64,000 nt of DNA from Natronococcus occultus SP4 (lineage in GTDB: Archaea; Halobacteriota; Halobacteria; Halobacteriales; Natrialbaceae). Shown one piece after another: positions 1-64,000 of the stretch. The DNA is taken from contig NC_019974.1 in assembly GCF_000328685.1 (NCBI RefSeq), positions 2,967,001 through 3,031,000 of the forward strand, written 5' to 3'. Under the pieces are notes generated by a model that was given only the letters and a program-made list of their open reading frames with translations, had not been told where the DNA came from and made no database searches. The first letter of the stretch is position 1, and every line of letters begins with the position of its first letter. The translations under genes and the position numbers were made by a program.

Positions 1-642
1 ACCGTCGCCGAGATCGGCTCCTACGCCCAGTACACCGGGACCGAAACGGTCGCCCTCCAGCTCGGAACGCTCCAGAGAACGACTGGGACCGCCAGTGCGG
101 ACCGGGCCTCGTTCGTCGCCGTCACCGTCGCGGACGATGTTGATCAGGAGGCCGTCCAAGCCGATCTCCAGGCCGCTCACCCCGACTACGACGTCCGCAG
201 TAGCGACGATCAGTTCGCCGCGATGGTCACCGACCAGGCGCTGGTCGTTGCAAGTGGCGTCGCCCTGGTCGGTCTCGCCGTCGTTGGCGGAATTGCTCTG
301 ACCGGCAACCTGTTCGTGTTGGTCGCCTACCAGCAACGTGAGACGCTCTCGGCGCTGCACGCGCTGGGGCTGTCGAGAGCGTTCCTTGCGGGGCTGATCG
401 GTATCCAGGGTGCGCTCATCGGTCTCCTCGGCGGCGTCGTTGCGCTCCTGGCAACGCCCGTGCTCGCCGCCGCCCTCAATCGGCTCTCGACGGCTGTACT
501 CGGATTCGAGCGGCTCGTCCGGACCGGGCTTGAGATCTACGTCCTCGGACTGGCGGTTGCGCTCGTCGTCGGGACGGCTGTTGCACTCGGCGCGGGCTGG
601 TATGCCGGACGGGCGGTGACGGTTACATCGGTTAGAACGTGA
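1..642 (+). CDS. ABC transporter permease, FtsX/MacB type (3' part)
   Basis: The reading frame is open from base 1, so the start lies outside the window; 213 residues are visible. Residues 1-75 are a soluble extracytoplasmic segment of the kind found in MacB-type permeases. Three hydrophobic segments follow at about 79-109, 128-158 and 178-206. The sequence SALHALGLSR before the second segment matches the Ala-Leu-Gly loop of FtsX permeases. The C-terminus is short and ends just after the last helix, as usual in this family. These permeases pair with an ABC ATPase to move lipoproteins, lipids or peptides, or to act mechanically. The substrate cannot be told because the partner genes are upstream of the window. 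Confidence 0.85.
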   Translation, partial: TVAEIGSYAQYTGTETVALQLGTLQRTTGTASADRASFVAVTVADDVDQEAVQADLQAAHPDYDVRSSDDQFAAMVTDQALVVASGVALVGLAVVGGIALTGNLFVLVAYQQRETLSALHALGLSRAFLAGLIGIQGALIGLLGGVVALLATPVLAAALNRLSTAVLGFERLVRTGLEIYVLGLAVALVVGTAVALGAGWYAGRAVTVTSVRT

Positions 643-771
643 GGACGCTGTTCCTGTGTCCACACGGTGCTGGTCATTCGTCTGGACAGTCGTCCACTCA
701 CCGGATCGATAGCGGTGGCGAGACTATTGGTCCAGAATCTTTAGGTTCATCGCAGCCAACTACATTGTAGA

Positions 772-924
772 ATGACTCAGTCGATCCCCACACAGTGTCC
801 CGAATGTGGCTCTTTAGACGTGCGGGTGACGAAACTATCCCCGTCCGAGCACGACCAGGGTGACGAATGGGCCACCCGTGTCGCCTGTAGGGGATGTACG
901 GAGTACGTCGAGTGGTTCAACTGA
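772..924 (+). CDS. 50-residue double-CxxC zinc-ribbon protein (copy 1 of 3)
   Basis: This small gene encodes 50 residues with C9-P-E-C12 and C39-R-G-C42, a four-cysteine zinc knuckle pair, and ends in EYVEWFN. Two more proteins of exactly 50 residues with the same spacing, a central SPSEH/SPTDH block and the same EY-x-EWF ending are encoded at 16908 and 45963. This conservation of length and cysteines is the main proof that it is a gene. A TATA-like ctttaggtt at about 739-747 lies some 28 bases before the ATG, fitting a leaderless monocistronic transcript. Such small CPxCG proteins are abundant in haloarchaea. The role is unknown; binding of nucleic acid or a protein partner is only a guess. 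Confidence 0.85.
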   Translation: MTQSIPTQCPECGSLDVRVTKLSPSEHDQGDEWATRVACRGCTEYVEWFN

Positions 925-1389
925 GCGGCTCGCTGACCAGCAGTACGATCAGCGTTGTCTCTGCTGGGGAACCGACGACGATATTCGTATAACTTTGTTA
1001 GGGACCGAACGGCAGTAAATTCGTGATCTGATCTTACCTGCTTTCTGTTCATTCCACGGGGTTGAAAACCGTATTCTGTCGTAGTCGGCCAATATAACGG
1101 AATTCCAGCCGATTCCTCATTAGCAGAACCAACTCGATTTATTCAATTATATATTATGTCCAGTTCACCTTTGAACAAGACTAATATATATCCGTGAACG
1201 GGCTAAGATTAGGTGACTGACAATCCATGCACAGAAACTCTTTCGTATATCCTCACTGTACTCTTAGGAAAACTATCTACCTTGTAATTCAGCTATAAGA
1301 AACAATGGAAAGAGAAAGACCACTCATCGATAAACAGCGTATTCGCACCATTTACTGCTATCAGTATCCTAACCAAAAGCTCAAATAAT
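925..1389. other. Gene-free AT-rich stretch
   Basis: No coding pattern is seen on either strand. From about 1070 onward the sequence turns strongly AT-rich and holds several TATA-like stretches, such as attatatatt near 1147-1156. It marks the left edge of the AT-richer glycan genes and probably contains the promoter of the gene at 1390. Confidence 0.5.
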
Positions 1390-3048
1390 ATGTCATCCAA
1401 ACGCCATAAAATAACAATCAGTGCACTGGTTCTTCTAACTGCGGGTATGATTGTCAGCACAGAACTCATCACTGAGCGTCTATTTCCGGTCCTTCCAGCG
1501 TCAATAGCACTCTGTATGGGGATCATTTTAGTCGCCTACTACGGACGAGACCGGCTAGTTGGTCCCCTGCTCCTCGCTGGTATCGTCGTAAGTGTCCACC
1601 TTCTATGGATGGCAGCCTTCGGTTCGTCTATGATCGGAACGGATCCTGATAAGGTAGCTCTCTGGACACAAGCAATGATCGAGGAAGAGAGTTTGAGTGG
1701 CACACAAGAACATTCAACTTTCTATGCGGCTGCACCCGTGTTTTTGATTCTGGCTGCGTTTGCCTCGCTCATACTCGATACGACCATACGATACGGATTC
1801 TTGATCTATCCACTACTCGTCGGATTCCTTCTGCCGATGATGACTGCTGCGGTTGTTTCCCGTGTTTGGCGATCGAAGGACGCCGCGTTAGTCGCCGGAA
1901 TCCTGTCAATGACAATGGCCCAGACGGTAATGTACTCCTTTACTCAGATCCCACAGAACGCAGCCGTATTCCTCTGGGCCGGATTTACACTCGCTGCGGT
2001 TCTATACCTTGCCGGTATAGTCGACAAGAATCGGTCGCTAGTACTATTGACGGTATTCCTCGGAGCAGCAATTCACACCCACAAAATTTCGGTTCTTGTC
2101 CTATTTGGCGGTGTTGCAACGTTGCTCGTTGCGACTTTCCTTCTCATGCGACTGCCAGTGGAACTCAAAGACCAAAACATCAAGCCTGCCTCGACGATGT
2201 TTGCCAGTGTCGCAATGGTCTCCGGACTCGGACTAGTTGTGCAGTGGGAGTGGATAACAGAGTATACCGATCGTGCAGTCGGACGCGTACTTGCAATGAC
2301 GACAACACCTTCCGGATTAGAGGAATACGAGTATACTACAGCTCTTGCGCTTAATTCAGACGTTCTGTCTATTGCCTCCTACTCTGCACATTTGGTGGCT
2401 AGTCTCGGAGTAGCCGGAATCTGCTGGCTCATTATCGCTCGAACCGATTATTACAGAGAGCCTGTTATTGGACTCCTTTCGTTCTGTGCGTTCATCGCGG
2501 CATTAACGGTCTTTTCAGTCTTTGGACCGATCGCAAACGGACGTATCCTATTCTATGCTGAGCCACTGCTTGCGATCATCATTGGTGGAGGTATTGCAAT
2601 TAAACTTGGTCCGCGAAAATCCCTCGTCGTTGTTGCAATCTTCGCGTTCATCACTCTACAGCTATTTGTCGCCCCTGCGACACCGGACTACCCAGACACT
2701 TCTCGCTCATATCTCACTGAGAACGAAGTGACCGCAAAAAGTTGGGGTGAGACGCACGGAACAGCGGGTATCTATACAGACCAGCGATACTCTCGGGAGA
2801 ATCTGCCGAGCAATATCGCCCAACATGAAGACCCTGACACTTATCGATCACTTGATGATGAAATATTTGAAGGTGACCTTAATACATCAGAATACAATTG
2901 TGTAGCCTTCCGAGATCGGCCACAAGATATTCACAGCTCTGAGCACGGAACGTTCATTTGGACGTGGGATGTTGAGGGCTACGTCGCTAATAATTACGGC
3001 CAAGTACATACAACAGGTGACGTAAATCACTACTGTAGCGGTCCCTAG
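1390..3048 (+). CDS. Polytopic membrane protein, GT-C glycosyltransferase-like
   Basis: The 552-residue product has about eleven to thirteen hydrophobic segments over residues 10-430. A soluble tail of about 120 residues follows, probably outside the cell. After the second or third helix there is a loop with GTDPDKVALW (residues 83-92). An acidic motif in the first outside loop is typical of GT-C enzymes, which take sugars from polyprenyl-phosphate carriers. The motif IHTHKIS also lies between helices. It stands in a locus with a priming sugar transferase, flippase and ligases, so assembly of a surface glycan is the likely setting. Its base composition is clearly lower in GC than genes after 6 kb. 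The GT-C assignment rests on topology and context. Confidence 0.6.
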   Translation: MSSKRHKITISALVLLTAGMIVSTELITERLFPVLPASIALCMGIILVAYYGRDRLVGPLLLAGIVVSVHLLWMAAFGSSMIGTDPDKVALWTQAMIEEESLSGTQEHSTFYAAAPVFLILAAFASLILDTTIRYGFLIYPLLVGFLLPMMTAAVVSRVWRSKDAALVAGILSMTMAQTVMYSFTQIPQNAAVFLWAGFTLAAVLYLAGIVDKNRSLVLLTVFLGAAIHTHKISVLVLFGGVATLLVATFLLMRLPVELKDQNIKPASTMFASVAMVSGLGLVVQWEWITEYTDRAVGRVLAMTTTPSGLEEYEYTTALALNSDVLSIASYSAHLVASLGVAGICWLIIARTDYYREPVIGLLSFCAFIAALTVFSVFGPIANGRILFYAEPLLAIIIGGGIAIKLGPRKSLVVVAIFAFITLQLFVAPATPDYPDTSRSYLTENEVTAKSWGETHGTAGIYTDQRYSRENLPSNIAQHEDPDTYRSLDDEIFEGDLNTSEYNCVAFRDRPQDIHSSEHGTFIWTWDVEGYVANNYGQVHTTGDVNHYCSGP

Positions 3049-3274
3049 TCGTAGGCAGAAAACTCTGAATGGATTCGTTTATAGTAATTGAATAATAAGA
3101 ATATTATTTGATCTGTTATTACTAATAGCATATGTTTTCACAGGTGCTTTGTGAAGAAATAAGGCACTCAATGGTTCTTCCCTTATTTAACCATAATTTC
3201 TCCACTCATACATCATATTTACATCTCTTGCTACTGTCCAAAAGATAAATGTGTGTTCAATATCATTACTGAGT

Positions 3275-4003
3275 ATGGCTGATGATCCGGAGAATCTAAT
3301 TGACGTTCCCGTAGCGAAGCGGGCAAAGGGAATATTCAACTGGTATCAGGGTTCACGAATGGAGGATTTCGATACGTTGATTGGAAATCACCACACCGGT
3401 GGAGGAAGGGCAGCATCAGTTGCCTGTGGTGATGGTCAATTCGAAGCACAGTATCTCGATAATCGATTCGAGGAGATTATCGGCGTTGAATTCGATAATG
3501 AGCGGGTACAGACGGCTAAAAGTCGGGGAGTTGATACGATTTGCCAAGCGGTGCCTCCCCTTCCGTTCGAGGATTGGTCTCTTGACGCGGTCGTCTCGTT
3601 AAGTTCAGTTGAACATTTTCCGGATGAACGCCAGTACGTAGAGGAGGTCGTTCGATGTCTTCGCCCTGGTGGAACCTTCTATCTCAACATGCCGATTGAG
3701 GTTGGAATTGGCGGATTGTTGCGCTTCTTTGGAAAAAACGTCGTCCATCCCACTTGTAGCAAGTATCCGGATTCGTGGCGCCGGTTCATTGATTACTCGA
3801 TAGAAGAGTTCCGTAAGCAGACCCCGCGGGATAAACACGGAACGGGTCATAGGTATTATAATTATACCTATCTCGTCGATGACCTCAGAGAACTGTTTGA
3901 CGAAGTAGAAATATATGGGTGGCCAAACCGATGGGCAGGCCCCTGTAACGTGGCCTATTTCGCTCGAGCGACGAGACCGCAAAAGAGGCTTATAAATGGG
4001 TAA
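3275..4003 (+). CDS. Class I SAM-dependent methyltransferase
   Basis: The 242-residue product has the class I methyltransferase pattern: motif I ASVACGDGQF (47-56), an acidic strand end at VEFDNE (71-76), LPFED with SLDAVVSLSSVEHF (96-115), and LRPGGTFYLNMP (129-140). The frame is open to a GTG at 3251, but the ATG at 3275 (MADDPENL) is the better start. The C-terminal half has a region rich in aromatic residues around GHRYYNYTYL. Between a GT-C-like protein and a ligase-like protein, it probably methylates a sugar or lipid intermediate of the surface glycan. Low GC and AT-rich flanks match its neighbours. The acceptor cannot be inferred. Confidence 0.85.
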   Translation: MADDPENLIDVPVAKRAKGIFNWYQGSRMEDFDTLIGNHHTGGGRAASVACGDGQFEAQYLDNRFEEIIGVEFDNERVQTAKSRGVDTICQAVPPLPFEDWSLDAVVSLSSVEHFPDERQYVEEVVRCLRPGGTFYLNMPIEVGIGGLLRFFGKNVVHPTCSKYPDSWRRFIDYSIEEFRKQTPRDKHGTGHRYYNYTYLVDDLRELFDEVEIYGWPNRWAGPCNVAYFARATRPQKRLING

Positions 4004-4155
4004 TTAAAATATTGGATTTAATGGATAGTGACTTTTATAAATAATTTTAATTCGGTCTAATCATAATTGAAATGACGCCCAATTAGATCGCTGTCAGATT
4101 TTATTTCATATCAGAATTCTATAAACTAAGACTTGGTTACAGAAAAGGAGCAAAG

Positions 4156-4634
4156 GGCCGTGTTGAATCGCCATAAGGAGGTGGAATTCACTGTTTCACG
4201 GCTCGCTTGATGTTATAGACGACACATATCAGGGCGGTTTCTCGGAATTCACGGAACCAGGACCGCGCTTGCACGGCAAAGTTGAGTGAGCGCTTGATAG
4301 CCGAATTCACTGTTTCAGTCATAGAGTACTGATTGTAGCGTTGTTCGTCAATTCTGGCGTTGTGCGCGTGATCGTAGAACGCGAAGATACGATGTTTGAT
4401 TAGCGGTCTAATATCGAAATCACGTAGCACTTCACGGAATGATTGTTTGTCGTAGCCCTTATCGGCGGTGACCTTTCGGGGCGGCGGATTCGTCTCTATC
4501 GGCAGTAACGTTTGAGCAACCGGTACAACTTCCCCAATGAGGCGAGATTTGGGTCATGAACAACTGAAGTCTCCCGCTTCAAGACCTTCGATTTAGCGAA
4601 CCATTCCGCCGCCGTCTAGTGATTCAACACAGCC
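4156..4634. mobile_element. Deleted IS5-like insertion sequence with intact ends and 8-bp target duplication
   Basis: Imperfect 16-bp terminal inverted repeats bound this 479-bp element: ggccgtgttgaatcgc at 4156-4171, and the reverse complement of ggctgtgttgaatcac at 4619-4634 (14 of 16 match). Direct repeats gagcaaag stand immediately outside, at 4148-4155 and 4635-4642, a perfect 8-bp target-site duplication. The interior holds only the C-terminal part of a DDE transposase on the minus strand. The element inserted as a unit and then lost its 5' transposase part, or it moved as a short non-autonomous derivative. Because the ends are intact, it could be mobilised by a full-length relative. 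Confidence 0.85.
4188..4520 (-). pseudogene. IS5-family-like transposase, C-terminal remnant
   Basis: The minus strand encodes ADKGYD, the block around the second catalytic aspartate of IS5-type transposases. It then runs in frame through REVLRDFDIRPLIKHR and the SMTETVNSAIKR block that carries the catalytic glutamate, ending at the stop at 4188. No start codon or N-terminal domain with the first aspartate is present. Upstream of about 4520 the frame breaks up, although fragments such as FAKSKVLKRETS near 4570-4600 look like displaced transposase sequence. It is not expected to be active. Confidence 0.8.
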
Positions 4635-4707
4635 GAGCAAAGAGATTTCATGGGTATTTATATTTCGATAAGAGGGAAATAGAGGTGACACAGCTATCAT
4701 TACTACT

Positions 4708-5919
4708 ATGGATCTACAACGACTAATTTGGGGGGAATCACCAGAACAGCCGACAGTTCCACTCTATTACCCGCTGCTTGCGTTGCTTCCGGTTGTGAGT
4801 AGTCTTACTGTCACAACATGGTTTCTCCCCCGTGAGTTGGGCTACTTCATCACAGCAACCTCATTGGCTGTGGTAGCTTTGTACGGTGTACTAGCATATA
4901 CTATCCGAGATACCGACATTCCATTACAAGTTAGTACTCCGTTTTTTATTTTACTGGGAGGATATTGGACGGGTTTGGTCGTCCACTACTCTCATTCCCC
5001 TCATATTGAAATTCTTCAATATATTCTTGTCACACCTCTTGCAGTTTTCACAACGGTAGTTATACTGCCTGCACTAATCGACGGGCGTCGGCAGGTATTC
5101 ACCATGGGGATTACACTCATAACGGTGGTGTCCTCACTAATTGGAATTGTTGTCCTCTGGCAGGAACCGAGCGAACTGTCTCGCTATATCGGAAGTCCGG
5201 TATTAGGCATTGGTAACCTCCGAACGACATCAATTTTTCATAATCCAAACACCTATGGCTTCTTCATGATGGCGGGCAGCCTTGCGGCCTTGTACACGTA
5301 TTTGACCCGTCGCGGAGCAGTATGGCTTGGGGCACTTGGTCTGTGTCTTCTTGGTCTGTTCATGAGCGGAGGTGATGCTGCATTTGTTGGCTTTGTTGCT
5401 GGTGCCGTACTCGTTCTCTCCGGCCCAGATTATCGGTTCGGATTCTTCGGACTCCTCTTCGCGGTCGTGGGTGTCTATATTGCGATTCAATTGGGACACG
5501 TTACCGATGTCATGGAAGGAACACTGATGCAGCGAGTTGACCGATGGGTGGCCTCGCTTGAGCGCCTCGCGCAAAATCCCCTGCTTGGAATCGGTTTCGC
5601 TAATACAGCCTCGCAGATCGGTGAAGAGATTGGTCCGCATAATTCCTACATCTATCCGCTACTAAACACTGGTATTATCGCTGGTGGGTTCTACCTGGGT
5701 GCACTTATCTACGCACTCGGCCAGGGACTCCGCACGTGGTGGACACCATGGACTGGATTCGTCGTTGGACTAACTGTCGCGATCTTTCTCTATATGGGAT
5801 TCGAGTCACTCTTTCTGGGTGGCCTTAGCGTCTCCTCGATACTGCTGGGACTCTCTCTCGGACTGCTTCTCTACTCCTCGGAGACACGACACTCGTGGCT
5901 GGGGACACAGAACCGGTAG
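4708..5919 (+). CDS. O-antigen ligase/polymerase-like membrane protein (Wzy_C type)
   Basis: The 403-residue protein has about eleven membrane helices. It shows the Wzy_C/WaaL signature: FHNPNTYGF at 177-185, then PLLGIGF at 291-297 and PHNSYIYPLL at 310-319, on a large outside loop. Such proteins join lipid-linked glycan repeats to each other or to an acceptor on the outer face of the membrane. Two relatives lie at 14197 and 28522. It follows the insertion-sequence relic and is AT-rich like the two genes before it, and may have come in with them. Whether it polymerises an exopolysaccharide or transfers a glycan to a lipid or protein cannot be decided from sequence. Confidence 0.75.
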   Translation: MDLQRLIWGESPEQPTVPLYYPLLALLPVVSSLTVTTWFLPRELGYFITATSLAVVALYGVLAYTIRDTDIPLQVSTPFFILLGGYWTGLVVHYSHSPHIEILQYILVTPLAVFTTVVILPALIDGRRQVFTMGITLITVVSSLIGIVVLWQEPSELSRYIGSPVLGIGNLRTTSIFHNPNTYGFFMMAGSLAALYTYLTRRGAVWLGALGLCLLGLFMSGGDAAFVGFVAGAVLVLSGPDYRFGFFGLLFAVVGVYIAIQLGHVTDVMEGTLMQRVDRWVASLERLAQNPLLGIGFANTASQIGEEIGPHNSYIYPLLNTGIIAGGFYLGALIYALGQGLRTWWTPWTGFVVGLTVAIFLYMGFESLFLGGLSVSSILLGLSLGLLLYSSETRHSWLGTQNR

Positions 5920-6050
5920 CCACCCATTGTTTTGGTTTGAAACGGTAGGTCAGAGGACGCCAACCCGGGTGTGACTGCTGCCGTTCGGTCCACTTTCAAT
6001 GTCTATTCCAACAAACTTTAACCAAATAATCTATAATACCATTATACTAA

Positions 6051-7508
6051 ATGTCGCGTGATTGTGTGTATTGGCGGATTGCAGCTCTCGGAACGGTGAT
6101 AATCGCGGTCATTGCAGGGGTTGTAGCGTCCGTTCTTACGACACCAGAGCCGATCACGGAACGGGTTGCCATCCCAGCTGCCCTCATCGGCGGCTGCGTT
6201 GGCGCCGCACTGACCCCGCTGTACGTCTCTCGGCCCCGGTCGACACCAGCAGTGCTCAGACAGACCGGCCGACAGGTCGGCCTCGCCTGTCTCGTGCTCA
6301 TCGGCCTTGCAGTTGTGGGCGTCCCCGGTGTCCCGCCGGTGGCGACGATCCTCGTAGCTGGTGGCTTCCTCGTTTTTGTCCTGCCGGGCTGGTATCGTCT
6401 CTGTCGCCGTCGGACCCGGTCCCGTCGCGTCCTCGTCGTCGGTGACGAGCCACGGTTGCTCGAGTCGGTGCTCCGATCGGTACCCACGACACCGGTCGGG
6501 TTTCTCTCGCCGGTGCTGTCCGATCACTCCGGTGACACACCGCTTTCGGCGCAGTCGGAGCCACCGTCGCCGGCCGACGACGAATCGGTCGTCGCAACCG
6601 ACGGGGGGAGGTCCGCTTTCGGTCGGCAAGCCCCGGATCGCCGTATCGAGCGCCTCGGTGGGCTCGCCCAACTAGAACGCGTTCTTCGGACCCGTGACGT
6701 CGATACTGTCGCGCTCGCGTTCTCGACGGCCGACCGCGAAACGTGTTTCAGCGCGCTCCGTACGTGCCGTGACCACGGTGTGGAGGTGCTCGCCCACGAG
6801 TCGCTGTCGACTCGGGTCCGCGGCGACGAGCGGGTCGGCGACTCGCTGATACGCGTCGATCTCGAGCCGTGGCCGTGGTACAGCCGGGCGATCAAACGGG
6901 CGTTCGACGTCGTGTTTGCAGCGGTCGGCCTCGTCGTGCTGGCACCGCTGCTCCTGGGTATCGCGGTGGCGATCAAACTCGATTCTCCGGGACCGGTCCT
7001 GTACAGGCAGACCCGAACGTCCGTGTTCGGCGAGCCGTTCACCCTCGTGAAGTTTCGAAGCATGGTTACGGACGCCGAAGCCGATGGGATCCAACTGAGC
7101 CGAGAGGACGCCGGCGAAGTCGACCCCCGGGTGACGGATATCGGCCACTGGCTCCGGAAGACCCACCTCGACGAGATTCCCCAACTGCTCTCGATCCTTT
7201 CCGGCGCGATGAGCGTCGTCGGTCCGCGGCCCGAGCGGCCCGCGATCGATCGCGAGCTCACGGCCGACGGCCTCGAGTGGCCGAAACGCTGGTTCGTCAA
7301 ACCCGGGCTGACCGGACTCGCCCAGATCAACGACGTCACCGGGTTCGAACCCGAGACGAAACTCGCGTACGACCTCGAGTACGTCCGGCGGCGGTCGCTC
7401 TGGTTCGATATCAAACTCGTCTGCCGCCAGCTCTGGCTGGTCGTCGCGGATGTGACACCGCTTGCTCTACAGCGCCGGGGTACCGACGAGGACTCGGAGC
7501 ACCGCTGA
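6051..7508 (+). CDS. Polyprenyl-phosphate sugar phosphotransferase (WbaP/bacterial sugar transferase type)
   Basis: The 485-residue protein has four N-terminal membrane helices (about 8-115), a Rossmann-like middle domain starting RRVLVVGDEPR (125-135), and a bacterial sugar transferase domain from 281. Conserved blocks are KRAFDV (282-287), SPGPVLYRQ (312-320), KFRSM (334-338), THLDEIPQLL (371-380) and GPRPE (391-395). D374-E375 correspond to the catalytic Asp-Glu pair of this family. The enzyme moves a sugar-1-phosphate from a nucleotide sugar to a polyprenyl (probably dolichyl) phosphate, the first step of lipid-linked glycan assembly. The middle region 160-200 is a low-complexity linker. 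From this gene on, base composition returns to high GC. A TATA-like tctataatac lies about 20-30 bases before the ATG. Confidence 0.88.
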   Translation: MSRDCVYWRIAALGTVIIAVIAGVVASVLTTPEPITERVAIPAALIGGCVGAALTPLYVSRPRSTPAVLRQTGRQVGLACLVLIGLAVVGVPGVPPVATILVAGGFLVFVLPGWYRLCRRRTRSRRVLVVGDEPRLLESVLRSVPTTPVGFLSPVLSDHSGDTPLSAQSEPPSPADDESVVATDGGRSAFGRQAPDRRIERLGGLAQLERVLRTRDVDTVALAFSTADRETCFSALRTCRDHGVEVLAHESLSTRVRGDERVGDSLIRVDLEPWPWYSRAIKRAFDVVFAAVGLVVLAPLLLGIAVAIKLDSPGPVLYRQTRTSVFGEPFTLVKFRSMVTDAEADGIQLSREDAGEVDPRVTDIGHWLRKTHLDEIPQLLSILSGAMSVVGPRPERPAIDRELTADGLEWPKRWFVKPGLTGLAQINDVTGFEPETKLAYDLEYVRRRSLWFDIKLVCRQLWLVVADVTPLALQRRGTDEDSEHR

Positions 7509-7689
7509 TGATGGCGCCACGAGTCGACCACTCCCGACGAGCGAAAGTCGGGAGACACCTGCTTCGTGTCCGCTCGCCGGGAACGAATTACCAACAGAGA
7601 GCGATGATTTTTTCACACCACTGGATGAATTTAGACACAGTTCGATCCGACGTTCCCCGCAGACCGACAGAGCACGTGAGACGGAATTA

Positions 7690-8817
7690 ATGACAGACGA
7701 CTCACCCACGACAGACCGACAGTTGCGCATCCTCCGGGTCGCACAGACCGTCTATCCGGACGTCAAGGGCGGCGGCGCCTACCACGTCCACGCGCTGAGT
7801 CGCGATCAGGCGGCGCTGGGACACGACGTCACGGTGTTGACGATCCGTCGCGATCCCGAGCTGGCACACGTCGAAGAGCGCGATGGGTACACCGTCGTCC
7901 GGTACGACCCGTCGGTGACGCTGCTCGGCAACGAAATCTCAGCCGGTGTTGCACGGTACCTCAAACACGCTGCCGGGTTCGACGTCGTCCATGCCCACTC
8001 ACATCTGTACTTCTCGACGAACCTGGCGGCACTGAAACGGCGGCTCGGAGACGTTCCACTCGCCATCACCAATCACGGGCTCTACTCCCAAACCGCCCCG
8101 GAACGGGTGTTCGAGTGGTATCTGAAGACGATCGGGCGGTGGACGTTCAATCGGGCGGACACCGTCTTCTGCTATACGGACGTCGATAGACGGCGGCTCC
8201 GCGAGTTCGGCGTCCGAACGGAGATCACGGTCGCCGCGAACGGCATCGATACCGAACGCTTTACCCCGGGGGGACCGACGAGCGACCTGATCGACGCGGA
8301 CGGGCCAGTGGTGTTGTTCGTCGGCCGACTGGTCGAGGGGAAACGACCACAGGACGTCCTCGATGCCGTTGCGACCGCTCGTGAGGCCAACCCCGAGCTG
8401 ACGGTGTACTTCTGTGGCGAGGGACCGTTGCGCGATGAACTCGAACGACGGGCAGGTGAGGCGGTCGGCGACAGCGTTGTCTTTCTCGGCCACGTGCCGT
8501 ACGACGAGATGCCCCGGATCTATCGCGCGGCGGACGTCCTCGTCCTGCCGAGTCGCGCCGAGGGTGTCCCGCGGACGGTCCTCGAAGCGATGGCGTCCGG
8601 AACACGCGTCGTCTGCTCGGACCTCGAGCAGGTCGCCTCGGTCGTCGGGGATCATGGTGCCGTCGTCCCTGTCGGCGACGTCTCGGGATTCGCGGCCGAG
8701 ATCCGGGCCCAGCTTGCACGCCCGACGCGCGGCGATGGCGGCGTCACACCGAACTACGACTGGCGGACGACCGTGAGTGCTGTCACGGAAACTCTTCAGC
8801 AGCTCACCCAGTCCTGA
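7690..8817 (+). CDS. Glycosyltransferase family 4
   Basis: The 375-residue protein has a GT-B fold. The N-terminal half opens with ILRVAQTVYPDVKGGGAYHV, where the Gly run binds the donor, and has HAHSHLYFST at 101-110. The C-terminal Glycos_transf_1 domain starts at about 205 with VVLFVGRLVEGKRP. It carries the E-x7-E motif in PSRAEGVPRTVLEAMASG (287-304, E291 and E299). It should add a sugar to the lipid-linked glycan at the cytoplasmic face. The frame is open upstream to 7462, overlapping the sugar transferase gene, but the ATG at 7690 gives the normal family N-terminus. It converges with the gene at 8914. Confidence 0.88.
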   Translation: MTDDSPTTDRQLRILRVAQTVYPDVKGGGAYHVHALSRDQAALGHDVTVLTIRRDPELAHVEERDGYTVVRYDPSVTLLGNEISAGVARYLKHAAGFDVVHAHSHLYFSTNLAALKRRLGDVPLAITNHGLYSQTAPERVFEWYLKTIGRWTFNRADTVFCYTDVDRRRLREFGVRTEITVAANGIDTERFTPGGPTSDLIDADGPVVLFVGRLVEGKRPQDVLDAVATAREANPELTVYFCGEGPLRDELERRAGEAVGDSVVFLGHVPYDEMPRIYRAADVLVLPSRAEGVPRTVLEAMASGTRVVCSDLEQVASVVGDHGAVVPVGDVSGFAAEIRAQLARPTRGDGGVTPNYDWRTTVSAVTETLQQLTQS

Positions 8818-8913
8818 CACCCCTCACGACAGCGGGCGTGGATGCCGCCCGTGTTCGTGGCCGTGCCGAACGCTCCCGCCGTCGCCGCCGAGCGCGGTCG
8901 TTGCTGTCGGGAC

Positions 8914-9645
8914 TCAGGGCAGGGTGGCCGCCAGTGACTCGTAGAGTTCGGCCGTGCTCCGCTCGAGATCCGTGCTCGTTTCGTTTCGTACGCGAACGAT
9001 GTCGACCGCTGGCTCGTCAGCGGCCGCCTCGACGATCGCCTCCTCGACCCTGGCTTTCCAGTCGAAGGCGTCGGCGATCGTCGCGCCGGTGTCGGCAGGC
9101 GAGATGCGACTTTCGTCGGTCGCCCGTGCCTCGAGCCGGTCACGCGCCGTCTCCGGGGCGATCTCAACGACGACGATACGGGCGGGCCCCGCCCGCGAAA
9201 GGGTGTTCACGGCCCGTTCGGATAGCGCCGTCAGATAGTCCCGGTCGGCACGAAGGGCGACCGACCAGACGGCCTGAGAGAGTCCTTGATCAAGCAAGCG
9301 GACGCCATCGCCCCGGTGGGCATCGACCACGCCACGCACGAACAGCCAGTTGAGCAGCAGCTTTCCTGCCGTCGCGGGTGTCGGTTGGTCCGTCGCCGCA
9401 AGCAGTCGCCCGCTCGAAAGCGCTCGGTCCGGTCGACGGCCGATCGCGAAAGCAGCGTACCCCATCTTTGCGAGATACCGTCGCATGCGCGTTCTGTCGT
9501 GGACCAGCGTGTAGGTCGGCTCGGTGACCGGATAGCCGTCGGCTGCGAGTCGTCGCCCGAGACGGTGGGCGATCGTTGACTTGCCAGCGCCCGGCACGCC
9601 GAAGAACTCCACAACCACCCCGTTCGTATCGGTTGGCGGTCTCAT
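8914..9645 (-). CDS. P-loop kinase-like protein of the glycan locus
   Basis: The 243-residue product has a Walker A loop GVPGAGKST (16-24) right after the start and a central LLDQGLSQ block resembling the Asp-containing motif of nucleoside and nucleotide kinases. It has no membrane segment. The start at 9645 was chosen because it places the P-loop near the N-terminus; the frame is open further upstream into the next gene. The gap to the glycosyltransferase behind it is 34 bases, so the genes 11799 to 8914 are probably one minus-strand operon. Similar small kinases occur in haloarchaeal polysaccharide loci. The phosphate acceptor is unknown; a sugar, lipid or nucleotide are all possible. Confidence 0.7.
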   Translation of the reverse strand: MRPPTDTNGVVVEFFGVPGAGKSTIAHRLGRRLAADGYPVTEPTYTLVHDRTRMRRYLAKMGYAAFAIGRRPDRALSSGRLLAATDQPTPATAGKLLLNWLFVRGVVDAHRGDGVRLLDQGLSQAVWSVALRADRDYLTALSERAVNTLSRAGPARIVVVEIAPETARDRLEARATDESRISPADTGATIADAFDWKARVEEAIVEAAADEPAVDIVRVRNETSTDLERSTAELYESLAATLP

Positions 9646-9679
9646 ACGCACCCCGCTTGGTCCCGATCGCGTGCCGAGT

Positions 9680-10783
9680 TCATCGTGTAGAGTGTCCGTC
9701 GGCGAGTTCCCGGTACAGGCTGCGGTACTCCGCGGCGGTTTTCTCGAGGGGAAACCGGCTCCGTGCCCGCTCGTACGCCCGGTCGGCAAGCGCCGTCGCA
9801 CGGTCCGTGTCCGCGAGCAGGTCACGCAGCTGTTTCGCAAACGCCTCGGGACGGCGCGGGTTCGCGACGGCGCCGGCGTCGCCGACGATCTCGTCGAAGA
9901 CGTCGATATCGCTCACCACGACCGGAAGGCGACAGGCCATCGCCTCGACTACCGCCATACAGAACCCCTCCGAGAGCGACGGCTGCACGTAGAGATCGCT
10001 CGCCGCGAGCAGCTGGTAGACTGCATCCCGCTCGATAAACCCGGTGAACTCGACGGCATCACGAACCCCGAGCGAGCGGGCGAGCGCCTCGAGGTCGCTG
10101 CGCAGGGGGCCATCCCCGACCAGCGTCAGCCGGACGTCGGTGTCGGTGCTGGCGACCGATGCAAACGCTCGGAGGAGCAGCGACTGGTTTTTGGTCTCGC
10201 TGAACCGGCCAACACAGGTTATACGTGCTCCGGCGATCTCATACGGGTTCTCCGGGATAGCGATGGCCCGGTCGATTCGCGCGACGTCGATCCCGTTGTA
10301 GATCACACCGAGCCGACCCCGGGTGAGGAGGCGTTCGACCGCGTACAGCGACCGCAGCGTCTGGGCCGAGTTCGCGACGATCCGATCCGCCCGCGGGAGC
10401 GTTGGCAGGTTTACCAACACCTGCGGAAGCGAGTAATGCTCCTTGTGGTCGGCGTGCTCGGTGTCGACGATCGCTATGTGACGAGGGGCCAGCAACCGTG
10501 CCAGCGAGCCGACGAAGTTGTGATGGGTATGGAGGACGTCGTACTCGCCGGTCGTCAACACCCAGCGCAGGTGGCGGATCGCGGCCGGATCAGTGCGTGA
10601 CTCCGCACCCAGCGGGATCAGCTCGACGTTCGTCTCGGGAGCGAGGGCGGCCTCCGCGGGAGAGGCGTCGTAGTACGAGACGACGGTGACGTCGAGATCA
10701 TCAGCGAGCGCGATCCGTTCCGAAAGCTCGTAAGAGAAGGTCGTATCACGGATATGGCTCAGTACGACAAGAACGCGGGTCAT
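9680..10783 (-). CDS. Glycosyltransferase family 4
   Basis: The 367-residue protein starts MTRVLVVLSHIRDTTFSYEL and has YDVLHTHHNF in the N-terminal domain. The C-terminal half shows ITCVGRFSETKNQSLLLRAF, LVGDGPLRSDLE and the E-x7-E block PSLSEGFCMAVVEAMACRLP. This is a typical retaining GT-B enzyme that extends a lipid-linked oligosaccharide. It lies between a GT2 gene (51 bases upstream) and the kinase-like gene, all on the minus strand. The donor and linkage cannot be predicted. Confidence 0.88.
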   Translation of the reverse strand: MTRVLVVLSHIRDTTFSYELSERIALADDLDVTVVSYYDASPAEAALAPETNVELIPLGAESRTDPAAIRHLRWVLTTGEYDVLHTHHNFVGSLARLLAPRHIAIVDTEHADHKEHYSLPQVLVNLPTLPRADRIVANSAQTLRSLYAVERLLTRGRLGVIYNGIDVARIDRAIAIPENPYEIAGARITCVGRFSETKNQSLLLRAFASVASTDTDVRLTLVGDGPLRSDLEALARSLGVRDAVEFTGFIERDAVYQLLAASDLYVQPSLSEGFCMAVVEAMACRLPVVVSDIDVFDEIVGDAGAVANPRRPEAFAKQLRDLLADTDRATALADRAYERARSRFPLEKTAAEYRSLYRELADGHSTR

Positions 10784-10833
10784 CCTGCGTATTCACTTCT
10801 TCTTCATAATATAAAACCACTGCTATCGAGAAT

Positions 10834-11799
10834 TTATACCGCACCGTCCTCGAGCTGGGTGGCGATCTCCGCCTCAGCGACCTGCTCGGAGCCAACCAGC
10901 AGTCGCAGCGAGCGTGTCACCGAGATCGCCGTCTCAACGATCGTGGGATGCGTGTAGCTGAGCGCCAGCAGGGCCGCTCTGCGTTTCGTCGGTTCCGCTT
11001 CGACGGCCCGTTTCAGGGACTGCCTGGCGGCCTGTAGCTCGCCGGTACCTAGGTACGCCCGTCCCGCTCGTTCGTCGATCGCCGCCTTGGCGGCGCCGAG
11101 ATAGCCGCGCTCGTGGATCAGTTTCTCGTGCTTATTGAGGACGACGGCGTAATCGCGCTCGATCGCCGCCGGCGAACTGGACATACTCTCGTGTGCGGTT
11201 CGAAAGCAGAGGTGGTCGGCGACGGCCGCGACGTGCCACTCCTGACACAGCCTGAGATAGAGATCCCAGTCCTGTTTCGTGGGAAGCGTCTCGTCGAAGC
11301 CACCGACCTGGTCGAGTGCCTCTCGGCGAACCAGCACACGGGACGGTGAGCCGATGAGGTTCTTGCGGAGGATGGCATCGGAGAGATCCCCGCTTGGCGC
11401 ACTCGATTCGACGTGAATCGGATCGCCGTCCGGCGACACCGAGACACAGAGACAGGTCGCGAGCCCGCTCTCGGGCGCGGCCTCGAGCGCCGCGACCTGG
11501 GCGGCGAGTTTCGTCGTCGCCCACCGATCGTCGTCGTCCAAAAACGCGATATACTCGCCATCGGCGGCCGCGATGCCGGTGTTTCTCGCTGCCGACAACC
11601 CCCTGTTCGTCTCGTGCTCGATGCAGGTGACGGCGGGTGGAAACTCGTCGACGGTCTCGCTGGCGTACGGCCTCGACGAGCCGTCGTCGACGACGATCAC
11701 TTCGACCTCATCATGTGTCTGATCCAGTGCTGTCCGGATCGCGCCTCCGAGAAAAGACGGCCGGTTGTACGTCGGAATGACCACACTGACGGCTGTCAT
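10834..11799 (-). CDS. Glycosyltransferase family 2
   Basis: The 321-residue protein has a GT-A domain: VSVVIPTYNRPSFLGGAI at 4-21, VIVVDDGSS at 35-42, and the metal-binding DxD in AFLDDDDRW (85-93). WDLYLRLCQEW later in the domain is also typical. The C-terminal 90 residues are helical and hydrophilic and contain a TPR-like stretch (GELQAARQSLKRAVEAEPTK). The start at 11799 is chosen because the GT-A strand begins there; an upstream GTG/ATG extension to 11859 lacks support. It is the first gene of the minus-strand operon and is divergent from the ParB-like gene at 11971. Confidence 0.87.
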   Translation of the reverse strand: MTAVSVVIPTYNRPSFLGGAIRTALDQTHDEVEVIVVDDGSSRPYASETVDEFPPAVTCIEHETNRGLSAARNTGIAAADGEYIAFLDDDDRWATTKLAAQVAALEAAPESGLATCLCVSVSPDGDPIHVESSAPSGDLSDAILRKNLIGSPSRVLVRREALDQVGGFDETLPTKQDWDLYLRLCQEWHVAAVADHLCFRTAHESMSSSPAAIERDYAVVLNKHEKLIHERGYLGAAKAAIDERAGRAYLGTGELQAARQSLKRAVEAEPTKRRAALLALSYTHPTIVETAISVTRSLRLLVGSEQVAEAEIATQLEDGAV

Positions 11800-11970
11800 A
11801 TCCAGTGAAGCTCCATTCACCGTCTTTAGCTTACCGTTTCGGCTACCGGACTCGATCACCCGTGAGCCGATACCGGCACGAACCGGCAGATGTTTTTATC
11901 GTTCGGTAGTTTCAGCGTATATGGAGTCGCGAGGGAATGTCTGGCGTCTGCGACCATCTCTTGATCAGGT

Positions 11971-12642
11971 ATGATCGATCGGGATCTCCTCCGGTTGAAC
12001 ACACGGGACACGATCTGTGAGCTGTTCACACCGGGTTCGATCTTTCCGCCCGGAACGATCTGTGCCGTGGCACCGACCGCGATCGAGACGTATGTCGAGT
12101 ACGACGTGTTCACCAAGTACGGTCACGCGGGCCACATCGAACCCGGCGAGTGGGATCTGCGGGCCGCCCCGCTCTCGTCGAGTCCCAAGTACCGGCTCAT
12201 ACGCGACTATCAGACCGGAGCGATCGACAGCAGTGACCTCACGTACCAGCGACTGCGGGCGGCCGGCTATCCCGAAAGCGAGGCGTCGTTCTACACCGAG
12301 TACGGCTACGGCACCTATCTCGACGCGCTGTTCGACTCAGTGAAGCGAAACGGAATCGAGAACGACCCGACGGAAGCCGGATCGCAGACCCAACCGGCCG
12401 ACAGATACGATCAGATCGCGGTCAACATCGGTCGTGACGGGGCGGTGATCTTCAACTCGTGTGGGTTCCACCGGCTCGTGACGGCGACGGTCCTGGCGGT
12501 CGAGACGGTTCCCGTCCGGCTCAACGTGATCCACGAGGACTGGTGGGACCGGGAGCGCGGGCTCGAGACACAGCTCGAAGCACATCCGTCGCTGTCGTAC
12601 GTGGATCGAGTACGGCCCGCCTGGACCGACGTCGTCCGTTGA
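11971..12642 (+). CDS. Uncharacterised protein with a ParB-like motif
   Basis: The 223-residue acidic soluble protein has no full family match that I can name. Residues 151-190 (VNIGRDGAVIFNSCGFHRLV, then VPVRLNVIHEDW) follow the pattern of ParB/sulfiredoxin-fold proteins: a strand ending in DG, a G-x-HRL turn, a helix, then VPV. In ParB and related CTPases or nucleases this turn binds nucleotide. The N-terminal half (PGTICAVAPTAIETYVEYDV) has no recognisable motif. It sits between glycosyltransferases and the flippase, so it may be a kinase or nucleotide-dependent modifier of the glycan rather than a partition protein; no ParA is present. Function is unassigned. Confidence 0.7.
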   Translation: MIDRDLLRLNTRDTICELFTPGSIFPPGTICAVAPTAIETYVEYDVFTKYGHAGHIEPGEWDLRAAPLSSSPKYRLIRDYQTGAIDSSDLTYQRLRAAGYPESEASFYTEYGYGTYLDALFDSVKRNGIENDPTEAGSQTQPADRYDQIAVNIGRDGAVIFNSCGFHRLVTATVLAVETVPVRLNVIHEDWWDRERGLETQLEAHPSLSYVDRVRPAWTDVVR

Positions 12643-12709
12643 CCGCAGCCAGCCGGTGGCAACGGTCCGGGGCACCCGCCAGGGCGTCGACCGGTGGTGA
12701 GGACGGGAC

Positions 12710-14173
12710 TCAGCCCGGAGCCAGCGACTGCAGCTGTTGTTTCTCGATCAGACCGACCGACACGGTCGCACCGAGCCAGACCAGGCCACCGAGGGCGACG
12801 ACTGCGAACAGCGAGACGAAGCCGTCGATCGCAGACGCAAAGGGGAAGACGACAAGCGCCATGACGCCGGTCACGGCAGTGATCTTCACACAGCGCGTGC
12901 CGATCGCCCACCAGTCGAGGCGGAGTTCGAGATGCATGAGATACACGTTCAGTGCGACGTACACCGCATAGGTTCCGGCCGTCGAGACCGCGGCCCCGGC
13001 GATCCCGATCGTCGGGATCAACACCAGGTTTAGACCCAGATTGGCAACTGCCGTCACCCCCTTCGCGTATGCGCGGTGTTTTGCGCGACCGAGGTAGTCC
13101 AGTCCACCGCTGGTGATGTAAGAGATCGCCTGGACGACGAGATAGATCGTCAGTAGCTGCAGAACGATCGTCCCACCGGTGTACGCCGGCCCGAACAGAA
13201 GCCGCAGCGTCGGCTCCGCGACGATCACCAGTCCGACGGCGGCCGGCACGTAGAACAGAAGCGTGCTCGTAAGCGCCTCCCCGTACAGCCGGGAGGCGGT
13301 CTCGAGATTATCGCGGTGGAGTTGCTCGCTGTATCTGGGCGCGATCGCAAACCCGAGCGAGTTCGCAGGGACCTTCAGAAACGTCATGATCTGCTTTGCG
13401 ACGACGTAGTAGCTCACCGCGAGTGGTGTCAGGAACGCCCCGATCAGCAGGATGTCGACGCGTTTCATGAGAGTGCTACTGTTCTCCGTGAGCGTGATCG
13501 GGAGCGCGTACTCGACGATGCGACGGCGAAGCCCGGGTTCGATAGGGCACCGCTCGGCGGTGGTGTAGAGGGAGTAGACGGCACCGACCGTCAGAGCAGC
13601 CGCCACGAACGAACTGACCACGTAGCCGACGAGGGCGCCGACCGCACCCAGCCCGGCTAGAACGAGCCCGATCGCGACGAGCGGGCGGACAACCGCCTCG
13701 ACAAGGGCGATGGACGCGGCCCATTCGATCTTTTTGAACCCCTGACAGATGCTTCGCCCCGAGTTGAACACCCCGTGGGTGATGACGTAGAGCCCTCCGA
13801 CCAGCAACAGGGGTTCGAGCCCCGACTCCCCGAGCAGGACCGCGACCTGTTCGCGGGCGAGGACGAGCCCGACGGTAACGAGGCCAAGCGTCCCCACGAG
13901 GACGAGCCCAACGGTCTCGATGATGTGGGGGATCTGGCCAGGCGCCGTCTCCTCGTGTTCGGTAATATACCGGGCCGCGGACTTGCCGAGCCCGAGTTTG
14001 CCAGCGACCGTGACGATGGCGAACAGCGAGATCGCGAGATACAACAGGCCGTAGGCGTCCGGGGAGAGCAACCGGGCCAAGACCACGACGAGGAGGCCGT
14101 TGGAGAGGTTCTTGAGGACCTGCGAGAGAAAGTCGGCTTTCAAACCAGTGGCGATCTTTTCACTGAGTGACAT
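12710..14173 (-). CDS. Wzx-type lipid-linked oligosaccharide flippase (MOP superfamily)
   Basis: The 487-residue protein has about fourteen membrane helices and the N-terminal pattern of polysaccharide flippases: LVVVLARLLSPDAYGLLYLA near 28-47 followed by GKLGLGKSAARYI. It should carry polyprenyl-linked glycan from the cytoplasmic to the outer face. The ATG at 14173 lies 23 bases after the stop of the ligase-like gene at 14197, so the two form a Wzy-Wzx minus-strand operon. The gene converges with the ParB-like gene. The substrate is likely the glycan made by the glycosyltransferases encoded at 6-12 kb, by context only. Confidence 0.9.
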   Translation of the reverse strand: MSLSEKIATGLKADFLSQVLKNLSNGLLVVVLARLLSPDAYGLLYLAISLFAIVTVAGKLGLGKSAARYITEHEETAPGQIPHIIETVGLVLVGTLGLVTVGLVLAREQVAVLLGESGLEPLLLVGGLYVITHGVFNSGRSICQGFKKIEWAASIALVEAVVRPLVAIGLVLAGLGAVGALVGYVVSSFVAAALTVGAVYSLYTTAERCPIEPGLRRRIVEYALPITLTENSSTLMKRVDILLIGAFLTPLAVSYYVVAKQIMTFLKVPANSLGFAIAPRYSEQLHRDNLETASRLYGEALTSTLLFYVPAAVGLVIVAEPTLRLLFGPAYTGGTIVLQLLTIYLVVQAISYITSGGLDYLGRAKHRAYAKGVTAVANLGLNLVLIPTIGIAGAAVSTAGTYAVYVALNVYLMHLELRLDWWAIGTRCVKITAVTGVMALVVFPFASAIDGFVSLFAVVALGGLVWLGATVSVGLIEKQQLQSLAPG

Positions 14174-14196
14174 TCGGGTGAAGGCTGGGTGGTCGG

Positions 14197-15405
14197 CTAC
14201 TGTGTTGGGCCGGTGCTGTTCGTTTCTTTCGTGCGAACCGGGTCGGGAAGCGGGACGTCATTGCCGGCGCCACGTAACAGCGAGACTCCGACGAACGTCG
14301 CTAGAAGCCATGACTCCGTCGACAGACCTCCCAGCGTGAAGGACTCTGTCAGCATCTGTGCCACCAACAGCACCAGCATCGAGAGGACGAACTCGTGCCA
14401 CGACGACCCGGTCCATGCCTTGCGCCAGGCGACAGCCACCGAGCCGAGAATCGCCAGTATGTACACGCCGCCGACGAGATAGCCCAGGTTCAACACGATC
14501 GCGACGAACGAGTTGTGCGTCTGGAACTCGTGCTCGAAGCCGGCGCCGACGAGAGGGGTGTCGGCGGCATGTGCGAGTGCGGCCTGCCAGAACCCGAGGC
14601 GCTCGCTGCCGCCTCGCTCGATGATGAGCGTCAGATACGACAGGCCGGTCTCCGTCAGGAGGAAGCCGACGGCCGCGAGCAGACTCAGTACCGCAAATCC
14701 GACTCCCAGAGCGGGCGATCTGAGCGCGAAGAGGACAACCGTGGCCGCCAGAAACGCTGCCAGTGCCATCGTGGCATCCGTAAGCACGAGCCCGACGAGC
14801 ACCACCACGAACGCCACCCCCCAGGCCGGACGCCGGGTCTCGAGAACGCCCCAGAGGGCACTCAGACTCGCCACGGCGGTGGCGAATCCGAGGGCGTTCG
14901 GGTTGGCGTAGACCGAGGCGATCCGATACCCGGGCAGCCCGAAGACGTTGTTTCCGGTCCAGGGGAAGGTCACACTGGTAGTATGTTCCAGCACGAGAAG
15001 CACGAACCCGAGTACGGTGAGGGCCCCCACGGCACCGACGAGCCCGCCCAGAAACGATCGCGGGGCGGTCCTGATGGCGGGAGCGACGAGGAAAAAGAGG
15101 ACGACGACAAGAACGGGAGTGAGAACGATATACGGGAGGATCGAGACGCTGCCGGTGAGCGCAAACTGGAGTAGCAGGCCGATCCAGTAGAGCCCGAACA
15201 GCCCGAACACGATCGGATGCGGACGGGACCCACTCATCCGGTCACGGTTCGCTCTCGCTACGAGTCCCAGATAACAGATCGGGAACACCATTCCCGCCGA
15301 GATGAGATAGCCGACCGTTGGCTCGAGCAGCCACGTAGTCGGTGCAAGCCCCGCAAACACGAGCGCAACGCCGATGTACGTCACAGATCGCTCCGCCGTA
15401 CTCAT
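14197..15405 (-). CDS. O-antigen ligase/polymerase-like membrane protein (second copy)
   Basis: The 402-residue protein has about eleven helices. It carries the Wzy_C features VYANPNALGF (165-174), ERLGFWQAAL (268-277), TPLVGAGF (283-290) and THNSF (296-300), the same order as in the proteins at 4708 and 28522. The start at 15405 (MSTAERSV) begins just before the first helix; the open frame further upstream is GC-rich spacer. It is the first gene of a two-gene operon with the flippase. It probably polymerises or transfers the flipped glycan at the outer membrane face. Confidence 0.78.
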   Translation of the reverse strand: MSTAERSVTYIGVALVFAGLAPTTWLLEPTVGYLISAGMVFPICYLGLVARANRDRMSGSRPHPIVFGLFGLYWIGLLLQFALTGSVSILPYIVLTPVLVVVLFFLVAPAIRTAPRSFLGGLVGAVGALTVLGFVLLVLEHTTSVTFPWTGNNVFGLPGYRIASVYANPNALGFATAVASLSALWGVLETRRPAWGVAFVVVLVGLVLTDATMALAAFLAATVVLFALRSPALGVGFAVLSLLAAVGFLLTETGLSYLTLIIERGGSERLGFWQAALAHAADTPLVGAGFEHEFQTHNSFVAIVLNLGYLVGGVYILAILGSVAVAWRKAWTGSSWHEFVLSMLVLLVAQMLTESFTLGGLSTESWLLATFVGVSLLRGAGNDVPLPDPVRTKETNSTGPTQ

Positions 15406-16286
15406 GGGTAGTGGCGCCGAACCGGTGTCGTGCTGTGGGCCCGTTGCTGGTGGGGGGTGTTGGCCGCCGGCCTGCTGGGCTCGTTCGAGCCGGTCGAGCG
15501 CTGCTCGCTGCACGGAGCCGCGGCGGTCATCATGCGGTGGATAGCCCGCGTTCGGTCGGCTGTCCTCCAGCCGCGGTCGATCGCGAACGAGCACGCCACC
15601 CGCCGCGGAACGGGTCGAGAACGCCGGTCTCGCCACACGGAAGGGTCCGTGGCTTGGACCGGCTCGGAGAGGGACGGGGTCGCGGTTTCGGCCTGGCGTG
15701 ACACACTCCCGGGAGCGAGCGCCGCAGGAAGATACCGGCGGCAGGAAGAAGAGAGACGACTGGCACCATTTACTGATAGCTGGCTATTCAGTTGCAAAAG
15801 GATTTTCATATCGCATCCATGTGCCGCCGGCTAAGCCACACAGCGGGGACTCCGTCGACGGTCAGCCGTGATACCCATCGGTGTGCCGGTTCCGGCACTG
15901 GTGGTCGAAAGAACTGCGGTTGCCCACGCCTCCGCGCGGTCCGGCAGCCGTGGGCGACGCCATCGTCGTCCTCGGCTATCGTTCCTCCCGAAGAGGGGCC
16001 GAAGAGTTACTGTACAGCGGCCGTGTTCGTGTTCCCGAGTCGTGCTGGGGCGTGCTACGGGCCCGAGGCGACGGCGTCGGAGACTCGAGTCGTCTGCCGG
16101 AACTCGACAGGTCGCCGTTGTCGGCGCGTACGTACTCTGTGTCCCCTCGGTGACGCCGTTACGATTGTCGATGACATCCGGTCCCCGTTCTCGGCCACAC
16201 GGTCGCCCGTGACCGGCGAATGTGACTCCTACCATGGCCAGCACGTGGTTCGCTCGGTCACAGCACGGCTGTACCGAATCGCTAGT
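15406..16286. other. Gene-poor stretch
   Basis: No convincing gene is found. Several open frames exist on both strands, but they are frame shadows in high-GC sequence with Arg- and Ser-rich translations. The only structure seen is the block at 15766-15815 that resembles the start region of the small membrane protein gene at 16287-16535. Confidence 0.5.
15640..15769 (-). pseudogene. Possible decayed copy of the 82-residue membrane protein gene
   Basis: About 50 bases at 15766-15815 match 16532-16580, the start codon and upstream region of the gene at 16287-16535, at roughly 80 percent identity by eye. Reading from the matching ATG (15769) gives MVPVVSLLPAAGIFL, which aligns with MDPTVYLVFAVVFFL of the intact gene. 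The similarity then ends. This suggests a duplicated gene that lost its body, although a shared promoter block alone would look much the same. Confidence 0.3.
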
Positions 16287-16535
16287 CTAGGAAGTCTCGT
16301 TCGTCGGCTCCGCCTCCGCGGTCTGGGGGGTGTCGGAAGAGACCGTCGGCAGGTCGCGTCGTTTGTACAGATAGGCAGCGACGATCCCGAGCCCACCAAG
16401 CGGGACGAGCACACCGAGCTCGTACCATCCGGGATGTTTGAGCTTGCGTTTTTTGGCATCGAAGTAGACCACCGCTGATGTCGGAATTTGCAGAAAGAAG
16501 ACGACAGCAAAAACGAGGTAGACGGTCGGGTCCAT
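16287..16535 (-). CDS. Small two-helix membrane protein
   Basis: The 82-residue product has two hydrophobic segments (about 4-24 and 39-57) separated by a basic loop, AKKRKLKHPGWYE. A charged tail of about 25 residues, rich in Glu and Thr, follows. The layout resembles small phospholipase-D N-terminal-like membrane proteins and other short haloarchaeal transporter-associated proteins, but no function is known. The basic loop between the helices suggests that both ends lie outside and the loop inside. It is flanked by non-coding DNA and is probably monocistronic. Confidence 0.6.
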   Translation of the reverse strand: MDPTVYLVFAVVFFLQIPTSAVVYFDAKKRKLKHPGWYELGVLVPLGGLGIVAAYLYKRRDLPTVSSDTPQTAEAEPTNETS

Positions 16536-16907
16536 TTTCAGATAACTGGTTACTCAGGTGGAAAAGGATGTTCATCTCGATGGCTCAGTGAGAGAGCAGT
16601 CTTGTAGACACGTTTCGTCCGTCCGGCGACGCTCACGACCAGCCATGAGGGCAATCCAGTCGGCACCGACAGAGCGAACGGATCCATGCGCTGCAGGGAT
16701 CTGATCTATGACGCGTGTTCGTCCCCATCGGTACCGGTATGGATCGCCATCTCCCAACGCGTCTTCGTTTCATAGATACTTCTCTCTTCTACTGTCCGCT
16801 ATCGTAATTGCTTCAAAGTACTATAAGTATGTACTACCTCTTTGAGAAGAGGGAAATTTAGATATATTGGGTAGGTATTAATATCTCAGAGGTCAGAGAA
16901 AAAAGAG
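16536..16907. other. Intergenic stretch with promoter region for the zinc-ribbon gene
   Basis: No gene is seen. The part from 16770 is AT-rich. A TATA-like attaatatct at about 16877-16886 sits some 25 bases before the ATG at 16908. Confidence 0.5.
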
Positions 16908-17060
16908 ATGAGTGAGGCGATCCCGCCACAGTGTCCGGAATGTGGCTCCACGAACCTCGCACTCTTGCGTGTGTCACCGAGTGAGCACAGCCGAGGCGAC
17001 GAATGGGTTACACATGCGGCATGCGAACACTGCGATGAGTACACCGAGTGGTTCGACTGA
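16908..17060 (+). CDS. 50-residue double-CxxC zinc-ribbon protein (copy 2 of 3)
   Basis: The 50 residues run MSEAIPPQCPECGS to EYTEWFD, with C9-P-E-C12 and C39-E-H-C42. Length, cysteine spacing, the RVSPSEH block and the tail are shared with the proteins at 772 and 45963. It has its own TATA-like element and is followed at once by the convergent MscS gene. A zinc-binding function is likely; the partner is unknown. Confidence 0.85.
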   Translation: MSEAIPPQCPECGSTNLALLRVSPSEHSRGDEWVTHAACEHCDEYTEWFD

Positions 17061-17089
17061 CAGTCGCGGTCGAACGGCGCCAACCGCCG

Positions 17090-18232
17090 TTACTCGGGTG
17101 GTGTGTTCCGTGATGAGACCCTGTCCTCGGCTTGGGACGCCGATTGTCGGCTCGACTCCTCCTGGTGCTCTAGAAAGGAGAGTTCGCGCTGGGGGAACGG
17201 GATGGTGATCCCTTCCGCTGCGAACCGGTCATAGATACGCCGGTTGAGCTGATCGATCGCCCGTTTTTCGGTCAGCGGGTGGGCGATGTACACCTGCACC
17301 TCGAACAGAAGTGTGGAATCACCGAACTCGGAAAACAGGACGCGTGGCCGTGGTGAGTCCCGGACCATCGGCGCGTCCTCACAGACCGTGCTAGCGATCC
17401 GCTCGACGGTCTCGTAGTCGGTTCCGTACGCGACGGAGACGGGAACGTCGATCCGGATATGTCGCTGTGGTGCCGACTGGTTGACGACCTGGGTCGAGTT
17501 CAACACCGCGTTCGGGACGGTTACCATCGTGTTGTCCGGGGTCAACACCGTCGTCGACCGGATTCCGATGTCCGTTACGGTGCCCCGCGTGTCGTCTTCG
17601 AGTAAGACGACATCGCCGGGATGATACGTGTGGTCGAACGAGAGCGAGATTCCGCCGATCAGGTTTCTGATCGCGTCCTGGGCGGCAAAGCCGACGACCA
17701 CGCCGAGAACACCGGCAGAGGCCAGAAACGGCGTTACTTGGAGGTTCCATACCTCGACGACGACCAGCACCCCGACGCCGACAACCGCGATCGTCCAGAA
17801 GTTCTGGAGGATCGGTGCGAACTCGTAGCGCTGTTCGCGCTCGTTCGCAACCTCGAGCCACTGCTCGCCGATCCGAATCGCAGCGCGTGCCCACACCACT
17901 GCCAGTGCCGTCAACACCACGTTACTGAGAAGTGATCGTGACGCAATGAGTCCGAACGCCTGGAGCACAAGGGAGCTACCGATGAACAGAATCGAGAGCG
18001 AGAGCGGCGTATAACTCTCCGTTGCGATCGCTCGCCGCAACGACGTAGACTCGTCGGTCGCCGATCGGTGAAGATACCAGCGACCACCCCAGTGGACGAG
18101 CCGTGACAACAGATACGTCGTCAGAAGAACCAACGAGAGCACAAACCACTCCCACTCGGGTAACGCCACTGCGAGGACGCCGGAGTCGAGGGAGGCAAGC
18201 CACGGCGGCCGTGCAAGGAGTGGGTCGTGCAT
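17090..18232 (-). CDS. MscS-family mechanosensitive channel
   Basis: The 380-residue protein has membrane helices at about 27-45, 77-97, 102-120 and 145-160. The pore helix and beta domain follow in ASAGVLGVVVGFAAQDAIRN (171-190), HPGDVVLLEDDTRGTV (204-219) and TMVTVPNAVL (235-244). The Gly/Ala pattern of the pore helix and the VPN motif are diagnostic of MscS. It opens on membrane tension during osmotic downshock. The C-terminal 40 residues are a charged tail. A TATA-like element lies at 18269-18280. A second MscS with a different N-terminus is encoded at 22236. Confidence 0.9.
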   Translation of the reverse strand: MHDPLLARPPWLASLDSGVLAVALPEWEWFVLSLVLLTTYLLSRLVHWGGRWYLHRSATDESTSLRRAIATESYTPLSLSILFIGSSLVLQAFGLIASRSLLSNVVLTALAVVWARAAIRIGEQWLEVANEREQRYEFAPILQNFWTIAVVGVGVLVVVEVWNLQVTPFLASAGVLGVVVGFAAQDAIRNLIGGISLSFDHTYHPGDVVLLEDDTRGTVTDIGIRSTTVLTPDNTMVTVPNAVLNSTQVVNQSAPQRHIRIDVPVSVAYGTDYETVERIASTVCEDAPMVRDSPRPRVLFSEFGDSTLLFEVQVYIAHPLTEKRAIDQLNRRIYDRFAAEGITIPFPQRELSFLEHQEESSRQSASQAEDRVSSRNTPPE

Positions 18233-18268
18233 TCGAACCGTCTCGATTAGTAGACTACTGTTTATACT

Positions 18269-18280
18269 ATATTTATATGA
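18269..18280 (-). promoter_or_regulatory. TATA box of the MscS gene
   Basis: On the minus strand the sequence reads CATATAAATATA about 37-47 bases before the ATG at 18232, giving a short 5' leader of about ten bases. No other AT-rich element lies between it and the start. Confidence 0.5.
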
Positions 18281-18365
18281 ACCAATCGGAAAGATTCATT
18301 ACCTTAGTTAGTTGGGTTGAGATGAAATTGATCGGGCCACACAACGCTGGCTGTCGGCAGTGTCT

Positions 18366-20153
18366 CTATTCGACCGTGACGCTCTTCGCGAGGTTCCGCG
18401 GTTTGTCGATCGAGCGCTCCAGCCGGTTCGCGATCCAGTAGGACGCCAGCTGGAGCTGGACGTTCGCCAGGATCGGCGTCAGCGTCGGGTGGGAGGCGGG
18501 GACCTCCAGGACGTGATCGACCGAGTGGCGGACCCGCTCGGGAACGTCGGTGACCGCGATCACGGGCGCCCCTCGGGCCTGGACCTCCCTGACGTTGCCC
18601 AGGGTCTTCTCCAGGCGCGACCCCGCGGTCAGCAGCGCGAACACCGGCGTTTGCTCGGTCACCAACGCGAGCGGGCCGTGTTTGAGCTCGCCGGCGGCGA
18701 ACCCCTCGGCGTGTTTGTACGTGATCTCTTTCATCTTCAGCGCGCCCTCGAGGGCGACCGGGGCGGTGTACTCCCGGCCGATGAAGAAGTAGGCGTCGGC
18801 GTCGACGTAGGCGTCGGCGATCGCCTGGGTCCGAGAGTCGTCCAGCACCCGCTGGATCTGGGCGGGCAGCTCGCGCAGCGCCTCGAGGAACGCGGGCTCG
18901 CGCTGGCCGACGAGCGCGCTGGTGACCATCGCCAGCGCGACCTGCTGGCTCGCGAACGTCTTCGTCGCCGCGACGCCGATCTCGGGGCCGGCCCGCACGT
19001 AACAGACGTGGTCGCACTCCCGGGCGGCCGAGCTCCCCACCGTGTTCGTCAGCGCCAACGTCACCGCGCCGGCGTCGTTCGCCTCCCGCAGGGCGCGCAT
19101 CGTGTCCGCGGTTTCGCCGCTCTGGGTGACGCCGATCACCAGCGTCTCCGGGTCGACGGGAACGGTCGCGGCGCGGTACTCGCTGGCGAGAAACGCCTGG
19201 GCCGACACGCCACGTTCGCGCAGCAGCCGCGCCCCGTAGCGCGCGGCGTGATACGAGGTGCCACAGGCGACGAGCTGGACCCGCGTGGGCGCCTCGAGGG
19301 CGGCCAACGCCTCGAGGGAGAGCCGGCCCGCGTCGGCGTCGACCCGGCCCCGCAGACAGTTCCGGATCGCGCGGGGCTGTTCGTGGATCTCCTTTTTCAT
19401 GTAGTGGTCGTAGCCGCCCTTGCCCGCGTCCTCGGGCTCCCAGTCGACCTCGTCGACCGTCGGCTCCACGACGGCCCCCGACGCGTCGGTGACGGTGACG
19501 CCGTCGGGCGTCAGCGTCGCGAACTCGCCGTCCTCGAGGTAGATGACGCGATCGGTGTACTCGATAAAGGCGGGCACGTCGCTCGCCAGGTAGGTGCCGG
19601 CGTCGCCGAGGCCGACGACCAGCGGTGACTCGTGGCGGGCGGCGTAAATGACGTCTGTGTCCTCGAACACCGCTGCAATGGCGTAACTGCCCTCGAGCCG
19701 GTCGACGACCTGGCGGAACGCTGTTTCACGGTCTTCACCAGCCGCGAGGCGTTCCTCGAGCAGGTGGGGGACGACCTCGGTGTCGGTCTCGCTGGTGAAC
19801 GCGTGGCCGCGCGCGGCGAGCTCGTCGCGCAGCGTCTGGTAGTTCTCGATGATCCCGTTGTGGACGACCGCGACGCGGCCCTCACAGTCGGTGTGGGGGT
19901 GGGCGTTTTCGTCGGAGGGCCGCCCGTGGGTGCTCCAGCGGGTGTGACCCAGGCCGGCCGTCCCGTCGGGTTCCGCCGCGGGGAGGGCCGACTCGAGCGT
20001 CGCCACGTCGCCCTCGCGTTTGGTGACGGTTATCGGCTCCCCCGCGAGGGCGACGCCCGCCGAGTCGTACCCCCGGTACTCCAGCCCGTAGAGCCCGGTC
20101 AGCAGGATCTCACGCGTGTCCCCGTCCCCGGTGTAGCCGATGATCCCACACAT
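18366..20153 (-). CDS. glmS: Glutamine-fructose-6-phosphate aminotransferase (isomerising)
   Basis: The 595-residue enzyme makes glucosamine-6-phosphate from fructose-6-phosphate and glutamine, the entry to UDP-GlcNAc and other amino sugars. The start at 20153 gives MCGIIGYTG, placing the catalytic Cys at position 2 as required for the N-terminal amidohydrolase; the upstream codon at 20171 would bury it. HNGIIENYQTLRDEL and the SDENAHPH block belong to the glutaminase domain. Two SIS domains follow, with CGTSYHAARYGARLL and SGETADTMRALREAN in the first. The C-terminus ends NLAKSVTVE as in typical GlmS. The position next to the glycan locus suits precursor supply. The gene is strongly GC-rich and looks like core genome. 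Confidence 0.97.
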   Translation of the reverse strand: MCGIIGYTGDGDTREILLTGLYGLEYRGYDSAGVALAGEPITVTKREGDVATLESALPAAEPDGTAGLGHTRWSTHGRPSDENAHPHTDCEGRVAVVHNGIIENYQTLRDELAARGHAFTSETDTEVVPHLLEERLAAGEDRETAFRQVVDRLEGSYAIAAVFEDTDVIYAARHESPLVVGLGDAGTYLASDVPAFIEYTDRVIYLEDGEFATLTPDGVTVTDASGAVVEPTVDEVDWEPEDAGKGGYDHYMKKEIHEQPRAIRNCLRGRVDADAGRLSLEALAALEAPTRVQLVACGTSYHAARYGARLLRERGVSAQAFLASEYRAATVPVDPETLVIGVTQSGETADTMRALREANDAGAVTLALTNTVGSSAARECDHVCYVRAGPEIGVAATKTFASQQVALAMVTSALVGQREPAFLEALRELPAQIQRVLDDSRTQAIADAYVDADAYFFIGREYTAPVALEGALKMKEITYKHAEGFAAGELKHGPLALVTEQTPVFALLTAGSRLEKTLGNVREVQARGAPVIAVTDVPERVRHSVDHVLEVPASHPTLTPILANVQLQLASYWIANRLERSIDKPRNLAKSVTVE

Positions 20154-20622
20154 CAGCTCTCCACCTGCCAATTAATTAGTTGTCCATTCGTGATAAGATG
20201 TAAGTTATAAATAGTCTGCACACTCGACATACTATTACTAACGGAGGTAATTCCGTTTATTTATTTCGGTTATTGCTAAGTGAAGAATCTCCGCCTGAGG
20301 ACGGCCATGCGAGTGGTGCGAGGGGCTATCGCCCCCCGGCCACAGCGCACGACACTCGATCGGGTCCGGTCGTCCGAGTGCGCTGGCCTCGAGCATGGCT
20401 CCGACATCGGTATCAAGCGTCTGATAGCGTCCGGCGGCGCCACGAGTGGTCTCTTCAGACCTACATTCTGGTTTATAGATAAGACCATCCCGAGATTCGA
20501 GCGCGTAGCAGTTGATACGGGCTAGCCGGTGAGAGCTCGTCCGTTCGACCGACAACTAACCGATAGTAGTTGTATATTTGCTAGACAAGTTTCAATAGTG
20601 ATCGGCCGAAGTATCACGATAG
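20154..20622. other. Divergent intergenic region of glmS
   Basis: No gene is seen. It holds the glmS promoter at its left end. A TATA-like tgtatatttg at about 20571-20580 probably serves the plus-strand gene at 20623. Confidence 0.5.
20204..20213 (-). promoter_or_regulatory. TATA box of glmS
   Basis: The minus strand reads TATTTATAAC some 50-60 bases before the glmS ATG at 20153. Transcription should begin near 20180, which leaves a leader of about 25 bases, unlike the leaderless pattern seen at most genes here. Confidence 0.5.
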
Positions 20623-21078
20623 ATGCGATGGGTCCTCGCTTGGCTCTCCTCGAGGTTGGACGGCTCGCAAACCGATGGAACGGCCGATCAAGAGCTACCA
20701 CGGCAGACAGAGCTGGTCGAGGGGATCATCCGCGAACAGCTCGAGTTTACCCGGATCGATGAACAGCCCTACACTTATCCGACCGAGGCGGTCGCCGAGA
20801 TAAAGCAACTCAAGCGCGAAAGACGCCACGACGAGGTCGAGGAGCTTCTCCTGTGGTGTATCGATTTCGTGGAAGCAGAAGCGGACGACAAGGGGTACGA
20901 CGAGCCGCCACACGTGTACTATCGCCATCTGGCGATCGTCTATCGGAAGGAGTGCCGATACGAGGACGAGGTCGAACTGCTCGAGCGATATCTGCGGATC
21001 TGTGAGACCCTCGGCGGCGAGCCATCGACGGTCATGCGTGACCGACTCGAGCGCGCCCGCGAACTGGCCGACAACTAG
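20623..21078 (+). CDS. Conserved-looking acidic helical protein
   Basis: The 151-residue product is acidic and almost entirely helical. The segments VAEIKQLKRERRHDEVEELL, ECRYEDEVELLERYLRICET and STVMRDRLERARELADN are spaced like TPR or HEAT helices. Three tryptophans and a hydrophobic start (MRWVLAWLSSRL) suggest membrane association, or that the true start is later. Codon use is typical of the high-GC genes, which supports a real gene. No specific function is recognised; a scaffold or protein-binding role is a guess from the repeat pattern. Confidence 0.7.
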   Translation: MRWVLAWLSSRLDGSQTDGTADQELPRQTELVEGIIREQLEFTRIDEQPYTYPTEAVAEIKQLKRERRHDEVEELLLWCIDFVEAEADDKGYDEPPHVYYRHLAIVYRKECRYEDEVELLERYLRICETLGGEPSTVMRDRLERARELADN

Positions 21079-21300
21079 ACCAGTCCTCAAACGGGAGCGG
21101 TCGGTAGGCCGTAGTAGGTGTCAATCGGCCATCGGGACTGCGATGCTACCGACGGGACCCACCGACACTGCGACTGTACGCGGCAGAACCGAGTTCGTTC
21201 TTTCGATCCGAGAGAGAATAGATGGCGAGTTGAGAAGCCTGGATGGGACTCTTCGACGCAGCTACCGAACGGAGTCGAGCGAAACCACTGTGAGCCCGGC

Positions 21301-21522
21301 TTAGGGACCACGGTAGGTGTCGATACCGGAATCGCCGTGTGGATCCGTGGGAGGACACTCGAGTCTTACCTCGGTGACGACCTCCCGTGTAATGACCTGC
21401 CAGGTCCCGTTTCGGCGACTCTTCTCGGTGCGAAGCCATGTGCCTCCCTTTTGAGGCTCGAAAACATACCGCAGACGGCAGGCGTCCTCGGGAGCCCACT
21501 CGATTATAATTGTCTCTCTCAT
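21301..21522 (-). CDS. Small uncharacterised protein, 73 residues
   Basis: The ATG at 21522 gives MRETIIIEWAPEDACRLRYV, followed by a Trp/Arg-rich middle and VVTEVRLECPP. The alternating pattern suggests a small beta-sheet protein. The frame is open to 21558, but the later ATG is preferred because the extra twelve residues look like untranslated sequence. It is flanked by non-coding DNA. No family is recognised and no cofactor motif is seen beyond two isolated cysteines. Confidence 0.5.
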   Translation of the reverse strand: MRETIIIEWAPEDACRLRYVFEPQKGGTWLRTEKSRRNGTWQVITREVVTEVRLECPPTDPHGDSGIDTYRGP

Positions 21523-21683
21523 TCTACTTTCCTCTTCTATTGAATAGGGAGTTCTCACTACAGTTATTATTTTTGGTATTATCTTCTATAGAATTGGGAT
21601 CCGCGTCGTTAATTCTGTTACACTATATATGAAACCATCGGGGCAAAAGGGTAAAAGAAGTAGTGAAAAACACGAGCCCGTGC

Positions 21684-21914
21684 TTAGGATCGGTTCTCGC
21701 CGCCGGTGCAGTCCGTTTCCTCGGCAGTGGGCCCGCCGTCGTCCTCGGCTGTCGACTGCTGCTCGACAGTGTCGGACGCCGCTGGGGGCGAGCTATCGAC
21801 TCTGGCGTCCTCGGAGTCGGCACCGCTCCCGCGGAGGTACGGAAAGCCCATCCAGAGCACGCCCAGGACCATGATCGCGACACCCAGTGCTGCGAGTCGC
21901 GGTTGCTCGATCAT
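21684..21914 (-). CDS. Small single-span membrane protein
   Basis: The 76-residue product starts MIEQPRLAALGVAIMVLGVL, has one hydrophobic segment (7-26), and then an Asp/Glu/Ser/Thr-rich tail of about 45 residues, presumably outside the cell. Short membrane anchors with acidic tails are common in haloarchaea. Codon use is acceptable. Function is unknown. Confidence 0.5.
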   Translation of the reverse strand: MIEQPRLAALGVAIMVLGVLWMGFPYLRGSGADSEDARVDSSPPAASDTVEQQSTAEDDGGPTAEETDCTGGENRS

Positions 21915-22235
21915 GGCATCGGACCGGGCCAACGACGGGTGCAGTCGAGACCGCACAGAGGACGCGTCGGAACTGAGAGCACGCTGTAGCGCCACTATCA
22001 CCGAAGCGACATATAGCAGTTACTATCCAAGAACGCCCGGACGGTTCCCCACTTCCATCCCTACCGGCCCACCGCCGGCTGAGGGCATGAGACGGGCGGG
22101 TGACGTCCTCTCAGGACTGAAGTCGTGGGCTTCCGCGATATTCGTGTCACGACTCCGTCCCCGCATTCGGGGCGCGGGCGGTCGCCGTCACATCGTTTCA
22201 GTAGATGTTTTGGGCTGTAAACACTACCGCGGCCA

Positions 22236-23405
22236 ATGAGCGACAGCGGCCAGGCGATCGCCGAAGAGACGGTCTCCTCCCTGCCGGTCGTCACGACCGA
22301 GGAACAGCTCCTCGCGCTGACGGTCGCGGTTCTCCTCGGGACGGTGCTCCTGCTGGCGGTGTTCCCGCGTGGCATCCAGCGACTGCAGACGACACTCGAG
22401 GACGCAACCGAACGCGACTGGGGCGAGACGCTCGAGCGGTATCTCCCGGTTGGCCGCCTCGCCCACGCGATCGTGCGGCTCGGCCAGCTGGGCGTCGTGG
22501 TCGGTGGTATCGTCGGCGTCCTCCACCTCTGGGGGTACGAATCGCCCGTCTGGTATACGATCGAGATCCTCACCGCCATGTGGCCGTCGCTCTCGCGGAT
22601 GGTGGCAAGCGGGGTCGTTCTGCTTGCGGCGTATCTCGGTGGGTTGGCGGTCGCGTCGTGGATGGACTCGCTGTCGGCGAACGCCCCCGGGATCGACCGC
22701 CACGACCGGGAGATCATCACGCGGGTGTTACAGCTCACGCTGCTGATCACGGCGGTGCTGTTCGTTCTGACCCTCTGGAACTTCGATATCTCGGGGCTGC
22801 TCGTCGGTGCGGGCGTCATCGGGGTGGTTCTCGGCTTCGCCGCACAGGAGACGCTCGGCTCGGTCATCGCGGGGTTTATCCTGATGTTCTCGCGTCCGTT
22901 CGAGATCGGCGACTGGATCGTCGTCGGCGACGACCGGGGGATCGTTACCGATATCACGATCGTCCACACCCGGATCCGCGGTCCGAACGGCGAACACGTC
23001 ATCATCCCGAACGAGGTGATCGGGAGCCGGACGATCCGCAACCGCAGCAATGAAAGCCGGCTCCGGTTTGCCGTCGATGTGGGCGTCGACTACGAGACCG
23101 ACCTCGAGACCGCCCGCGAGGTCGCCCAGGAGGCGGTCGAATCGCTCGAGATCGTCGAAGAGACCCCGTTCCCGTCGGTCCGCATCGAGGAGTTAGCCGA
23201 CTCGTCGGTCGTGCTCCGGATCCGGTTCTGGATCGCCAAACCCAACACGGAGAAGATGTGGAAGGCAGAGGACGAGGTCCTCGGGGCGGCAAAAACGGCA
23301 CTCGAGGACGCCGGCGTCAACATCCCATACCCCCATCTCCGCTCGGTCACGGAGGCGAAACCGACGCGGGAGCCACGGAGCATCTCACAGTCCAACCAGG
23401 ACTGA
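22236..23405 (+). CDS. MscS-family mechanosensitive channel (second copy)
   Basis: The 389-residue protein has helices at about 24-43, 78-98, 118-140 and 161-180, then the pore helix GAGVIGVVLGFAAQETLGSV (191-210). The beta domain has RPFEIGDWIVV (220-230) and VIIPNEVIGSRTI (255-267). The C-terminal alpha-beta domain is complete. The motifs differ from those of the paralogue at 17090 (QET versus QDA after the pore helix, IPNE versus VPNA), so this is not a recent duplication. Two channels of different gating thresholds would suit an organism facing sharp osmotic shifts. Confidence 0.9.
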   Translation: MSDSGQAIAEETVSSLPVVTTEEQLLALTVAVLLGTVLLLAVFPRGIQRLQTTLEDATERDWGETLERYLPVGRLAHAIVRLGQLGVVVGGIVGVLHLWGYESPVWYTIEILTAMWPSLSRMVASGVVLLAAYLGGLAVASWMDSLSANAPGIDRHDREIITRVLQLTLLITAVLFVLTLWNFDISGLLVGAGVIGVVLGFAAQETLGSVIAGFILMFSRPFEIGDWIVVGDDRGIVTDITIVHTRIRGPNGEHVIIPNEVIGSRTIRNRSNESRLRFAVDVGVDYETDLETAREVAQEAVESLEIVEETPFPSVRIEELADSSVVLRIRFWIAKPNTEKMWKAEDEVLGAAKTALEDAGVNIPYPHLRSVTEAKPTREPRSISQSNQD

Positions 23406-23631
23406 CCGCGGGACGACGCCGACACGAGACGGAGTCACCCACGACACCGGCCGGCCGGGCGGCCAGCCCCGACGAGCGGGCCGACACACCCGATCCATCG
23501 ACCGCGTCGGACCCCCGTGTGGGCACGGAGACGGCTCGCTGGCGCCGGGGACACGGCCCCGGCCGGGGGTCACGCCGCTTCGCCACCGGCCTCGAGACCC
23601 CCACCCTGAGCCGCGTTCGGACGCCGGCCCG

Positions 23632-24699
23632 TCACTGGAGCCCGCGATCCAGCGCCTCGAGCGCCTCCGCGAGCGTCACGATCGCGAGGTCGTGCTCGAG
23701 GGCGGTCTCGATGGTGTAGCGAATCCGGTCGGCGGTGAGGGTCTCGAACTGCGAGTGGCCGCCGACGATCGCGAGGACGGCCTCGTCGGCGGCGGTTTCC
23801 ATGAACGCGTCGAGCTCGGCCTCGGTCGCCTTATCGGTCTCGATATACCGCCGTTGCATCGTCGTCGGGTCGAGCTCCGCGAGCGCGTTGTGCCCGCCCC
23901 CGTACCGGTGGTTCGCGACCGCGTCGTACTGTTCCCGCACGACGTCTTCGACGACGCCGTGATACCGGGTATAGGGGTAGACGAAGCCGGTCACGTCGAG
24001 CCCCCACGCCTCGAGCTGTGCGTCCGTCCGTTCGAGCACCGTTTGCATGAACTCGGCCGGATGTCTGACGGTCCCCGCGTCGCTGATCGGGCCATCCAGC
24101 GGCTCGGCGAGTTCGATATACTGACCCGCCGCGTCGCTGTCGGCCCCGGCGACGGTCGTCGGTACCTCGCGGTCCTCGTCGGAGACGACCAGCGGATCGC
24201 CCTCGAAGTCGCCGTGGCGGTTCCAGTCGACGGCGAGCCGCTCGTCACCGTCGGCGGCGGCCGCCGTAAGGGGGATCTCGCCGAGCACGCGGTGGTCGGC
24301 CGTATGGGAGAGGACACCCCACCCCGCCGCGGCCAGTTCGGTCAGCTGTGCCGGGCTCAGGTGCGCGGCCGACGTCTCCATGAGCCCCGGACAGGCTGCG
24401 ATACAGCCCGGGACGTCGTACTCCTGGTGGATCCGGTAGGTGAGCGTGTAGTCCTCGACCGGGCTGTCGTCGTACGTGAACACGAGCAACCCCGCGGCGT
24501 CGGCGACGCGTGACTCGAGTGACGGCTCGGTTTCGGTCGCCCCACCGGCATGGCTCTGTTCGGCGGACCGGTCCTGTCGTGACGCCGGCTCGGTGTCCCG
24601 GTCGGTGGTGGACTCGCGGCGGGTCACCCCAGCCACGCCGGCACCACCGACGCCGGCGGCAGCGACCCCCGTCACCGCAAGAAATTTCCGACGGTTCAT
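23632..24699 (-). CDS. Tat-exported polysaccharide deacetylase-like protein
   Basis: The 355-residue protein begins MNRRKFLAVTGVAAAGVGGA, a twin-arginine signal, followed by a Ser/Asp-rich linker to about 65. A NodB-like domain follows: LLVFTYDDSP holds the metal Asp pair (D77, D78), and VLSHTADH holds two His ligands (H132, H136). Later GLDVTGFVYPYTRYHG resembles the FxxPYG block of this family. It probably removes N- or O-acetyl groups from a surface polysaccharide. An independent NodB-like gene lies just upstream at 24843-26183, but each has its own AT-rich promoter region. Confidence 0.8.
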   Translation of the reverse strand: MNRRKFLAVTGVAAAGVGGAGVAGVTRRESTTDRDTEPASRQDRSAEQSHAGGATETEPSLESRVADAAGLLVFTYDDSPVEDYTLTYRIHQEYDVPGCIAACPGLMETSAAHLSPAQLTELAAAGWGVLSHTADHRVLGEIPLTAAAADGDERLAVDWNRHGDFEGDPLVVSDEDREVPTTVAGADSDAAGQYIELAEPLDGPISDAGTVRHPAEFMQTVLERTDAQLEAWGLDVTGFVYPYTRYHGVVEDVVREQYDAVANHRYGGGHNALAELDPTTMQRRYIETDKATEAELDAFMETAADEAVLAIVGGHSQFETLTADRIRYTIETALEHDLAIVTLAEALEALDRGLQ

Positions 24700-24842
24700 T
24701 GTACCGAATGTAGTTAATCATATTAAAAATTGTTTCGGTCAATACCAAATACTAATATCTTATATATAGTTATGATGGTAAGGAAACACACTTCGTCGGA
24801 CGATCGGCCGGCGGCGGGACGACCCGGCGCGGGTGGTCGGGA

Positions 24843-26183
24843 TTAGTGGCCGGCCCGGCGCATCGCCCAGAGGTCGTCGAAGTCGATGGTCTCGACGCCG
24901 TCGGTCTCGGCGATGTACTGGATCAGCTCCTCGTAGTCGTCGGCGTCCATCGTGTTGTCCTGCTCGAAGGCATGGAAGTTCAGGATCGTACACTGGCGGT
25001 GGGCGGCGGCGGCGTCGACACACTGCCTGGCGATCTCGAGATCGTGGCCGATCGTCCGGGGCAGGACGAGCGGATCGTAGCCGTGGACGCCGGTGAGGTT
25101 GACGTTGCCGGCCTGGTTGAACCCGCCGGCGTAGTAGTAGTCCGACACCAACTCGAGGACCTCCCGGTCGAAGTCGTTGTGCGGGAACACGAGATAGTGG
25201 CCGCCCTGGAACTCGTTCTGGACCGCCCAGTTCTTGTCGACCTCGATCGAGTCCCGCAGGTCGTCCGGCTCGAGGTCGGTAAACTCGGTGTGAGTGCCGT
25301 GGGCGACGATCTGATCGCCGGCCTCCTGGCGCTCGTTGAGCTGGTCGGTCGTCATAATGCCGTCGCGCTGGTCGCGGGTCCACTGGCGGATGGCCGCCTG
25401 GACCGCGGTGACGTCGTACTCGTCGTGGATCGGTCCCGCCGGCTCGTAGAAGTCCTCGAACCCGTCGTCCCAACAGAGGACGACATACCCCTGGTCGGGC
25501 TTTTCGTGGGTGCGGATGTCGTCGACCCAGACCTCGGCCTCGTCGCCGGTGTTGTGGAGCACGACACGGAGTTCGTCGATCGCGTCTAGTTCGACGGGGG
25601 TCGTACTCTCCTCGAAGAAGCCGGGACAGGTCCGGAACCAGCCGGGCTCGTCGCTGCCGTAGGAGACCGACTGCAGCATGTAGGTCGCATACCCGCCGTA
25701 GATATCACGGAGCTGGAGCTCGAGGGCGATGTTCGCCGGCGTCGTCGTCCGGACCGCCATCGAGACGTCCCGGTCGCTCAGATCCGTCGCTTCGAACGCC
25801 GTCGCCACGACGGCGTTCCCCTCGTCCTCGGCGGTCAGTCGCAGACTCTGGCTCCCGTCGAAGACGACGTCCGTCTCGGCTTCCCCCGCCCCCTCTAACA
25901 GCTCCCACTCCTCGAGACTCTCGAAGTCGACGAACCCCTCGCCGGGCTGGCGGTACTCCTCGCGGCTGTTGTACGCCGTCTCGACGGTGAGTTCGGGCGA
26001 GTCGACGTCGTCCGCCGCCGCCTCGGTATCGTCACTCCCGCCGTCGGTCTCGTTCGTTGCCCCGTCGTCCTCGCCGTTCGGAGAGTCCGAACCGATCTGA
26101 TCCGCACACCCAGCCAGAGCAATCCCCATCGCCGTACCGGACGCTGCCAGAAACTGTCGTCGGAACCGTGAACGTTCCACCAT
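24843..26183 (-). CDS. Lipoprotein with polysaccharide deacetylase-like domain
   Basis: The 446-residue protein has a Tat lipoprotein signal (RFRRQFLAASG with lipobox ALAGC, Cys26), an Asp/Glu/Thr linker to about 65, and a beta-rich domain at about 82-225 (SQSLRLTAEDEGNAVVATAF) that looks like a carbohydrate-binding module. A NodB-like domain follows, with VVLCWDDGF (D239, D240) and QIVAHGTHTEF (H295, H298). The usual HxxxH spacing is HxxH here, so catalysis is less certain than for its neighbour. It would be anchored on the outer face and act on, or bind, the surface glycan. Confidence 0.78.
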   Translation of the reverse strand: MVERSRFRRQFLAASGTAMGIALAGCADQIGSDSPNGEDDGATNETDGGSDDTEAAADDVDSPELTVETAYNSREEYRQPGEGFVDFESLEEWELLEGAGEAETDVVFDGSQSLRLTAEDEGNAVVATAFEATDLSDRDVSMAVRTTTPANIALELQLRDIYGGYATYMLQSVSYGSDEPGWFRTCPGFFEESTTPVELDAIDELRVVLHNTGDEAEVWVDDIRTHEKPDQGYVVLCWDDGFEDFYEPAGPIHDEYDVTAVQAAIRQWTRDQRDGIMTTDQLNERQEAGDQIVAHGTHTEFTDLEPDDLRDSIEVDKNWAVQNEFQGGHYLVFPHNDFDREVLELVSDYYYAGGFNQAGNVNLTGVHGYDPLVLPRTIGHDLEIARQCVDAAAAHRQCTILNFHAFEQDNTMDADDYEELIQYIAETDGVETIDFDDLWAMRRAGH

Positions 26184-26784
26184 TAGATAGGTGTTTGCAG
26201 AACAATTATTTTACTATTTTGGATTAAGAATGAAGACAACGACCGGACCGAACCACCACCGGACTGGGACTGACGGTCCTCACACGGCCGGTCACACTCC
26301 ACGGAACCGACATCCGGGTCGGGCCGGTCCACGGTGGACGCGTCGAGCGGGGGTGGCGTCCGAAAGCGAGGGGGGCTAACACCACCCCTCACGTTTGGAA
26401 CGACCTGACAGGGTAGCCAGGGATGGGTGACCGCACGCGGGCACCCGGTCCCCGACGGTGAAGCAGTTTAGGTCTCTGATACTAATAATCTTCTATAGAG
26501 TTAATATTAATATTTGGACCGGCCGGCCGATTCCGACCCCCGTTCGGCGGTGTTCCCGTCGTGGCCCTCGGCGGTTCGATTGCCCCTCTCCGTGGTGAAC
26601 CGAACACCACGTGTCCCGCCGGGACCACCCCGTCACCAGGAAGACACCCGCGGAGGCGCGTCGCCCGGGCGAGAACCCAACTCGGCCGGGAGTGTCGCAG
26701 ATTCGGTGTGTTCTCGTTCCTTCATTTTGTACCCATGAGAGCTAAAGAAAGACTCATGTGTGTTGGAGGTAACTGATAGTACCG
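26184..26784. other. Intergenic stretch
   Basis: Nothing recognisable is present. The first 40 bases are AT-rich and hold the likely promoter of the lipoprotein gene. AT-rich sequence at 26470-26515 separates two GC-rich spacers. Open frames here are shadows. Confidence 0.5.
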
Positions 26785-26985
26785 ATGGCAACAACGGAGG
26801 ACTCGATCGACGGACTCACAGAGGACTGTCCACAGTGTGGTCGAGAGACGCTTCACAGCGTCTCCATCCAGCTCCGGACCGAGAGCGAGACCGGGCAGAA
26901 CACGGCGTGTTCCCGGGAGCCGTATCGCGTCAGCGAGTGCCAGGTGTGTCACACGCGGGAGAGCCAGCGGATGAACAACGCCTAA
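26785..26985 (+). CDS. Small zinc-ribbon protein, DUF7835-like
   Basis: The 66-residue product has C15-P-Q-C18, a further Cys42, and C52-Q-V-C55, with SIQLRTESE and NTACSREPYRVSECQVC between and around them. I recall this CPQCGRET pattern as a haloarchaea-wide beta-ribbon family (DUF7835). It differs from the three 50-residue ribbons in spacing and ending. It is probably zinc-binding; no partner is suggested by the neighbours. Confidence 0.82.
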   Translation: MATTEDSIDGLTEDCPQCGRETLHSVSIQLRTESETGQNTACSREPYRVSECQVCHTRESQRMNNA

Positions 26986-27062
26986 CCGGCCCACTGTCCG
27001 CGCCCGCGGTTCGTGACGGGACGGAGGCCCGGTCCCCACCAGTTCATGGCCCCGGGAGCGGG

Positions 27063-28412
27063 CTACTGGAGCGTTGCGAGTGTTCCGAGCACGCGGGGCC
27101 AGTGGGCGTGTGCGGCCTCGGCGTTGCCAGCGAGCGTGCCGCCGGCCGTCTCCCCCGCCGTCCCCCGGAGGGGGAGATACGGCTGGGGGAGCCGGTGGCC
27201 GGCGTCGGCATACCGCAGGTGGTCGAACGAGGGATGCCCACGCGTCGCGAGGCGCTCCCGGGCGTGGGCGTGCAGGCGGGCGCTTGGCCAGACGGCGTCG
27301 TCCTCGCCCGAGACGAGCAACACCGGTCCATCGATCCGCTCGACGGGGATCGTTGCGGCCGTGAGTTCGCGCGCTCCCGCAGCCGCGATGGCTGCGGTGT
27401 AGCGCTCGTGGCGGTCCTGACCAGCCTCGGTCGCGACCGCAAGCGGCGCACGCGGGTCGTCGTCGAGCGCCCAGGCGACGGTCCCCGCCGGGGAGCCACG
27501 CACCGCCCCACCCTCCCAGAGGATCCCGCTCCCCCCGACCGAGACGACCGGCCCGACCTCGTCGGACAGACTCCCGACGAGCAGCCCGAGCTCACCACCC
27601 CGGCCGACCCCCCAGACCCCGATCCGATCGCCGGCGACCCGCTCGTGGTCGCCCAGCCAGTCGATCGCGGCCGTGACGTACGCCACCGGAACCTCGACGA
27701 CCGACGCCGGCAGCCCCGGGCCGTCGACGTACTCGAGTGCGAACGCCGTAAACCCGTGGTGGGCCAACAGCGCGGCGACGTGGTCCTGGGGTGTGCCGTC
27801 CGCGCCGTGGAGGACGAGCACGCCCGGCCCGGCTCCGCCGCTCGGCGGTTCGAAAACCCGACCGACGAGATCGCCAGGCGGCTCGGTGACGCGGGTGAAC
27901 GGATGCCACCGCGAGAGGGTCAGTGCACCGAGCGTCCGGTCGTCGGCCACGACGCGGTACGTGAGACTGGTCTCGGGGGGCCACCGCTCGGGGTCGGCAA
28001 CCGCTCCGGTGTACGCCGCCCACGGGGCGTCGGCGAACTGGATCAGGGCCCCCGTCGTCGGAACGTCGAGCCCCGCTGGAACGTCGCCGCCGACGAGAGG
28101 GGCGTCGTTCAGCGACAGCGTCTCCGTCTCGGTTGCAACGGTGACGGCGGCGCCGAACGTCTCGCCGGTCGTGCACTCGCCCTCGAGGACGACCTCGAGC
28201 TCCGCTCCCGCGGGGACGCCACGGGCCGTCAGCTCGACCGGCTCGTCGACGCGGACCGTCGCCGAGTGGGTGACCGACGACGGCTCGTCGGCGGGCAGCG
28301 TCCCCCCGGCGAGCCCAACGCTGGCCGTCCCGCCCAGCAACGCCAGCAGCTGGCGCCGCGAGCGGACACGCCGCGATCCCCTGTCGGTCGTCGGGAGGCC
28401 GTCGGTGAACAT
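27063..28412 (-). CDS. BAAT/acyl-CoA thioesterase-type hydrolase lacking its nucleophile
   Basis: The 449-residue protein has a Tat-like start (RRQLLALLGG, 19-28), a beta-rich N-terminal domain like Bile_Hydr_Trans (50-170), and an alpha/beta-hydrolase domain like BAAT_C (180-449). Recognisable blocks are GVLVLHGADG, RIGVWGVGRGGELGLLVGS, PVLLVSGEDDAVWPS and YADAGHRLP. The acid and His of the triad are present (D371 or D372, H406). At the nucleophile elbow, where relatives have G-x-S/C-x-G-G-E, this protein has Gly270 (codon GGC; AGC would be Ser). It may bind a substrate without hydrolysing it. It lies 109 bases after a ligase-like gene on the same strand. Confidence 0.78.
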   Translation of the reverse strand: MFTDGLPTTDRGSRRVRSRRQLLALLGGTASVGLAGGTLPADEPSSVTHSATVRVDEPVELTARGVPAGAELEVVLEGECTTGETFGAAVTVATETETLSLNDAPLVGGDVPAGLDVPTTGALIQFADAPWAAYTGAVADPERWPPETSLTYRVVADDRTLGALTLSRWHPFTRVTEPPGDLVGRVFEPPSGGAGPGVLVLHGADGTPQDHVAALLAHHGFTAFALEYVDGPGLPASVVEVPVAYVTAAIDWLGDHERVAGDRIGVWGVGRGGELGLLVGSLSDEVGPVVSVGGSGILWEGGAVRGSPAGTVAWALDDDPRAPLAVATEAGQDRHERYTAAIAAAGARELTAATIPVERIDGPVLLVSGEDDAVWPSARLHAHARERLATRGHPSFDHLRYADAGHRLPQPYLPLRGTAGETAGGTLAGNAEAAHAHWPRVLGTLATLQ

Positions 28413-28521
28413 CGAGTCACGGAGTCCTCGTCGCTTCGTTCGCCAACTCAGACGGCGGCGGTATAAGAGCTTGTTGAACGCCCGTCATACTCGAAAAGAG
28501 ACAGTATCCGCCGGGGCCGGC

Positions 28522-29934
28522 TCAGTCGCCGAACAGCAGGTAGCCAACCGAGAGAGTAACCAGCACCGAGCCCAGCGACCAGTGAAACATCGTATAGGAT
28601 TCGAACAGCTGGTGGATCGCCCAGCCGGTCACGAACGCGAGCATCGCGGCGTCGAGCTCGCCGGTGTCGGCCAGTCCGGCGACGAGGCTGCCGCCGAGGA
28701 GAGCCAGATAGGCGAACCCGCCGACGAGTCCGGTCTGGATCGCGACCGACAGATAGGCGTTGTGGGGCGACGGCGCCGTCTCGGCCGCGAGGTAGGGCTC
28801 GATCACGACGCTGGCCGGCCCGCCGCCGTGACCGACCAGCAACGGCCCGTCGCGGATCGCCTGCAGACTTGCCGACCAGAGCGTAAACCGGTTCGCCGAG
28901 GAGATCTCGACGAGGCCAACGGCCATCCCCGCAAGCACACCGACCACGCCGAGCACGCTCGAGGCGAGCACGAGCGCGCCGAGACGACGGCCACCGAGGA
29001 CACACCCCGCATAGACGACGACGGCGACCGCCGCTGCAAGCATCGCGGCCCGGGCGTTCGAGAGCACGACCCCCAACCCACAGAGGCTGCCGACCACGAC
29101 CGCCAGCCCCACCCCGAGGGGACGCCGGGCAACGAGGGACCGGTGCAACTCGACGACCGCCGCGACGAACCCGGCAAACGACAGCAGCCCGAAGCCGTTC
29201 GGGTTCGGGAACACCGACTGGAGCGTCGTGTCGACGCCGGGAACCGGCGGCGAACTCGACCACTGGCGAACCTCGAAGATCCAGACGGCGTACTCTCCGA
29301 CACCGTAGGTGGCTACCCCGAGAAGGACGACGAGCGACCCCAGACAGGACAGCAGCCGGAAGAACACCCGCTCGGGGACGAGCCGTGGGACGACCAGCAG
29401 ATTCGTCCCCATGATGACCATCGCCCAGATCGGCCAGCGAGACTGTGAGCTCGAGGGATCGAACGCGAGCGTGTGGCCGAGATAGAGCGCCGCAAGCGCC
29501 ATGAAACAGCCGACAGCGCCCCACTGGACCGGCGTATACCGTCCGGGGGCGGTGACGACCACCAGGAACGACAGCCACAGCACGAAAACGACGGTGAGCG
29601 CAAGCGGCCGGCTCGGTCCGAGGCCGAGCCCGGGTGAGCTGCTCTGGTAGACGACGGCGATCACGGCCAGGGCGACGCCAAGCACCGACAGGAGGGCCGC
29701 CTGGCGGTGCTCGGAGCCCCGGTAGCGGTCGAGCGCCAGCCGAGCGCCAAGCACCGCCGCCAGCAGGACGGCGACCGTCGCGAGCTGCCACGCGAACACC
29801 AGATCGGTCGCGTACGCCACAATCACGAGCAACAGATACAGCCCGAACAACCCGTAGGTCGCGCCGGCCGCGAGTCGGCCCACGCTCCAGTGGCGTCCCT
29901 GCGACGTCCCTCGCTTTTGCGTGAGAGTTCCCAT
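28522..29934 (-). CDS. O-antigen ligase/polymerase-like membrane protein (third copy)
   Basis: The 470-residue protein has twelve or so helices. It shows the Wzy_C layout: VFPNPNGFGLL in mid-protein, NRFTLWSASLQAIRDGPLL further on, and APSPHNAYLSVAIQTGLVGG on the outside loop. The loop between GPLL and PHN is longer than in the other two copies. The cytoplasmic N-terminus, MGTLTQKRGTSQG, is short and basic. It lies between a PQQ-type propeller gene and the BAAT-like gene, away from any flippase, which hints at ligation of glycan to a protein or lipid acceptor. That role is inference. Confidence 0.75.
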   Translation of the reverse strand: MGTLTQKRGTSQGRHWSVGRLAAGATYGLFGLYLLLVIVAYATDLVFAWQLATVAVLLAAVLGARLALDRYRGSEHRQAALLSVLGVALAVIAVVYQSSSPGLGLGPSRPLALTVVFVLWLSFLVVVTAPGRYTPVQWGAVGCFMALAALYLGHTLAFDPSSSQSRWPIWAMVIMGTNLLVVPRLVPERVFFRLLSCLGSLVVLLGVATYGVGEYAVWIFEVRQWSSSPPVPGVDTTLQSVFPNPNGFGLLSFAGFVAAVVELHRSLVARRPLGVGLAVVVGSLCGLGVVLSNARAAMLAAAVAVVVYAGCVLGGRRLGALVLASSVLGVVGVLAGMAVGLVEISSANRFTLWSASLQAIRDGPLLVGHGGGPASVVIEPYLAAETAPSPHNAYLSVAIQTGLVGGFAYLALLGGSLVAGLADTGELDAAMLAFVTGWAIHQLFESYTMFHWSLGSVLVTLSVGYLLFGD

Positions 29935-30106
29935 AAGTGTACTGATCAGAAGTCCTGGGTAAAGATTTCCCTTGTCGCTGCACGCACGATCGGGGTCACA
30001 CCCCTCAGGGACAGGGCGGTAGTGTCGGCGGGACCCACCCTCACAGCGCTGGTTGCCGAAACGGCCACGGCCCGGCCCGGACTCGCGTCGGTAGCGGCGG
30101 GCGGTC

Positions 30107-31342
30107 CTACTGGGAGCGCTCGCCGCGCGGGCAAAGCGCCGTCAGCCCCTCCTCGCGGTCGACGTAAACCGTGTCCTCGGTGACGAGACACGCCTCGTTG
30201 AACCCGTCGCTCCACTGGGTCTCGTCGAAGGTAAAACACCACTCCTCATGGCCGTCATCGAGACGGTAACCGACGATCTCGTCGGGGTTCGCCGAGCCGG
30301 GAGCGCTGTGGGCGACGACGACCGTGTCGTCGATGATCGCCGGCGGGCCGTACGCGTGCGAGCCGTTCTTACACCACTCCGAGTCGGGGCCCGTCATCTT
30401 GAGCTCGTACCGGCCACGGGTGACGGTCCGGTCGCCGACGGCGGCGGTCGTCAGCGCATCGGAGATGAACCGCTCGCGCTCTTTCGTGTCGTCGGCGAGA
30501 CTCGTCACGCCCTCCTCGCCGTCGTTCTCGACAAACACCGCCTCGTCGGTCGCCGCAATCCCGTTCCCGAAGTCGCCGGCCCGGAGCTGCGCCGAGCGCT
30601 GGGTCGTGCCCGACAGCGGGTCGAACGCCACGACGGCGTCGGCATCGATCGAGTCCTCGCTCCGACGGCCGTCGAGCAGCCCGATCACCGAGCCCTCGAC
30701 CGCAGCGACCGCGGTAGGCTGGGTACTGAACACGTAGCTAACCGCACCCGAATCGTCGGTCTGGTCCGGCGTAACACGGACGGTCTCACACGTCCACCGG
30801 AGCGAGCCATCGTCCGCTGCGAAGGCATAGAGCGTGCCGTCGACAGTGAGATAGACGGAGTCGAACGCAGCAACCGGAGCGGATGTGTCGGCCGCCTCTC
30901 CGAACCGCTTGCTCCACTGGACGCTCCCACTGGCGGCGTCGATCGCGGTGAGCTGGGAGCCGGCGACGAACACGGTTTCGTCGGCGACCGCCGGCGTACC
31001 TGCCGCCTCGATCCGCTCACAGGTCCACAGACACTCCCCGGTCGCCGAATCGAGCCCGTGGACGCCCGCTCCCGTCCGCAGATAGACCATCTCGCCGGCC
31101 GCGACTGCGTCTCCGGTTTCGCCGTACTGCCAGTCGATGAGATCCGGTTTCTCGAACCCGTCGGGCGCCGAGACAGAGCGGGTGTTTCCGGTGTTCCCGG
31201 CGTAGGACGACCATCCATCGGGTTTCTCGAGCGGCGGCGTCGTCTCTGTCGAGCGATCCCCGCTCCCGAGCGACGCAAGAAGCCCACCAGCCGAAAGCGT
31301 TGCACCTGTTGCCAGTACCGATCGACGTTGCCAGTCTGCCAT
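30107..31342 (-). CDS. Tat-exported PQQ-type beta-propeller protein
   Basis: The 411-residue protein begins MADWQRRSVLATGATLSAGG, a twin-arginine signal. From about 65 on, blades repeat the pattern of a Trp, a strand, then DxxxVYL/VFV-x-LxAxDAxxG: for example TVFVAGSQLTAIDAASG and SVYLTVDGTLYAFAADDG. This is the PQQ/BamB-like repeat. About seven or eight blades can be counted. No cofactor residues can be assigned, so it may be a structural propeller and not a quinoprotein enzyme. It would act outside the cell, near the surface-glycan proteins encoded downstream on the same strand. Confidence 0.82.
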   Translation of the reverse strand: MADWQRRSVLATGATLSAGGLLASLGSGDRSTETTPPLEKPDGWSSYAGNTGNTRSVSAPDGFEKPDLIDWQYGETGDAVAAGEMVYLRTGAGVHGLDSATGECLWTCERIEAAGTPAVADETVFVAGSQLTAIDAASGSVQWSKRFGEAADTSAPVAAFDSVYLTVDGTLYAFAADDGSLRWTCETVRVTPDQTDDSGAVSYVFSTQPTAVAAVEGSVIGLLDGRRSEDSIDADAVVAFDPLSGTTQRSAQLRAGDFGNGIAATDEAVFVENDGEEGVTSLADDTKERERFISDALTTAAVGDRTVTRGRYELKMTGPDSEWCKNGSHAYGPPAIIDDTVVVAHSAPGSANPDEIVGYRLDDGHEEWCFTFDETQWSDGFNEACLVTEDTVYVDREEGLTALCPRGERSQ

Positions 31343-32737
31343 CTCCTTTTTGACACCTACTGCTCACCTGTTTATCTAACAGTTATATAATAGTTGTGTC
31401 TGGTAAGTAGTTAAAACTGATTTCGAAAAAGGATCGGTATTTAGAACGGTTTGGAGTGGATGGAACCGGCCTGGCCGTGGGTGTTTCGAGCCCGATCCGC
31501 CCGCAGGGACGGCGTCGCTCCCGCGAGAGCCGTCCAGACGCCGGCGGTGATCCGACCACCAACGAACGACCCAGCGGGGTCCGGCGGACCGACGACCGGT
31601 GCCCGACTGATCGGCCGCCGTCCGCCGGTCCGAACGCCATCGGTGGTCCGGAGCCACGATCCGCCGGGCTCGGCGCAGCTGTGTGACGTAGTCGCTGACG
31701 CGCAACCGAGGCCTCGAATCGGACGTGAGACTACCGGTGAAGAGAGCGGCCGGAGGCAACCAGCTCGCGGGGGGTGAACGGATGTGCCAAGGGGGATCGG
31801 CACAGAGAGCCTCCAGCCATCAACGGGGTTTCTCGTAGAGCTATTAATAATTATCTCTTATTAGTTGGAGTCGATCAGAATCGTTCGAGGGTGGTCACCA
31901 CAGACGAGGTTGGCAGTGTGCAACCGCTGAGTGCAGTAGCCGAGACCCCGGTCAGCAACAGTTCACAGCCCCGCCACGACCGTGAAACCGAGGTCCCGCC
32001 AGGTGGGCCCAGGCCACTACAATACGGGGTGCGGAAGAACGCTGGTCGCTGCAGATGTCCGTTCTACGCCGAGCCACCGGATAGAGTCGTTTATTCACTC
32101 GTATCCTTTCATTAGTTTAGAATTGCTCAAAGGACACTATCATATTGAAAACACGTGCTGAAAGCTGTGAGTTGGTGGCTAAAACTAGCACCTTTATGAT
32201 AAGGGTGTGTCCACCACTATGGGAAGAGCAACCAATGAGTCGGAATCAGACCGTGTTTCGGGAAACAAGAGCACTACTGAGTGCTACCCGGTATTCGCTC
32301 TTGTCCGGTGAGTTCGTCTCGCAGGGTGCACAGGACAGGCGTTTGCTCGGAACTGCATACGCGCTCACAGTGGCGATACTCCCGATTGTGATTGCCTTCG
32401 ATCTCTCTCGCTTCTGTGCCCGCACCACCGTTCGCAGACGGCCATCCACGGACGCCACGACTCGAACTGAAGGACGGTCGCAATAGCCAGGTCCTGTCGA
32501 GGTGAGCACCCCATCAACTGGCGGTCGTCCAGCAAGTAAGTGAGGGAGGTTCCGAGCGGCTTCGTCGGCCGCGACCCACGACGGCGTCCGCAGACCGCTT
32601 CGTGTCACGACACAATCCAGCGGTGGACGCGACCGCGGGTGGCCGTTCTCACTGCTGAATCCAGCACATCTGTAATTTGACTCTAATACCTAAGAAGAAA
32701 AATATATATCGGTCCACCAGAGAGGTATGATCGATCG
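31343..32737. other. 1.4-kb stretch without a convincing gene
   Basis: Most open frames are shadows. The only hint of expression is at 32192-32201, a TATA-like ctttatgata 25 or so bases before an ATG at 32219. That ATG opens a 30-codon acidic frame (MGRATNESESDRVSGNKSTT, stop at 32311). An overlapping frame from 32235 to 32486 encodes 83 residues with one hydrophobic segment (AYALTVAILPIVIAFDL). They may be parts of one decayed gene. The rest shows nothing. Confidence 0.4.
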
Positions 32738-33721
32738 ATGGCTTCCCCAGGAGAGTTGCGGTTGATCGAGCGGCTGACCAGCACCGAGGTGTTCGAGCCG
32801 GAGATCGACGACGACGGCGCCGTGAGCTACACCGAGGCGGGCCAGTGTCTCGACGCGACCGACGGCGAGCCGGTGACCGTCCTCGAGCGCTTTACCGCCC
32901 GTGGCGTGCTGGCAGACGAGTTCATCACGAAGGTGTACGTCTGTCCGGACTGTACGACCGAGGGGCTCCAGTATACGACCGCCTGTCCGGCCTGCAAGGA
33001 TCCCCACGCAGTCCAGACGACACTGGTCGAACACAGCTGCGGGCACACGGGACAGGAGTCGGCGTTCGAGACCGACGACGGCTACCGCTGTCCCGAGTGT
33101 GAGCAGGACCTCAAATCGGTTGATATCGAAAAGAAACACCGATACATCTGTAAGGCGTGTTCGGAGCGGTTCCAGACGCCCGCCAACCGGCTGCGGTGTC
33201 GGGAGTGTGCCACCCATCTCCCCCCGCTGGAGGCGACCGAGCGCGTGCTGTACCGCTACAGCCTCACCGATGCGGGGCGACAGTGGCTCGACCGACAGAA
33301 ACGGGCCCGACAGACCGCCAAGGAAACCCTTGAGGAACGGCGGTTTACGACGGAAGTCGACACGACGGTGACGGATGGGGGAACGTCCCAACCGGTCCAC
33401 GTGCTGGCCTGTGACGAGTTGATGGGCGAGCAACGGGTTGTAGCGATTCACGAGACGCCGACGATCGACGACGTCGACAGGTTCTGTGCGTTCGCAAACG
33501 AGTCGATCGATGCCCACCCGGTCGTGATTACGACGTCGGGGGCCGTCGAAACGGACGTCGCGACGCGGGCGGCAGAGACGGAGTTGACGGTGCTCGCGTT
33601 CGATGGGAACGGAGAGGGAACGCTCGAACCGGAGTACGAGACCGTCGAGACCGCACAGGCCCACGAGGCCGGTCTCTTCCAGCGCCTGAGTGCGGTACTC
33701 GAGATCCCCGGCCGCCAGTAG
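32738..33721 (+). CDS. TackOD1-like multi-zinc-ribbon protein
   Basis: The 327-residue protein starts with a winged-helix-like region (1-60). A cysteine-rich block follows: C69xxC72, C83xxC86, H99-C101, C118xxC121, C138xxC141 and C154xxC157. Motifs such as CPDC, CPAC, HSCGH and YRCPECEQDL match the TackOD1 output domain, described from thaumarchaeal sensor proteins. A helical link (170-205) leads to a C-terminal domain with LACDELMGEQRVVAIHETPT that may be a receiver- or nuclease-like fold. No kinase is adjacent. A regulatory or nucleic-acid-binding role is probable, but the signal is unknown. Confidence 0.75.
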   Translation: MASPGELRLIERLTSTEVFEPEIDDDGAVSYTEAGQCLDATDGEPVTVLERFTARGVLADEFITKVYVCPDCTTEGLQYTTACPACKDPHAVQTTLVEHSCGHTGQESAFETDDGYRCPECEQDLKSVDIEKKHRYICKACSERFQTPANRLRCRECATHLPPLEATERVLYRYSLTDAGRQWLDRQKRARQTAKETLEERRFTTEVDTTVTDGGTSQPVHVLACDELMGEQRVVAIHETPTIDDVDRFCAFANESIDAHPVVITTSGAVETDVATRAAETELTVLAFDGNGEGTLEPEYETVETAQAHEAGLFQRLSAVLEIPGRQ

Positions 33722-34086
33722 CTCACACGCCGCCCGACGCCTTCACCGCTGCACCGAGGAGACACGACACCACACACGGTCGCCGGTCGGTGAGAGCCGT
33801 GCTCCAGCCGAGATACGAGTGTGTGTGTGTGTTGTAGTCTCCAACCCTGCGCCGGATAAGCAGAGACGACAGCCGTTTACACATCCACCGCGGGTGGGAC
33901 TGAAAGGGGCTGGCGGTGTCGGCGAAGCACGACGAAGTCCTCGCGAACGAAGTGAGCGAGGGCAAGCGAGACGTAGTCTCGCGCAGTAAGCACCGCAGCG
34001 AAGCGAGGAGCACAGCGAGGCGCGCGAGCCTACACCGCCAGGGGCTTTCGGAGTGTTCGAATAGACGAGCACTCCCTAGAGGACGT
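33722..34086. other. Convergent intergenic region with repetitive Arg/Glu-codon-like filler
   Basis: A (gt)n run stands near 33820. Then 33930-34020 is low-complexity sequence built from gcgaagcgag / gaacgaagtgagcgag-like units with short inverted repeats. Such filler is often seen between haloarchaeal genes. A hairpin-forming repeat, ggagtg ... cactcc (34049-34074), lies just before the end of the convergent regulator gene and could serve as a terminator for it. No gene is present. Confidence 0.5.
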
Positions 34087-34389
34087 CTACGATCGCTCGA
34101 GATCGTCCGAACTGAGCTCGCCCTCGAGATACGCAATCCCGAAGTCGGTCACACGATAGTAGCCGCGCTTCGAGTCGGTTTTCTCGAGCAGCCCCGCCTC
34201 CGCGAGAACATTCATCCGTCGCGAGATCGTGTTCTGACTCCGATCCAACACACCGAGCTCCTCGACCAGATTGTACCAGACTGCGGTCGGCGGGAGCGAG
34301 ATCCGGTGGCCCGTACTCGTCTCGAGTTCCTGTAGATACTCCAGGATCGCGTCGTCGGCCTCGTTCATCCACGAGACACGGGCTCGCAT
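34087..34389 (-). CDS. PhiH1-repressor-like winged-helix regulator
   Basis: The 100-residue protein has a winged-helix domain over 12-90: TAVWYNLVEELGVLDRSQNT, ISRRMNVLAEAGLLEK, and a wing ending RGYYRVTDFGIAYLEGEL. This last block is the hallmark of haloarchaeal PhiH1-type repressors, common on proviruses and plasmids. The ATG at 34389 is chosen over an open extension because the domain begins there. It is divergent from the coiled-coil gene at 34613, with a 223-base gap that probably holds an operator; regulation of that gene is a reasonable inference. Confidence 0.82.
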   Translation of the reverse strand: MRARVSWMNEADDAILEYLQELETSTGHRISLPPTAVWYNLVEELGVLDRSQNTISRRMNVLAEAGLLEKTDSKRGYYRVTDFGIAYLEGELSSDDLERS

Positions 34390-34612
34390 ACTCCGGAGAA
34401 CTGACGTCCGAAGATTAACTGCACCGACTCGAACCACACTCGAGATATACACTCCATCCCTGAGCCATACAATCCAGAACACTAAGTGGGTCGAAGCTAG
34501 ACCCCGCTACAAGGGTAGCTACACGCGGACCAGACTCTCACGAACACGGATAGCGGATCGGTGCTGGTGACACCGAGTCCGCGAGAAGCTCCCGTATCCA
34601 CGCTACGGAAGC

Positions 34613-35764
34613 ATGAGTACAGACGATTCACGGGCTAATCAAACTCCCGACCGACAGGACGCATCGCACGACCACCCACCCCTCGAGGACGTCCTCGCCG
34701 AACTCCGCGAGCTCCGAGCCGAAAACCAGCAGCTCACGACGCGGCTCACGGAGCTCGAAACCAGAGTCGACGACCTCGAAACGGAACGCGACCGCCTCGC
34801 CGCCGAACTCGCGGACCACGACTCGAAGATCGACCGCCAGACCGTCGACGATCTCGAAACCAGAGTCGACGACCTCGAAACCACGACCGACGAGCTGACG
34901 GCCCTCACCGACGCCACCAGAAACCGAACTGGCGCCAACAAGGACAGAATCGAGGAGCTCCAGGCGCGCGAACTCGAAAAGGGCGCCCACCTCCGGGACA
35001 CGAACGTCGACGTCCACGAACTCCCACTCCAAGACGACCACCTCGAGCGGTTCACCGGCTCGGACGGCCACACCTACTACCGACTCCCCAACACGGACGA
35101 CCCCCTCGACCGCACCGAACCCACGCTCGCCCACGGCGACCTGCTCCCGATCCAGCAACTCGCCCGCCTGGACGAGGACATGCGCCGCTCGACCACCAAC
35201 TCACTCCCGGCCCGACTGGCCACGAAGCTCTGGAAGGCCCGCACGGATCCGACCGTCGGCGACGATCCCTGGGAGACGGGCTGTAAGAACGTTGCCGAGT
35301 ACGTCAACGCCAGCGACCTGAAACACTGGATCCGACGCCAGGAGGACGGCATCAGCGACAGCTACGCCAAAAAGTTAGTCTCGAGGACGATCGACGCCGT
35401 CCTCGAGCTCTCGAAAAACCGCCTCGCGGTCCACAGAACCTCCCAGCGCAAGAACGGTCTCTCCTACACCGAACGACGGCTCGTGGTGCCGACCGACGCC
35501 GACATTCCTGGACACGATACCGCGAGGACGTCCACAACTGACACTCCTGGAACGTCCACCACCGACACTGACTCCGCGAGGACGTCCACTACCGACACTC
35601 CCGGGACGACCACCGACACCACGAGGACGTCGACCACCGAGTCCTCGGAGACGACGGCCACCGACACTCCCGAAACGACACCCGACGGCTCCGACATCAC
35701 TCCGGAGACAGCCGACAGTTCCGACACCACTCCGGAGACAGCCGACGTCCACGGTCAGGAGTAG
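34613..35764 (+). CDS. Coiled-coil protein with threonine-rich repetitive tail
   Basis: The 383-residue acidic protein has a coiled coil from about 25 to 125, with the heptad unit LETRVDDLET twice (48-57 and 81-90). A central domain (130-295) has no recognised family but a conserved look: GHTYYRLPNTDDPLDRTEPT, then WETGCKNVAEYVNASDLKHW. The tail at 298-383 is almost only Thr, Ser, Asp, Pro and Glu, made of imperfect units like ARTSTTDTPGT. There is no signal peptide, so the tail is unlikely to be an exported glycan-bearing stalk; it may be a flexible linker. Divergence from a PhiH1-type regulator suggests origin in a mobile element. Confidence 0.75.
   Translation: MSTDDSRANQTPDRQDASHDHPPLEDVLAELRELRAENQQLTTRLTELETRVDDLETERDRLAAELADHDSKIDRQTVDDLETRVDDLETTTDELTALTDATRNRTGANKDRIEELQARELEKGAHLRDTNVDVHELPLQDDHLERFTGSDGHTYYRLPNTDDPLDRTEPTLAHGDLLPIQQLARLDEDMRRSTTNSLPARLATKLWKARTDPTVGDDPWETGCKNVAEYVNASDLKHWIRRQEDGISDSYAKKLVSRTIDAVLELSKNRLAVHRTSQRKNGLSYTERRLVVPTDADIPGHDTARTSTTDTPGTSTTDTDSARTSTTDTPGTTTDTTRTSTTESSETTATDTPETTPDGSDITPETADSSDTTPETADVHGQE
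35513..35645 (+). repeat. Degenerate tandem repeat encoding the Thr-rich tail
   Basis: The core gcgaggacgtccac(a/t)ac recurs three times (about 35522, 35576 and 35618 with drift), each followed by gacactcc-ggaacg-like sequence. Unit lengths are multiples of three, so copy-number change would keep the reading frame. Confidence 0.6.
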
Positions 35765-36494
35765 ATCCCACCCCAGCACCCACGCTCGAGCGAGCACACA
35801 CCTGCTCTCACCGACCCACCATCGCGACACGGCCGCCGCGTTCGCAGGGACGAGTAGCTGTGGGTGCGTCCTCGATCGGTCGTCGTCGGTCACCGCTCGA
35901 GACCCACTCTGTAGTTCCGGCCGAGGACACCAGTTGTCACTGGATACCCTGCAACAGTCGATTCCGACGAACCGCAGTTCCGAAAGAGATCGCCAGCTAC
36001 AGATCCAGGACTGCCTCTTCCATTCGGTGTGCCTCGTGTCGAACCTCGACGCCGTCCTCGAGCCGCACCCAGCTATCGCCACCACGCTCACTGTCGTCGA
36101 GCTCCGCGGTGGCAAACTCCTGCCAGCGACCCGCATCATGGACCTCCCGAACAGCCCGAAGAACCTGTCCACCCTCCAAGCGAGCCTCGAGGACGAGTAC
36201 TCTCGCTCGAGATCGGCTGAACGAACCTCGCCCTCGCACACCAAGCACCGCCTCAGCAAACCGCTCGCAGGCGTGGGACTGCGTGGACAGCACGCGACGC
36301 TGCCCGCTCGAGGGTCGCCTCGCGGTGGAGATCGATCGTCTATCGCGCGTGCTGAGACAGGGTTCCCAGCTCGACCGACAGCAGGGTCGTCCAGCACGTG
36401 GAACTAGACGGCTCGGTCCGTCGAGTTTCGAGCGACGTGACCCGGTCCACGAAGCACCGACAGACCTACGGACGTGTGTGCACAATGTGTGCGT
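35765..36494. other. Stretch with gene debris
   Basis: No intact gene is seen. Minus-strand sequence around 36200-36245 reads CEGEVRSADLERE, which resembles LEGELSSDDLERS at the end of the PhiH1-type regulator at 34087, and looks like the tail of a second, broken copy. The neighbouring minus-strand fragment at 35997-36180 has good codon bias. The rest is featureless. Confidence 0.4.
35997..36180 (-). pseudogene. Fragment of an unknown acidic protein
   Basis: Over this stretch the minus strand encodes VLRAVREVHDAGRWQEFAT followed by an Asp/Glu-rich run ending VRHEAHRMEEAVLDL and a stop. Third positions are mostly G or C and the translation is acidic, unlike the shadow frames nearby. No start codon or upstream domain fits in the same frame, so it is read as the 3' remnant of a gene. 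The family is unknown. Confidence 0.35.
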
Positions 36495-36806
36495 ATGAGT
36501 TCGAGCACCCGCGTGCATTTCCGTGCGCCCGAACGCCTGATCGAACAGGCCGATGCGCTCGCGATCGCGGAGGGAAAGAATCGGACCGACGTGCTCGTCG
36601 AGGCGCTTCGTGAGTATCTTGCAAACGCGAGCGACGAAGAACGGGTCCAGCAGGCGATCGCAAACGCATACTACGAAGGGCAACTCGAGTTCGACCAGGT
36701 GAAAGCGATCGTTGGCGTCGAAGCCGCCCAGAACTTCCGGGTGCTCAAACGCCAGCTGACGGATGACAGCATTAGCAACGACCTCGCAGCCGCGCGTGAC
36801 GAATGA
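36495..36806 (+). CDS. Ribbon-helix-helix antitoxin
   Basis: The 103-residue protein has an RHH DNA-binding domain at 4-45 (STRVHFRAPERLIEQADALA, then NRTDVLVEALREYL). A C-terminal extension of about 55 residues includes EGQLEFDQVKAIVGVEAAQN, which should bind and block the toxin. Its last codons overlap the next start in ATGA, so the genes are translationally coupled. It probably represses its own operon. The start at 36495 is used because the upstream frame (to 36474) adds only cysteine-containing sequence with no domain. Confidence 0.85.
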   Translation: MSSSTRVHFRAPERLIEQADALAIAEGKNRTDVLVEALREYLANASDEERVQQAIANAYYEGQLEFDQVKAIVGVEAAQNFRVLKRQLTDDSISNDLAAARDE

Positions 36807-37306
36807 GGCTCGTCGCGGACACGTCTGCGCTCGTAAGCCTGGCGAGTACCGCCGAGTCACGGCGGGTTACACTGCCGCTGCTTCTGGACGGCTACGACGT
36901 GGCCGTCCCCGAACAGGTGGTCGATGAACTCGAGCAACTCGCGGAGTACGATGATGAAGATGGCACAGCCGCACGGACGCTGCTCGATGCGCGAGACCGG
37001 CTGACGGTTCGGGCTGTCGACCTCGATCCCGACGTTCCGCTCGACGACGGGGAGAACGCGGCGGTACAGCTGGCTGACCGGCTCGAGGCGCCGTTTTTCT
37101 ACTGTGACGAGTACAACCAACTCGCGCTCATCCACGCGTCGCTCGCCGACGCTCAACTCGTCACGACGCCCCGCCTGCTGAAGGCGTTCGTCGTCCACGA
37201 GGACCTGTCGAAAGCGACCGCAAAGGCAGTTCTCGAGGCGATCGCAGATCGCCGAAGCTGGGACGGCAACGCGTACGTCTATCAGGCAACCCGACTGTTC
37301 GACTGA
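36803..37306 (+). CDS. PIN-domain toxin (VapC-like)
   Basis: The 167-residue protein has the PIN active-site acids: D6 in RLVADTSAL, E84 in DDGENAAVQLA, and D102 in FYCDEYNQLAL. PIN toxins are metal-dependent RNases that often cut tRNA or rRNA. It overlaps the antitoxin gene by four bases. It is longer than classic VapC (about 130 residues), with an extra C-terminal helix region (LSKATAKAVLEAI). The pair lies in a region of gene debris, which suits a mobile or addiction module. Confidence 0.85.
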   Translation: MRLVADTSALVSLASTAESRRVTLPLLLDGYDVAVPEQVVDELEQLAEYDDEDGTAARTLLDARDRLTVRAVDLDPDVPLDDGENAAVQLADRLEAPFFYCDEYNQLALIHASLADAQLVTTPRLLKAFVVHEDLSKATAKAVLEAIADRRSWDGNAYVYQATRLFD

Positions 37307-37823
37307 CTGCGTCGGCGAGGGCGACGCGTGTCGTCACGAGACGCGACACGGACCGCTGGATGCGTCGGCCGCGACGAGTTCGGACTCGGTGTCGCTGAGC
37401 GCAGGGGCCACCGTACCCGCCGCGAATTCATCGGAGACGACCTGCGGAGTAACGCTGTGAGACCACGTTCTCGGATCGCCTTGCACGCCCTGTACAATGG
37501 CTGCCGACCCCTGGATAGTTCCGCTCAGCTTGCGTTTCTCCTCTCCTCCGGCGAGAAGAAGACAGCCTCGTCGCTCATTGTGCCCTCGACGCGGCTGCCC
37601 AGCCGGAGATCGACCTCGAGCAACTCCCTGCTCATCAGCCAGACCGAGCGGTTGATCCCGCGGGCCAGCTTTCCCTCGTCTCCCACTACTCGGGGTCGTC
37701 CTCGAGAGCGGGGAGTCGATGCGGGTCTTGAGTCTCCAATGGTATCAAAAACCGCGCCCAAGCGGTCTGACGATCTCGTCGGACTGGAAAAATGTCAATT
37801 GATCGAGTGCAACGACAGCTCGG
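37307..37823. other. Stretch without an intact gene
   Basis: The minus strand between about 37520 and 37690 encodes GDEGKLARGINRSVWLMSRE followed by LLEVDLRLGSRVEG, with an acidic, protein-like composition. It has no good start or upstream domain and may be a remnant. Nothing else is supported. Confidence 0.35.
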
Positions 37824-38624
37824 TCACGGACGCTCCGGGAGCGGCTCGGCTTCCTGCCAGTACGCCGTAAACTCGTCCGTCAACTCGTCGACGAGGACGT
37901 CCTCGGTGACGTGGATCGTCCCGAGGGGTCGTGAGCGGGCGAACGGATCGGTCACGTACAGGTACAGGTCGCGCCCGTCGATCAGATCGAAGTTTGCCGT
38001 GACGGACGGATGGAGCCGCGTTTCGACCGACTGGCCGGTGGCGCGCAACGATTGCAGTAGCTGGTCTCCCCCGTTGGACACCTGCTCGGATAAAAGAATG
38101 CGAACGCGAATCGAGCCGTTCGCTACCGACTCCAGCCAGCGTTCGAGGGGTTCGAGAACGGCGAGAAACTGGTGGACGATGACCGAATCGCCGACGATCA
38201 ACACCTCGTCGGTGGCGTCCGAAAAGCGCTCGATTTGCGCGGTGACGAACTCGATTTCGGAGTCGTGTGACCTGGTCTCCCAGAACCGTCCGTCCGTCGG
38301 TGGCTGACTGCCGAGCTGTGACCGAAGCTCCGCTGCGACGTTCTCGTAGCGAGTTCGTTCGGCCTCGAGGTCCCGTTTCCGGTCACGGAGCAGCCGATCG
38401 ATCGCCATCTCGGCGTCGATCGGCGAGTAGACTCGCGGATGGCTTTCCGGATTGCAGTGGACGAGATCGCGCGATTCGAGCCCGTTGAGCACGTCGTAGA
38501 TCCGTCCCATCGGGACGTCGCTTTCCGCGGACAGCTCTTCGGCAGTCGCTGTTCTCTCGGTGAGCAGCGCTCGATAGACCCGTTCCTCGTAGCTCGACAG
38601 CCCGAGATCCCGAAACGACACCAT
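37824..38624 (-). CDS. TrmB-family transcriptional regulator
   Basis: The 266-residue protein has an N-terminal winged helix typical of TrmB: GLSSYEERVYRALL (8-21), TAEELSAESDVPMGRIYDVL (27-46) and GLESRDLVHCNPESHPRVYS. A helical linker (75-110) leads to an effector domain with EVLIVGDSVIVHQFL. It lacks the long sugar-binding domain of classic TrmB, as in the shorter regulators common in haloarchaea. The ATG at 38624 is preferred over 38648. It is divergent from the membrane protein gene at 38795 and may control it; the ligand is unknown. Confidence 0.85.
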   Translation of the reverse strand: MVSFRDLGLSSYEERVYRALLTERTATAEELSAESDVPMGRIYDVLNGLESRDLVHCNPESHPRVYSPIDAEMAIDRLLRDRKRDLEAERTRYENVAAELRSQLGSQPPTDGRFWETRSHDSEIEFVTAQIERFSDATDEVLIVGDSVIVHQFLAVLEPLERWLESVANGSIRVRILLSEQVSNGGDQLLQSLRATGQSVETRLHPSVTANFDLIDGRDLYLYVTDPFARSRPLGTIHVTEDVLVDELTDEFTAYWQEAEPLPERP

Positions 38625-38794
38625 ACTGAACGAACGGGAGCGAGCCAAATAAATGACGGCACCGTTTCACCCGCTGTCTCGTAGGAACACAACAGCGGAG
38701 ACTCTAACCCGGCAGAGCAGATTCCTCCCGGCCAGATACCAAACACACCAAGCTATATTCGTATATAAACATACACAAAGTTGTAGTATATTTG

Positions 38795-39439
38795 ATGGTT
38801 GTCATATGCGCCGCGAGCGTATCGGTCGATATGATCCGAGAACAGCTCACCGAACTCTGGCGTCGGTTCGGCACGACACACCCGTTACCGTGGGGGCTCG
38901 CGATCGGAATCGGCGTCCTCGTCGCGCTTGCTGTTACAAGCGCTGACCCGTTCGCTGCGCTCGACTCCGAGACCGTACGCGAGCTCGTTCGTCACGCCGA
39001 CGGGAGCGTCCAGTACGTCCTGATCTTCCTCCTGGCAGCGGTGCCGATACTCGAAATCCTCGTCGTGGTTCCGGTTGGAATCGGACTCGGGCTGGATCCG
39101 CTCGCAGTAGCGGTATTCGCCTTTTTCGGGAACGTGTTGCCGATCTACGGGATTATCGTGCTCTACGAACGGCTGCAAACGTGGTGGGAAGGCCGGACTG
39201 ACTCGAGCGGGACTCCCTCGAAGCGAAGGGCACTGGCGTTGTGGAATCGCTACGGACTGCCCGGGCTTGCGCTCGTCTCGCCGGTCGCGACCGGCGTCCA
39301 TCTGGCTGCGGCTATCGCTCTCGCCGTCGGATCGCGGAAACGCTCCGTCGCAGTGTGGATGACTGCGTCCATCGCGCTGTGGACGATCCTGTTCACGGCG
39401 GGTACATACTACGGAATCGGGTATCTCACGGGACTCTGA
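38795..39439 (+). CDS. Small multidrug export protein family (PF06695-like) membrane protein
   Basis: The 214-residue protein has four to five membrane segments with the family pattern VPILEILVVVPVGIGLGLDP, FFGNVLPIYGIIVLYE and a late ALVSPVATGVHLAAAIAL block. The name of the family is historical; transport activity is not proven. A TATA-like tatataaac at 38762-38770 lies about 28 bases before the ATG at 38795, which favours that leaderless start; the ATG at 38831 (MIREQLTEL) is the alternative. It is divergent from the TrmB regulator. Confidence 0.78.
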   Translation: MVVICAASVSVDMIREQLTELWRRFGTTHPLPWGLAIGIGVLVALAVTSADPFAALDSETVRELVRHADGSVQYVLIFLLAAVPILEILVVVPVGIGLGLDPLAVAVFAFFGNVLPIYGIIVLYERLQTWWEGRTDSSGTPSKRRALALWNRYGLPGLALVSPVATGVHLAAAIALAVGSRKRSVAVWMTASIALWTILFTAGTYYGIGYLTGL

Positions 39440-39516
39440 TTTTCACACGCCACCGCTCCCGAAAAGCGACGTGCCAGCCTGCAGCCGACAGTGCAACTGT
39501 CGCTTTGCCAACTACG

Positions 39517-42012
39517 TTACCTGTGATCGGGCCCTGGAGGGAGCGTAACCGAGAACGTCGATCCCTCGCCGGGTTCGGAGTCGACCCAGATCTCGCCGTC
39601 GTGGCGCTCGATGATTTGCCGACAGAGCGCTAATCCGATCCCCGTTCCCTCGGACTCGTCGCGGCTATGGAGGCGCTGGAACACCCCGAAGACGGAGTCG
39701 GCCTCGTCGGGATCGATGCCGATCCCCTCGTCGTGAACCGAAACGCGCCACATCGACCCGTCCCGCTCCGCCGAGACGGCAATCCGTGGTGGTTCGTCGC
39801 CGCTGTACTCGATCGCGTTCGTCACCAGGTTCTGGAACACCTGCCGGAGCTGTTCCCTGTCACCGCGAACCCGCGGGAGGGAGGCCGACTCGATCCGTGC
39901 GTCGGAGCTCTCGATCCGGATCTGGAGGTCGGTACACACCTCGTCGAACACTGCGTCTAACTCGACGGGTTCGAACGGATCGCCTTGCGTTTCGACGCGG
40001 GCGTACGCGAGCAGCCCGTCGATCATCTCGCGCATCCGCTCGGCGCCGTCGACCGCGTACGCGATGAACTCGCCGGCGTCCTCGTCGAGCTCGTCGCCGT
40101 AGCGCCGCTCGAGCAACTGGAGGTAGCTCGTGACCATCCGCAGGGGCTCCTGGAGGTCGTGGCTGGCGGCGTACGCGAACTGCTCCAGCCGTTCGTTCGA
40201 CTCCTCGAGTTTCCGTTTGTACTCGTTTCGCTCGGTGATGTCGACTGCGACGAGCATCCCCGCGAACACGTCGCCGTCGTCGTCTCTGACGGGAACGATG
40301 TGTACGTTCCAGGTGCGATCGAGAAACGAGACGTCCGTCTCGGTCGACTCCCCCTCGAAGACGGCTCGGAACGCCGGTTCGAGGTCGGCAACGAGCTCGT
40401 CGGGGTAGAGGTCGTGGATCGTCGTCCCCTCGAGTTCGTCGACGGGCAGGTCGATCTCCTCGAGGACTCGCCCGTCGGCGAACGTATACCGAAGCTCGTC
40501 GGTGAACATCGTGATCGCCCCGTTCGGGAAGCTCTCGACCAGCGTCCGGTAGCGCTGCTCGCTCTTTTCGAGCCTGCGCTGGTACGTCTTTCGCTCGGTG
40601 ACGTCCCGGAGCACGCCGATCCGCTGCCCACTACCGTTTTCGTCCAGAATGACGAATCGGTTCTCGACTGCCCGGGTTTCGCCCGGGCCGGCGTTGATCG
40701 TCTCCTCGAACGTCGGGGGGACGTCCTCGGACCGCCCGCTCCACTGTTCGGACTCGATCGACGCGAACTTCTCGCCGAACACCGTCGTGGCATGTTGGCC
40801 CCGCAGCTCCGCTCGGGAAAACGGGGTGAGATCGGCGAACGAATCGTTGACGAGTTCGAACCGTCGCTCCTCGTCGAGGACGTAGATACCATCGTGGGCC
40901 GTTTCGACGGCCGTCTCGTATCGTTCGAGCTCCCGTTCTCGCTCGAACCGGTCGGTGATGTTCTCGATGGAGAACACGACGCTGTCGATCTTCCCGCGGT
41001 CGTCGTGGGTCGGCGCTCCGTTGACGGAGATCCAGACGCGCTCCCCGTCGGGGCGTAACACGCCGCTGACCTGATCGAACAGCGGGTCTCCGGACGCTAC
41101 GATACGCGGAAAGGGCAACTCCTCCCGAGAAAGCGGTTCGCCGTCGACGTTAACCTCGTCCCACTCGGGACTGTCGAAACTGAGCTCGTTGATCCGTTCT
41201 TCGCTCCGACCGAAGATGTCCTCGGCGCGGTCGTTGGCGAACTGCATCTCGCCGTCGCTGTCGACGATCGTGATGCCGACCGGGCTCGTTTCGACGATCG
41301 TTTCGTACCGGGCCAACTCTCGCTCGCGTCGCTTCCGTCCGGTGATGTCTCGAGACAGGATGGACAGCCCCGATTCTGAGGGATAGATGACGTTCTGGAA
41401 CCACCTGTCCGACGGTGGATAGGAGTCTTCGAAGATCACGGAGGTTTGTGTTTCGAGAGCCTCATACAGTGCGTTCTCGAACGTCTCCGTGAGATTCTGA
41501 TCGCGAATATCCGCACCGATCGCGGTTTCATCCAGTCCCAGCAGGTCCGTTGCGTGATCGTTCAGATAGCGAAAGCGGAGTTCGTCGTCGAGGGCGCAGA
41601 AGCTGTCCGAGATTCGGTCGAAGACCTCGCCGAGGTCGCTATCTCCAGTCTCCCTTCCCCGCCCCGTCGTGGACGCGTCGCCGTTCGTGGATGGCTGCCA
41701 CCACACCCGTCCGTTACCCCCGACCTTCTTGGTTTCGAGCCGGTCGTGATCGACGAGCCGTTCGAGGCGCTCGTAGGTACTCCGGCGGCCGAGGTCGAGT
41801 TGGTCGGCTACCTCGGTTGTCGTCATGGGTGCCCCTCCCGCGCCGAAGAGAGCAAGGGTCTCCCGAAGTGTGTCCGTCAGCTGTGAACTGGTCACTACCG
41901 CAGTTACTGAGGATACTGACCGATAAACCCTCCGCTGTTGGAGGCCGACTTCGTGCAAGATCTCCACAGTGACGTCCTCCGCAGAGCGGCTCTCGGTCTG
42001 TATCACAGTCAC
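39517..42012 (-). CDS. PAS-rich sensor histidine kinase with N-terminal HTH
   Basis: The 831-residue soluble protein starts with a region containing a winged helix (62-106, MTTTEVADQLDLGRRSTYER and KVGGNGRVWW). Four PAS-like domains follow at about 128-225, 236-355, 365-475 and 487-595. The HisKA domain has the phospho-acceptor His618 in YAASHDLQEPLRMV. The ATPase domain shows NLVTNAIEYS (728-737), DEGIGID (761-767) and GTGIGLALC (789-797). There is no membrane segment, so it senses an internal signal such as redox or light through bound cofactors. No response regulator gene is adjacent. An HTH fused to the N-terminus is a haloarchaeal habit. Confidence 0.9.
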   Translation of the reverse strand: MTVIQTESRSAEDVTVEILHEVGLQQRRVYRSVSSVTAVVTSSQLTDTLRETLALFGAGGAPMTTTEVADQLDLGRRSTYERLERLVDHDRLETKKVGGNGRVWWQPSTNGDASTTGRGRETGDSDLGEVFDRISDSFCALDDELRFRYLNDHATDLLGLDETAIGADIRDQNLTETFENALYEALETQTSVIFEDSYPPSDRWFQNVIYPSESGLSILSRDITGRKRRERELARYETIVETSPVGITIVDSDGEMQFANDRAEDIFGRSEERINELSFDSPEWDEVNVDGEPLSREELPFPRIVASGDPLFDQVSGVLRPDGERVWISVNGAPTHDDRGKIDSVVFSIENITDRFERERELERYETAVETAHDGIYVLDEERRFELVNDSFADLTPFSRAELRGQHATTVFGEKFASIESEQWSGRSEDVPPTFEETINAGPGETRAVENRFVILDENGSGQRIGVLRDVTERKTYQRRLEKSEQRYRTLVESFPNGAITMFTDELRYTFADGRVLEEIDLPVDELEGTTIHDLYPDELVADLEPAFRAVFEGESTETDVSFLDRTWNVHIVPVRDDDGDVFAGMLVAVDITERNEYKRKLEESNERLEQFAYAASHDLQEPLRMVTSYLQLLERRYGDELDEDAGEFIAYAVDGAERMREMIDGLLAYARVETQGDPFEPVELDAVFDEVCTDLQIRIESSDARIESASLPRVRGDREQLRQVFQNLVTNAIEYSGDEPPRIAVSAERDGSMWRVSVHDEGIGIDPDEADSVFGVFQRLHSRDESEGTGIGLALCRQIIERHDGEIWVDSEPGEGSTFSVTLPPGPDHR

Positions 42013-42173
42013 ACCGTGTCTCTGACGGGATTCTCTGCCCCGCTCTAGTAGCTACTGGAAGCGACAGCGGTGAGTGTGTCCACGAAGTGACTGCGCCGCT
42101 CGGTTCGGTTTCGGGTGCCGGTCCGGATTTCGAACTCGCGCGACGGTCGTGACCGACGTGTATATGATCGAAG

Positions 42174-42419
42174 ATGACCGCTGACGACCCACCCGAGGAC
42201 GCCATCGGGAGCGATAGCAGACCGCTCACCCCGACGTCCTCGATACCGGTTCGGAAGACACCCTCCGCTGGAACGTCGGCGAGGACGGAGGGCTGTCCGT
42301 CGAAACCGGCCACTGGCACCGGCGAGGACGTCGAACCCATCGACGTCGGTGAGACGGACCCGTTACGGCCGAGGGCGAACGCCCGGAACAGCACTCGAGT
42401 GGGACGCCGTCCTCCGTGA
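42174..42419 (+). pseudogene. Decayed small gene with two compensating frameshifts
   Basis: The ATG at 42174 opens MTADDPPEDAIG. From 42218 to about 42320 the protein-like sequence continues in another frame (HPDVLDTGSEDTLRW, then GEDGGLSVETGHW). From 42321 it returns to the first frame with GEDVEPIDVGETDPL. Each segment is acidic and GC3-rich, as real haloarchaeal proteins are, while the same stretches in the other frames are Arg/Pro/Ser-rich. The first frame stays open by chance over 81 codons. The family is not recognised. Confidence 0.4.
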
Positions 42420-42528
42420 ACGCCATAGCGGTCGCCCGGAAAGACACCCCGGAAACGCCTCCAGAGACGGTGCGCAACTGCGTTCCTCCCACAGCGTTAT
42501 CAAAACGGATCCTGAACTAGAGTGAGCC

Positions 42529-43872
42529 ATGGCAACAACGAACACAGAAGTTGGCCAGTGGATTGACGATCACGAAACGGAGATGATCGAGTTCCTCGAG
42601 GAGTACATTCGGTACCGGTCGCCGACGGAGGAGGAAGCAGCGGTACAGCGGGAGTTCATCGAGCCGTTCTTCAGAGACGAGATGGCGTGGGATTCCGTCG
42701 ACGTCGTGGACGTTTCGGAGGACGGGGACCGGCCCAACATCAACGCTCGGCTCATCGGTGACGGCGAAGGAGAGACGCTCCTGTTCAACGGCCACTCCGA
42801 TGTCGTTGACGTCTCCGAGGCGGCCGAGGAGGCGTGGACGACCGATCCCTGGGATCCCGTGATCGAGGACGGGCGACTCTACGGTCGGGGAGCGAACGAT
42901 ATGAAGGGGCCAAACACGGCGATGATCTGGGCAGCGAACGCCGTCATGGAAGCCGACGTCGAACTCGGCGGCGACCTGCTGATGAGTATCGTCGTCGGCG
43001 AGGAGTTGGCCCAGCAGGAGTACGGCTCGATCGCCGCCACCGAGGCGTTTCTCGAGGACGGAATCGAGATCCCGATCTGTCTCAACACGGAGCCGACGAA
43101 CAACGAAATTCATACGAAAAGCGCCGCGACGTTCGATTTCGAGATCACGATCCGGGGGAAAGACGTTCACACTTCACAGCGCAACCTCACTCAGTATCCA
43201 CAGCGCCACGACATTCCGATCGGAGACGAGGTCGGCGTCGACGCCGGGCTGATCATGGCCGAGCTCCTGCAGGAGTTTGCCGAACTCGAACACCAGTGGA
43301 ACATGCGCTACCGTGACGAAATCTACGGCGGTGGCGGGACGCCGGCGCCCGACAGCCAGGGTGTCGGGCCGATCGGAATCAACTGTACCGTCCTCGAGGC
43401 CGGCGACTACATCGCGTCCATCCCGGGGCAGGCGACGATCGAGGGCCACGTCTTCTACCCACCGTTCGTCGACGACGAGGAGCTCTGGGGCGAGATGCAG
43501 GACGTCGTAGACTCGCTGGCGGTCACTCACGACTGGCTGGCCGAACACCCACCGGAGATGCGATGGAAAACCGTCTTCGACTGGCCCGCCTTCGAGGTCC
43601 CGATCGAGCATCCGGCCTGCCAGACGCTGGGGGCGGTCGTCGAATCAGTAACCGAGCGCCAACCCGTCTACTCGGGATTCAAGGCCGTCGCCGACAACTC
43701 CTACATTCAACGCGAGTGTGGTGTCGACACGATCAGCTTCGGCCCCGGCGACCTCCTGATGGGCGCTCACGGTCCCGACGAGTATCTGCCACTCGAGCAG
43801 TTCGTGGCCGCAACGAAGGTGTATGCCGAGATGATCTGTGCGTGGTGTGGCGGCGACCGACACAACGAGTAG
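42529..43872 (+). CDS. M20-family metallopeptidase / ArgE-DapE-like deacylase
   Basis: The 447-residue enzyme carries the M20 di-zinc site: LLFNGHSDVV (H89, D91), YGRGANDMKG (D124) and VVGEELAQQE (E158-E159, of which the first is the catalytic base). A dimerisation domain (about 195-320) and a late His in LLMGAHGPDEYLP complete the family pattern. Members cleave N-acyl amino acids, succinyl-diaminopimelate or dipeptides; the substrate here is unclear since no arginine or lysine genes are nearby. A long insert near HSDVV (VSEAAEEAWTTDPWDPVIED) is usual in ArgE-like enzymes. It appears monocistronic. Confidence 0.9.
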   Translation: MATTNTEVGQWIDDHETEMIEFLEEYIRYRSPTEEEAAVQREFIEPFFRDEMAWDSVDVVDVSEDGDRPNINARLIGDGEGETLLFNGHSDVVDVSEAAEEAWTTDPWDPVIEDGRLYGRGANDMKGPNTAMIWAANAVMEADVELGGDLLMSIVVGEELAQQEYGSIAATEAFLEDGIEIPICLNTEPTNNEIHTKSAATFDFEITIRGKDVHTSQRNLTQYPQRHDIPIGDEVGVDAGLIMAELLQEFAELEHQWNMRYRDEIYGGGGTPAPDSQGVGPIGINCTVLEAGDYIASIPGQATIEGHVFYPPFVDDEELWGEMQDVVDSLAVTHDWLAEHPPEMRWKTVFDWPAFEVPIEHPACQTLGAVVESVTERQPVYSGFKAVADNSYIQRECGVDTISFGPGDLLMGAHGPDEYLPLEQFVAATKVYAEMICAWCGGDRHNE

Positions 43873-43998
43873 CCGACGGTCGATGCCGCCCGACTGCTGG
43901 GGCGGGTGTCGGCGCCTGTAGTCGCGCTGTCGGATGCACCGCTGGTCCCGAGCGACTCCAGGCGATCCGACGCTGCATGCCGACCCACCGCTCCGTTC

Positions 43999-44763
43999 TC
44001 ACTTCGTTGCGCGAAAGAACAGCGCCGCGCCGTAGCGTTCGAACTGGACCGTCCGAAACCCCGTCTCCAGCAGGAGCTCGCGAAGCTCCTCGTGGTCGAA
44101 CACGTGGGCGCCGATCGTCTCCGCCAGCCCGTACTGCGCGGCCGGCAGGGCCAGCAGCGAATCCGCGCTGAGCGTCGTGCCGGCAAACCGCCCGTCGGGG
44201 GCCAGCACGCGGTGGATCTCCGCGACGGTCGTCGGAATATCCGCGAACAGGTGCAGCGCCCAGCCACAGGCGACGCCCTCGAACGCGCCGTCCTCGAAGC
44301 GGAGGTCCTCGGCGTCCATTTGCGCAAGGACCACGTTGTGACGCCCGTCCCGCCGGGCGCGTCGTACCATCCCCATCGAGACGTCGATGCCCCAGACGGC
44401 GGCCGCGTCGGCGGCGAGCACGCGCGTCAATCGCCCGGTGCCACAGGCTACGTCGAGGACGTCGCCCCCGGTCACGTCCAGCGCGTCGACGATCCGCGCC
44501 CGGTCATCGATGGGTGCGTGTGGACCGCCGATCACGCGGTACACGACGGGAAACCACAGCGGCGTCTCGTAGATCGACGCCAGCGCGTCGAACACCGGCG
44601 GGACGGCCGACTGCTCGACGGAGACCGGAAAGCGCGCGATCCCGTCGACGACCGGCACCGTCTCCTCACAGGCCGGACAGTGAAGCGCCTCGGCCCGGAC
44701 GGTCAGTGCTGCTTCGCAGGCGGGACAGGTGGGTGTCACGCCGGCCTGGGTCGGATCAACCAT
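43999..44763 (-). CDS. SAM-dependent methyltransferase with N-terminal zinc knuckle
   Basis: The 254-residue protein has a short zinc-ribbon-like N-terminus (C13-P-A-C16, C29-P-A-C32, followed by VPVVDGIARFPV), as in Trm112-like fusions. A class I methyltransferase follows, with DVLDVACGTGRLTRVLAAD near 102-120, GIDVSMGMVRRAR and LAPDGRFAGTTL. The UbiE/MenG-like Methyltransf_11 pattern is clear. The ligand could be a lipid, quinone or small molecule. A TATA-like element (minus-strand GTGTTTAGTACC) stands about 25-30 bases upstream of the ATG, so a leaderless message is likely. Confidence 0.88.
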   Translation of the reverse strand: MVDPTQAGVTPTCPACEAALTVRAEALHCPACEETVPVVDGIARFPVSVEQSAVPPVFDALASIYETPLWFPVVYRVIGGPHAPIDDRARIVDALDVTGGDVLDVACGTGRLTRVLAADAAAVWGIDVSMGMVRRARRDGRHNVVLAQMDAEDLRFEDGAFEGVACGWALHLFADIPTTVAEIHRVLAPDGRFAGTTLSADSLLALPAAQYGLAETIGAHVFDHEELRELLLETGFRTVQFERYGAALFFRATK

Positions 44764-45117
44764 ACCCGCTGGTACGGGAAACTGGTACTAAACACTCGAC
44801 CCAGCTCCCGTGGGCAGCCACGCTGGAACGACGAAGCGGTTGACACAACACTTTTTCTACTGTAGTGTTAACTACTGACACAGTAGCCGACGGCCGGAAA
44901 CCTGTCCGGTACTGGCGACTGAGATTCATAACCACGTCCGACCGTCGGCTACTGAATCATCTTTCCGGCTCTCGGGGCCACCGATCCAGCGACAGCCGGT
45001 GTCAAAGTGCGCTCCCGTCCGCGACACGCAACTCGCCACAGCGGAGCGCCCCGCGGGACGAGTCGTCGCGCCACGAGCTGTCGATTCCGGCTCGCCCCTC
45101 GCTCGACGCGTTGCACA
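44764..45117. other. Intergenic stretch with nested palindrome
   Basis: No gene is seen. At 44857-44886 there is an inverted repeat ctactgt ... acagtag with 7-bp arms, which contains a second one, gtagt-gtta-actac (44862-44875). It may be a terminator of the upstream gene (45118) or an operator. A poly-T run precedes it on the plus strand. Confidence 0.45.
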
Positions 45118-45648
45118 CTACTGGGGCGGCTCGCTCGGCTCTGCGAGCGCGTCGCGCTCGTGATACTGAAGAGACAGCTCGCGGTCCGGCGCCGGTGTGA
45201 GAACGCCGTCCTCGAGCGCCGCGAGACAGTCTTCGACGTCGTAGCTCCGGTCGTCGTCCGCGCAGGGCGCCACCCAGCGCAGCTCTCCGTCCTCGTAGAC
45301 GGCCAGCGACGCCACCGGCACCCGCAGCTCCGTGCTCGAGCCGGGGTGGAGCAGCGAGCGCGTCTCACGCCGGGCGAACGCCGGCGCCAGCGAGTACCCC
45401 GTGCGGTCGGCCCACGCCTGGAAGGTCGCAACCGTCGTCGACACTGACGAGGCGGAATCGCTGAGCGCTTCCAGTGCGGGCCGCACCGTCGTCCACGTTT
45501 TGACCTCCACCTCGGCGACCGTGTCCCGGTCCTCCAGCCGGCGTGCTCGCGCCACGAGGTCGCTGAGCCGCTCGACGGTGTCGGCCGCGGAGTCCGCACG
45601 AACGAAGAGATCGACTCGAACCGGCCCTAGCGGCGGGGGAGTGGTCAT
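45118..45648 (-). CDS. Uncharacterised haloarchaeal protein
   Basis: The 176-residue acidic protein begins MTTPPPLGPVRVDLFVRADS and looks like a two-domain alpha/beta protein: LVARARRLEDRDTVAEVEVK, then VYEDGELRWVAPCADDDRSY. The ATG at 45648 is preferred over the frame-open codon at 45672. I recall the GPVRVDLFVR start from a haloarchaeal family of unknown function. No signal peptide, membrane helix or metal site is seen. The TATA-like element CTTATAG on the minus strand near 45680 supports the start. Confidence 0.72.
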   Translation of the reverse strand: MTTPPPLGPVRVDLFVRADSAADTVERLSDLVARARRLEDRDTVAEVEVKTWTTVRPALEALSDSASSVSTTVATFQAWADRTGYSLAPAFARRETRSLLHPGSSTELRVPVASLAVYEDGELRWVAPCADDDRSYDVEDCLAALEDGVLTPAPDRELSLQYHERDALAEPSEPPQ

Positions 45649-45962
45649 TAGTACTCTGTGGGGTGTTACCACACCTACGGCTATAAGTGTGATGAAAGAC
45701 GTCCGACGAAGCTCCGTCGGGCGATCGTCTCACCGCCCCGTTTCGAGCAACTGTGGCGCTTGACTCGAGCAACCGGGAGGGAGCGACTCCGCGTTCGAGA
45801 ACTGCTACGCGAGACGGGGTTCGTCCTCGAGGACACACCACAGAGCCGAAGCTGCACTATCGGACCGCCCGCCAGCGCTCGTCGCCGACTCCCCGCCCGG
45901 TCGTTTTCACCGTTCGAAAGCATGCCCCGCTGTTAATACGGTCAACGAGGAAAGAAAACCGG
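45649..45962. other. Divergent intergenic region
   Basis: It holds the promoter of the gene at 45118, an inverted repeat ccgacg ... cgtcgg at 45703-45720, and a TATA-like gttaatacgg at about 45933-45942 ahead of the zinc-ribbon gene. No gene is seen. Confidence 0.45.
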
Positions 45963-46115
45963 ATGAACGAGGCGATCCCTGCCCAGTGTCCCGACTGTGG
46001 CGCGACGGAACTGAACCTCGCTCGCGTCTCGCCGACCGACCACGACCGTGGCCAGGAGTGGGTGGTCCACGCCACCTGCGAGCGCTGTGACGAGTACGCC
46101 GAGTGGTTCGAGTAG
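45963..46115 (+). CDS. 50-residue double-CxxC zinc-ribbon protein (copy 3 of 3)
   Basis: The 50 residues run MNEAIPAQCPDCGAT to EYAEWFE, with C9-P-D-C12 and C39-E-R-C42. It is the GC-richest copy and closest to that at 16908 (shared EAIP start and CDEY ending). A TATA-like element lies about 25 bases upstream. It converges with the HTTM gene. Confidence 0.85.
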   Translation: MNEAIPAQCPDCGATELNLARVSPTDHDRGQEWVVHATCERCDEYAEWFE

Positions 46116-46337
46116 CTCCGGATCCGCCGCAGTCCCCGTGACGAATCCGGACGACGCTATCGGCGATCCGCGGACGATCAGAGTCCCCTCAGGTGTCGAC
46201 ACCCGTCTCTCGGCCGACTGTCTCACACTCGAGTTCGGACAACTCGAGGAGTGTTGCTTCGAACGCCACCTCGTTCTCGACATCGATCGGGCAAACCCGT
46301 TCTCCGTCGCTCGAACGGACGAGGCAGCGGCGGTCAC

Positions 46338-47594
46338 TCAGGATCGGTTCGTCTCGGGACCGGAGACGGAGCGATGGCTTCGGTTGCGGGCGAGATACTC
46401 GTAGGCACGATGCCCGACGGCCCTGACCGGCGAGAGCCCCATCACCAGCGTGAGCGGTGCGAAGATCCGGAACTGCCTGAGGAGCTGCCGGAGCGCCTCG
46501 TAGCCGCCGTAGACCTCGCCGTCCCGGACGAGAGACAGCCCCGCGTCGAGATCGACGTCGTCCCGATCGGCCACCGCCGTCGGAACGTCAGACCGGGAGT
46601 AGAACCGAACCGAGTCGTTGATGTCGAGGTGCTTGAAGAGATAGAGGCTCCGGACACAGAAGCCACAGCGGTCGTCGTACACCAGTTCGGCGTCGTTCGA
46701 GTCGGCCGCGATCGCTCGGTAGCCGACGTCCCAGGCGACGAACAGCGAGAGGACGAGAAACATATCGATGAAATAGAGGCCGAGCATGGCGATCACGGAC
46801 GCGTGAAAGCCCAGCAGTCCGAGCACGGACAGCGTGATCGGCAGCCCCAGCAGGACTGCGACGAGCAGCGACAGCTGCACCAGCGCGGTGCCGACGAAGC
46901 CGATCCAGCCCAGTAACTCGAACTCGAAGATCGGCGCCGCCAGCGGTCGGTCGACGCCGATCACTTCCTGTGCCTCGAGGACGTCCTGCCGGAGTTCGGC
47001 ACCCGACAGCCAGATCTCGAGCGGGCCGTTCATGATCTTCCCCCACGCGGCGCCGAGATACAACAACCCGACGACGACCAGTCCCCACTTGAGCGCGCGC
47101 AGCCGGTAGACCCGATTCGGTCCCTCCGTGAGGAACGCGTTCAGCTGGTCGAGCGACCGGTCTCGGGTTCGCAGCAGCGCGTCGACCGACAGCACGTCGT
47201 CCTCGTGAAAGAACGCGAACAGCAGGATGAAATACGCACAGACGAACAGCGATTCGACGGTTCCGGCCAGGTAGATCGTCGATTTGACCGCCAGCATGTG
47301 CATCAACAGGAGACTGGCGAGCCCGCCGGTCCAGCGGATCTTGTAGCCGACGATGAACGAGACCAGCAACGCGGCGACGACCCACTGCTGGTAGGGCAAC
47401 AGGGCGAAGAACACGTCCTGGTGGAGGTACGCGATCGGGTCGTTGACGTGATGGTCAGGCCACTCCCCGTAGAACCCCCAGTCGAGCGAGACGACCCGCC
47501 AGAGGACCCAGGCGCCAAGCAGGACCCGAACGACGGCGAGGTTGAACGGTGACGAACGGCTGTCGTCGGCGAAGTAGTTAACGAACGCGCTCAT
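46338..47594 (-). CDS. HTTM membrane protein fused to a DCC thiol-oxidoreductase-like domain
   Basis: The 418-residue protein has an HTTM region (about 15-295) with six to eight helices, related to the membrane part of vitamin-K-dependent gamma-carboxylase. The C-terminal domain (about 303-400) begins AELVYDDRCGFCVRSLYLF, which is the DCC/DUF393 motif with Cys310 and Cys313. Typical blocks such as WPDHHVNDPIAYLHQ follow the first helix. Its ATG overlaps the stop of the upstream gene in ATGA form, so the two are coupled. A redox or carboxylation role at the membrane is possible; no substrate is proven for archaeal members. Confidence 0.85.
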   Translation of the reverse strand: MSAFVNYFADDSRSSPFNLAVVRVLLGAWVLWRVVSLDWGFYGEWPDHHVNDPIAYLHQDVFFALLPYQQWVVAALLVSFIVGYKIRWTGGLASLLLMHMLAVKSTIYLAGTVESLFVCAYFILLFAFFHEDDVLSVDALLRTRDRSLDQLNAFLTEGPNRVYRLRALKWGLVVVGLLYLGAAWGKIMNGPLEIWLSGAELRQDVLEAQEVIGVDRPLAAPIFEFELLGWIGFVGTALVQLSLLVAVLLGLPITLSVLGLLGFHASVIAMLGLYFIDMFLVLSLFVAWDVGYRAIAADSNDAELVYDDRCGFCVRSLYLFKHLDINDSVRFYSRSDVPTAVADRDDVDLDAGLSLVRDGEVYGGYEALRQLLRQFRIFAPLTLVMGLSPVRAVGHRAYEYLARNRSHRSVSGPETNRS

Positions 47595-48310
47595 GTGTTG
47601 TCGTGTTCGGTGATGGTGTGATCGGCCACGTCGACCGTCAGCCGGAGTCGTTCAGTGTTCGATTCGACCGCCGTCGTGTCGTCGGTGAACGTTATCGTTC
47701 GCTCGTAGACGCGGACTGCCTCGAACGCCTCGTACTCGCCGAGTTCGTCGGCGGTCCACCGTTCGTCGTCGACGTACCGAGGCGGCTGGAGCCGCTCGGA
47801 GACGGGTGGCCCGCCCGACTCGATCTCTGCCCGATACTCGATGGCGTTCGAGACGAAGAACTCGCCCATCGCCATCCGCTCCGCGTCGTCGTATTCGGCG
47901 ACCATGTCGCCGGCGATCGTCGACGTTCGCGAACCGACCGTCGGCGGAGTCGCGCGATCGTCGAACTCGAGTTCGTTGCCCGCCGTGTCGACGATACGAA
48001 CCTCGTAGTAGGTCCGCTCCTCGTCGTTCGGTTCGGAGAACTTGTGCATGTCGACGACCGGCATCAGCGGCATCCCGACCAGCGTGACCGCCAGCAGGGT
48101 CGAAAAGAACCCCGCGAGCCAGACCTGCCGTGCGATGCGTCGGTGTGCCAGCCCGAGACAGAGCAGCGTCCCGAGGAAAAACAGCACGTACACCGTGGGA
48201 AAGATGATTTCCGTAAATGGGGCTACGTGATCTAACAATCGATCAACACCTACTGAGACAAATAAACGATACGTTAGATAAACGCTCGTGTCAGTTCCGG
48301 ACGCTGACAC
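47591..48310 (-). CDS. Membrane protein paired with HTTM-DCC
   Basis: The 239-residue protein has two helices (about 32-54 and 63-84) and then a soluble, acidic, beta-rich domain of about 150 residues, probably outside the cell (TYYEVRIVDTAGNELEFDD, then YERTITFTDDTTAVES). It lies directly before the HTTM-DCC gene, overlapping it by four bases. Operon coupling implies a working pair, with this protein as the likely extracellular partner or substrate presenter. No family is recognised. Confidence 0.75.
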   Translation of the reverse strand: MSASGTDTSVYLTYRLFVSVGVDRLLDHVAPFTEIIFPTVYVLFFLGTLLCLGLAHRRIARQVWLAGFFSTLLAVTLVGMPLMPVVDMHKFSEPNDEERTYYEVRIVDTAGNELEFDDRATPPTVGSRTSTIAGDMVAEYDDAERMAMGEFFVSNAIEYRAEIESGGPPVSERLQPPRYVDDERWTADELGEYEAFEAVRVYERTITFTDDTTAVESNTERLRLTVDVADHTITEHDNT

Positions 48311-48892
48311 TCAGACGGTAATGAAAATCAGCCTTTCCTCAAACATTTTCAGTTAATAAAACGATATACCACGAGCAAACTGGATTCCGACGTCCTCGAG
48401 AGCGGACGAACGTCGCTCTCGACGGAGTTCCGTCGCCGGACGTGAACTTCGACGGTCCCTGCTCGTCTCGTATTGCCGTAGCTGTTCGACCTGGAAACAC
48501 TCCGAAACTGTCGACGAACAACAGGCAACCCAGAAGCGACGGCGAAACGGGCACAGTCGGCAAAGGTGATCTATGACACTTTTCCAAACGGCCGCTTCCG
48601 CCCGTCGAGACCAGGTCGCCTGCTTGGACGGTCTCAACGCTCATACTAAGACTTGTCTATTTCATCAACGGTTGTGAGTGTCTACACTTCGATACTGTTT
48701 GTGGCCGTCCCTCCTCGGCGTTCCTCTCCCCGGGTCAGTAGAACGGGTCTTCAGCCACTCCTGTGCTCGGATTCGTGCTTCCCGTCAATGGAAATCGTTC
48801 TAGAAGACGTCTCCTGATACCCGTCCTGTCCCCGTTTCCGACGACGGGCCCGTACTCCCAGCGCTGCACCTGGGATCGGCGCGGACGGACAG
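48311..48892. other. Intergenic stretch
   Basis: No convincing gene. Minus-strand frames between 48340 and 48640 begin MSVETVQAGDLVSTGGS but then lose coding character. The region 48240-48300 just before is AT-rich and holds the promoter of the membrane protein gene. Confidence 0.45.
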
Positions 48893-49309
48893 TCAGCGCG
48901 ACGACGGGTCGCGTGTTTCGGGACGGTGTGGCGTCGCCCCTTCGACGATCAGATCCAGCAACATTGCGTTCGGACTCGAGGGCGGATACCGCGTATCGAT
49001 CAGCTCCCGGGCCGTCTCGAGGTCGCCGCGAACCGCAGCCTGCCGGACCCGACCCGCGGTCCGCAGGAACTCCGAGGAGTCGGCGTCGGCAATGTACTCG
49101 GCCGCCTCGGTCGCCGTCGCGTCCAGCGCCTCGCGCCGGATCTCGTCGAACTCCTCGAGGTGGGGCTCGTAATCGTCCTCGAGTTCGGTCAGCAGGTACT
49201 CCACGGCGAACCGCTGGAACTCCGATTTGTTCGCGAACGCGCCGTCGTCGATGTGTTGCTGGACGATCCCGAGGACCTCTTCGGGGAACCGGACCGTCGA
49301 TTTCACCAT
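48893..49309 (-). CDS. Ribbon-helix-helix regulator with C-terminal extension
   Basis: The 138-residue protein has an RHH domain at 1-45: MVKSTVRFPEEVLGIVQQHI and NKSEFQRFAVEYLL. A helical acidic extension of about 90 residues follows (EFDEIRREALDATATEAAEY). The architecture resembles the longer haloarchaeal RHH proteins such as CdrL, but similarity outside the RHH part cannot be judged. No toxin gene is adjacent, so a free-standing transcription regulator is more likely. The ATG at 49309 places the RHH strand at the N-terminus. Confidence 0.78.
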   Translation of the reverse strand: MVKSTVRFPEEVLGIVQQHIDDGAFANKSEFQRFAVEYLLTELEDDYEPHLEEFDEIRREALDATATEAAEYIADADSSEFLRTAGRVRQAAVRGDLETARELIDTRYPPSSPNAMLLDLIVEGATPHRPETRDPSSR

Positions 49310-49536
49310 GGTATCACGAGTCGTGAACGAACGGGATATCGTTTGTGGTGGCAGTACGCACCGATCGCCGGGGACGGCTGCCCGTAACCAGAACCCCGCT
49401 CGGCACCCATCGGACCGTCTCGAGGACGGATGGCCGTCGATTCCACACGGTCGACTCACGCTTCCCGACCGCGAGCGAGTCGGCCGCCACCGTCGTGACC
49501 ATCCTGCAGTTTCCGGCTCGTCACGACCCGTACGGT

Positions 49537-49764
49537 ATGTGCGCAAACATCACGGAGAACGACGAGGGAAAATCCGTCATCGCCGCGGACGAGGTCGGGA
49601 TCGTCAGCGACGTCGAACACGGAACCGCGTACGTCGATCCTAATCTCACGGACACAATCACATCGTAACTCGGCCGGGGCGACGCCGACGAGGAAACGTA
49701 CGCCCTCCGGGCGGACAACGTGGCGACGATCACCGACGAGGAGAGCCGACTCAAGCGGCGCTGA
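49537..49764 (+). pseudogene. PRC-barrel-like protein interrupted by a nonsense codon
   Basis: The ATG at 49537 opens MCANITENDEGKSVIAADEV and EHGTAYVDPNLTDTITS, then TAA at 49666-49668. The same frame continues LGRGDADEETYALRADNVAT and ITDEESRLKRR to TGA at 49762-49764. Haloarchaea have many intact proteins of this type, in which a Lys codon stands before the LGxGDADE block; one A-to-T change would turn AAA into TAA. So this is a recent nonsense mutation, or less likely a read-through site or sequencing error. The encoded fold resembles a PRC-barrel. Confidence 0.7.
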
Positions 49765-49850
49765 GATCGCGTTCGGATCGGCGGCGACGTACCGAGCGTC
49801 GCCGGCTCGCCCTCTCGCGACCGTGCTACGAACCACGCGCCAGTCGCCGA

Positions 49851-50171
49851 CTACGGATCGAGCGGGATCGTCCGCCTGCGCGTCGGGTCGGTCAGGTACG
49901 GCTCCAGGTCGGCAACGTCCTCGAGGACGACCACTCCGTTTTCGCGGTCGTACTCGATCACGTCGTGGGCGGCCAGCCGCGGAAGGTGGTCGTGGACCAG
50001 CCGCAGCTTGGCGTGCTCCCGTTCGAGCTCGGCGGCCCGGTTTTGCTGCCGGGCGGCGAGCTGATCGGCCAGGGCGCCCACCGTCGCACGGCCATCGTTC
50101 TCGAGCAGTTCCGTCAAGACGTGCTGGCGATCGGTGTCGGCCAGGATGGCGAACGCCTCGTGGGTCTCCAT
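49851..50171 (-). CDS. DUF7344-like winged-helix regulator
   Basis: The 106-residue protein reads METHEAFAILADTDRQHVLT, then a winged helix with ATVGALADQLAARQQNRAAE, HAKLRLVHDHLPRLAAHDVI and a wing ending EYDRENGVVVLED. This ArsR-like pattern with the L-x-H-x-HLPxL signature is a very common haloarchaeal regulator family. The start at 50171 fits the family. The plus-strand pseudogene ends 86 bases from its stop. The target genes are unknown. Confidence 0.82.
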   Translation of the reverse strand: METHEAFAILADTDRQHVLTELLENDGRATVGALADQLAARQQNRAAELEREHAKLRLVHDHLPRLAAHDVIEYDRENGVVVLEDVADLEPYLTDPTRRRTIPLDP

Positions 50172-50385
50172 GAGAGTCCTTCGGGAGGGCAAGAGAAAAA
50201 GACTCGCTCCAAAACAGATGGGCCCCGTTCTGTGAACGGTTCAGATCACGAACCTGCTGATTTCGTCTCGGTTCGGCGCCGGCCAATAGCGGGTTACTGC
50301 CACCGCGGCGCCTCGACGGAGTAGCCAGCGAACGCGGTCGGACCGGAGGACAAGCGTTTCCCGTGTGAGTGGTGAACACGCAACT

Positions 50386-50478
50386 ATGAAGAAACAACGC
50401 GCGATCACCGACGCGGAACGGGAGCGAGACGAGACCGGCGTCCTCGCACGAATCAGAGAGTTCGTCGCGAGGGAGTGA
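50386..50478 (+). CDS. Candidate 30-residue small protein
   Basis: The ATG at 50386 opens MKKQRAITDAERERDETGVL ending REFVARE. It is highly charged and helical, and the frame shows haloarchaeal GC3 bias. Length alone cannot prove that it is expressed, and no promoter element is clear, so it is listed as a possibility only. Confidence 0.3.
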   Translation: MKKQRAITDAERERDETGVLARIREFVARE

Positions 50479-51205
50479 CGGGGCGCCACGGCCCTGGTCC
50501 ACGCGGTCCGAGCTGACCAAAAAAGATTGGAGCAATCGTTACTGCACTGCATGCCCTATGATACCGTGCGTCGGGATCTGTGAGAGACACTCTCCGACGC
50601 GGCTCGACGCGCCAGTCCCAGCGACGGAGCACTCGTGGAAGCGAGCGGGCGAGCGGACCACCAGCACGGTCGGCGGTGGTCCGGGCTCCGTCTCGGTGGC
50701 AGCTGTCCCAGCTGCGGCGGCACACGCCGATGACACACCCGGCGGGCTGACCGGGCGTTCCCGGTCAGTCGGCGGTTCTCTCGTTCACTGTTCGACGACA
50801 CGTCGGTCGCCTCAACCACCGTGGCGGTTGCAGTACTCTTGACGCCGAGGAGTGAGCGTGGGTTTCGTGTGCTCCAAGCGAACGTGAGAGGTCGAGGTGA
50901 ACACAGTCTCGCCAAGGGATCGCGCGGCGAAACGAGGCACGTGAGCCGCCAGTAGGGGCGTTCGGGCTGTACGTACTCGAGGACGAACACGTAGTCAGCG
51001 GGCTCGTTATTCGAAAGAACGGTCACCGATATGAGGATTGCACCCAGATCACAATAGTTCTCGGTCAATAGCTTACTTACTAATACGGTACTGTAGCCAG
51101 CGGACAAATCTACATCGCGAAACGGACGATCTACTTTCCTTTTACTCGTCGAAGAGTGGTATTCAGATAAGTGAAGGAGTAGGTCATAGCGCTTTCAAAG
51201 GCTCT
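50479..51205. other. Stretch without a gene at the composition border
   Basis: Nothing is recognised. From about 51000 the sequence changes from GC-rich to AT-rich, which marks the left limit of the island. Confidence 0.45.
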
Positions 51206-51720
51206 CTGCTCGAAAACGCACGTCTCAGCTCAGGATTGATCAGTTTGACTCGGATCCGTTAGGAGGGAAACATTGAAACTGTTTATACTCTCCCATCCCA
51301 GCTCCATTCTTCTGAATCCTCATTTCCGAATACTGTTCTTATAACTATTAACAAGCTCGGTCAGCCGCTCGCAACTATGGTCATAGAGCGATCTACAGCC
51401 TAGTCGGAACCCGGATCACGCTGCGGTTGGCGAAACCGTGATCCGACACGCTAACGAGCAGTGGTGGCTATACGCTGTAGCAGATCCTGAACCGAGCGCT
51501 TATTCCATACATGACCCGAACCGGCCAGAAACGAAGTGATTGTAAACACTTCCTTCACCGAACTGTGTGAAAAATATGGCGTCGAAGCGCCGTATCTTTT
51601 GTCGGTATCCGCAAAGAACTAACCTACGACTGCTAACGGCACAGCCTCGGTTTCCGATACAACCGGTATGGAATGAGGAACAGCGATAGAATACAATTTT
51701 GGAGACAGGATAATAGAGCA
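51206..51720 (+). pseudogene. Broken IS6-family-like transposase
   Basis: Pieces of a transposase appear in order on the plus strand. ENARLS at about 51212 resembles the N-terminal start of haloarchaeal IS6-type transposases. SDLQPSRNPDHAAVGETVIR and HANEQWWLYAVADPE from about 51387 to 51491 hold the block around the first catalytic Asp, where relatives have VDET and this copy has VGET. ARNEVIVNTSFTELCEKYGV at 51524-51583 follows in another frame. RHSLGFRYNRYGMRNS near 51636-51683 stands in a third. At least two frameshifts and two stop codons (TAG before SDLQP, TAA before RHS) break it. It marks the edge of the catabolic island. Confidence 0.75.
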
Positions 51721-51866
51721 CTCTATTACTAGATAGTTATAGGCTGATACACAATAAAACAGCAAATGAGTTTCTAGTACTTTCAACAGGAACCGGTCCG
51801 ACTGTTCACACATTGCCGTTGACTACCAAGGCTGTTTGGAATAGGCAAACAATTATGATCGTATAG

Positions 51867-52688
51867 ATGGAAACGAATGGCATGACTAAGGCTGACTCAC
51901 CGCGGACGATGAAGACAGTACAAGTTAGTTGGGATATTATCGAGGCTTTAGAAGAACTCTGTGGGGCAGGTGTTACCGAACTCGCAAACTATCTCGACAT
52001 TCCTAAAGGAACGGTGTATACTCACTTGGCCACACTAGTCGATCGAAAGTACGTGGTGAAACATGACAACAAATATTATCTTAGTTTCCATCTATCGAGC
52101 TTAGGAGAAAGCATAAAGACAAAATCACTTCTCTATAATGCAGCACAAGACCCCATAAAAGAGCTTTCACGGGAAACTGGGGAGTATGTCCATTTAGTAA
52201 CTGAGGAGCACGGCGAGTTGATATACTTGTATGAACAGAAAGGTGATAATGCGGTCGGAGAGGAGTACTTCGAGCAAAAGTTTGGGTCTCCGGACTACCT
52301 GCACACATCCGCTTACGGGAAATCGATACTAGCATATCTTCCAGAAGCACGTGTCGAAGGGATAATTGAGGAGAGAGGGTTGCCAAAACAGACGAAAAAT
52401 ACTATTACAACAGCGGAGAAGCTCTTCGAAGAGCTGGAAGCGATTCGTGAACAGGGGTATGCTCTCAACGATGAAGAGGACATCCGCGGTACTCGGGCGG
52501 TAGGTGCTCCGATTCTGGATAGCGGCGATGATACCGTGCTTGGAGCCGTTAGCCTTACTAAAACTACAAGCCGAATGCCAGAGAAGGAGTTCAGAGAACA
52601 CATCCCCCAGGAGGTTGTGAACACAGTGAACGTCATCGAAGTGAATTTGCAGACTCTAAAAAACGAGTCTACAAACTACATCAAATGA
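51867..52688 (+). CDS. IclR-family transcriptional regulator
   Basis: The 273-residue protein has an N-terminal winged helix (about 18-75): IIEALEELCGAGVTELANYL and DIPKGTVYTHLATLVDRKYV. An effector domain with YGKSILAYLPEARVEGIIEE and the ALNDEEDIRGTRAVGAPILD block follows. This is the IclR pattern; effectors are usually small catabolic acids. The ATG at 51882 (MTKADSP) is an equal candidate start. It lies just before the sarcosine/dimethylglycine dehydrogenase gene, separated by 282 bases with a promoter, and is the first choice as regulator of the island. The gene is AT-richer than the core genes. Confidence 0.9.
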   Translation: METNGMTKADSPRTMKTVQVSWDIIEALEELCGAGVTELANYLDIPKGTVYTHLATLVDRKYVVKHDNKYYLSFHLSSLGESIKTKSLLYNAAQDPIKELSRETGEYVHLVTEEHGELIYLYEQKGDNAVGEEYFEQKFGSPDYLHTSAYGKSILAYLPEARVEGIIEERGLPKQTKNTITTAEKLFEELEAIREQGYALNDEEDIRGTRAVGAPILDSGDDTVLGAVSLTKTTSRMPEKEFREHIPQEVVNTVNVIEVNLQTLKNESTNYIK

Positions 52689-52932
52689 GCCATCGTGTAG
52701 AGTCTTTAACTCGTCTGGAGGACGACGTTTCGAATCACCCCGTATCCGCAGATCGTTATTATCCAAACATCCGGGGATATACGGTGGTGTGTTGACGGAG
52801 TAGATTACATCTATACAATTGTAATGTATACGGAGATCATTCGAGTATTCCAAACGTGGATACACTGACTTTGATCCACTAATTTCCACACTCTCATGGA
52901 CGAAACGTTGGTGCACACTCACTTCTCCGATA

Positions 52933-52943
52933 GATATATTTAG
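52933..52943 (+). promoter_or_regulatory. TATA box of the dehydrogenase gene
   Basis: The element gatatatttag lies about 28-38 bases before the ATG at 52971, which supports that start over the in-frame GTG at 52944. The mRNA is expected to be leaderless or nearly so. Confidence 0.6.
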
Positions 52944-52970
52944 GTGGACAAGCAACCTGTACACGGCACC

Positions 52971-55541
52971 ATGAGTAGAGGTAGCAATCTACCTGCAGAA
53001 GCGGATACGGTTATCGTAGGCGCCGGAATTGTCGGTTGCAACGTTGCATACCAGTTAACGGAGCTGGGAAGGGACGATGTAGTTGTAGTCGATCAGGGAC
53101 CGATGCCCACTACCGGTGGCTCTTCGACGCACGCGCCGGGTATCATGTTCCAGACCGACGAACCGAAAATTCTGACGAAGTTCGCACAGTACAGCCGGAA
53201 GCTGTACTCGGATCTGGAAGGTCAGGACGGCGAGCAAGCCTATAACGAGGTTGGTGGTATCGAAGTCGCGCGAACTGACGAACGAATGGAGTACCTTCAG
53301 CGCCGCGTTGAATGGGCTAAATCTTGGGATCTCCCCGATCCACAACTTCTGTCTCCCGAGGAGGTCGAGGAAAAGCTTCCCCTGGTTGATAGCAACCGCA
53401 TCAAAGGTGGCTACTATTCACCGACCGACGGTCAGGTTTCCGGAGTCGTTGCCTGTGACGCACTCGCCCGCGAGGCAATGAACAACGGTGCGACGTTCGT
53501 TCCACACACACGAACGGAGGATGTCAAAGTCGAGAACGATGCGGTCCGAGAGGTAGTCACCGAGAACGGGGTCATCGAGTGTGACGAAGTCGTGATCGCG
53601 ACGAACATCTGGACGCGACAGTTGGGCGAAAAACTCGACGTACACCTTCCGGTAGCTCCTGTTGAACACCAGTACACGATAACGGAATCGTTAGACGAAC
53701 TCTCCGACGCCACGGCTGACATCACCGATCATCCGCTGTTCGAAAACTACCGAAACGTCTCCGGAGAAAAGGCAAAGCGTCTGCTTTCCGGACCGGACCG
53801 TCCGATTCTTCGGGACCAGGACAATGCGTTGTACTTCCGAACCCACGGCGACGCGTACGGGATCGGCTCCTACAACCACGAACCGATCGTTCCCGATCCG
53901 CAAGAGCTCGGTGGCAACGACTCCGGTGGAGAGCAGGCGTCAGTTCATGAGTTCACCGAGTACCACATGGACAACGCGACTCACCCGGATCGCCCGGACA
54001 AGGCGCCTCGACAGGCCAGCGACGAACTGCTACCTGCAACAGACGGGGCCGAGCTCGAATACAAGTACAACGGAATGTTTGCCGAGTCACCAAACGGGCT
54101 CCCGATAATGGGCCCCGTTCAGCAGTACGATGGGCTCTGGACCGCTGCAGGTATTTGGGTTACTCACGCTGGTGGCGCTGGAAAAGCGCTCGCCGAGTGG
54201 ATGGAAAACGGAGTTCCGCAACTGGACGGCGAACGTATCGATCTCGCTCACGCCAACGTCAATCGGTTCGACGACCACGAGGGAAGCTGGGATTTCGCCC
54301 GTGATATCGGCGGTGAACAGTACCGCATCGTTTACAGTATCGTTCACCCGAAGTGGATCTGGACGGACAAGCAGCGAGATATTCGGCGTACACCGATGTA
54401 CCACAGTCACAAGGAACTCGACGCCGAACTGTGGGCCGAAGCCGGGTGGGAGGAACCGCAGTGGTTCGAATCCAACGCTGACCTGGTAGCGGAGTACAGT
54501 GACGACATTCCTGACCGTGACGGATGGGAGGGGAAGTACTGGTCGCCCATCGAAGGCGCTGAGACGCTGAACGTCCGTAATAACGTCGGTCTCCACGACA
54601 TGACCTCGTTCAATAAGATCGAGGTTGTCGGCAGTGACGCGGGCGAGTTCCTCCAGTATCTCTGTACGAACGATATGGAACTCGACGTCGGCGATGTTCG
54701 GTACACACTAATGTGTAACGAGGGCGGTGGCGTTCGTGCGGACTTCACCGTTACACGGACAGATGCGGAGCGCTACCTCATTTTGACGACGGGTCGTGAG
54801 GTCGGGAATAACCACGTCGCGTGGATCCGCGATCAGGCTCCCGAGGACGTGACCGTCAACGACATCACCTCGAGTCTTGCTGCGATGGTGTGTACCGGAC
54901 CGAACGCCCGAAAGGTGCTCTCGAAGGTTACCGACGTTGATCTGTCGGACGACGCGTTCCCCTTCTTTACCAGCAAGCAGTTCTTCGTCAAGAACGTGCC
55001 CGTGACAGCACTCCGTGTTTCCTTCGCCGGCGAACTCGGATGGGAGTTTTACACGCCATCCGAGTACGGAGAACGGCTCTGGGAACACATCATGGAGGCA
55101 GGTGAAGAGTACGATATTCGCCCGTACGGCAACGGGGCACTTGACGCACTCCGGATCGAGAAAGGATTCCGGCTCTGGGGACAGGACCTACACACTGAGC
55201 ACAACCCCTACGAAGCGGGCCTCGGTTGGGCCGTCGACTTGGAGACCGACTTCATCGGCAAGGAGGCGGTCGCCGCTGCTGCCAACGGGGATAACATCGA
55301 ACACGAGATTGCGTGTCTGACCCTTAATGACGAAACTGCTACAGTCCTCTCGCATCGCCCCGTTCTCGACGGCGATGAAACCATTGGGTACCTTCACAGT
55401 GCGGAGTACGGATACACCGTCGGTGCCTGCGTAGCGTACACGTACCTGCCACCGGAGTACGCCGAACCCGGTACCGAGGTTGAAGTGCTGTACGAAGGTG
55501 AACGGTATACGGCGACCGTGCGAGAAGAGCCGCTAGTCTGA
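52971..55541 (+). CDS. Sarcosine/dimethylglycine dehydrogenase with T-protein domain
   Basis: The 856-residue flavoenzyme has an N-terminal FAD domain (VIVGAGIVGCNVAYQL, 14-29) and GGSSTHAPGIMFQ, in which His54 matches the His that binds FAD covalently in mammalian homologues. The oxidase part runs to about 400, followed by an FAO_M-like linker. The C-terminal half is a glycine-cleavage T-protein-like (GCV_T plus GCV_T_C) unit: VGLHDMTSFNKIEVVGSDAG, FAGELGWEFYTPSEYGERLW and YEAGLGWAVDLETDFIGKEA. The enzyme oxidises an N-methyl group and passes formaldehyde to tetrahydrofolate, giving methylene-THF. Sarcosine versus dimethylglycine cannot be told from sequence. The dehydratase gene follows 69 bases later and SHMT lies nearby. 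Confidence 0.9.
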   Translation: MSRGSNLPAEADTVIVGAGIVGCNVAYQLTELGRDDVVVVDQGPMPTTGGSSTHAPGIMFQTDEPKILTKFAQYSRKLYSDLEGQDGEQAYNEVGGIEVARTDERMEYLQRRVEWAKSWDLPDPQLLSPEEVEEKLPLVDSNRIKGGYYSPTDGQVSGVVACDALAREAMNNGATFVPHTRTEDVKVENDAVREVVTENGVIECDEVVIATNIWTRQLGEKLDVHLPVAPVEHQYTITESLDELSDATADITDHPLFENYRNVSGEKAKRLLSGPDRPILRDQDNALYFRTHGDAYGIGSYNHEPIVPDPQELGGNDSGGEQASVHEFTEYHMDNATHPDRPDKAPRQASDELLPATDGAELEYKYNGMFAESPNGLPIMGPVQQYDGLWTAAGIWVTHAGGAGKALAEWMENGVPQLDGERIDLAHANVNRFDDHEGSWDFARDIGGEQYRIVYSIVHPKWIWTDKQRDIRRTPMYHSHKELDAELWAEAGWEEPQWFESNADLVAEYSDDIPDRDGWEGKYWSPIEGAETLNVRNNVGLHDMTSFNKIEVVGSDAGEFLQYLCTNDMELDVGDVRYTLMCNEGGGVRADFTVTRTDAERYLILTTGREVGNNHVAWIRDQAPEDVTVNDITSSLAAMVCTGPNARKVLSKVTDVDLSDDAFPFFTSKQFFVKNVPVTALRVSFAGELGWEFYTPSEYGERLWEHIMEAGEEYDIRPYGNGALDALRIEKGFRLWGQDLHTEHNPYEAGLGWAVDLETDFIGKEAVAAAANGDNIEHEIACLTLNDETATVLSHRPVLDGDETIGYLHSAEYGYTVGACVAYTYLPPEYAEPGTEVEVLYEGERYTATVREEPLV

Positions 55542-55610
55542 GCGGCGTTCCGTTCAAGCACCATCTTTCGATTATTGTCTGACGATTTCTGTGGAGAAAC
55601 AGATAAGACG

Positions 55611-56864
55611 ATGAAAAAACAAAAAGACGTTCACGTACGATACGAGGAAATCCAGCACGCGGACGACCGATTGAGCGACGAGACTGTTGTCAAACACACT
55701 CCCGTCGAAAGAAGCACGTCGCTTAGCGAGATGTCCGGTGGCGAGGTGTTTCTGAAAATGGAACATCTGCAGTGGACAGGCTCGTTCAAAACCCGGGGAG
55801 CATACAACAAAATCTCCCAGGCTGTCGCTGCTGGTACTGATAACTTCGTTGCTGCAAGTGCTGGGAACCACGCTCAAGGTGTCGCACTCGCTGCCACGAA
55901 ATGTGGAGCGGACTCGACTATCGTGATGCCGGAGACGGCACCACAGGCGAAGATAGACGCCACTCGCAGCTACGGGAGCACCGTCGAACTTGTCGGTCAG
56001 GATTTTCAGGACGCGATGTCTTACGCACAGACACAGGCGGAAGGTGACAGTACAGAATTCGTGCACGCTTACGACGATCCACATATCGTTGCGGGACAGG
56101 GTACGCTCGGGATCGAGATCTACGAGGACTGTCCAAACCTCGACACCGTCGTCGTTCCTATCGGCGGTGGCGGACTCATAAGTGGTGTTGCGACCGCCCT
56201 GAATCGACTCTCACCGGAAACACGAGTCGTGGGTGTACAGGCGGAAGGCGCTGCAACGGTTCATGAAAGTCTAGATAAGGGGATGCCGGTTACCCTTGAC
56301 GAAGTGAGCACGATCGCAGACGGGATCGCGACTGGCGGTATCTCGGAACTGACACTGGAAACTGTCGAAACCCATGTCGACGAAATCGTGACCGTTTCTG
56401 ACACGCAGATTGCGCGCGCTGTTCTACTCCTGTTAGAGCGTGCTAAACAGGTGGTCGAGGGTGCCGGTGCTGCGCCCGTTGCAGCGATTTTGAGTGATGA
56501 GTTAGACGTGGATGGAGAGACTGTTGTTCCGGTTCTCAGTGGAGGGAATCTCGATATGACCATGATTCGGACCGTTCTATCGCATGCGCTCACCGATAGA
56601 AGACAAATTCTTCGGCTACAGGTCAAGATCAACGACGCACCCGGGAAGATGGAAGAGATATCCGGCATCGTTGCAGACCATGGGGCTAACATCCATGACG
56701 TACAGCACGATCGAGTCGTACCCGGTCTGAACGTCGGAGAAGCGTATCTCGAGTTTCAAATCGAAACGAGCGGTGCGGAACACGCGGACGCGATCATCCG
56801 AGCAATCAAATCCAGTGGCTACACGGTCGAAGAGGTCGACAGAACCTCCGACGAAGGGATCTAA
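55611..56864 (+). CDS. PLP-dependent serine/threonine dehydratase with ACT domain
   Basis: The 417-residue enzyme is a fold-type II PLP protein. WTGSFKTRGAYNKI carries the PLP Lys60; AASAGNHAQGVALAA binds the cofactor phosphate region, and VPIGGGGLISGVATAL is the Gly loop. The C-terminal 85 residues form an ACT domain (INDAPGKMEEISGIVADHGA) for amino-acid feedback. Automated naming would be threonine ammonia-lyase (ilvA type), but here it lies between a methylamine dehydrogenase and SHMT, with RidA next to it. That suits serine to pyruvate plus ammonia. The ATG at 55611 is chosen over a TTG at 55575. It is probably co-transcribed with the upstream gene. Confidence 0.88.
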   Translation: MKKQKDVHVRYEEIQHADDRLSDETVVKHTPVERSTSLSEMSGGEVFLKMEHLQWTGSFKTRGAYNKISQAVAAGTDNFVAASAGNHAQGVALAATKCGADSTIVMPETAPQAKIDATRSYGSTVELVGQDFQDAMSYAQTQAEGDSTEFVHAYDDPHIVAGQGTLGIEIYEDCPNLDTVVVPIGGGGLISGVATALNRLSPETRVVGVQAEGAATVHESLDKGMPVTLDEVSTIADGIATGGISELTLETVETHVDEIVTVSDTQIARAVLLLLERAKQVVEGAGAAPVAAILSDELDVDGETVVPVLSGGNLDMTMIRTVLSHALTDRRQILRLQVKINDAPGKMEEISGIVADHGANIHDVQHDRVVPGLNVGEAYLEFQIETSGAEHADAIIRAIKSSGYTVEEVDRTSDEGI

Positions 56865-56918
56865 GAACTAACTCCCGAAGTTGGAACTCTTGATTCAGGA
56901 CCCTCGTCAGTTGAATTA

Positions 56919-57308
56919 CTAGGCTTGCTCACTGGCCACAGCTATCGCTTCGATTTCGATCGCAGCCCCCTTGGGAACGCGTCCGACCTCGATCGCACTT
57001 CTTGCAGGGGGTTCGTCAGCAAAGAATTCACTATACGTCTCGTTGAACTCGTCGAAGTCATCGATGTCAGAAAGGAACACAGTCGTTTTGACGACGTTCT
57101 CCATTGCTTTTCCTTCCTCCTCCAAGATCGCTTGAACGTTTTTGAGACATTGATCGGTTTGTTCTGTTACGGATGCGTCGTCGAGCAGTTCACCATCGGC
57201 CGTTATTGGAAGCTGCCCCGATGTGAAAATCAGTTCCTCAGTCTTTACTGCCTGACTGTATGCTCCGATGGCTGCAGGTGCCTTGTCAGTACTGATAACG
57301 CGTTTCAC
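56919..57308 (-). CDS. ridA: RidA-family enamine/imine deaminase
   Basis: The 129-residue protein matches RidA (YjgF/YER057c/UK114): starts [20 protein letters not shown] read with GTG, then [26 protein letters not shown] and [20 protein letters not shown], with the conserved catalytic Arg in ARS. RidA hydrolyses 2-aminoacrylate and related imines released by PLP dehydratases, so its place beside the dehydratase is meaningful. It is convergent with the dehydratase gene (54 bases apart) and divergent from SHMT. The TATA-like element at 57332-57341 and a palindrome at 57317-57332 stand just before the GTG start at 57308. Confidence 0.93.
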
Positions 57309-57316
57309 AGCTATGG

Positions 57317-57332
57317 GTATGCGATAGCATAC
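57317..57332. promoter_or_regulatory. Palindromic operator candidate at the ridA start
   Basis: The sequence gtatgc-gata-gcatac is a perfect inverted repeat with 6-bp arms. It lies between the TATA element of ridA (57332-57341 on the minus strand) and the GTG at 57308, overlapping the expected transcription start. This is the usual place of a repressor site in archaea. Confidence 0.5.
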
Positions 57333-57411
57333 ATTATATTTTTCTCATTCATCAAATACTGACTCCGCAACTGGATACCGAAGCAGTAGCAGGGGAATGG
57401 TATGGGACCAC

Positions 57412-57421
57412 AAATTATATG
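57412..57421 (+). promoter_or_regulatory. TATA box of glyA
   Basis: The element aaattatatg lies 25-34 bases before the ATG at 57446, giving a leaderless message and ruling against the in-frame ATG at 57419 that lies inside it. Confidence 0.6.
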
Positions 57422-57445
57422 TTCTCATTTATCTATGGTTGTAGC

Positions 57446-58696
57446 ATGGTGTTCGAGCAGTCCCTAGAGCAGATAGATCCGGATACCTCCCAAGCGATCG
57501 ACTCCGAGCGTAACCGCCAGGAGTCAACCCTCGGAATGATCGCGTCAGAAAATCACGTTTCTAACGCTGTCCTCGAAGCACAGGGGAGTCTCTTAACGAA
57601 CAAATACGCTGAAGGGTATCCCGGAAACCGATACTACGGTGGATGTGAGCACGTGGATACTGTCGAGCGTCTCGCTATCGAGCGAGCAAAGAAACTATTC
57701 GGTGCGGACCACATCAACGTACAGCCACACAGTGGTACGCAGGCGAATATGGGAGTATACTTTTCCGTTCTCGAACCGGGTGACAGAATCCTCTCGTTGT
57801 CGCTCTCTCACGGTGGCCACCTCTCTCATGGTCACACCGTCAACTTCTCCGGCCAGCTTTATAACGTCGAACAGTATGAAGTCGATCCGGAGACGGGGTA
57901 CATCGACTACACCGAGCTCGAAAACCAGGCGCGCGAATTCGATCCCGATCTCATCGTTAGCGGATCCTCTGCCTATCCTCGAACGTTCCAATACGACCGA
58001 CTTGCGGAGATCGCCAACACGGTAAACGCGTACCATCTTGCGGATATCGCTCATATAACGGGTCTTATCGCAGCGGACGTGCATCCCTCACCGGTCGGAG
58101 ATGCAGACTTTGTCACTGGTAGTACACACAAGACGATCCGAGCAGGTCGCGGTGGAATCATTATGTGCCAACAGGAACACGCGGACGATGTCGATTCCGC
58201 AGTGTTTCCGGGCTCACAAGGTGGACCGCTTATGCACAATATTGCCGGCAAGGCTGCTGGATTTGCAGAAGCACTAACGGACGACTTTGAAGCGTACGCC
58301 AACCAAACGGTAGCGAACGCAAAAGCGTTAGCTGAGGTGTTTACCGAGCGCGGGCTCTCGTTAGTCAGCGATGGAACCGACAAACATCTTCTGCTCGTCG
58401 ATCTTCGCGAATCCCATCCGGAAATCACTGGAAAGGAAGCTGAGTCACTACTTTCTGAAGTGGGCATTGTAGTCAACAAAAACACTGTGCCGGGGGAGAC
58501 GAGATCCCCGATGGTGACGAGCGGAATTCGCATTGGAACCCCCGCTCTTACGACCCGTGGATTCAAAGAGCCAGAAATGCAGACTATTGCTGGACTTATT
58601 GTAGACGTGCTTGACAGCGAAGGAAGCCGGAACGTTCAAACGGAAGTCGCCGAAACGGTCGAGCAGCTTTGCGAAGAGTTCCCGATATACGATTAG
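57446..58696 (+). CDS. glyA: Serine hydroxymethyltransferase
   Basis: The 416-residue enzyme interconverts glycine plus methylene-tetrahydrofolate and serine plus tetrahydrofolate. It has [20 protein letters not shown] (34-53), [19 protein letters not shown] (53-71), [13 protein letters not shown] (197-209, D200 and H203), and the PLP lysine K229 in [28 protein letters not shown] is also typical. It is one of the most closely matched genes in the window. The AT-richer codon use and the neighbours suggest an accessory catabolic copy rather than the housekeeping one. It is divergent from ridA. Confidence 0.96.
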
Positions 58697-59024
58697 CCTG
58701 TTGTCGCTAATCGAATCCAACTGTGCCACATAAACCACAGTAACCAGGAAGTCAGTCTATACCTGATCGTACGACAGCGGCGCGGTCCGAACAAACCGTG
58801 TGAGCGAGGACTGGAGAAGAGCGAACGGGGAACAGAGTGGACCGCAAACTGTGCGATCGGTGGACAAACAGTTGGAGTACGATACCGAAACTGACTGTGG
58901 TACGAGAAACGCAGTATCGGAGACAGAGGTATCTGTATACTATAGAAGTGCTTAAGTCATATGGTGAGAGATACCATGGCGAAAGCGATGGTCGGTACCA
59001 AGACACAATAGCTACACTGCACCC
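58697..59024. other. Intergenic stretch
   Basis: No gene is seen. A repeat ggtatc ... gatacc (arms near 58928 and 58969) and TATA-like sequence around 58930-58945 precede the HTH regulator gene. Nothing else is supported. Confidence 0.4.
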
Positions 59025-59681
59025 ATGACAGTTACAAGTGAGATTCATATGAAACATCAGACGCTCGCACTGGCACCGACAATCGAGAAGGTCGAGGGAT
59101 TAGACGTCGAGATATTGCCGGAGGTGACGACCGATCCCCAATCGGACGCTTTTCCGTACGTGTTTCGTACGGCAGATGGAGACGAATTGGAGAGCATACT
59201 ACAGTCGGACTACACGATAAAACGGTACAAGCAGATCGATGAGTACGAGGACGCCAGCCTCTACTATATCAGACACTCGTCCGATGTCCATCTCATCAGT
59301 CCCGTAGTAACCGACGTCGATGGGTTGATTCTTCAAGCGAAAACGAAGGACAACGGATGGATCGTTCGGGTACAACTGCCGGGTCGAAGTGAGCTCCACT
59401 CGATATGGAAGTATGCCCGCAAGAACGATATTGAAATCAATTTTTTGAATATACAGCGCGAGGACGGATTCGAGGCCAACGAGACACATACTCTAACCGA
59501 AGAGCAAAAAGAGGCGCTCGTTGTAGCGTACAACCAGGGGTACTTCAGTCAACCCAGGGAGTCCTCGCTCGAGGAGATCGCCGATGAAGTCGGAATCACG
59601 TCACCAGCGATGGGAGGTCGGCTGAAAAGGGGAATTCGGAATCTGATTGCGGATTCGCTACCAGGGGAGGTAGAGCGCTAA
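59025..59681 (+). CDS. Bacterio-opsin-activator-type HTH regulator
   Basis: The 218-residue protein has an N-terminal BAT-like sensor part (1-150) and a C-terminal HTH_10 domain: LTEEQKEALVVAYNQGYFSQ, PRESSLEEIADEVGIT and SPAMGGRLKRGIRNLIADSL. This is the haloarchaeal Bat-type regulator family, usually activators that sense small ligands or redox state. An ATG at 59049 (MKHQ) is an alternative start. It ends two bases before the stop of the convergent dipeptidase gene. It is a candidate second regulator of the island. Confidence 0.9.
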   Translation: MTVTSEIHMKHQTLALAPTIEKVEGLDVEILPEVTTDPQSDAFPYVFRTADGDELESILQSDYTIKRYKQIDEYEDASLYYIRHSSDVHLISPVVTDVDGLILQAKTKDNGWIVRVQLPGRSELHSIWKYARKNDIEINFLNIQREDGFEANETHTLTEEQKEALVVAYNQGYFSQPRESSLEEIADEVGITSPAMGGRLKRGIRNLIADSLPGEVER

Positions 59682-59683
59682 CC

Positions 59684-60922
59684 TTACCAGACTTTTTCTA
59701 ATGCGGTCAGGATATTCTCTCCCAGCACCATCTCGATTTCCTCGTCACTGTACCCGTTCTTGACTAGCCACCGAACGATGTTTTCCCACGCCTCAGTGGG
59801 GTTCTCCATGCCTTTCGGAGCGCCCATATCGCTTACCGTACTGAAGCCGTGTCCCTCTTTCGGCGAGTTGTAGATGGTCTCTACCTTCCTATCACCCTCC
59901 TTGTCGGGGAAGTAGGCCGGATACACGCTGTCGTCGTCACCGTACAGCAGATCCGGACCGAACGCGACGTGCTCGATTCCGACCAGATCGACAATGTATT
60001 CGAAGTGATCCATAATCGCGTCGATCGTATGGTCGTCACGCTTGCTCGAGGTTATGTTCGGAGGAGCCGCCGTGATTCCGATTACCCCACCAGTGTCTGC
60101 AACTGCTTTCATACACTCGTCGGACTTCATCCGGTTGGTGGACCACAATTCTCGTGCACCGGCGTGGTTGAAGAAAACCGGCTTGTCGCTAACCGCACAG
60201 ACGTCGAGTGCAGTCTGATCGGTGGAGTGACAAAGGTCGATAGCCATACCGACCTTGTTCATGCGCTTGATCGCTTCTTCCCCGAAGGCAGTGAGTCCGC
60301 CATCCTTCTCCGAGTCGTTCTCGAGAATCCCTGACGCGACATAGTTGGAGTAGTCGAACGCCAACCCCATCATCCGGATTCCGAGCCCGTAGAGGATATC
60401 GATACGGTCTAGCTCGTTCTCGATCATTCCAGCGCCTTCGACAGCTGGAACCAGCGATACTAAGTCCTCTTCGTGTGCGTACCGGATGTCGTCGACAGAT
60501 TCACAGCGGATGACGCAGTCCTGATGAGCGAGATCACAGAGTCGATGCCCCAGGTCGTAGATCGTATCGTCCCACTGCCAGCCGTTCGGCGATCGAACCG
60601 TTCCGTAATCGTTTATGAGGTGATCGAAAACGGCGTCGAGGTTCGATTCGGCCAGCCCCTCATAGCTGGTGTGGACCCGACCTTCGTTGAAGTACTCAGC
60701 AATTTCGTCCGTCTCTAGCGGGAAGTAGAACGGATGTTCGTGGAACGAGACGATAGTACACTCCTCACCGAGCTGTTGTGCGCGTACTTCTTCGTCCTCG
60801 TCCAGCGGCACCTGGTATGGTTCGCCGTTGTGAAGTTCGTCCGGCAGCGAGAACGTTTTGTAATCGTCGTCCTCGTCCAAGTACTGGTACGCCTCGTATC
60901 CATTATACCTGTTGTGAGGCAT
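59684..60922 (-). CDS. M19 (renal dipeptidase-like) metallopeptidase
   Basis: The 412-residue amidohydrolase-fold protein shows M19 landmarks: a first metal motif CTIVSFHEHPFYFP (H61, H63), the bridging Glu in LVPAVEGAG, His residues in AIDLCHSTDQTALD and PVFFNHAGARELW, and the Asp in HVAFGPDLLYG. In classic enzymes the first motif is H-x-D; here it is H-x-H, so the metal site may differ. The N-terminal 50 residues are an added acidic segment. The same type of gene (PA5396) lies next to dgcAB for dimethylglycine breakdown in Pseudomonas aeruginosa, so a role in methylamine catabolism, perhaps on a dipeptide-like or amide intermediate, is likely. Confidence 0.85.
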   Translation of the reverse strand: MPHNRYNGYEAYQYLDEDDDYKTFSLPDELHNGEPYQVPLDEDEEVRAQQLGEECTIVSFHEHPFYFPLETDEIAEYFNEGRVHTSYEGLAESNLDAVFDHLINDYGTVRSPNGWQWDDTIYDLGHRLCDLAHQDCVIRCESVDDIRYAHEEDLVSLVPAVEGAGMIENELDRIDILYGLGIRMMGLAFDYSNYVASGILENDSEKDGGLTAFGEEAIKRMNKVGMAIDLCHSTDQTALDVCAVSDKPVFFNHAGARELWSTNRMKSDECMKAVADTGGVIGITAAPPNITSSKRDDHTIDAIMDHFEYIVDLVGIEHVAFGPDLLYGDDDSVYPAYFPDKEGDRKVETIYNSPKEGHGFSTVSDMGAPKGMENPTEAWENIVRWLVKNGYSDEEIEMVLGENILTALEKVW

Positions 60923-61586
60923 GAGTGAACCAATGACATCCCTCGGATTAGAACTACGTATTATATTTGTAATATACTTAAATGGAGGCAGATATTTTCC
61001 TCTGGTGCTCCTTCACACACTTTCGCTTTCGGTATTGAGTTCTCGTCCAGGCTCTGCGTAGCGTCTGGATATTCCAAACAACTGGAGAAGATATTATATA
61101 GAAGCAGCCGAAGCAAAAGCCTATAAATATCAAAAAGTTGTCTAGTTACAAAAGTACTACTGTAATTATCGAGGGGGTGGCGTTTGGATATTGAGGACAT
61201 CGTGTCCTTCGTGTGATTCTAGTTGTCTACGGTAAGAGTAAACAGTAGAGCACGGCGACTAGCGCTCGACATTGTCCTGATTACCGTATGAACTCTCCAC
61301 CGCCCTTTCTGTATATCGACAGCCCTGATCAGCTGAGTAGGCTGGCATACGTGTTCGAAAAAGTTACTCCTTCAGGAGAGTGTGTCACGTCATGGGTTCT
61401 TTCCTCCGAAGAAGCTTGTTCGGACCAGTCTCCTCGGCGAAAGACTTAACATGTGACACACAGACATAACCTGTAGGAGTTAAACACCCACCTCATAACG
61501 GTATCCAGATTAAAGAAGTCACCAGAGAGAGCAGAAAACATAGCCGATGGGTTAGCCAATGAATGCCATAGTCATAACACAAGAGC
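60923..61586. other. Regulatory region between dipeptidase and transporter genes
   Basis: AT-rich TATA-like stretches at 60960-60980 serve the dipeptidase gene on the minus strand. A 9-bp inverted repeat, gtgtgtcac (61380-61388) and gtgacacac (61453-61461), lies 125-205 bases before the transporter start. The rest shows no gene beyond the short frame listed next. Confidence 0.45.
61288..61449 (+). CDS. Candidate 53-residue small protein
   Basis: The ATG at 61288 opens MNSPPPFLYIDSPDQLSRLA and ends at a TAA after PRRKT. The middle (YVFEKVTPSGECVTSWVLSS) looks protein-like, with two cysteines. It overlaps the left arm of the inverted repeat at 61380. No promoter is certain, so this is a possibility only. 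Confidence 0.3.
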   Translation: MNSPPPFLYIDSPDQLSRLAYVFEKVTPSGECVTSWVLSSEEACSDQSPRRKT

Positions 61587-63185
61587 ATGAGTGAAAAAGA
61601 CAACCAAGGTCCGGTAAAGAGATTCACAAGTGAGTTAGATTACATCATATTTGGCGTCGGATTTGCTATTACTGCGCTTGCTGTCGTCGGGTTTGCTCTG
61701 CGGGAAGAACAAGCTTCTGCAGTAATGGAAAGCATCAATTCGTTCCTGTGGACAGAGCTCAGCTGGTTATATCTACTTATTATGTTTATCGTAGTCGTCT
61801 TCGTAGCGTTTTTGACTATCGGACCTTGGGGGAAAATTAAGCTCGGGAGAGAGGACGAAGATCCTGAATTTAGCTACCTCGCATACTTCGTTATGTTATA
61901 CTCGGCAGGAACCGCAGCAGGGGTTGTCTTTTGGGGACCCGCTGAAGCGATTTTTCATTATGAGACGCCTTCACCACTGGTTGGTGCAGAACCAATGAGT
62001 AGGGAAGCTGCAGTGGGAGCAATACAGTACTCGTATTTTCACTGGGGACTCTCAGCATGGTCGGCATACGTCGTCACAGCGATTCCGATCGCTTACTTCG
62101 CATATCGGTATGACGCACCAATGCGGATCTCAACGATAATCACACCGTGGGTAGGTATCGATCGTCTCAACAGCTTCTGGGCGAAGATCATAGATATCAT
62201 TGCCGTGTTCGCGACTATTGGTGGTGTAGCCACCACACTTGGACTAGTTGGGAGCCAGTTCCTGGTTGGACTTGATTATGTAGCCGGTGTTGAGTTAGGT
62301 GACGAAGGTACCGTAATCCTCATTACTGGTTTAACGGTCGCGTTTACATTATCTGTTGCCACGGGTATCAAAAAAGGAATTAGGCGGATATCATACTTTA
62401 ATATGGGACTGTTTGCGGTGTTGACGGGTGTTGCCTTCATTGCAGGTCCAACGATGTATATTCTAGCGACAGGTACTGAAGCACTAGGAAACTACCTTAA
62501 TCAGTTCGTTACCATGAGTCTCTACACGAATGCTGGTGGTGATCCGGGCTGGGTCGGGAACTGGACGATATTCTTTTGGGCGTGGTGGTTTTCCTGGGCA
62601 CCGTTTGTCGGGCTATTTATTGCCCGTATTTCTCGTGGCCGTACAGTCCGACAAGTTACAATAACTGGTGTGATCGCCTCTACGGGAGTCACAATACCCT
62701 GGTATGCTACAATGGGAGGATCAGCCATCTTTCTGCAAGATACTGATCGCGCCGATATTCTTGGCGTAATTAATCAATATGGTGGAGAAGAGGCTGCAGC
62801 CGGCTATCCTCTCTTCGAAGCACTTCCACTCGGTGGCCTCTTAACAGCAATGTTTCTCGTACTAGTTACAACGTTCTTTATCACATCAGCAGACTCTTCG
62901 ACGCTGGCGCTCGGTATGTTAACAACAGGTGGTAACGAAACGCCATCGACGATCAATCGTGTTATCTGGGGAGGTCTTATTGGACTACTTGCATCGGTTC
63001 TTATGGTTGTCGGTGGTGTTGAAGCCCTGCAAGCGGCAGCAATCATCACTGGTGGACCGTTCAGCATCGTCCTGCTAATCGCAATCGGATCGATGGCCTT
63101 GATGTTCAACAAACATCACGCCATCCTCACAAACAAAGAGGAAGATGTCCCATCAATTGATGAGATACCCAGTAACGACGATTAA
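61587..63185 (+). CDS. BCCT-family transporter (betaine/carnitine/choline type)
   Basis: The 532-residue protein has twelve membrane helices. It shows the family blocks FVAFLTIGPWGKIKLGREDE, AGTAAGVVFWGPAEAIFHYE, SYFHWGLSAWSAYV and the diagnostic WAWWFSWAPFVGLFIARISR followed by GRTVRQV. The Trp-rich segment forms the binding site for trimethylammonium-type substrates. Transport is driven by sodium or protons. The N- and C-terminal tails are short, so osmotic gating like that of BetP is unlikely; uptake for catabolism fits the neighbours better. The exact ligand (betaine, carnitine, sarcosine or creatine) is not readable from sequence. Confidence 0.93.
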   Translation: MSEKDNQGPVKRFTSELDYIIFGVGFAITALAVVGFALREEQASAVMESINSFLWTELSWLYLLIMFIVVVFVAFLTIGPWGKIKLGREDEDPEFSYLAYFVMLYSAGTAAGVVFWGPAEAIFHYETPSPLVGAEPMSREAAVGAIQYSYFHWGLSAWSAYVVTAIPIAYFAYRYDAPMRISTIITPWVGIDRLNSFWAKIIDIIAVFATIGGVATTLGLVGSQFLVGLDYVAGVELGDEGTVILITGLTVAFTLSVATGIKKGIRRISYFNMGLFAVLTGVAFIAGPTMYILATGTEALGNYLNQFVTMSLYTNAGGDPGWVGNWTIFFWAWWFSWAPFVGLFIARISRGRTVRQVTITGVIASTGVTIPWYATMGGSAIFLQDTDRADILGVINQYGGEEAAAGYPLFEALPLGGLLTAMFLVLVTTFFITSADSSTLALGMLTTGGNETPSTINRVIWGGLIGLLASVLMVVGGVEALQAAAIITGGPFSIVLLIAIGSMALMFNKHHAILTNKEEDVPSIDEIPSNDD

Positions 63186-63460
63186 TACTACTTGATATTC
63201 TAGAATTTAGTAACGAACCTCCATCACAAAATGGGTGTTGTCGTCTCTTTTGAGCAAGTATGGGAAACGCTCGAAGATAGAATCGGCCGTCTCGTAGACG
63301 CCTAGGAGGTTTCTGGACAAAGCCGATTCGTGTATGACACGTGATTAAACGAGAGGGAGATGCGGCTTTCAAGCGGATTACGCCGTTAGAACGAGGCTCA
63401 TCCTCACGCAGTTAGTAGCTAATCAGATAGTCAATCTCAGCGATATATCAGTGTGGGCCG
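63186..63460. other. Intergenic stretch after the transporter gene
   Basis: A 275-base convergent spacer with no recognisable feature. Confidence 0.4.
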
Positions 63461-64000
63461 TTAATTATCTAAACTCCATTCGTCGTGAATTCCCTGAGCT
63501 AGTGTCTCAAGAACATCATCGACGATCTTCTCTCCGATTTCTGCGGTGCCATACGACGCCTTACAGAACACACCGGAGTCAGTGATCGTATCCGCTGGTG
63601 CGGGTTTAATAATGTATGGTGGATCTCGGGTAGCCGAGTCATCGGGTACGCGATCCTCATCGACTAGATCTGGACGGAAATACAGCATCAACGACGTTTC
63701 AACGACACCAGCATGTTCCTTGGCCCATCCGGGAAACCCACCAGGAATATCTTGGAAAATATCATCGCGGAGCGATGGGGATAGCAAGTCCCACCAGCTG
63801 GCGATGATAAACTCTGATTCGGTCCCATTTTCGATCCGTTTATCAATTGCTTCTCTGATCGGATATTCGTTCTCGTAGTGCCCGTTGAATATGACGATTT
63901 TCTGCGCACCATCCCGCTCAAAATCAGCGGTAATATCCCGAATTTGCTGGCTCAAGGTACTTCCATGGACACTGGTAGTACCAACGAATTCTGAACCCCC
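63461..64000 (-). CDS. Creatininase (creatinine amidohydrolase), C-terminal part
   Basis: The frame is open to the window end; 179 residues are visible and the start lies outside. It matches creatininase: NGHYENEYPIREAI contains the metal ligands corresponding to His120 and Glu122 of the Pseudomonas enzyme. ASWWDLLSPS and FPGWAKEHAGVVETSLMLYF hold the Trp residues that line its active site, and DLVDEDRVPDD follows. The enzyme converts creatinine to creatine. Other members of the family have different amide substrates, but the retained Trp residues favour true creatininase. The rest of the route (creatinase, giving sarcosine and urea) would be expected off the right edge. Confidence 0.88.
   Translation of the reverse strand, partial: GGSEFVGTTSVHGSTLSQQIRDITADFERDGAQKIVIFNGHYENEYPIREAIDKRIENGTESEFIIASWWDLLSPSLRDDIFQDIPGGFPGWAKEHAGVVETSLMLYFRPDLVDEDRVPDDSATRDPPYIIKPAPADTITDSGVFCKASYGTAEIGEKIVDDVLETLAQGIHDEWSLDN

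Follow-up and report, generated by a model that had tools for sequence, protein, structure and literature searches.

A probable Tat-exported pseudoenzyme of the BAAT_C/ACOT-like alpha/beta-hydrolases in Natronococcus

Some proteins of the alpha/beta-hydrolase fold have replaced triad residues and are non-catalytic, as in the neuroligins and NDRG2/3, and the neuroligins serve an extracellular binding function (PMC5943944, PMC7022630). The protein described here shares this fold, and among solved structures human ACOT4 (3k2i) and ACOT2 (3hlk) match it best; a literature search on haloarchaeal BAAT proteins returned nothing relevant. Its gene lies in a 64,000-nucleotide stretch of the Natronococcus occultus SP4 genome (NC_019974.1, positions 2,967,001 to 3,031,000), referred to below as the window, and its features and neighbours are listed in Table 1.

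Table 1. Coordinates in the window of the BAAT_C-type gene, its diagnostic codons and its neighbours.
Feature	Position	Strand	Basis or distribution
BAAT_C-type alpha/beta-hydrolase-fold gene without nucleophile	27063..28412	-	449 aa; ORF, Pfam and ACOT alignments
Twin-arginine codons R19-R20 of Tat signal (S-RR-QLLALL)	28353..28358	-	sequence motif
Gly37 (GGG) at lipobox Cys position	28302..28304	-	Cys in N. jeotgali and nearest Ser-type relatives
Ala204, beside putative oxyanion-hole His-Gly	27801..27803	-	Ser in 19/19 Ser-type, Ala in 5/5 Gly-type
Val229	27726..27728	-	Phe in 19/19 Ser-type, Val in 5/5 Gly-type
Gly270 (GGC), nucleophile elbow	27603..27605	-	alignments and orthologue codons
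Asp372, triad acid position	27297..27299	-	invariant in A2 and 5/5 Gly-type proteins
His406 (CAC), triad His position	27195..27197	-	Arg in four other Gly-type orthologues
O-antigen ligase (Wzy_C) protein, upstream neighbour, same strand	28522..29934	-	syntenic in 5/5 species
PQQ-repeat protein, upstream, same strand	30107..31342	-	syntenic in 5/5 species
Polysaccharide-deacetylase-like Tat lipoprotein, next larger gene downstream	24843..26183	-	neighbour in 4/5 contigs

The 449-residue product matches PF08840 (BAAT_C) with an E-value of 4.2e-26 and 92.7 bits (curated cut-off 20.9), with weaker Pfam matches to dienelactone hydrolase and Peptidase_S9. A profile built from nine haloarchaeal relatives aligns with ACOT2 and ACOT4 over approximately the full mature length (E 8e-48 and 9e-48). 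PF04775 (Bile_Hydr_Trans) has no match in the window protein and matches three of the nine A2 members, and the region is covered by the profile-based ACOT2/ACOT4 alignment. Structure prediction from five sequences gave an unusable model (mean pLDDT 31.7).

The nucleophile elbow of the window protein reads G268-V-G270-R-G-G-E274, and Gly270 lies opposite the nucleophile Ser of ACOT4 (GISLGAD) and ACOT2 (GISKGGE) in an alignment that is gapless around the elbow. An earlier sequence-only reading of this DNA had described a BAAT-type hydrolase with glycine, codon GGC, as its nucleophile, and the position, the codon and the ACOT2/ACOT4 alignment all bear this out. Asp372, the second Asp of SGEDD, aligns with the acid (GQDDHNW) in these alignments, and His406 (in DAGH) with the His in TGHYI; the putative oxyanion-hole pair His202-Gly203 is invariant.

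Whole-genome searches and a scan of named genomes identified four syntenic orthologues, in Natronococcus sp. A-GB7 (79% identity), sp. A-GB1 (77%), N. amylolyticus (76%) and N. jeotgali (67%), and a homologue is absent from three other genomes of the genus. The BAAT_C motif GxSxGxE has a Ser or Cys nucleophile, and the comparison of orthologues that the sequence-only reading had proposed yielded Gly in all four. The Gly codons of the five proteins (GGC, GGT, GGG, GGG and GGC) differ in their third base, so third bases have changed while Gly stayed. The claim that both the acid and the His of the triad remain is accurate for the acid and for the window protein itself, but the His position is Arg in the other four (CGG, CGA, CGA and CGC); the tree requires two changes both if the window His406 is the original state and if it reverted from Arg. 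All five open reading frames are intact, including that of N. jeotgali, for which an apparent interruption by TGA was rejected because the TGA precedes the gene's own ATG. We also note a second, Ser-type homologue (L044, G092:C44:1897-3180; 46% identity) alongside the Gly protein in Natronococcus sp. A-GB7; this second copy is absent from the window's genome.

A broader set of 106 haloarchaeal homologues was drawn from two overlapping samples, of 125 genomes (family) and 293 genomes (order, single-protein search). Ser-Asp-His is present in 98 of the 106; the remainder are five with Gly, one with Ala, and two with an unreadable His or acid column that are probably incomplete copies. Gly at the nucleophile is confined to the five Natronococcus proteins. 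The Ala protein (L023, G041:C41:15565-16791) is a distant homologue from another genus that retains the Asp and His (elbow GRARGGE), a nucleophile loss that apparently arose independently within the family.

The five Gly proteins form a single clade (100/100) within the Ser proteins, also when the diagnostic columns are omitted, and their sister is a group of Ser-type proteins from another genus (99/97, or 95/95 without the diagnostic columns). The simplest reading of this topology is one nucleophile loss, on the branch leading to the five, and the alignments and tree place the loss before N. jeotgali separated from the other four. The stem of the Gly clade is 0.43-0.49 long versus 0.24 for the sister stem, which is consistent with a burst of change. 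A comparison of 19 Ser-type and the five Gly-type proteins gave three sites fixed differently between the groups, Ser204Ala, Phe229Val and Ser270Gly. Every protein of the Gly clade also has Arg at 159, 321, 334, 337 and 416, where Ser-type proteins rarely do.

The Tat motif S-R-R-Q-L-L occupies residues 18-23. The twin arginines of a Tat lipoprotein are thus present in the window protein and its lipobox Cys is missing; the lipobox reads LAGG, versus LAGC in N. jeotgali. Three other Gly-type proteins share this Gly with the window protein, and all four are therefore probably released or held by the signal only. The closest proteins of the Ser type, L007-L012, are themselves Tat lipoproteins and have the lipobox Cys; export is therefore ancestral and predates the nucleophile loss. 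Loss of the lipid anchor was probably later than that of the nucleophile. The sequence-only reading was right that there is a Tat motif, but the oddness it saw in an extracellular acyl-CoA enzyme comes from the family name, the relatives being Tat lipoproteins as well; ancestral export suggests that an acyl-CoA is unlikely ever to have been the natural substrate.

The gene is kept under purifying selection, most strongly in the formerly catalytic domain. For pairs with unsaturated dS, dN/dS is 0.24-0.41 by NG86 and 0.17-0.29 by YN00, the excess of synonymous changes has Fisher p values of 1e-4 to 1e-31, and pN/pS is lowest in the hydrolase domain (0.14-0.32 versus 0.35-0.51 in the N-terminal domain). 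Neighbouring genes have dN/dS values of 0.11-0.26 in the same close pairs, and the values of the studied gene, at roughly 1.5-2 times these, indicate that constraint is partly relaxed.

The genes flanking the studied gene are conserved across the five Natronococcus species, and the Ser-type relatives examined have different genomic neighbours. The A-GB1 contig ends before the deacetylase-like gene, an orthologue of which is on another A-GB1 contig. Beyond the O-antigen-ligase-like and PQQ-repeat genes lies, in the opposite orientation, a gene for a TackOD1-domain protein. The deacetylase-like protein is adjacent to a similar one (23632-24699), both with N-terminal twin-Arg signals, and has four further paralogues in the same genome at 62-71% identity, being widespread in the family; roughly 200 kb from the O-antigen-ligase-like gene, the genome has two paralogues of it at about 60% identity. 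With such paralogues, the block indicates envelope or extracellular glycan in a general way and not one pathway. Two more Natronococcus genomes (G093 and G094) have no match to the O-antigen-ligase-like protein. Convergent with the studied gene is a short plus-strand frame (26800-26985) with a CxxC zinc-ribbon pattern (CPQCGRET ... CQVCHTRES).

A wall of glycosylated polyglutamine (glutaminylglycan) has been reported for Natronococcus, from N. occultus (PMC4243693). No glutaminylglycan biosynthesis genes are named in the literature searched. The polyglutamate-synthesis protein CapC (PF14102) had no match in any of nine Natronococcus genomes, so no link to the Bacillus-type polyglutamate pathway is made, and a tie of the gene to the polyglutamine wall is speculation.

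The gene product is probably a Tat-exported pseudoenzyme of the BAAT_C/ACOT-like branch of alpha/beta-hydrolases. The pseudoenzyme part is well supported at the level of sequence comparison: an essential residue is missing across the orthologous group, and the gene is under purifying selection. The nucleophile was lost long ago and the protein retained under selection, and we consider it likely that it now has a non-enzymatic binding role. The nucleophile Ser had already given way to Gly when the five Natronococcus species separated, with Ser204Ala and Phe229Val fixed as accompanying changes and the His and the lipid-anchor Cys each missing from four of the five. From the chemistry of the fold, Gly at this position should preclude a covalent acyl-enzyme, and ordinary Ser-hydrolase activity would be gone. 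By analogy with the neuroligins and NDRG proteins, the protein would act outside the cell by binding, with a ligand accommodated in its former pocket or on the surface of the fold. Of the earlier suggestion of an inactive binding protein, inactivity is favoured by the Gly, the Arg at the His position and the purifying selection, and binding is proposed by that same analogy. That the ligand is an envelope or extracellular glycan is a tentative guess from the O-antigen-ligase-like and deacetylase neighbours, and the five clade-invariant Arg residues could bind an anionic glycan; it is a long shot that a Tat lipoprotein esterase has become a genus-specific extracellular pseudo-hydrolase serving as a ligand-binding or scaffolding part of the Natronococcus envelope.

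The alternatives would have the protein still be an enzyme, or the gene be on its way out. An enzyme with different chemistry, relying on His-Asp or other pocket residues to activate water and forming no covalent intermediate, fits the invariant Asp372 and oxyanion-hole pair, the His406 kept in the window protein and the hydrolase domain being the most constrained part; we regard it as unlikely, since Arg at the His position excludes a conserved His-dependent chemistry for the clade and the vicinity of the elbow has gained no invariant Ser or Cys in the Gly clade that could be a replacement nucleophile. Decay, with the enzyme role lost and the gene drifting towards loss, could account for the raised dN/dS, the patchy absence of the His and lipobox Cys and the three genomes of the genus that have no homologue. 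Five intact reading frames, the strong synonymous excess, the uniform replacements at 204 and 229, and an identity to N. jeotgali (67%) on par with that of neighbouring genes (67-69%) all argue against it, and leave decay a small chance.

The two remaining explanations concern the elbow itself. A nucleophile elsewhere in the protein, which the sequence-only reading had named as the outcome that would overturn it, was ruled out as a candidate by the gapless alignment of the elbow with ACOT2/ACOT4 and the 98 Ser-Asp-His homologues, and the single Cys of the window protein is unconserved in orthologues; a misread elbow is very improbable. The same reading had offered a recent single-base loss (AGC to GGC), and the window codon is indeed one base from AGC. 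Gly in five separately sequenced genomes with differing third bases, in a monophyletic clade whose loss predates the N. jeotgali split, overturns this suggestion, and a change in this genome alone or a sequencing error retains next to no probability.

It would be wrong for automatic annotation to label this protein 'acyl-CoA thioesterase' or 'dienelactone hydrolase'. Should its tie to the envelope block prove real, the gene would be a deletion target for study of the unusual Natronococcus wall. The locus offers a clear archaeal case of an enzyme becoming a pseudoenzyme that can be read in a handful of genomes, with a Ser-type sister, a fixed nucleophile loss, partial losses of the His and the lipid anchor, and continued selection.

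Human ACOT2 and ACOT4 have the elbow, acid and His motifs in common with the window protein, but are intracellular with a Ser nucleophile, whereas the window protein has Gly and a Tat signal. Closer are L007-L012, from genera g17, g23 and others, which are haloarchaeal Tat lipoproteins of the Ser type and the nearest sister groups on the tree; they share 45-52% identity, the domain layout and the Tat signal, but unlike the window gene have an intact Ser-Asp-His, a lipobox Cys and other neighbours. The neuroligins and NDRG2/3 resemble the Natronococcus protein in fold and in the replacement of triad residues, but are animal proteins of other subfamilies with an independent origin.
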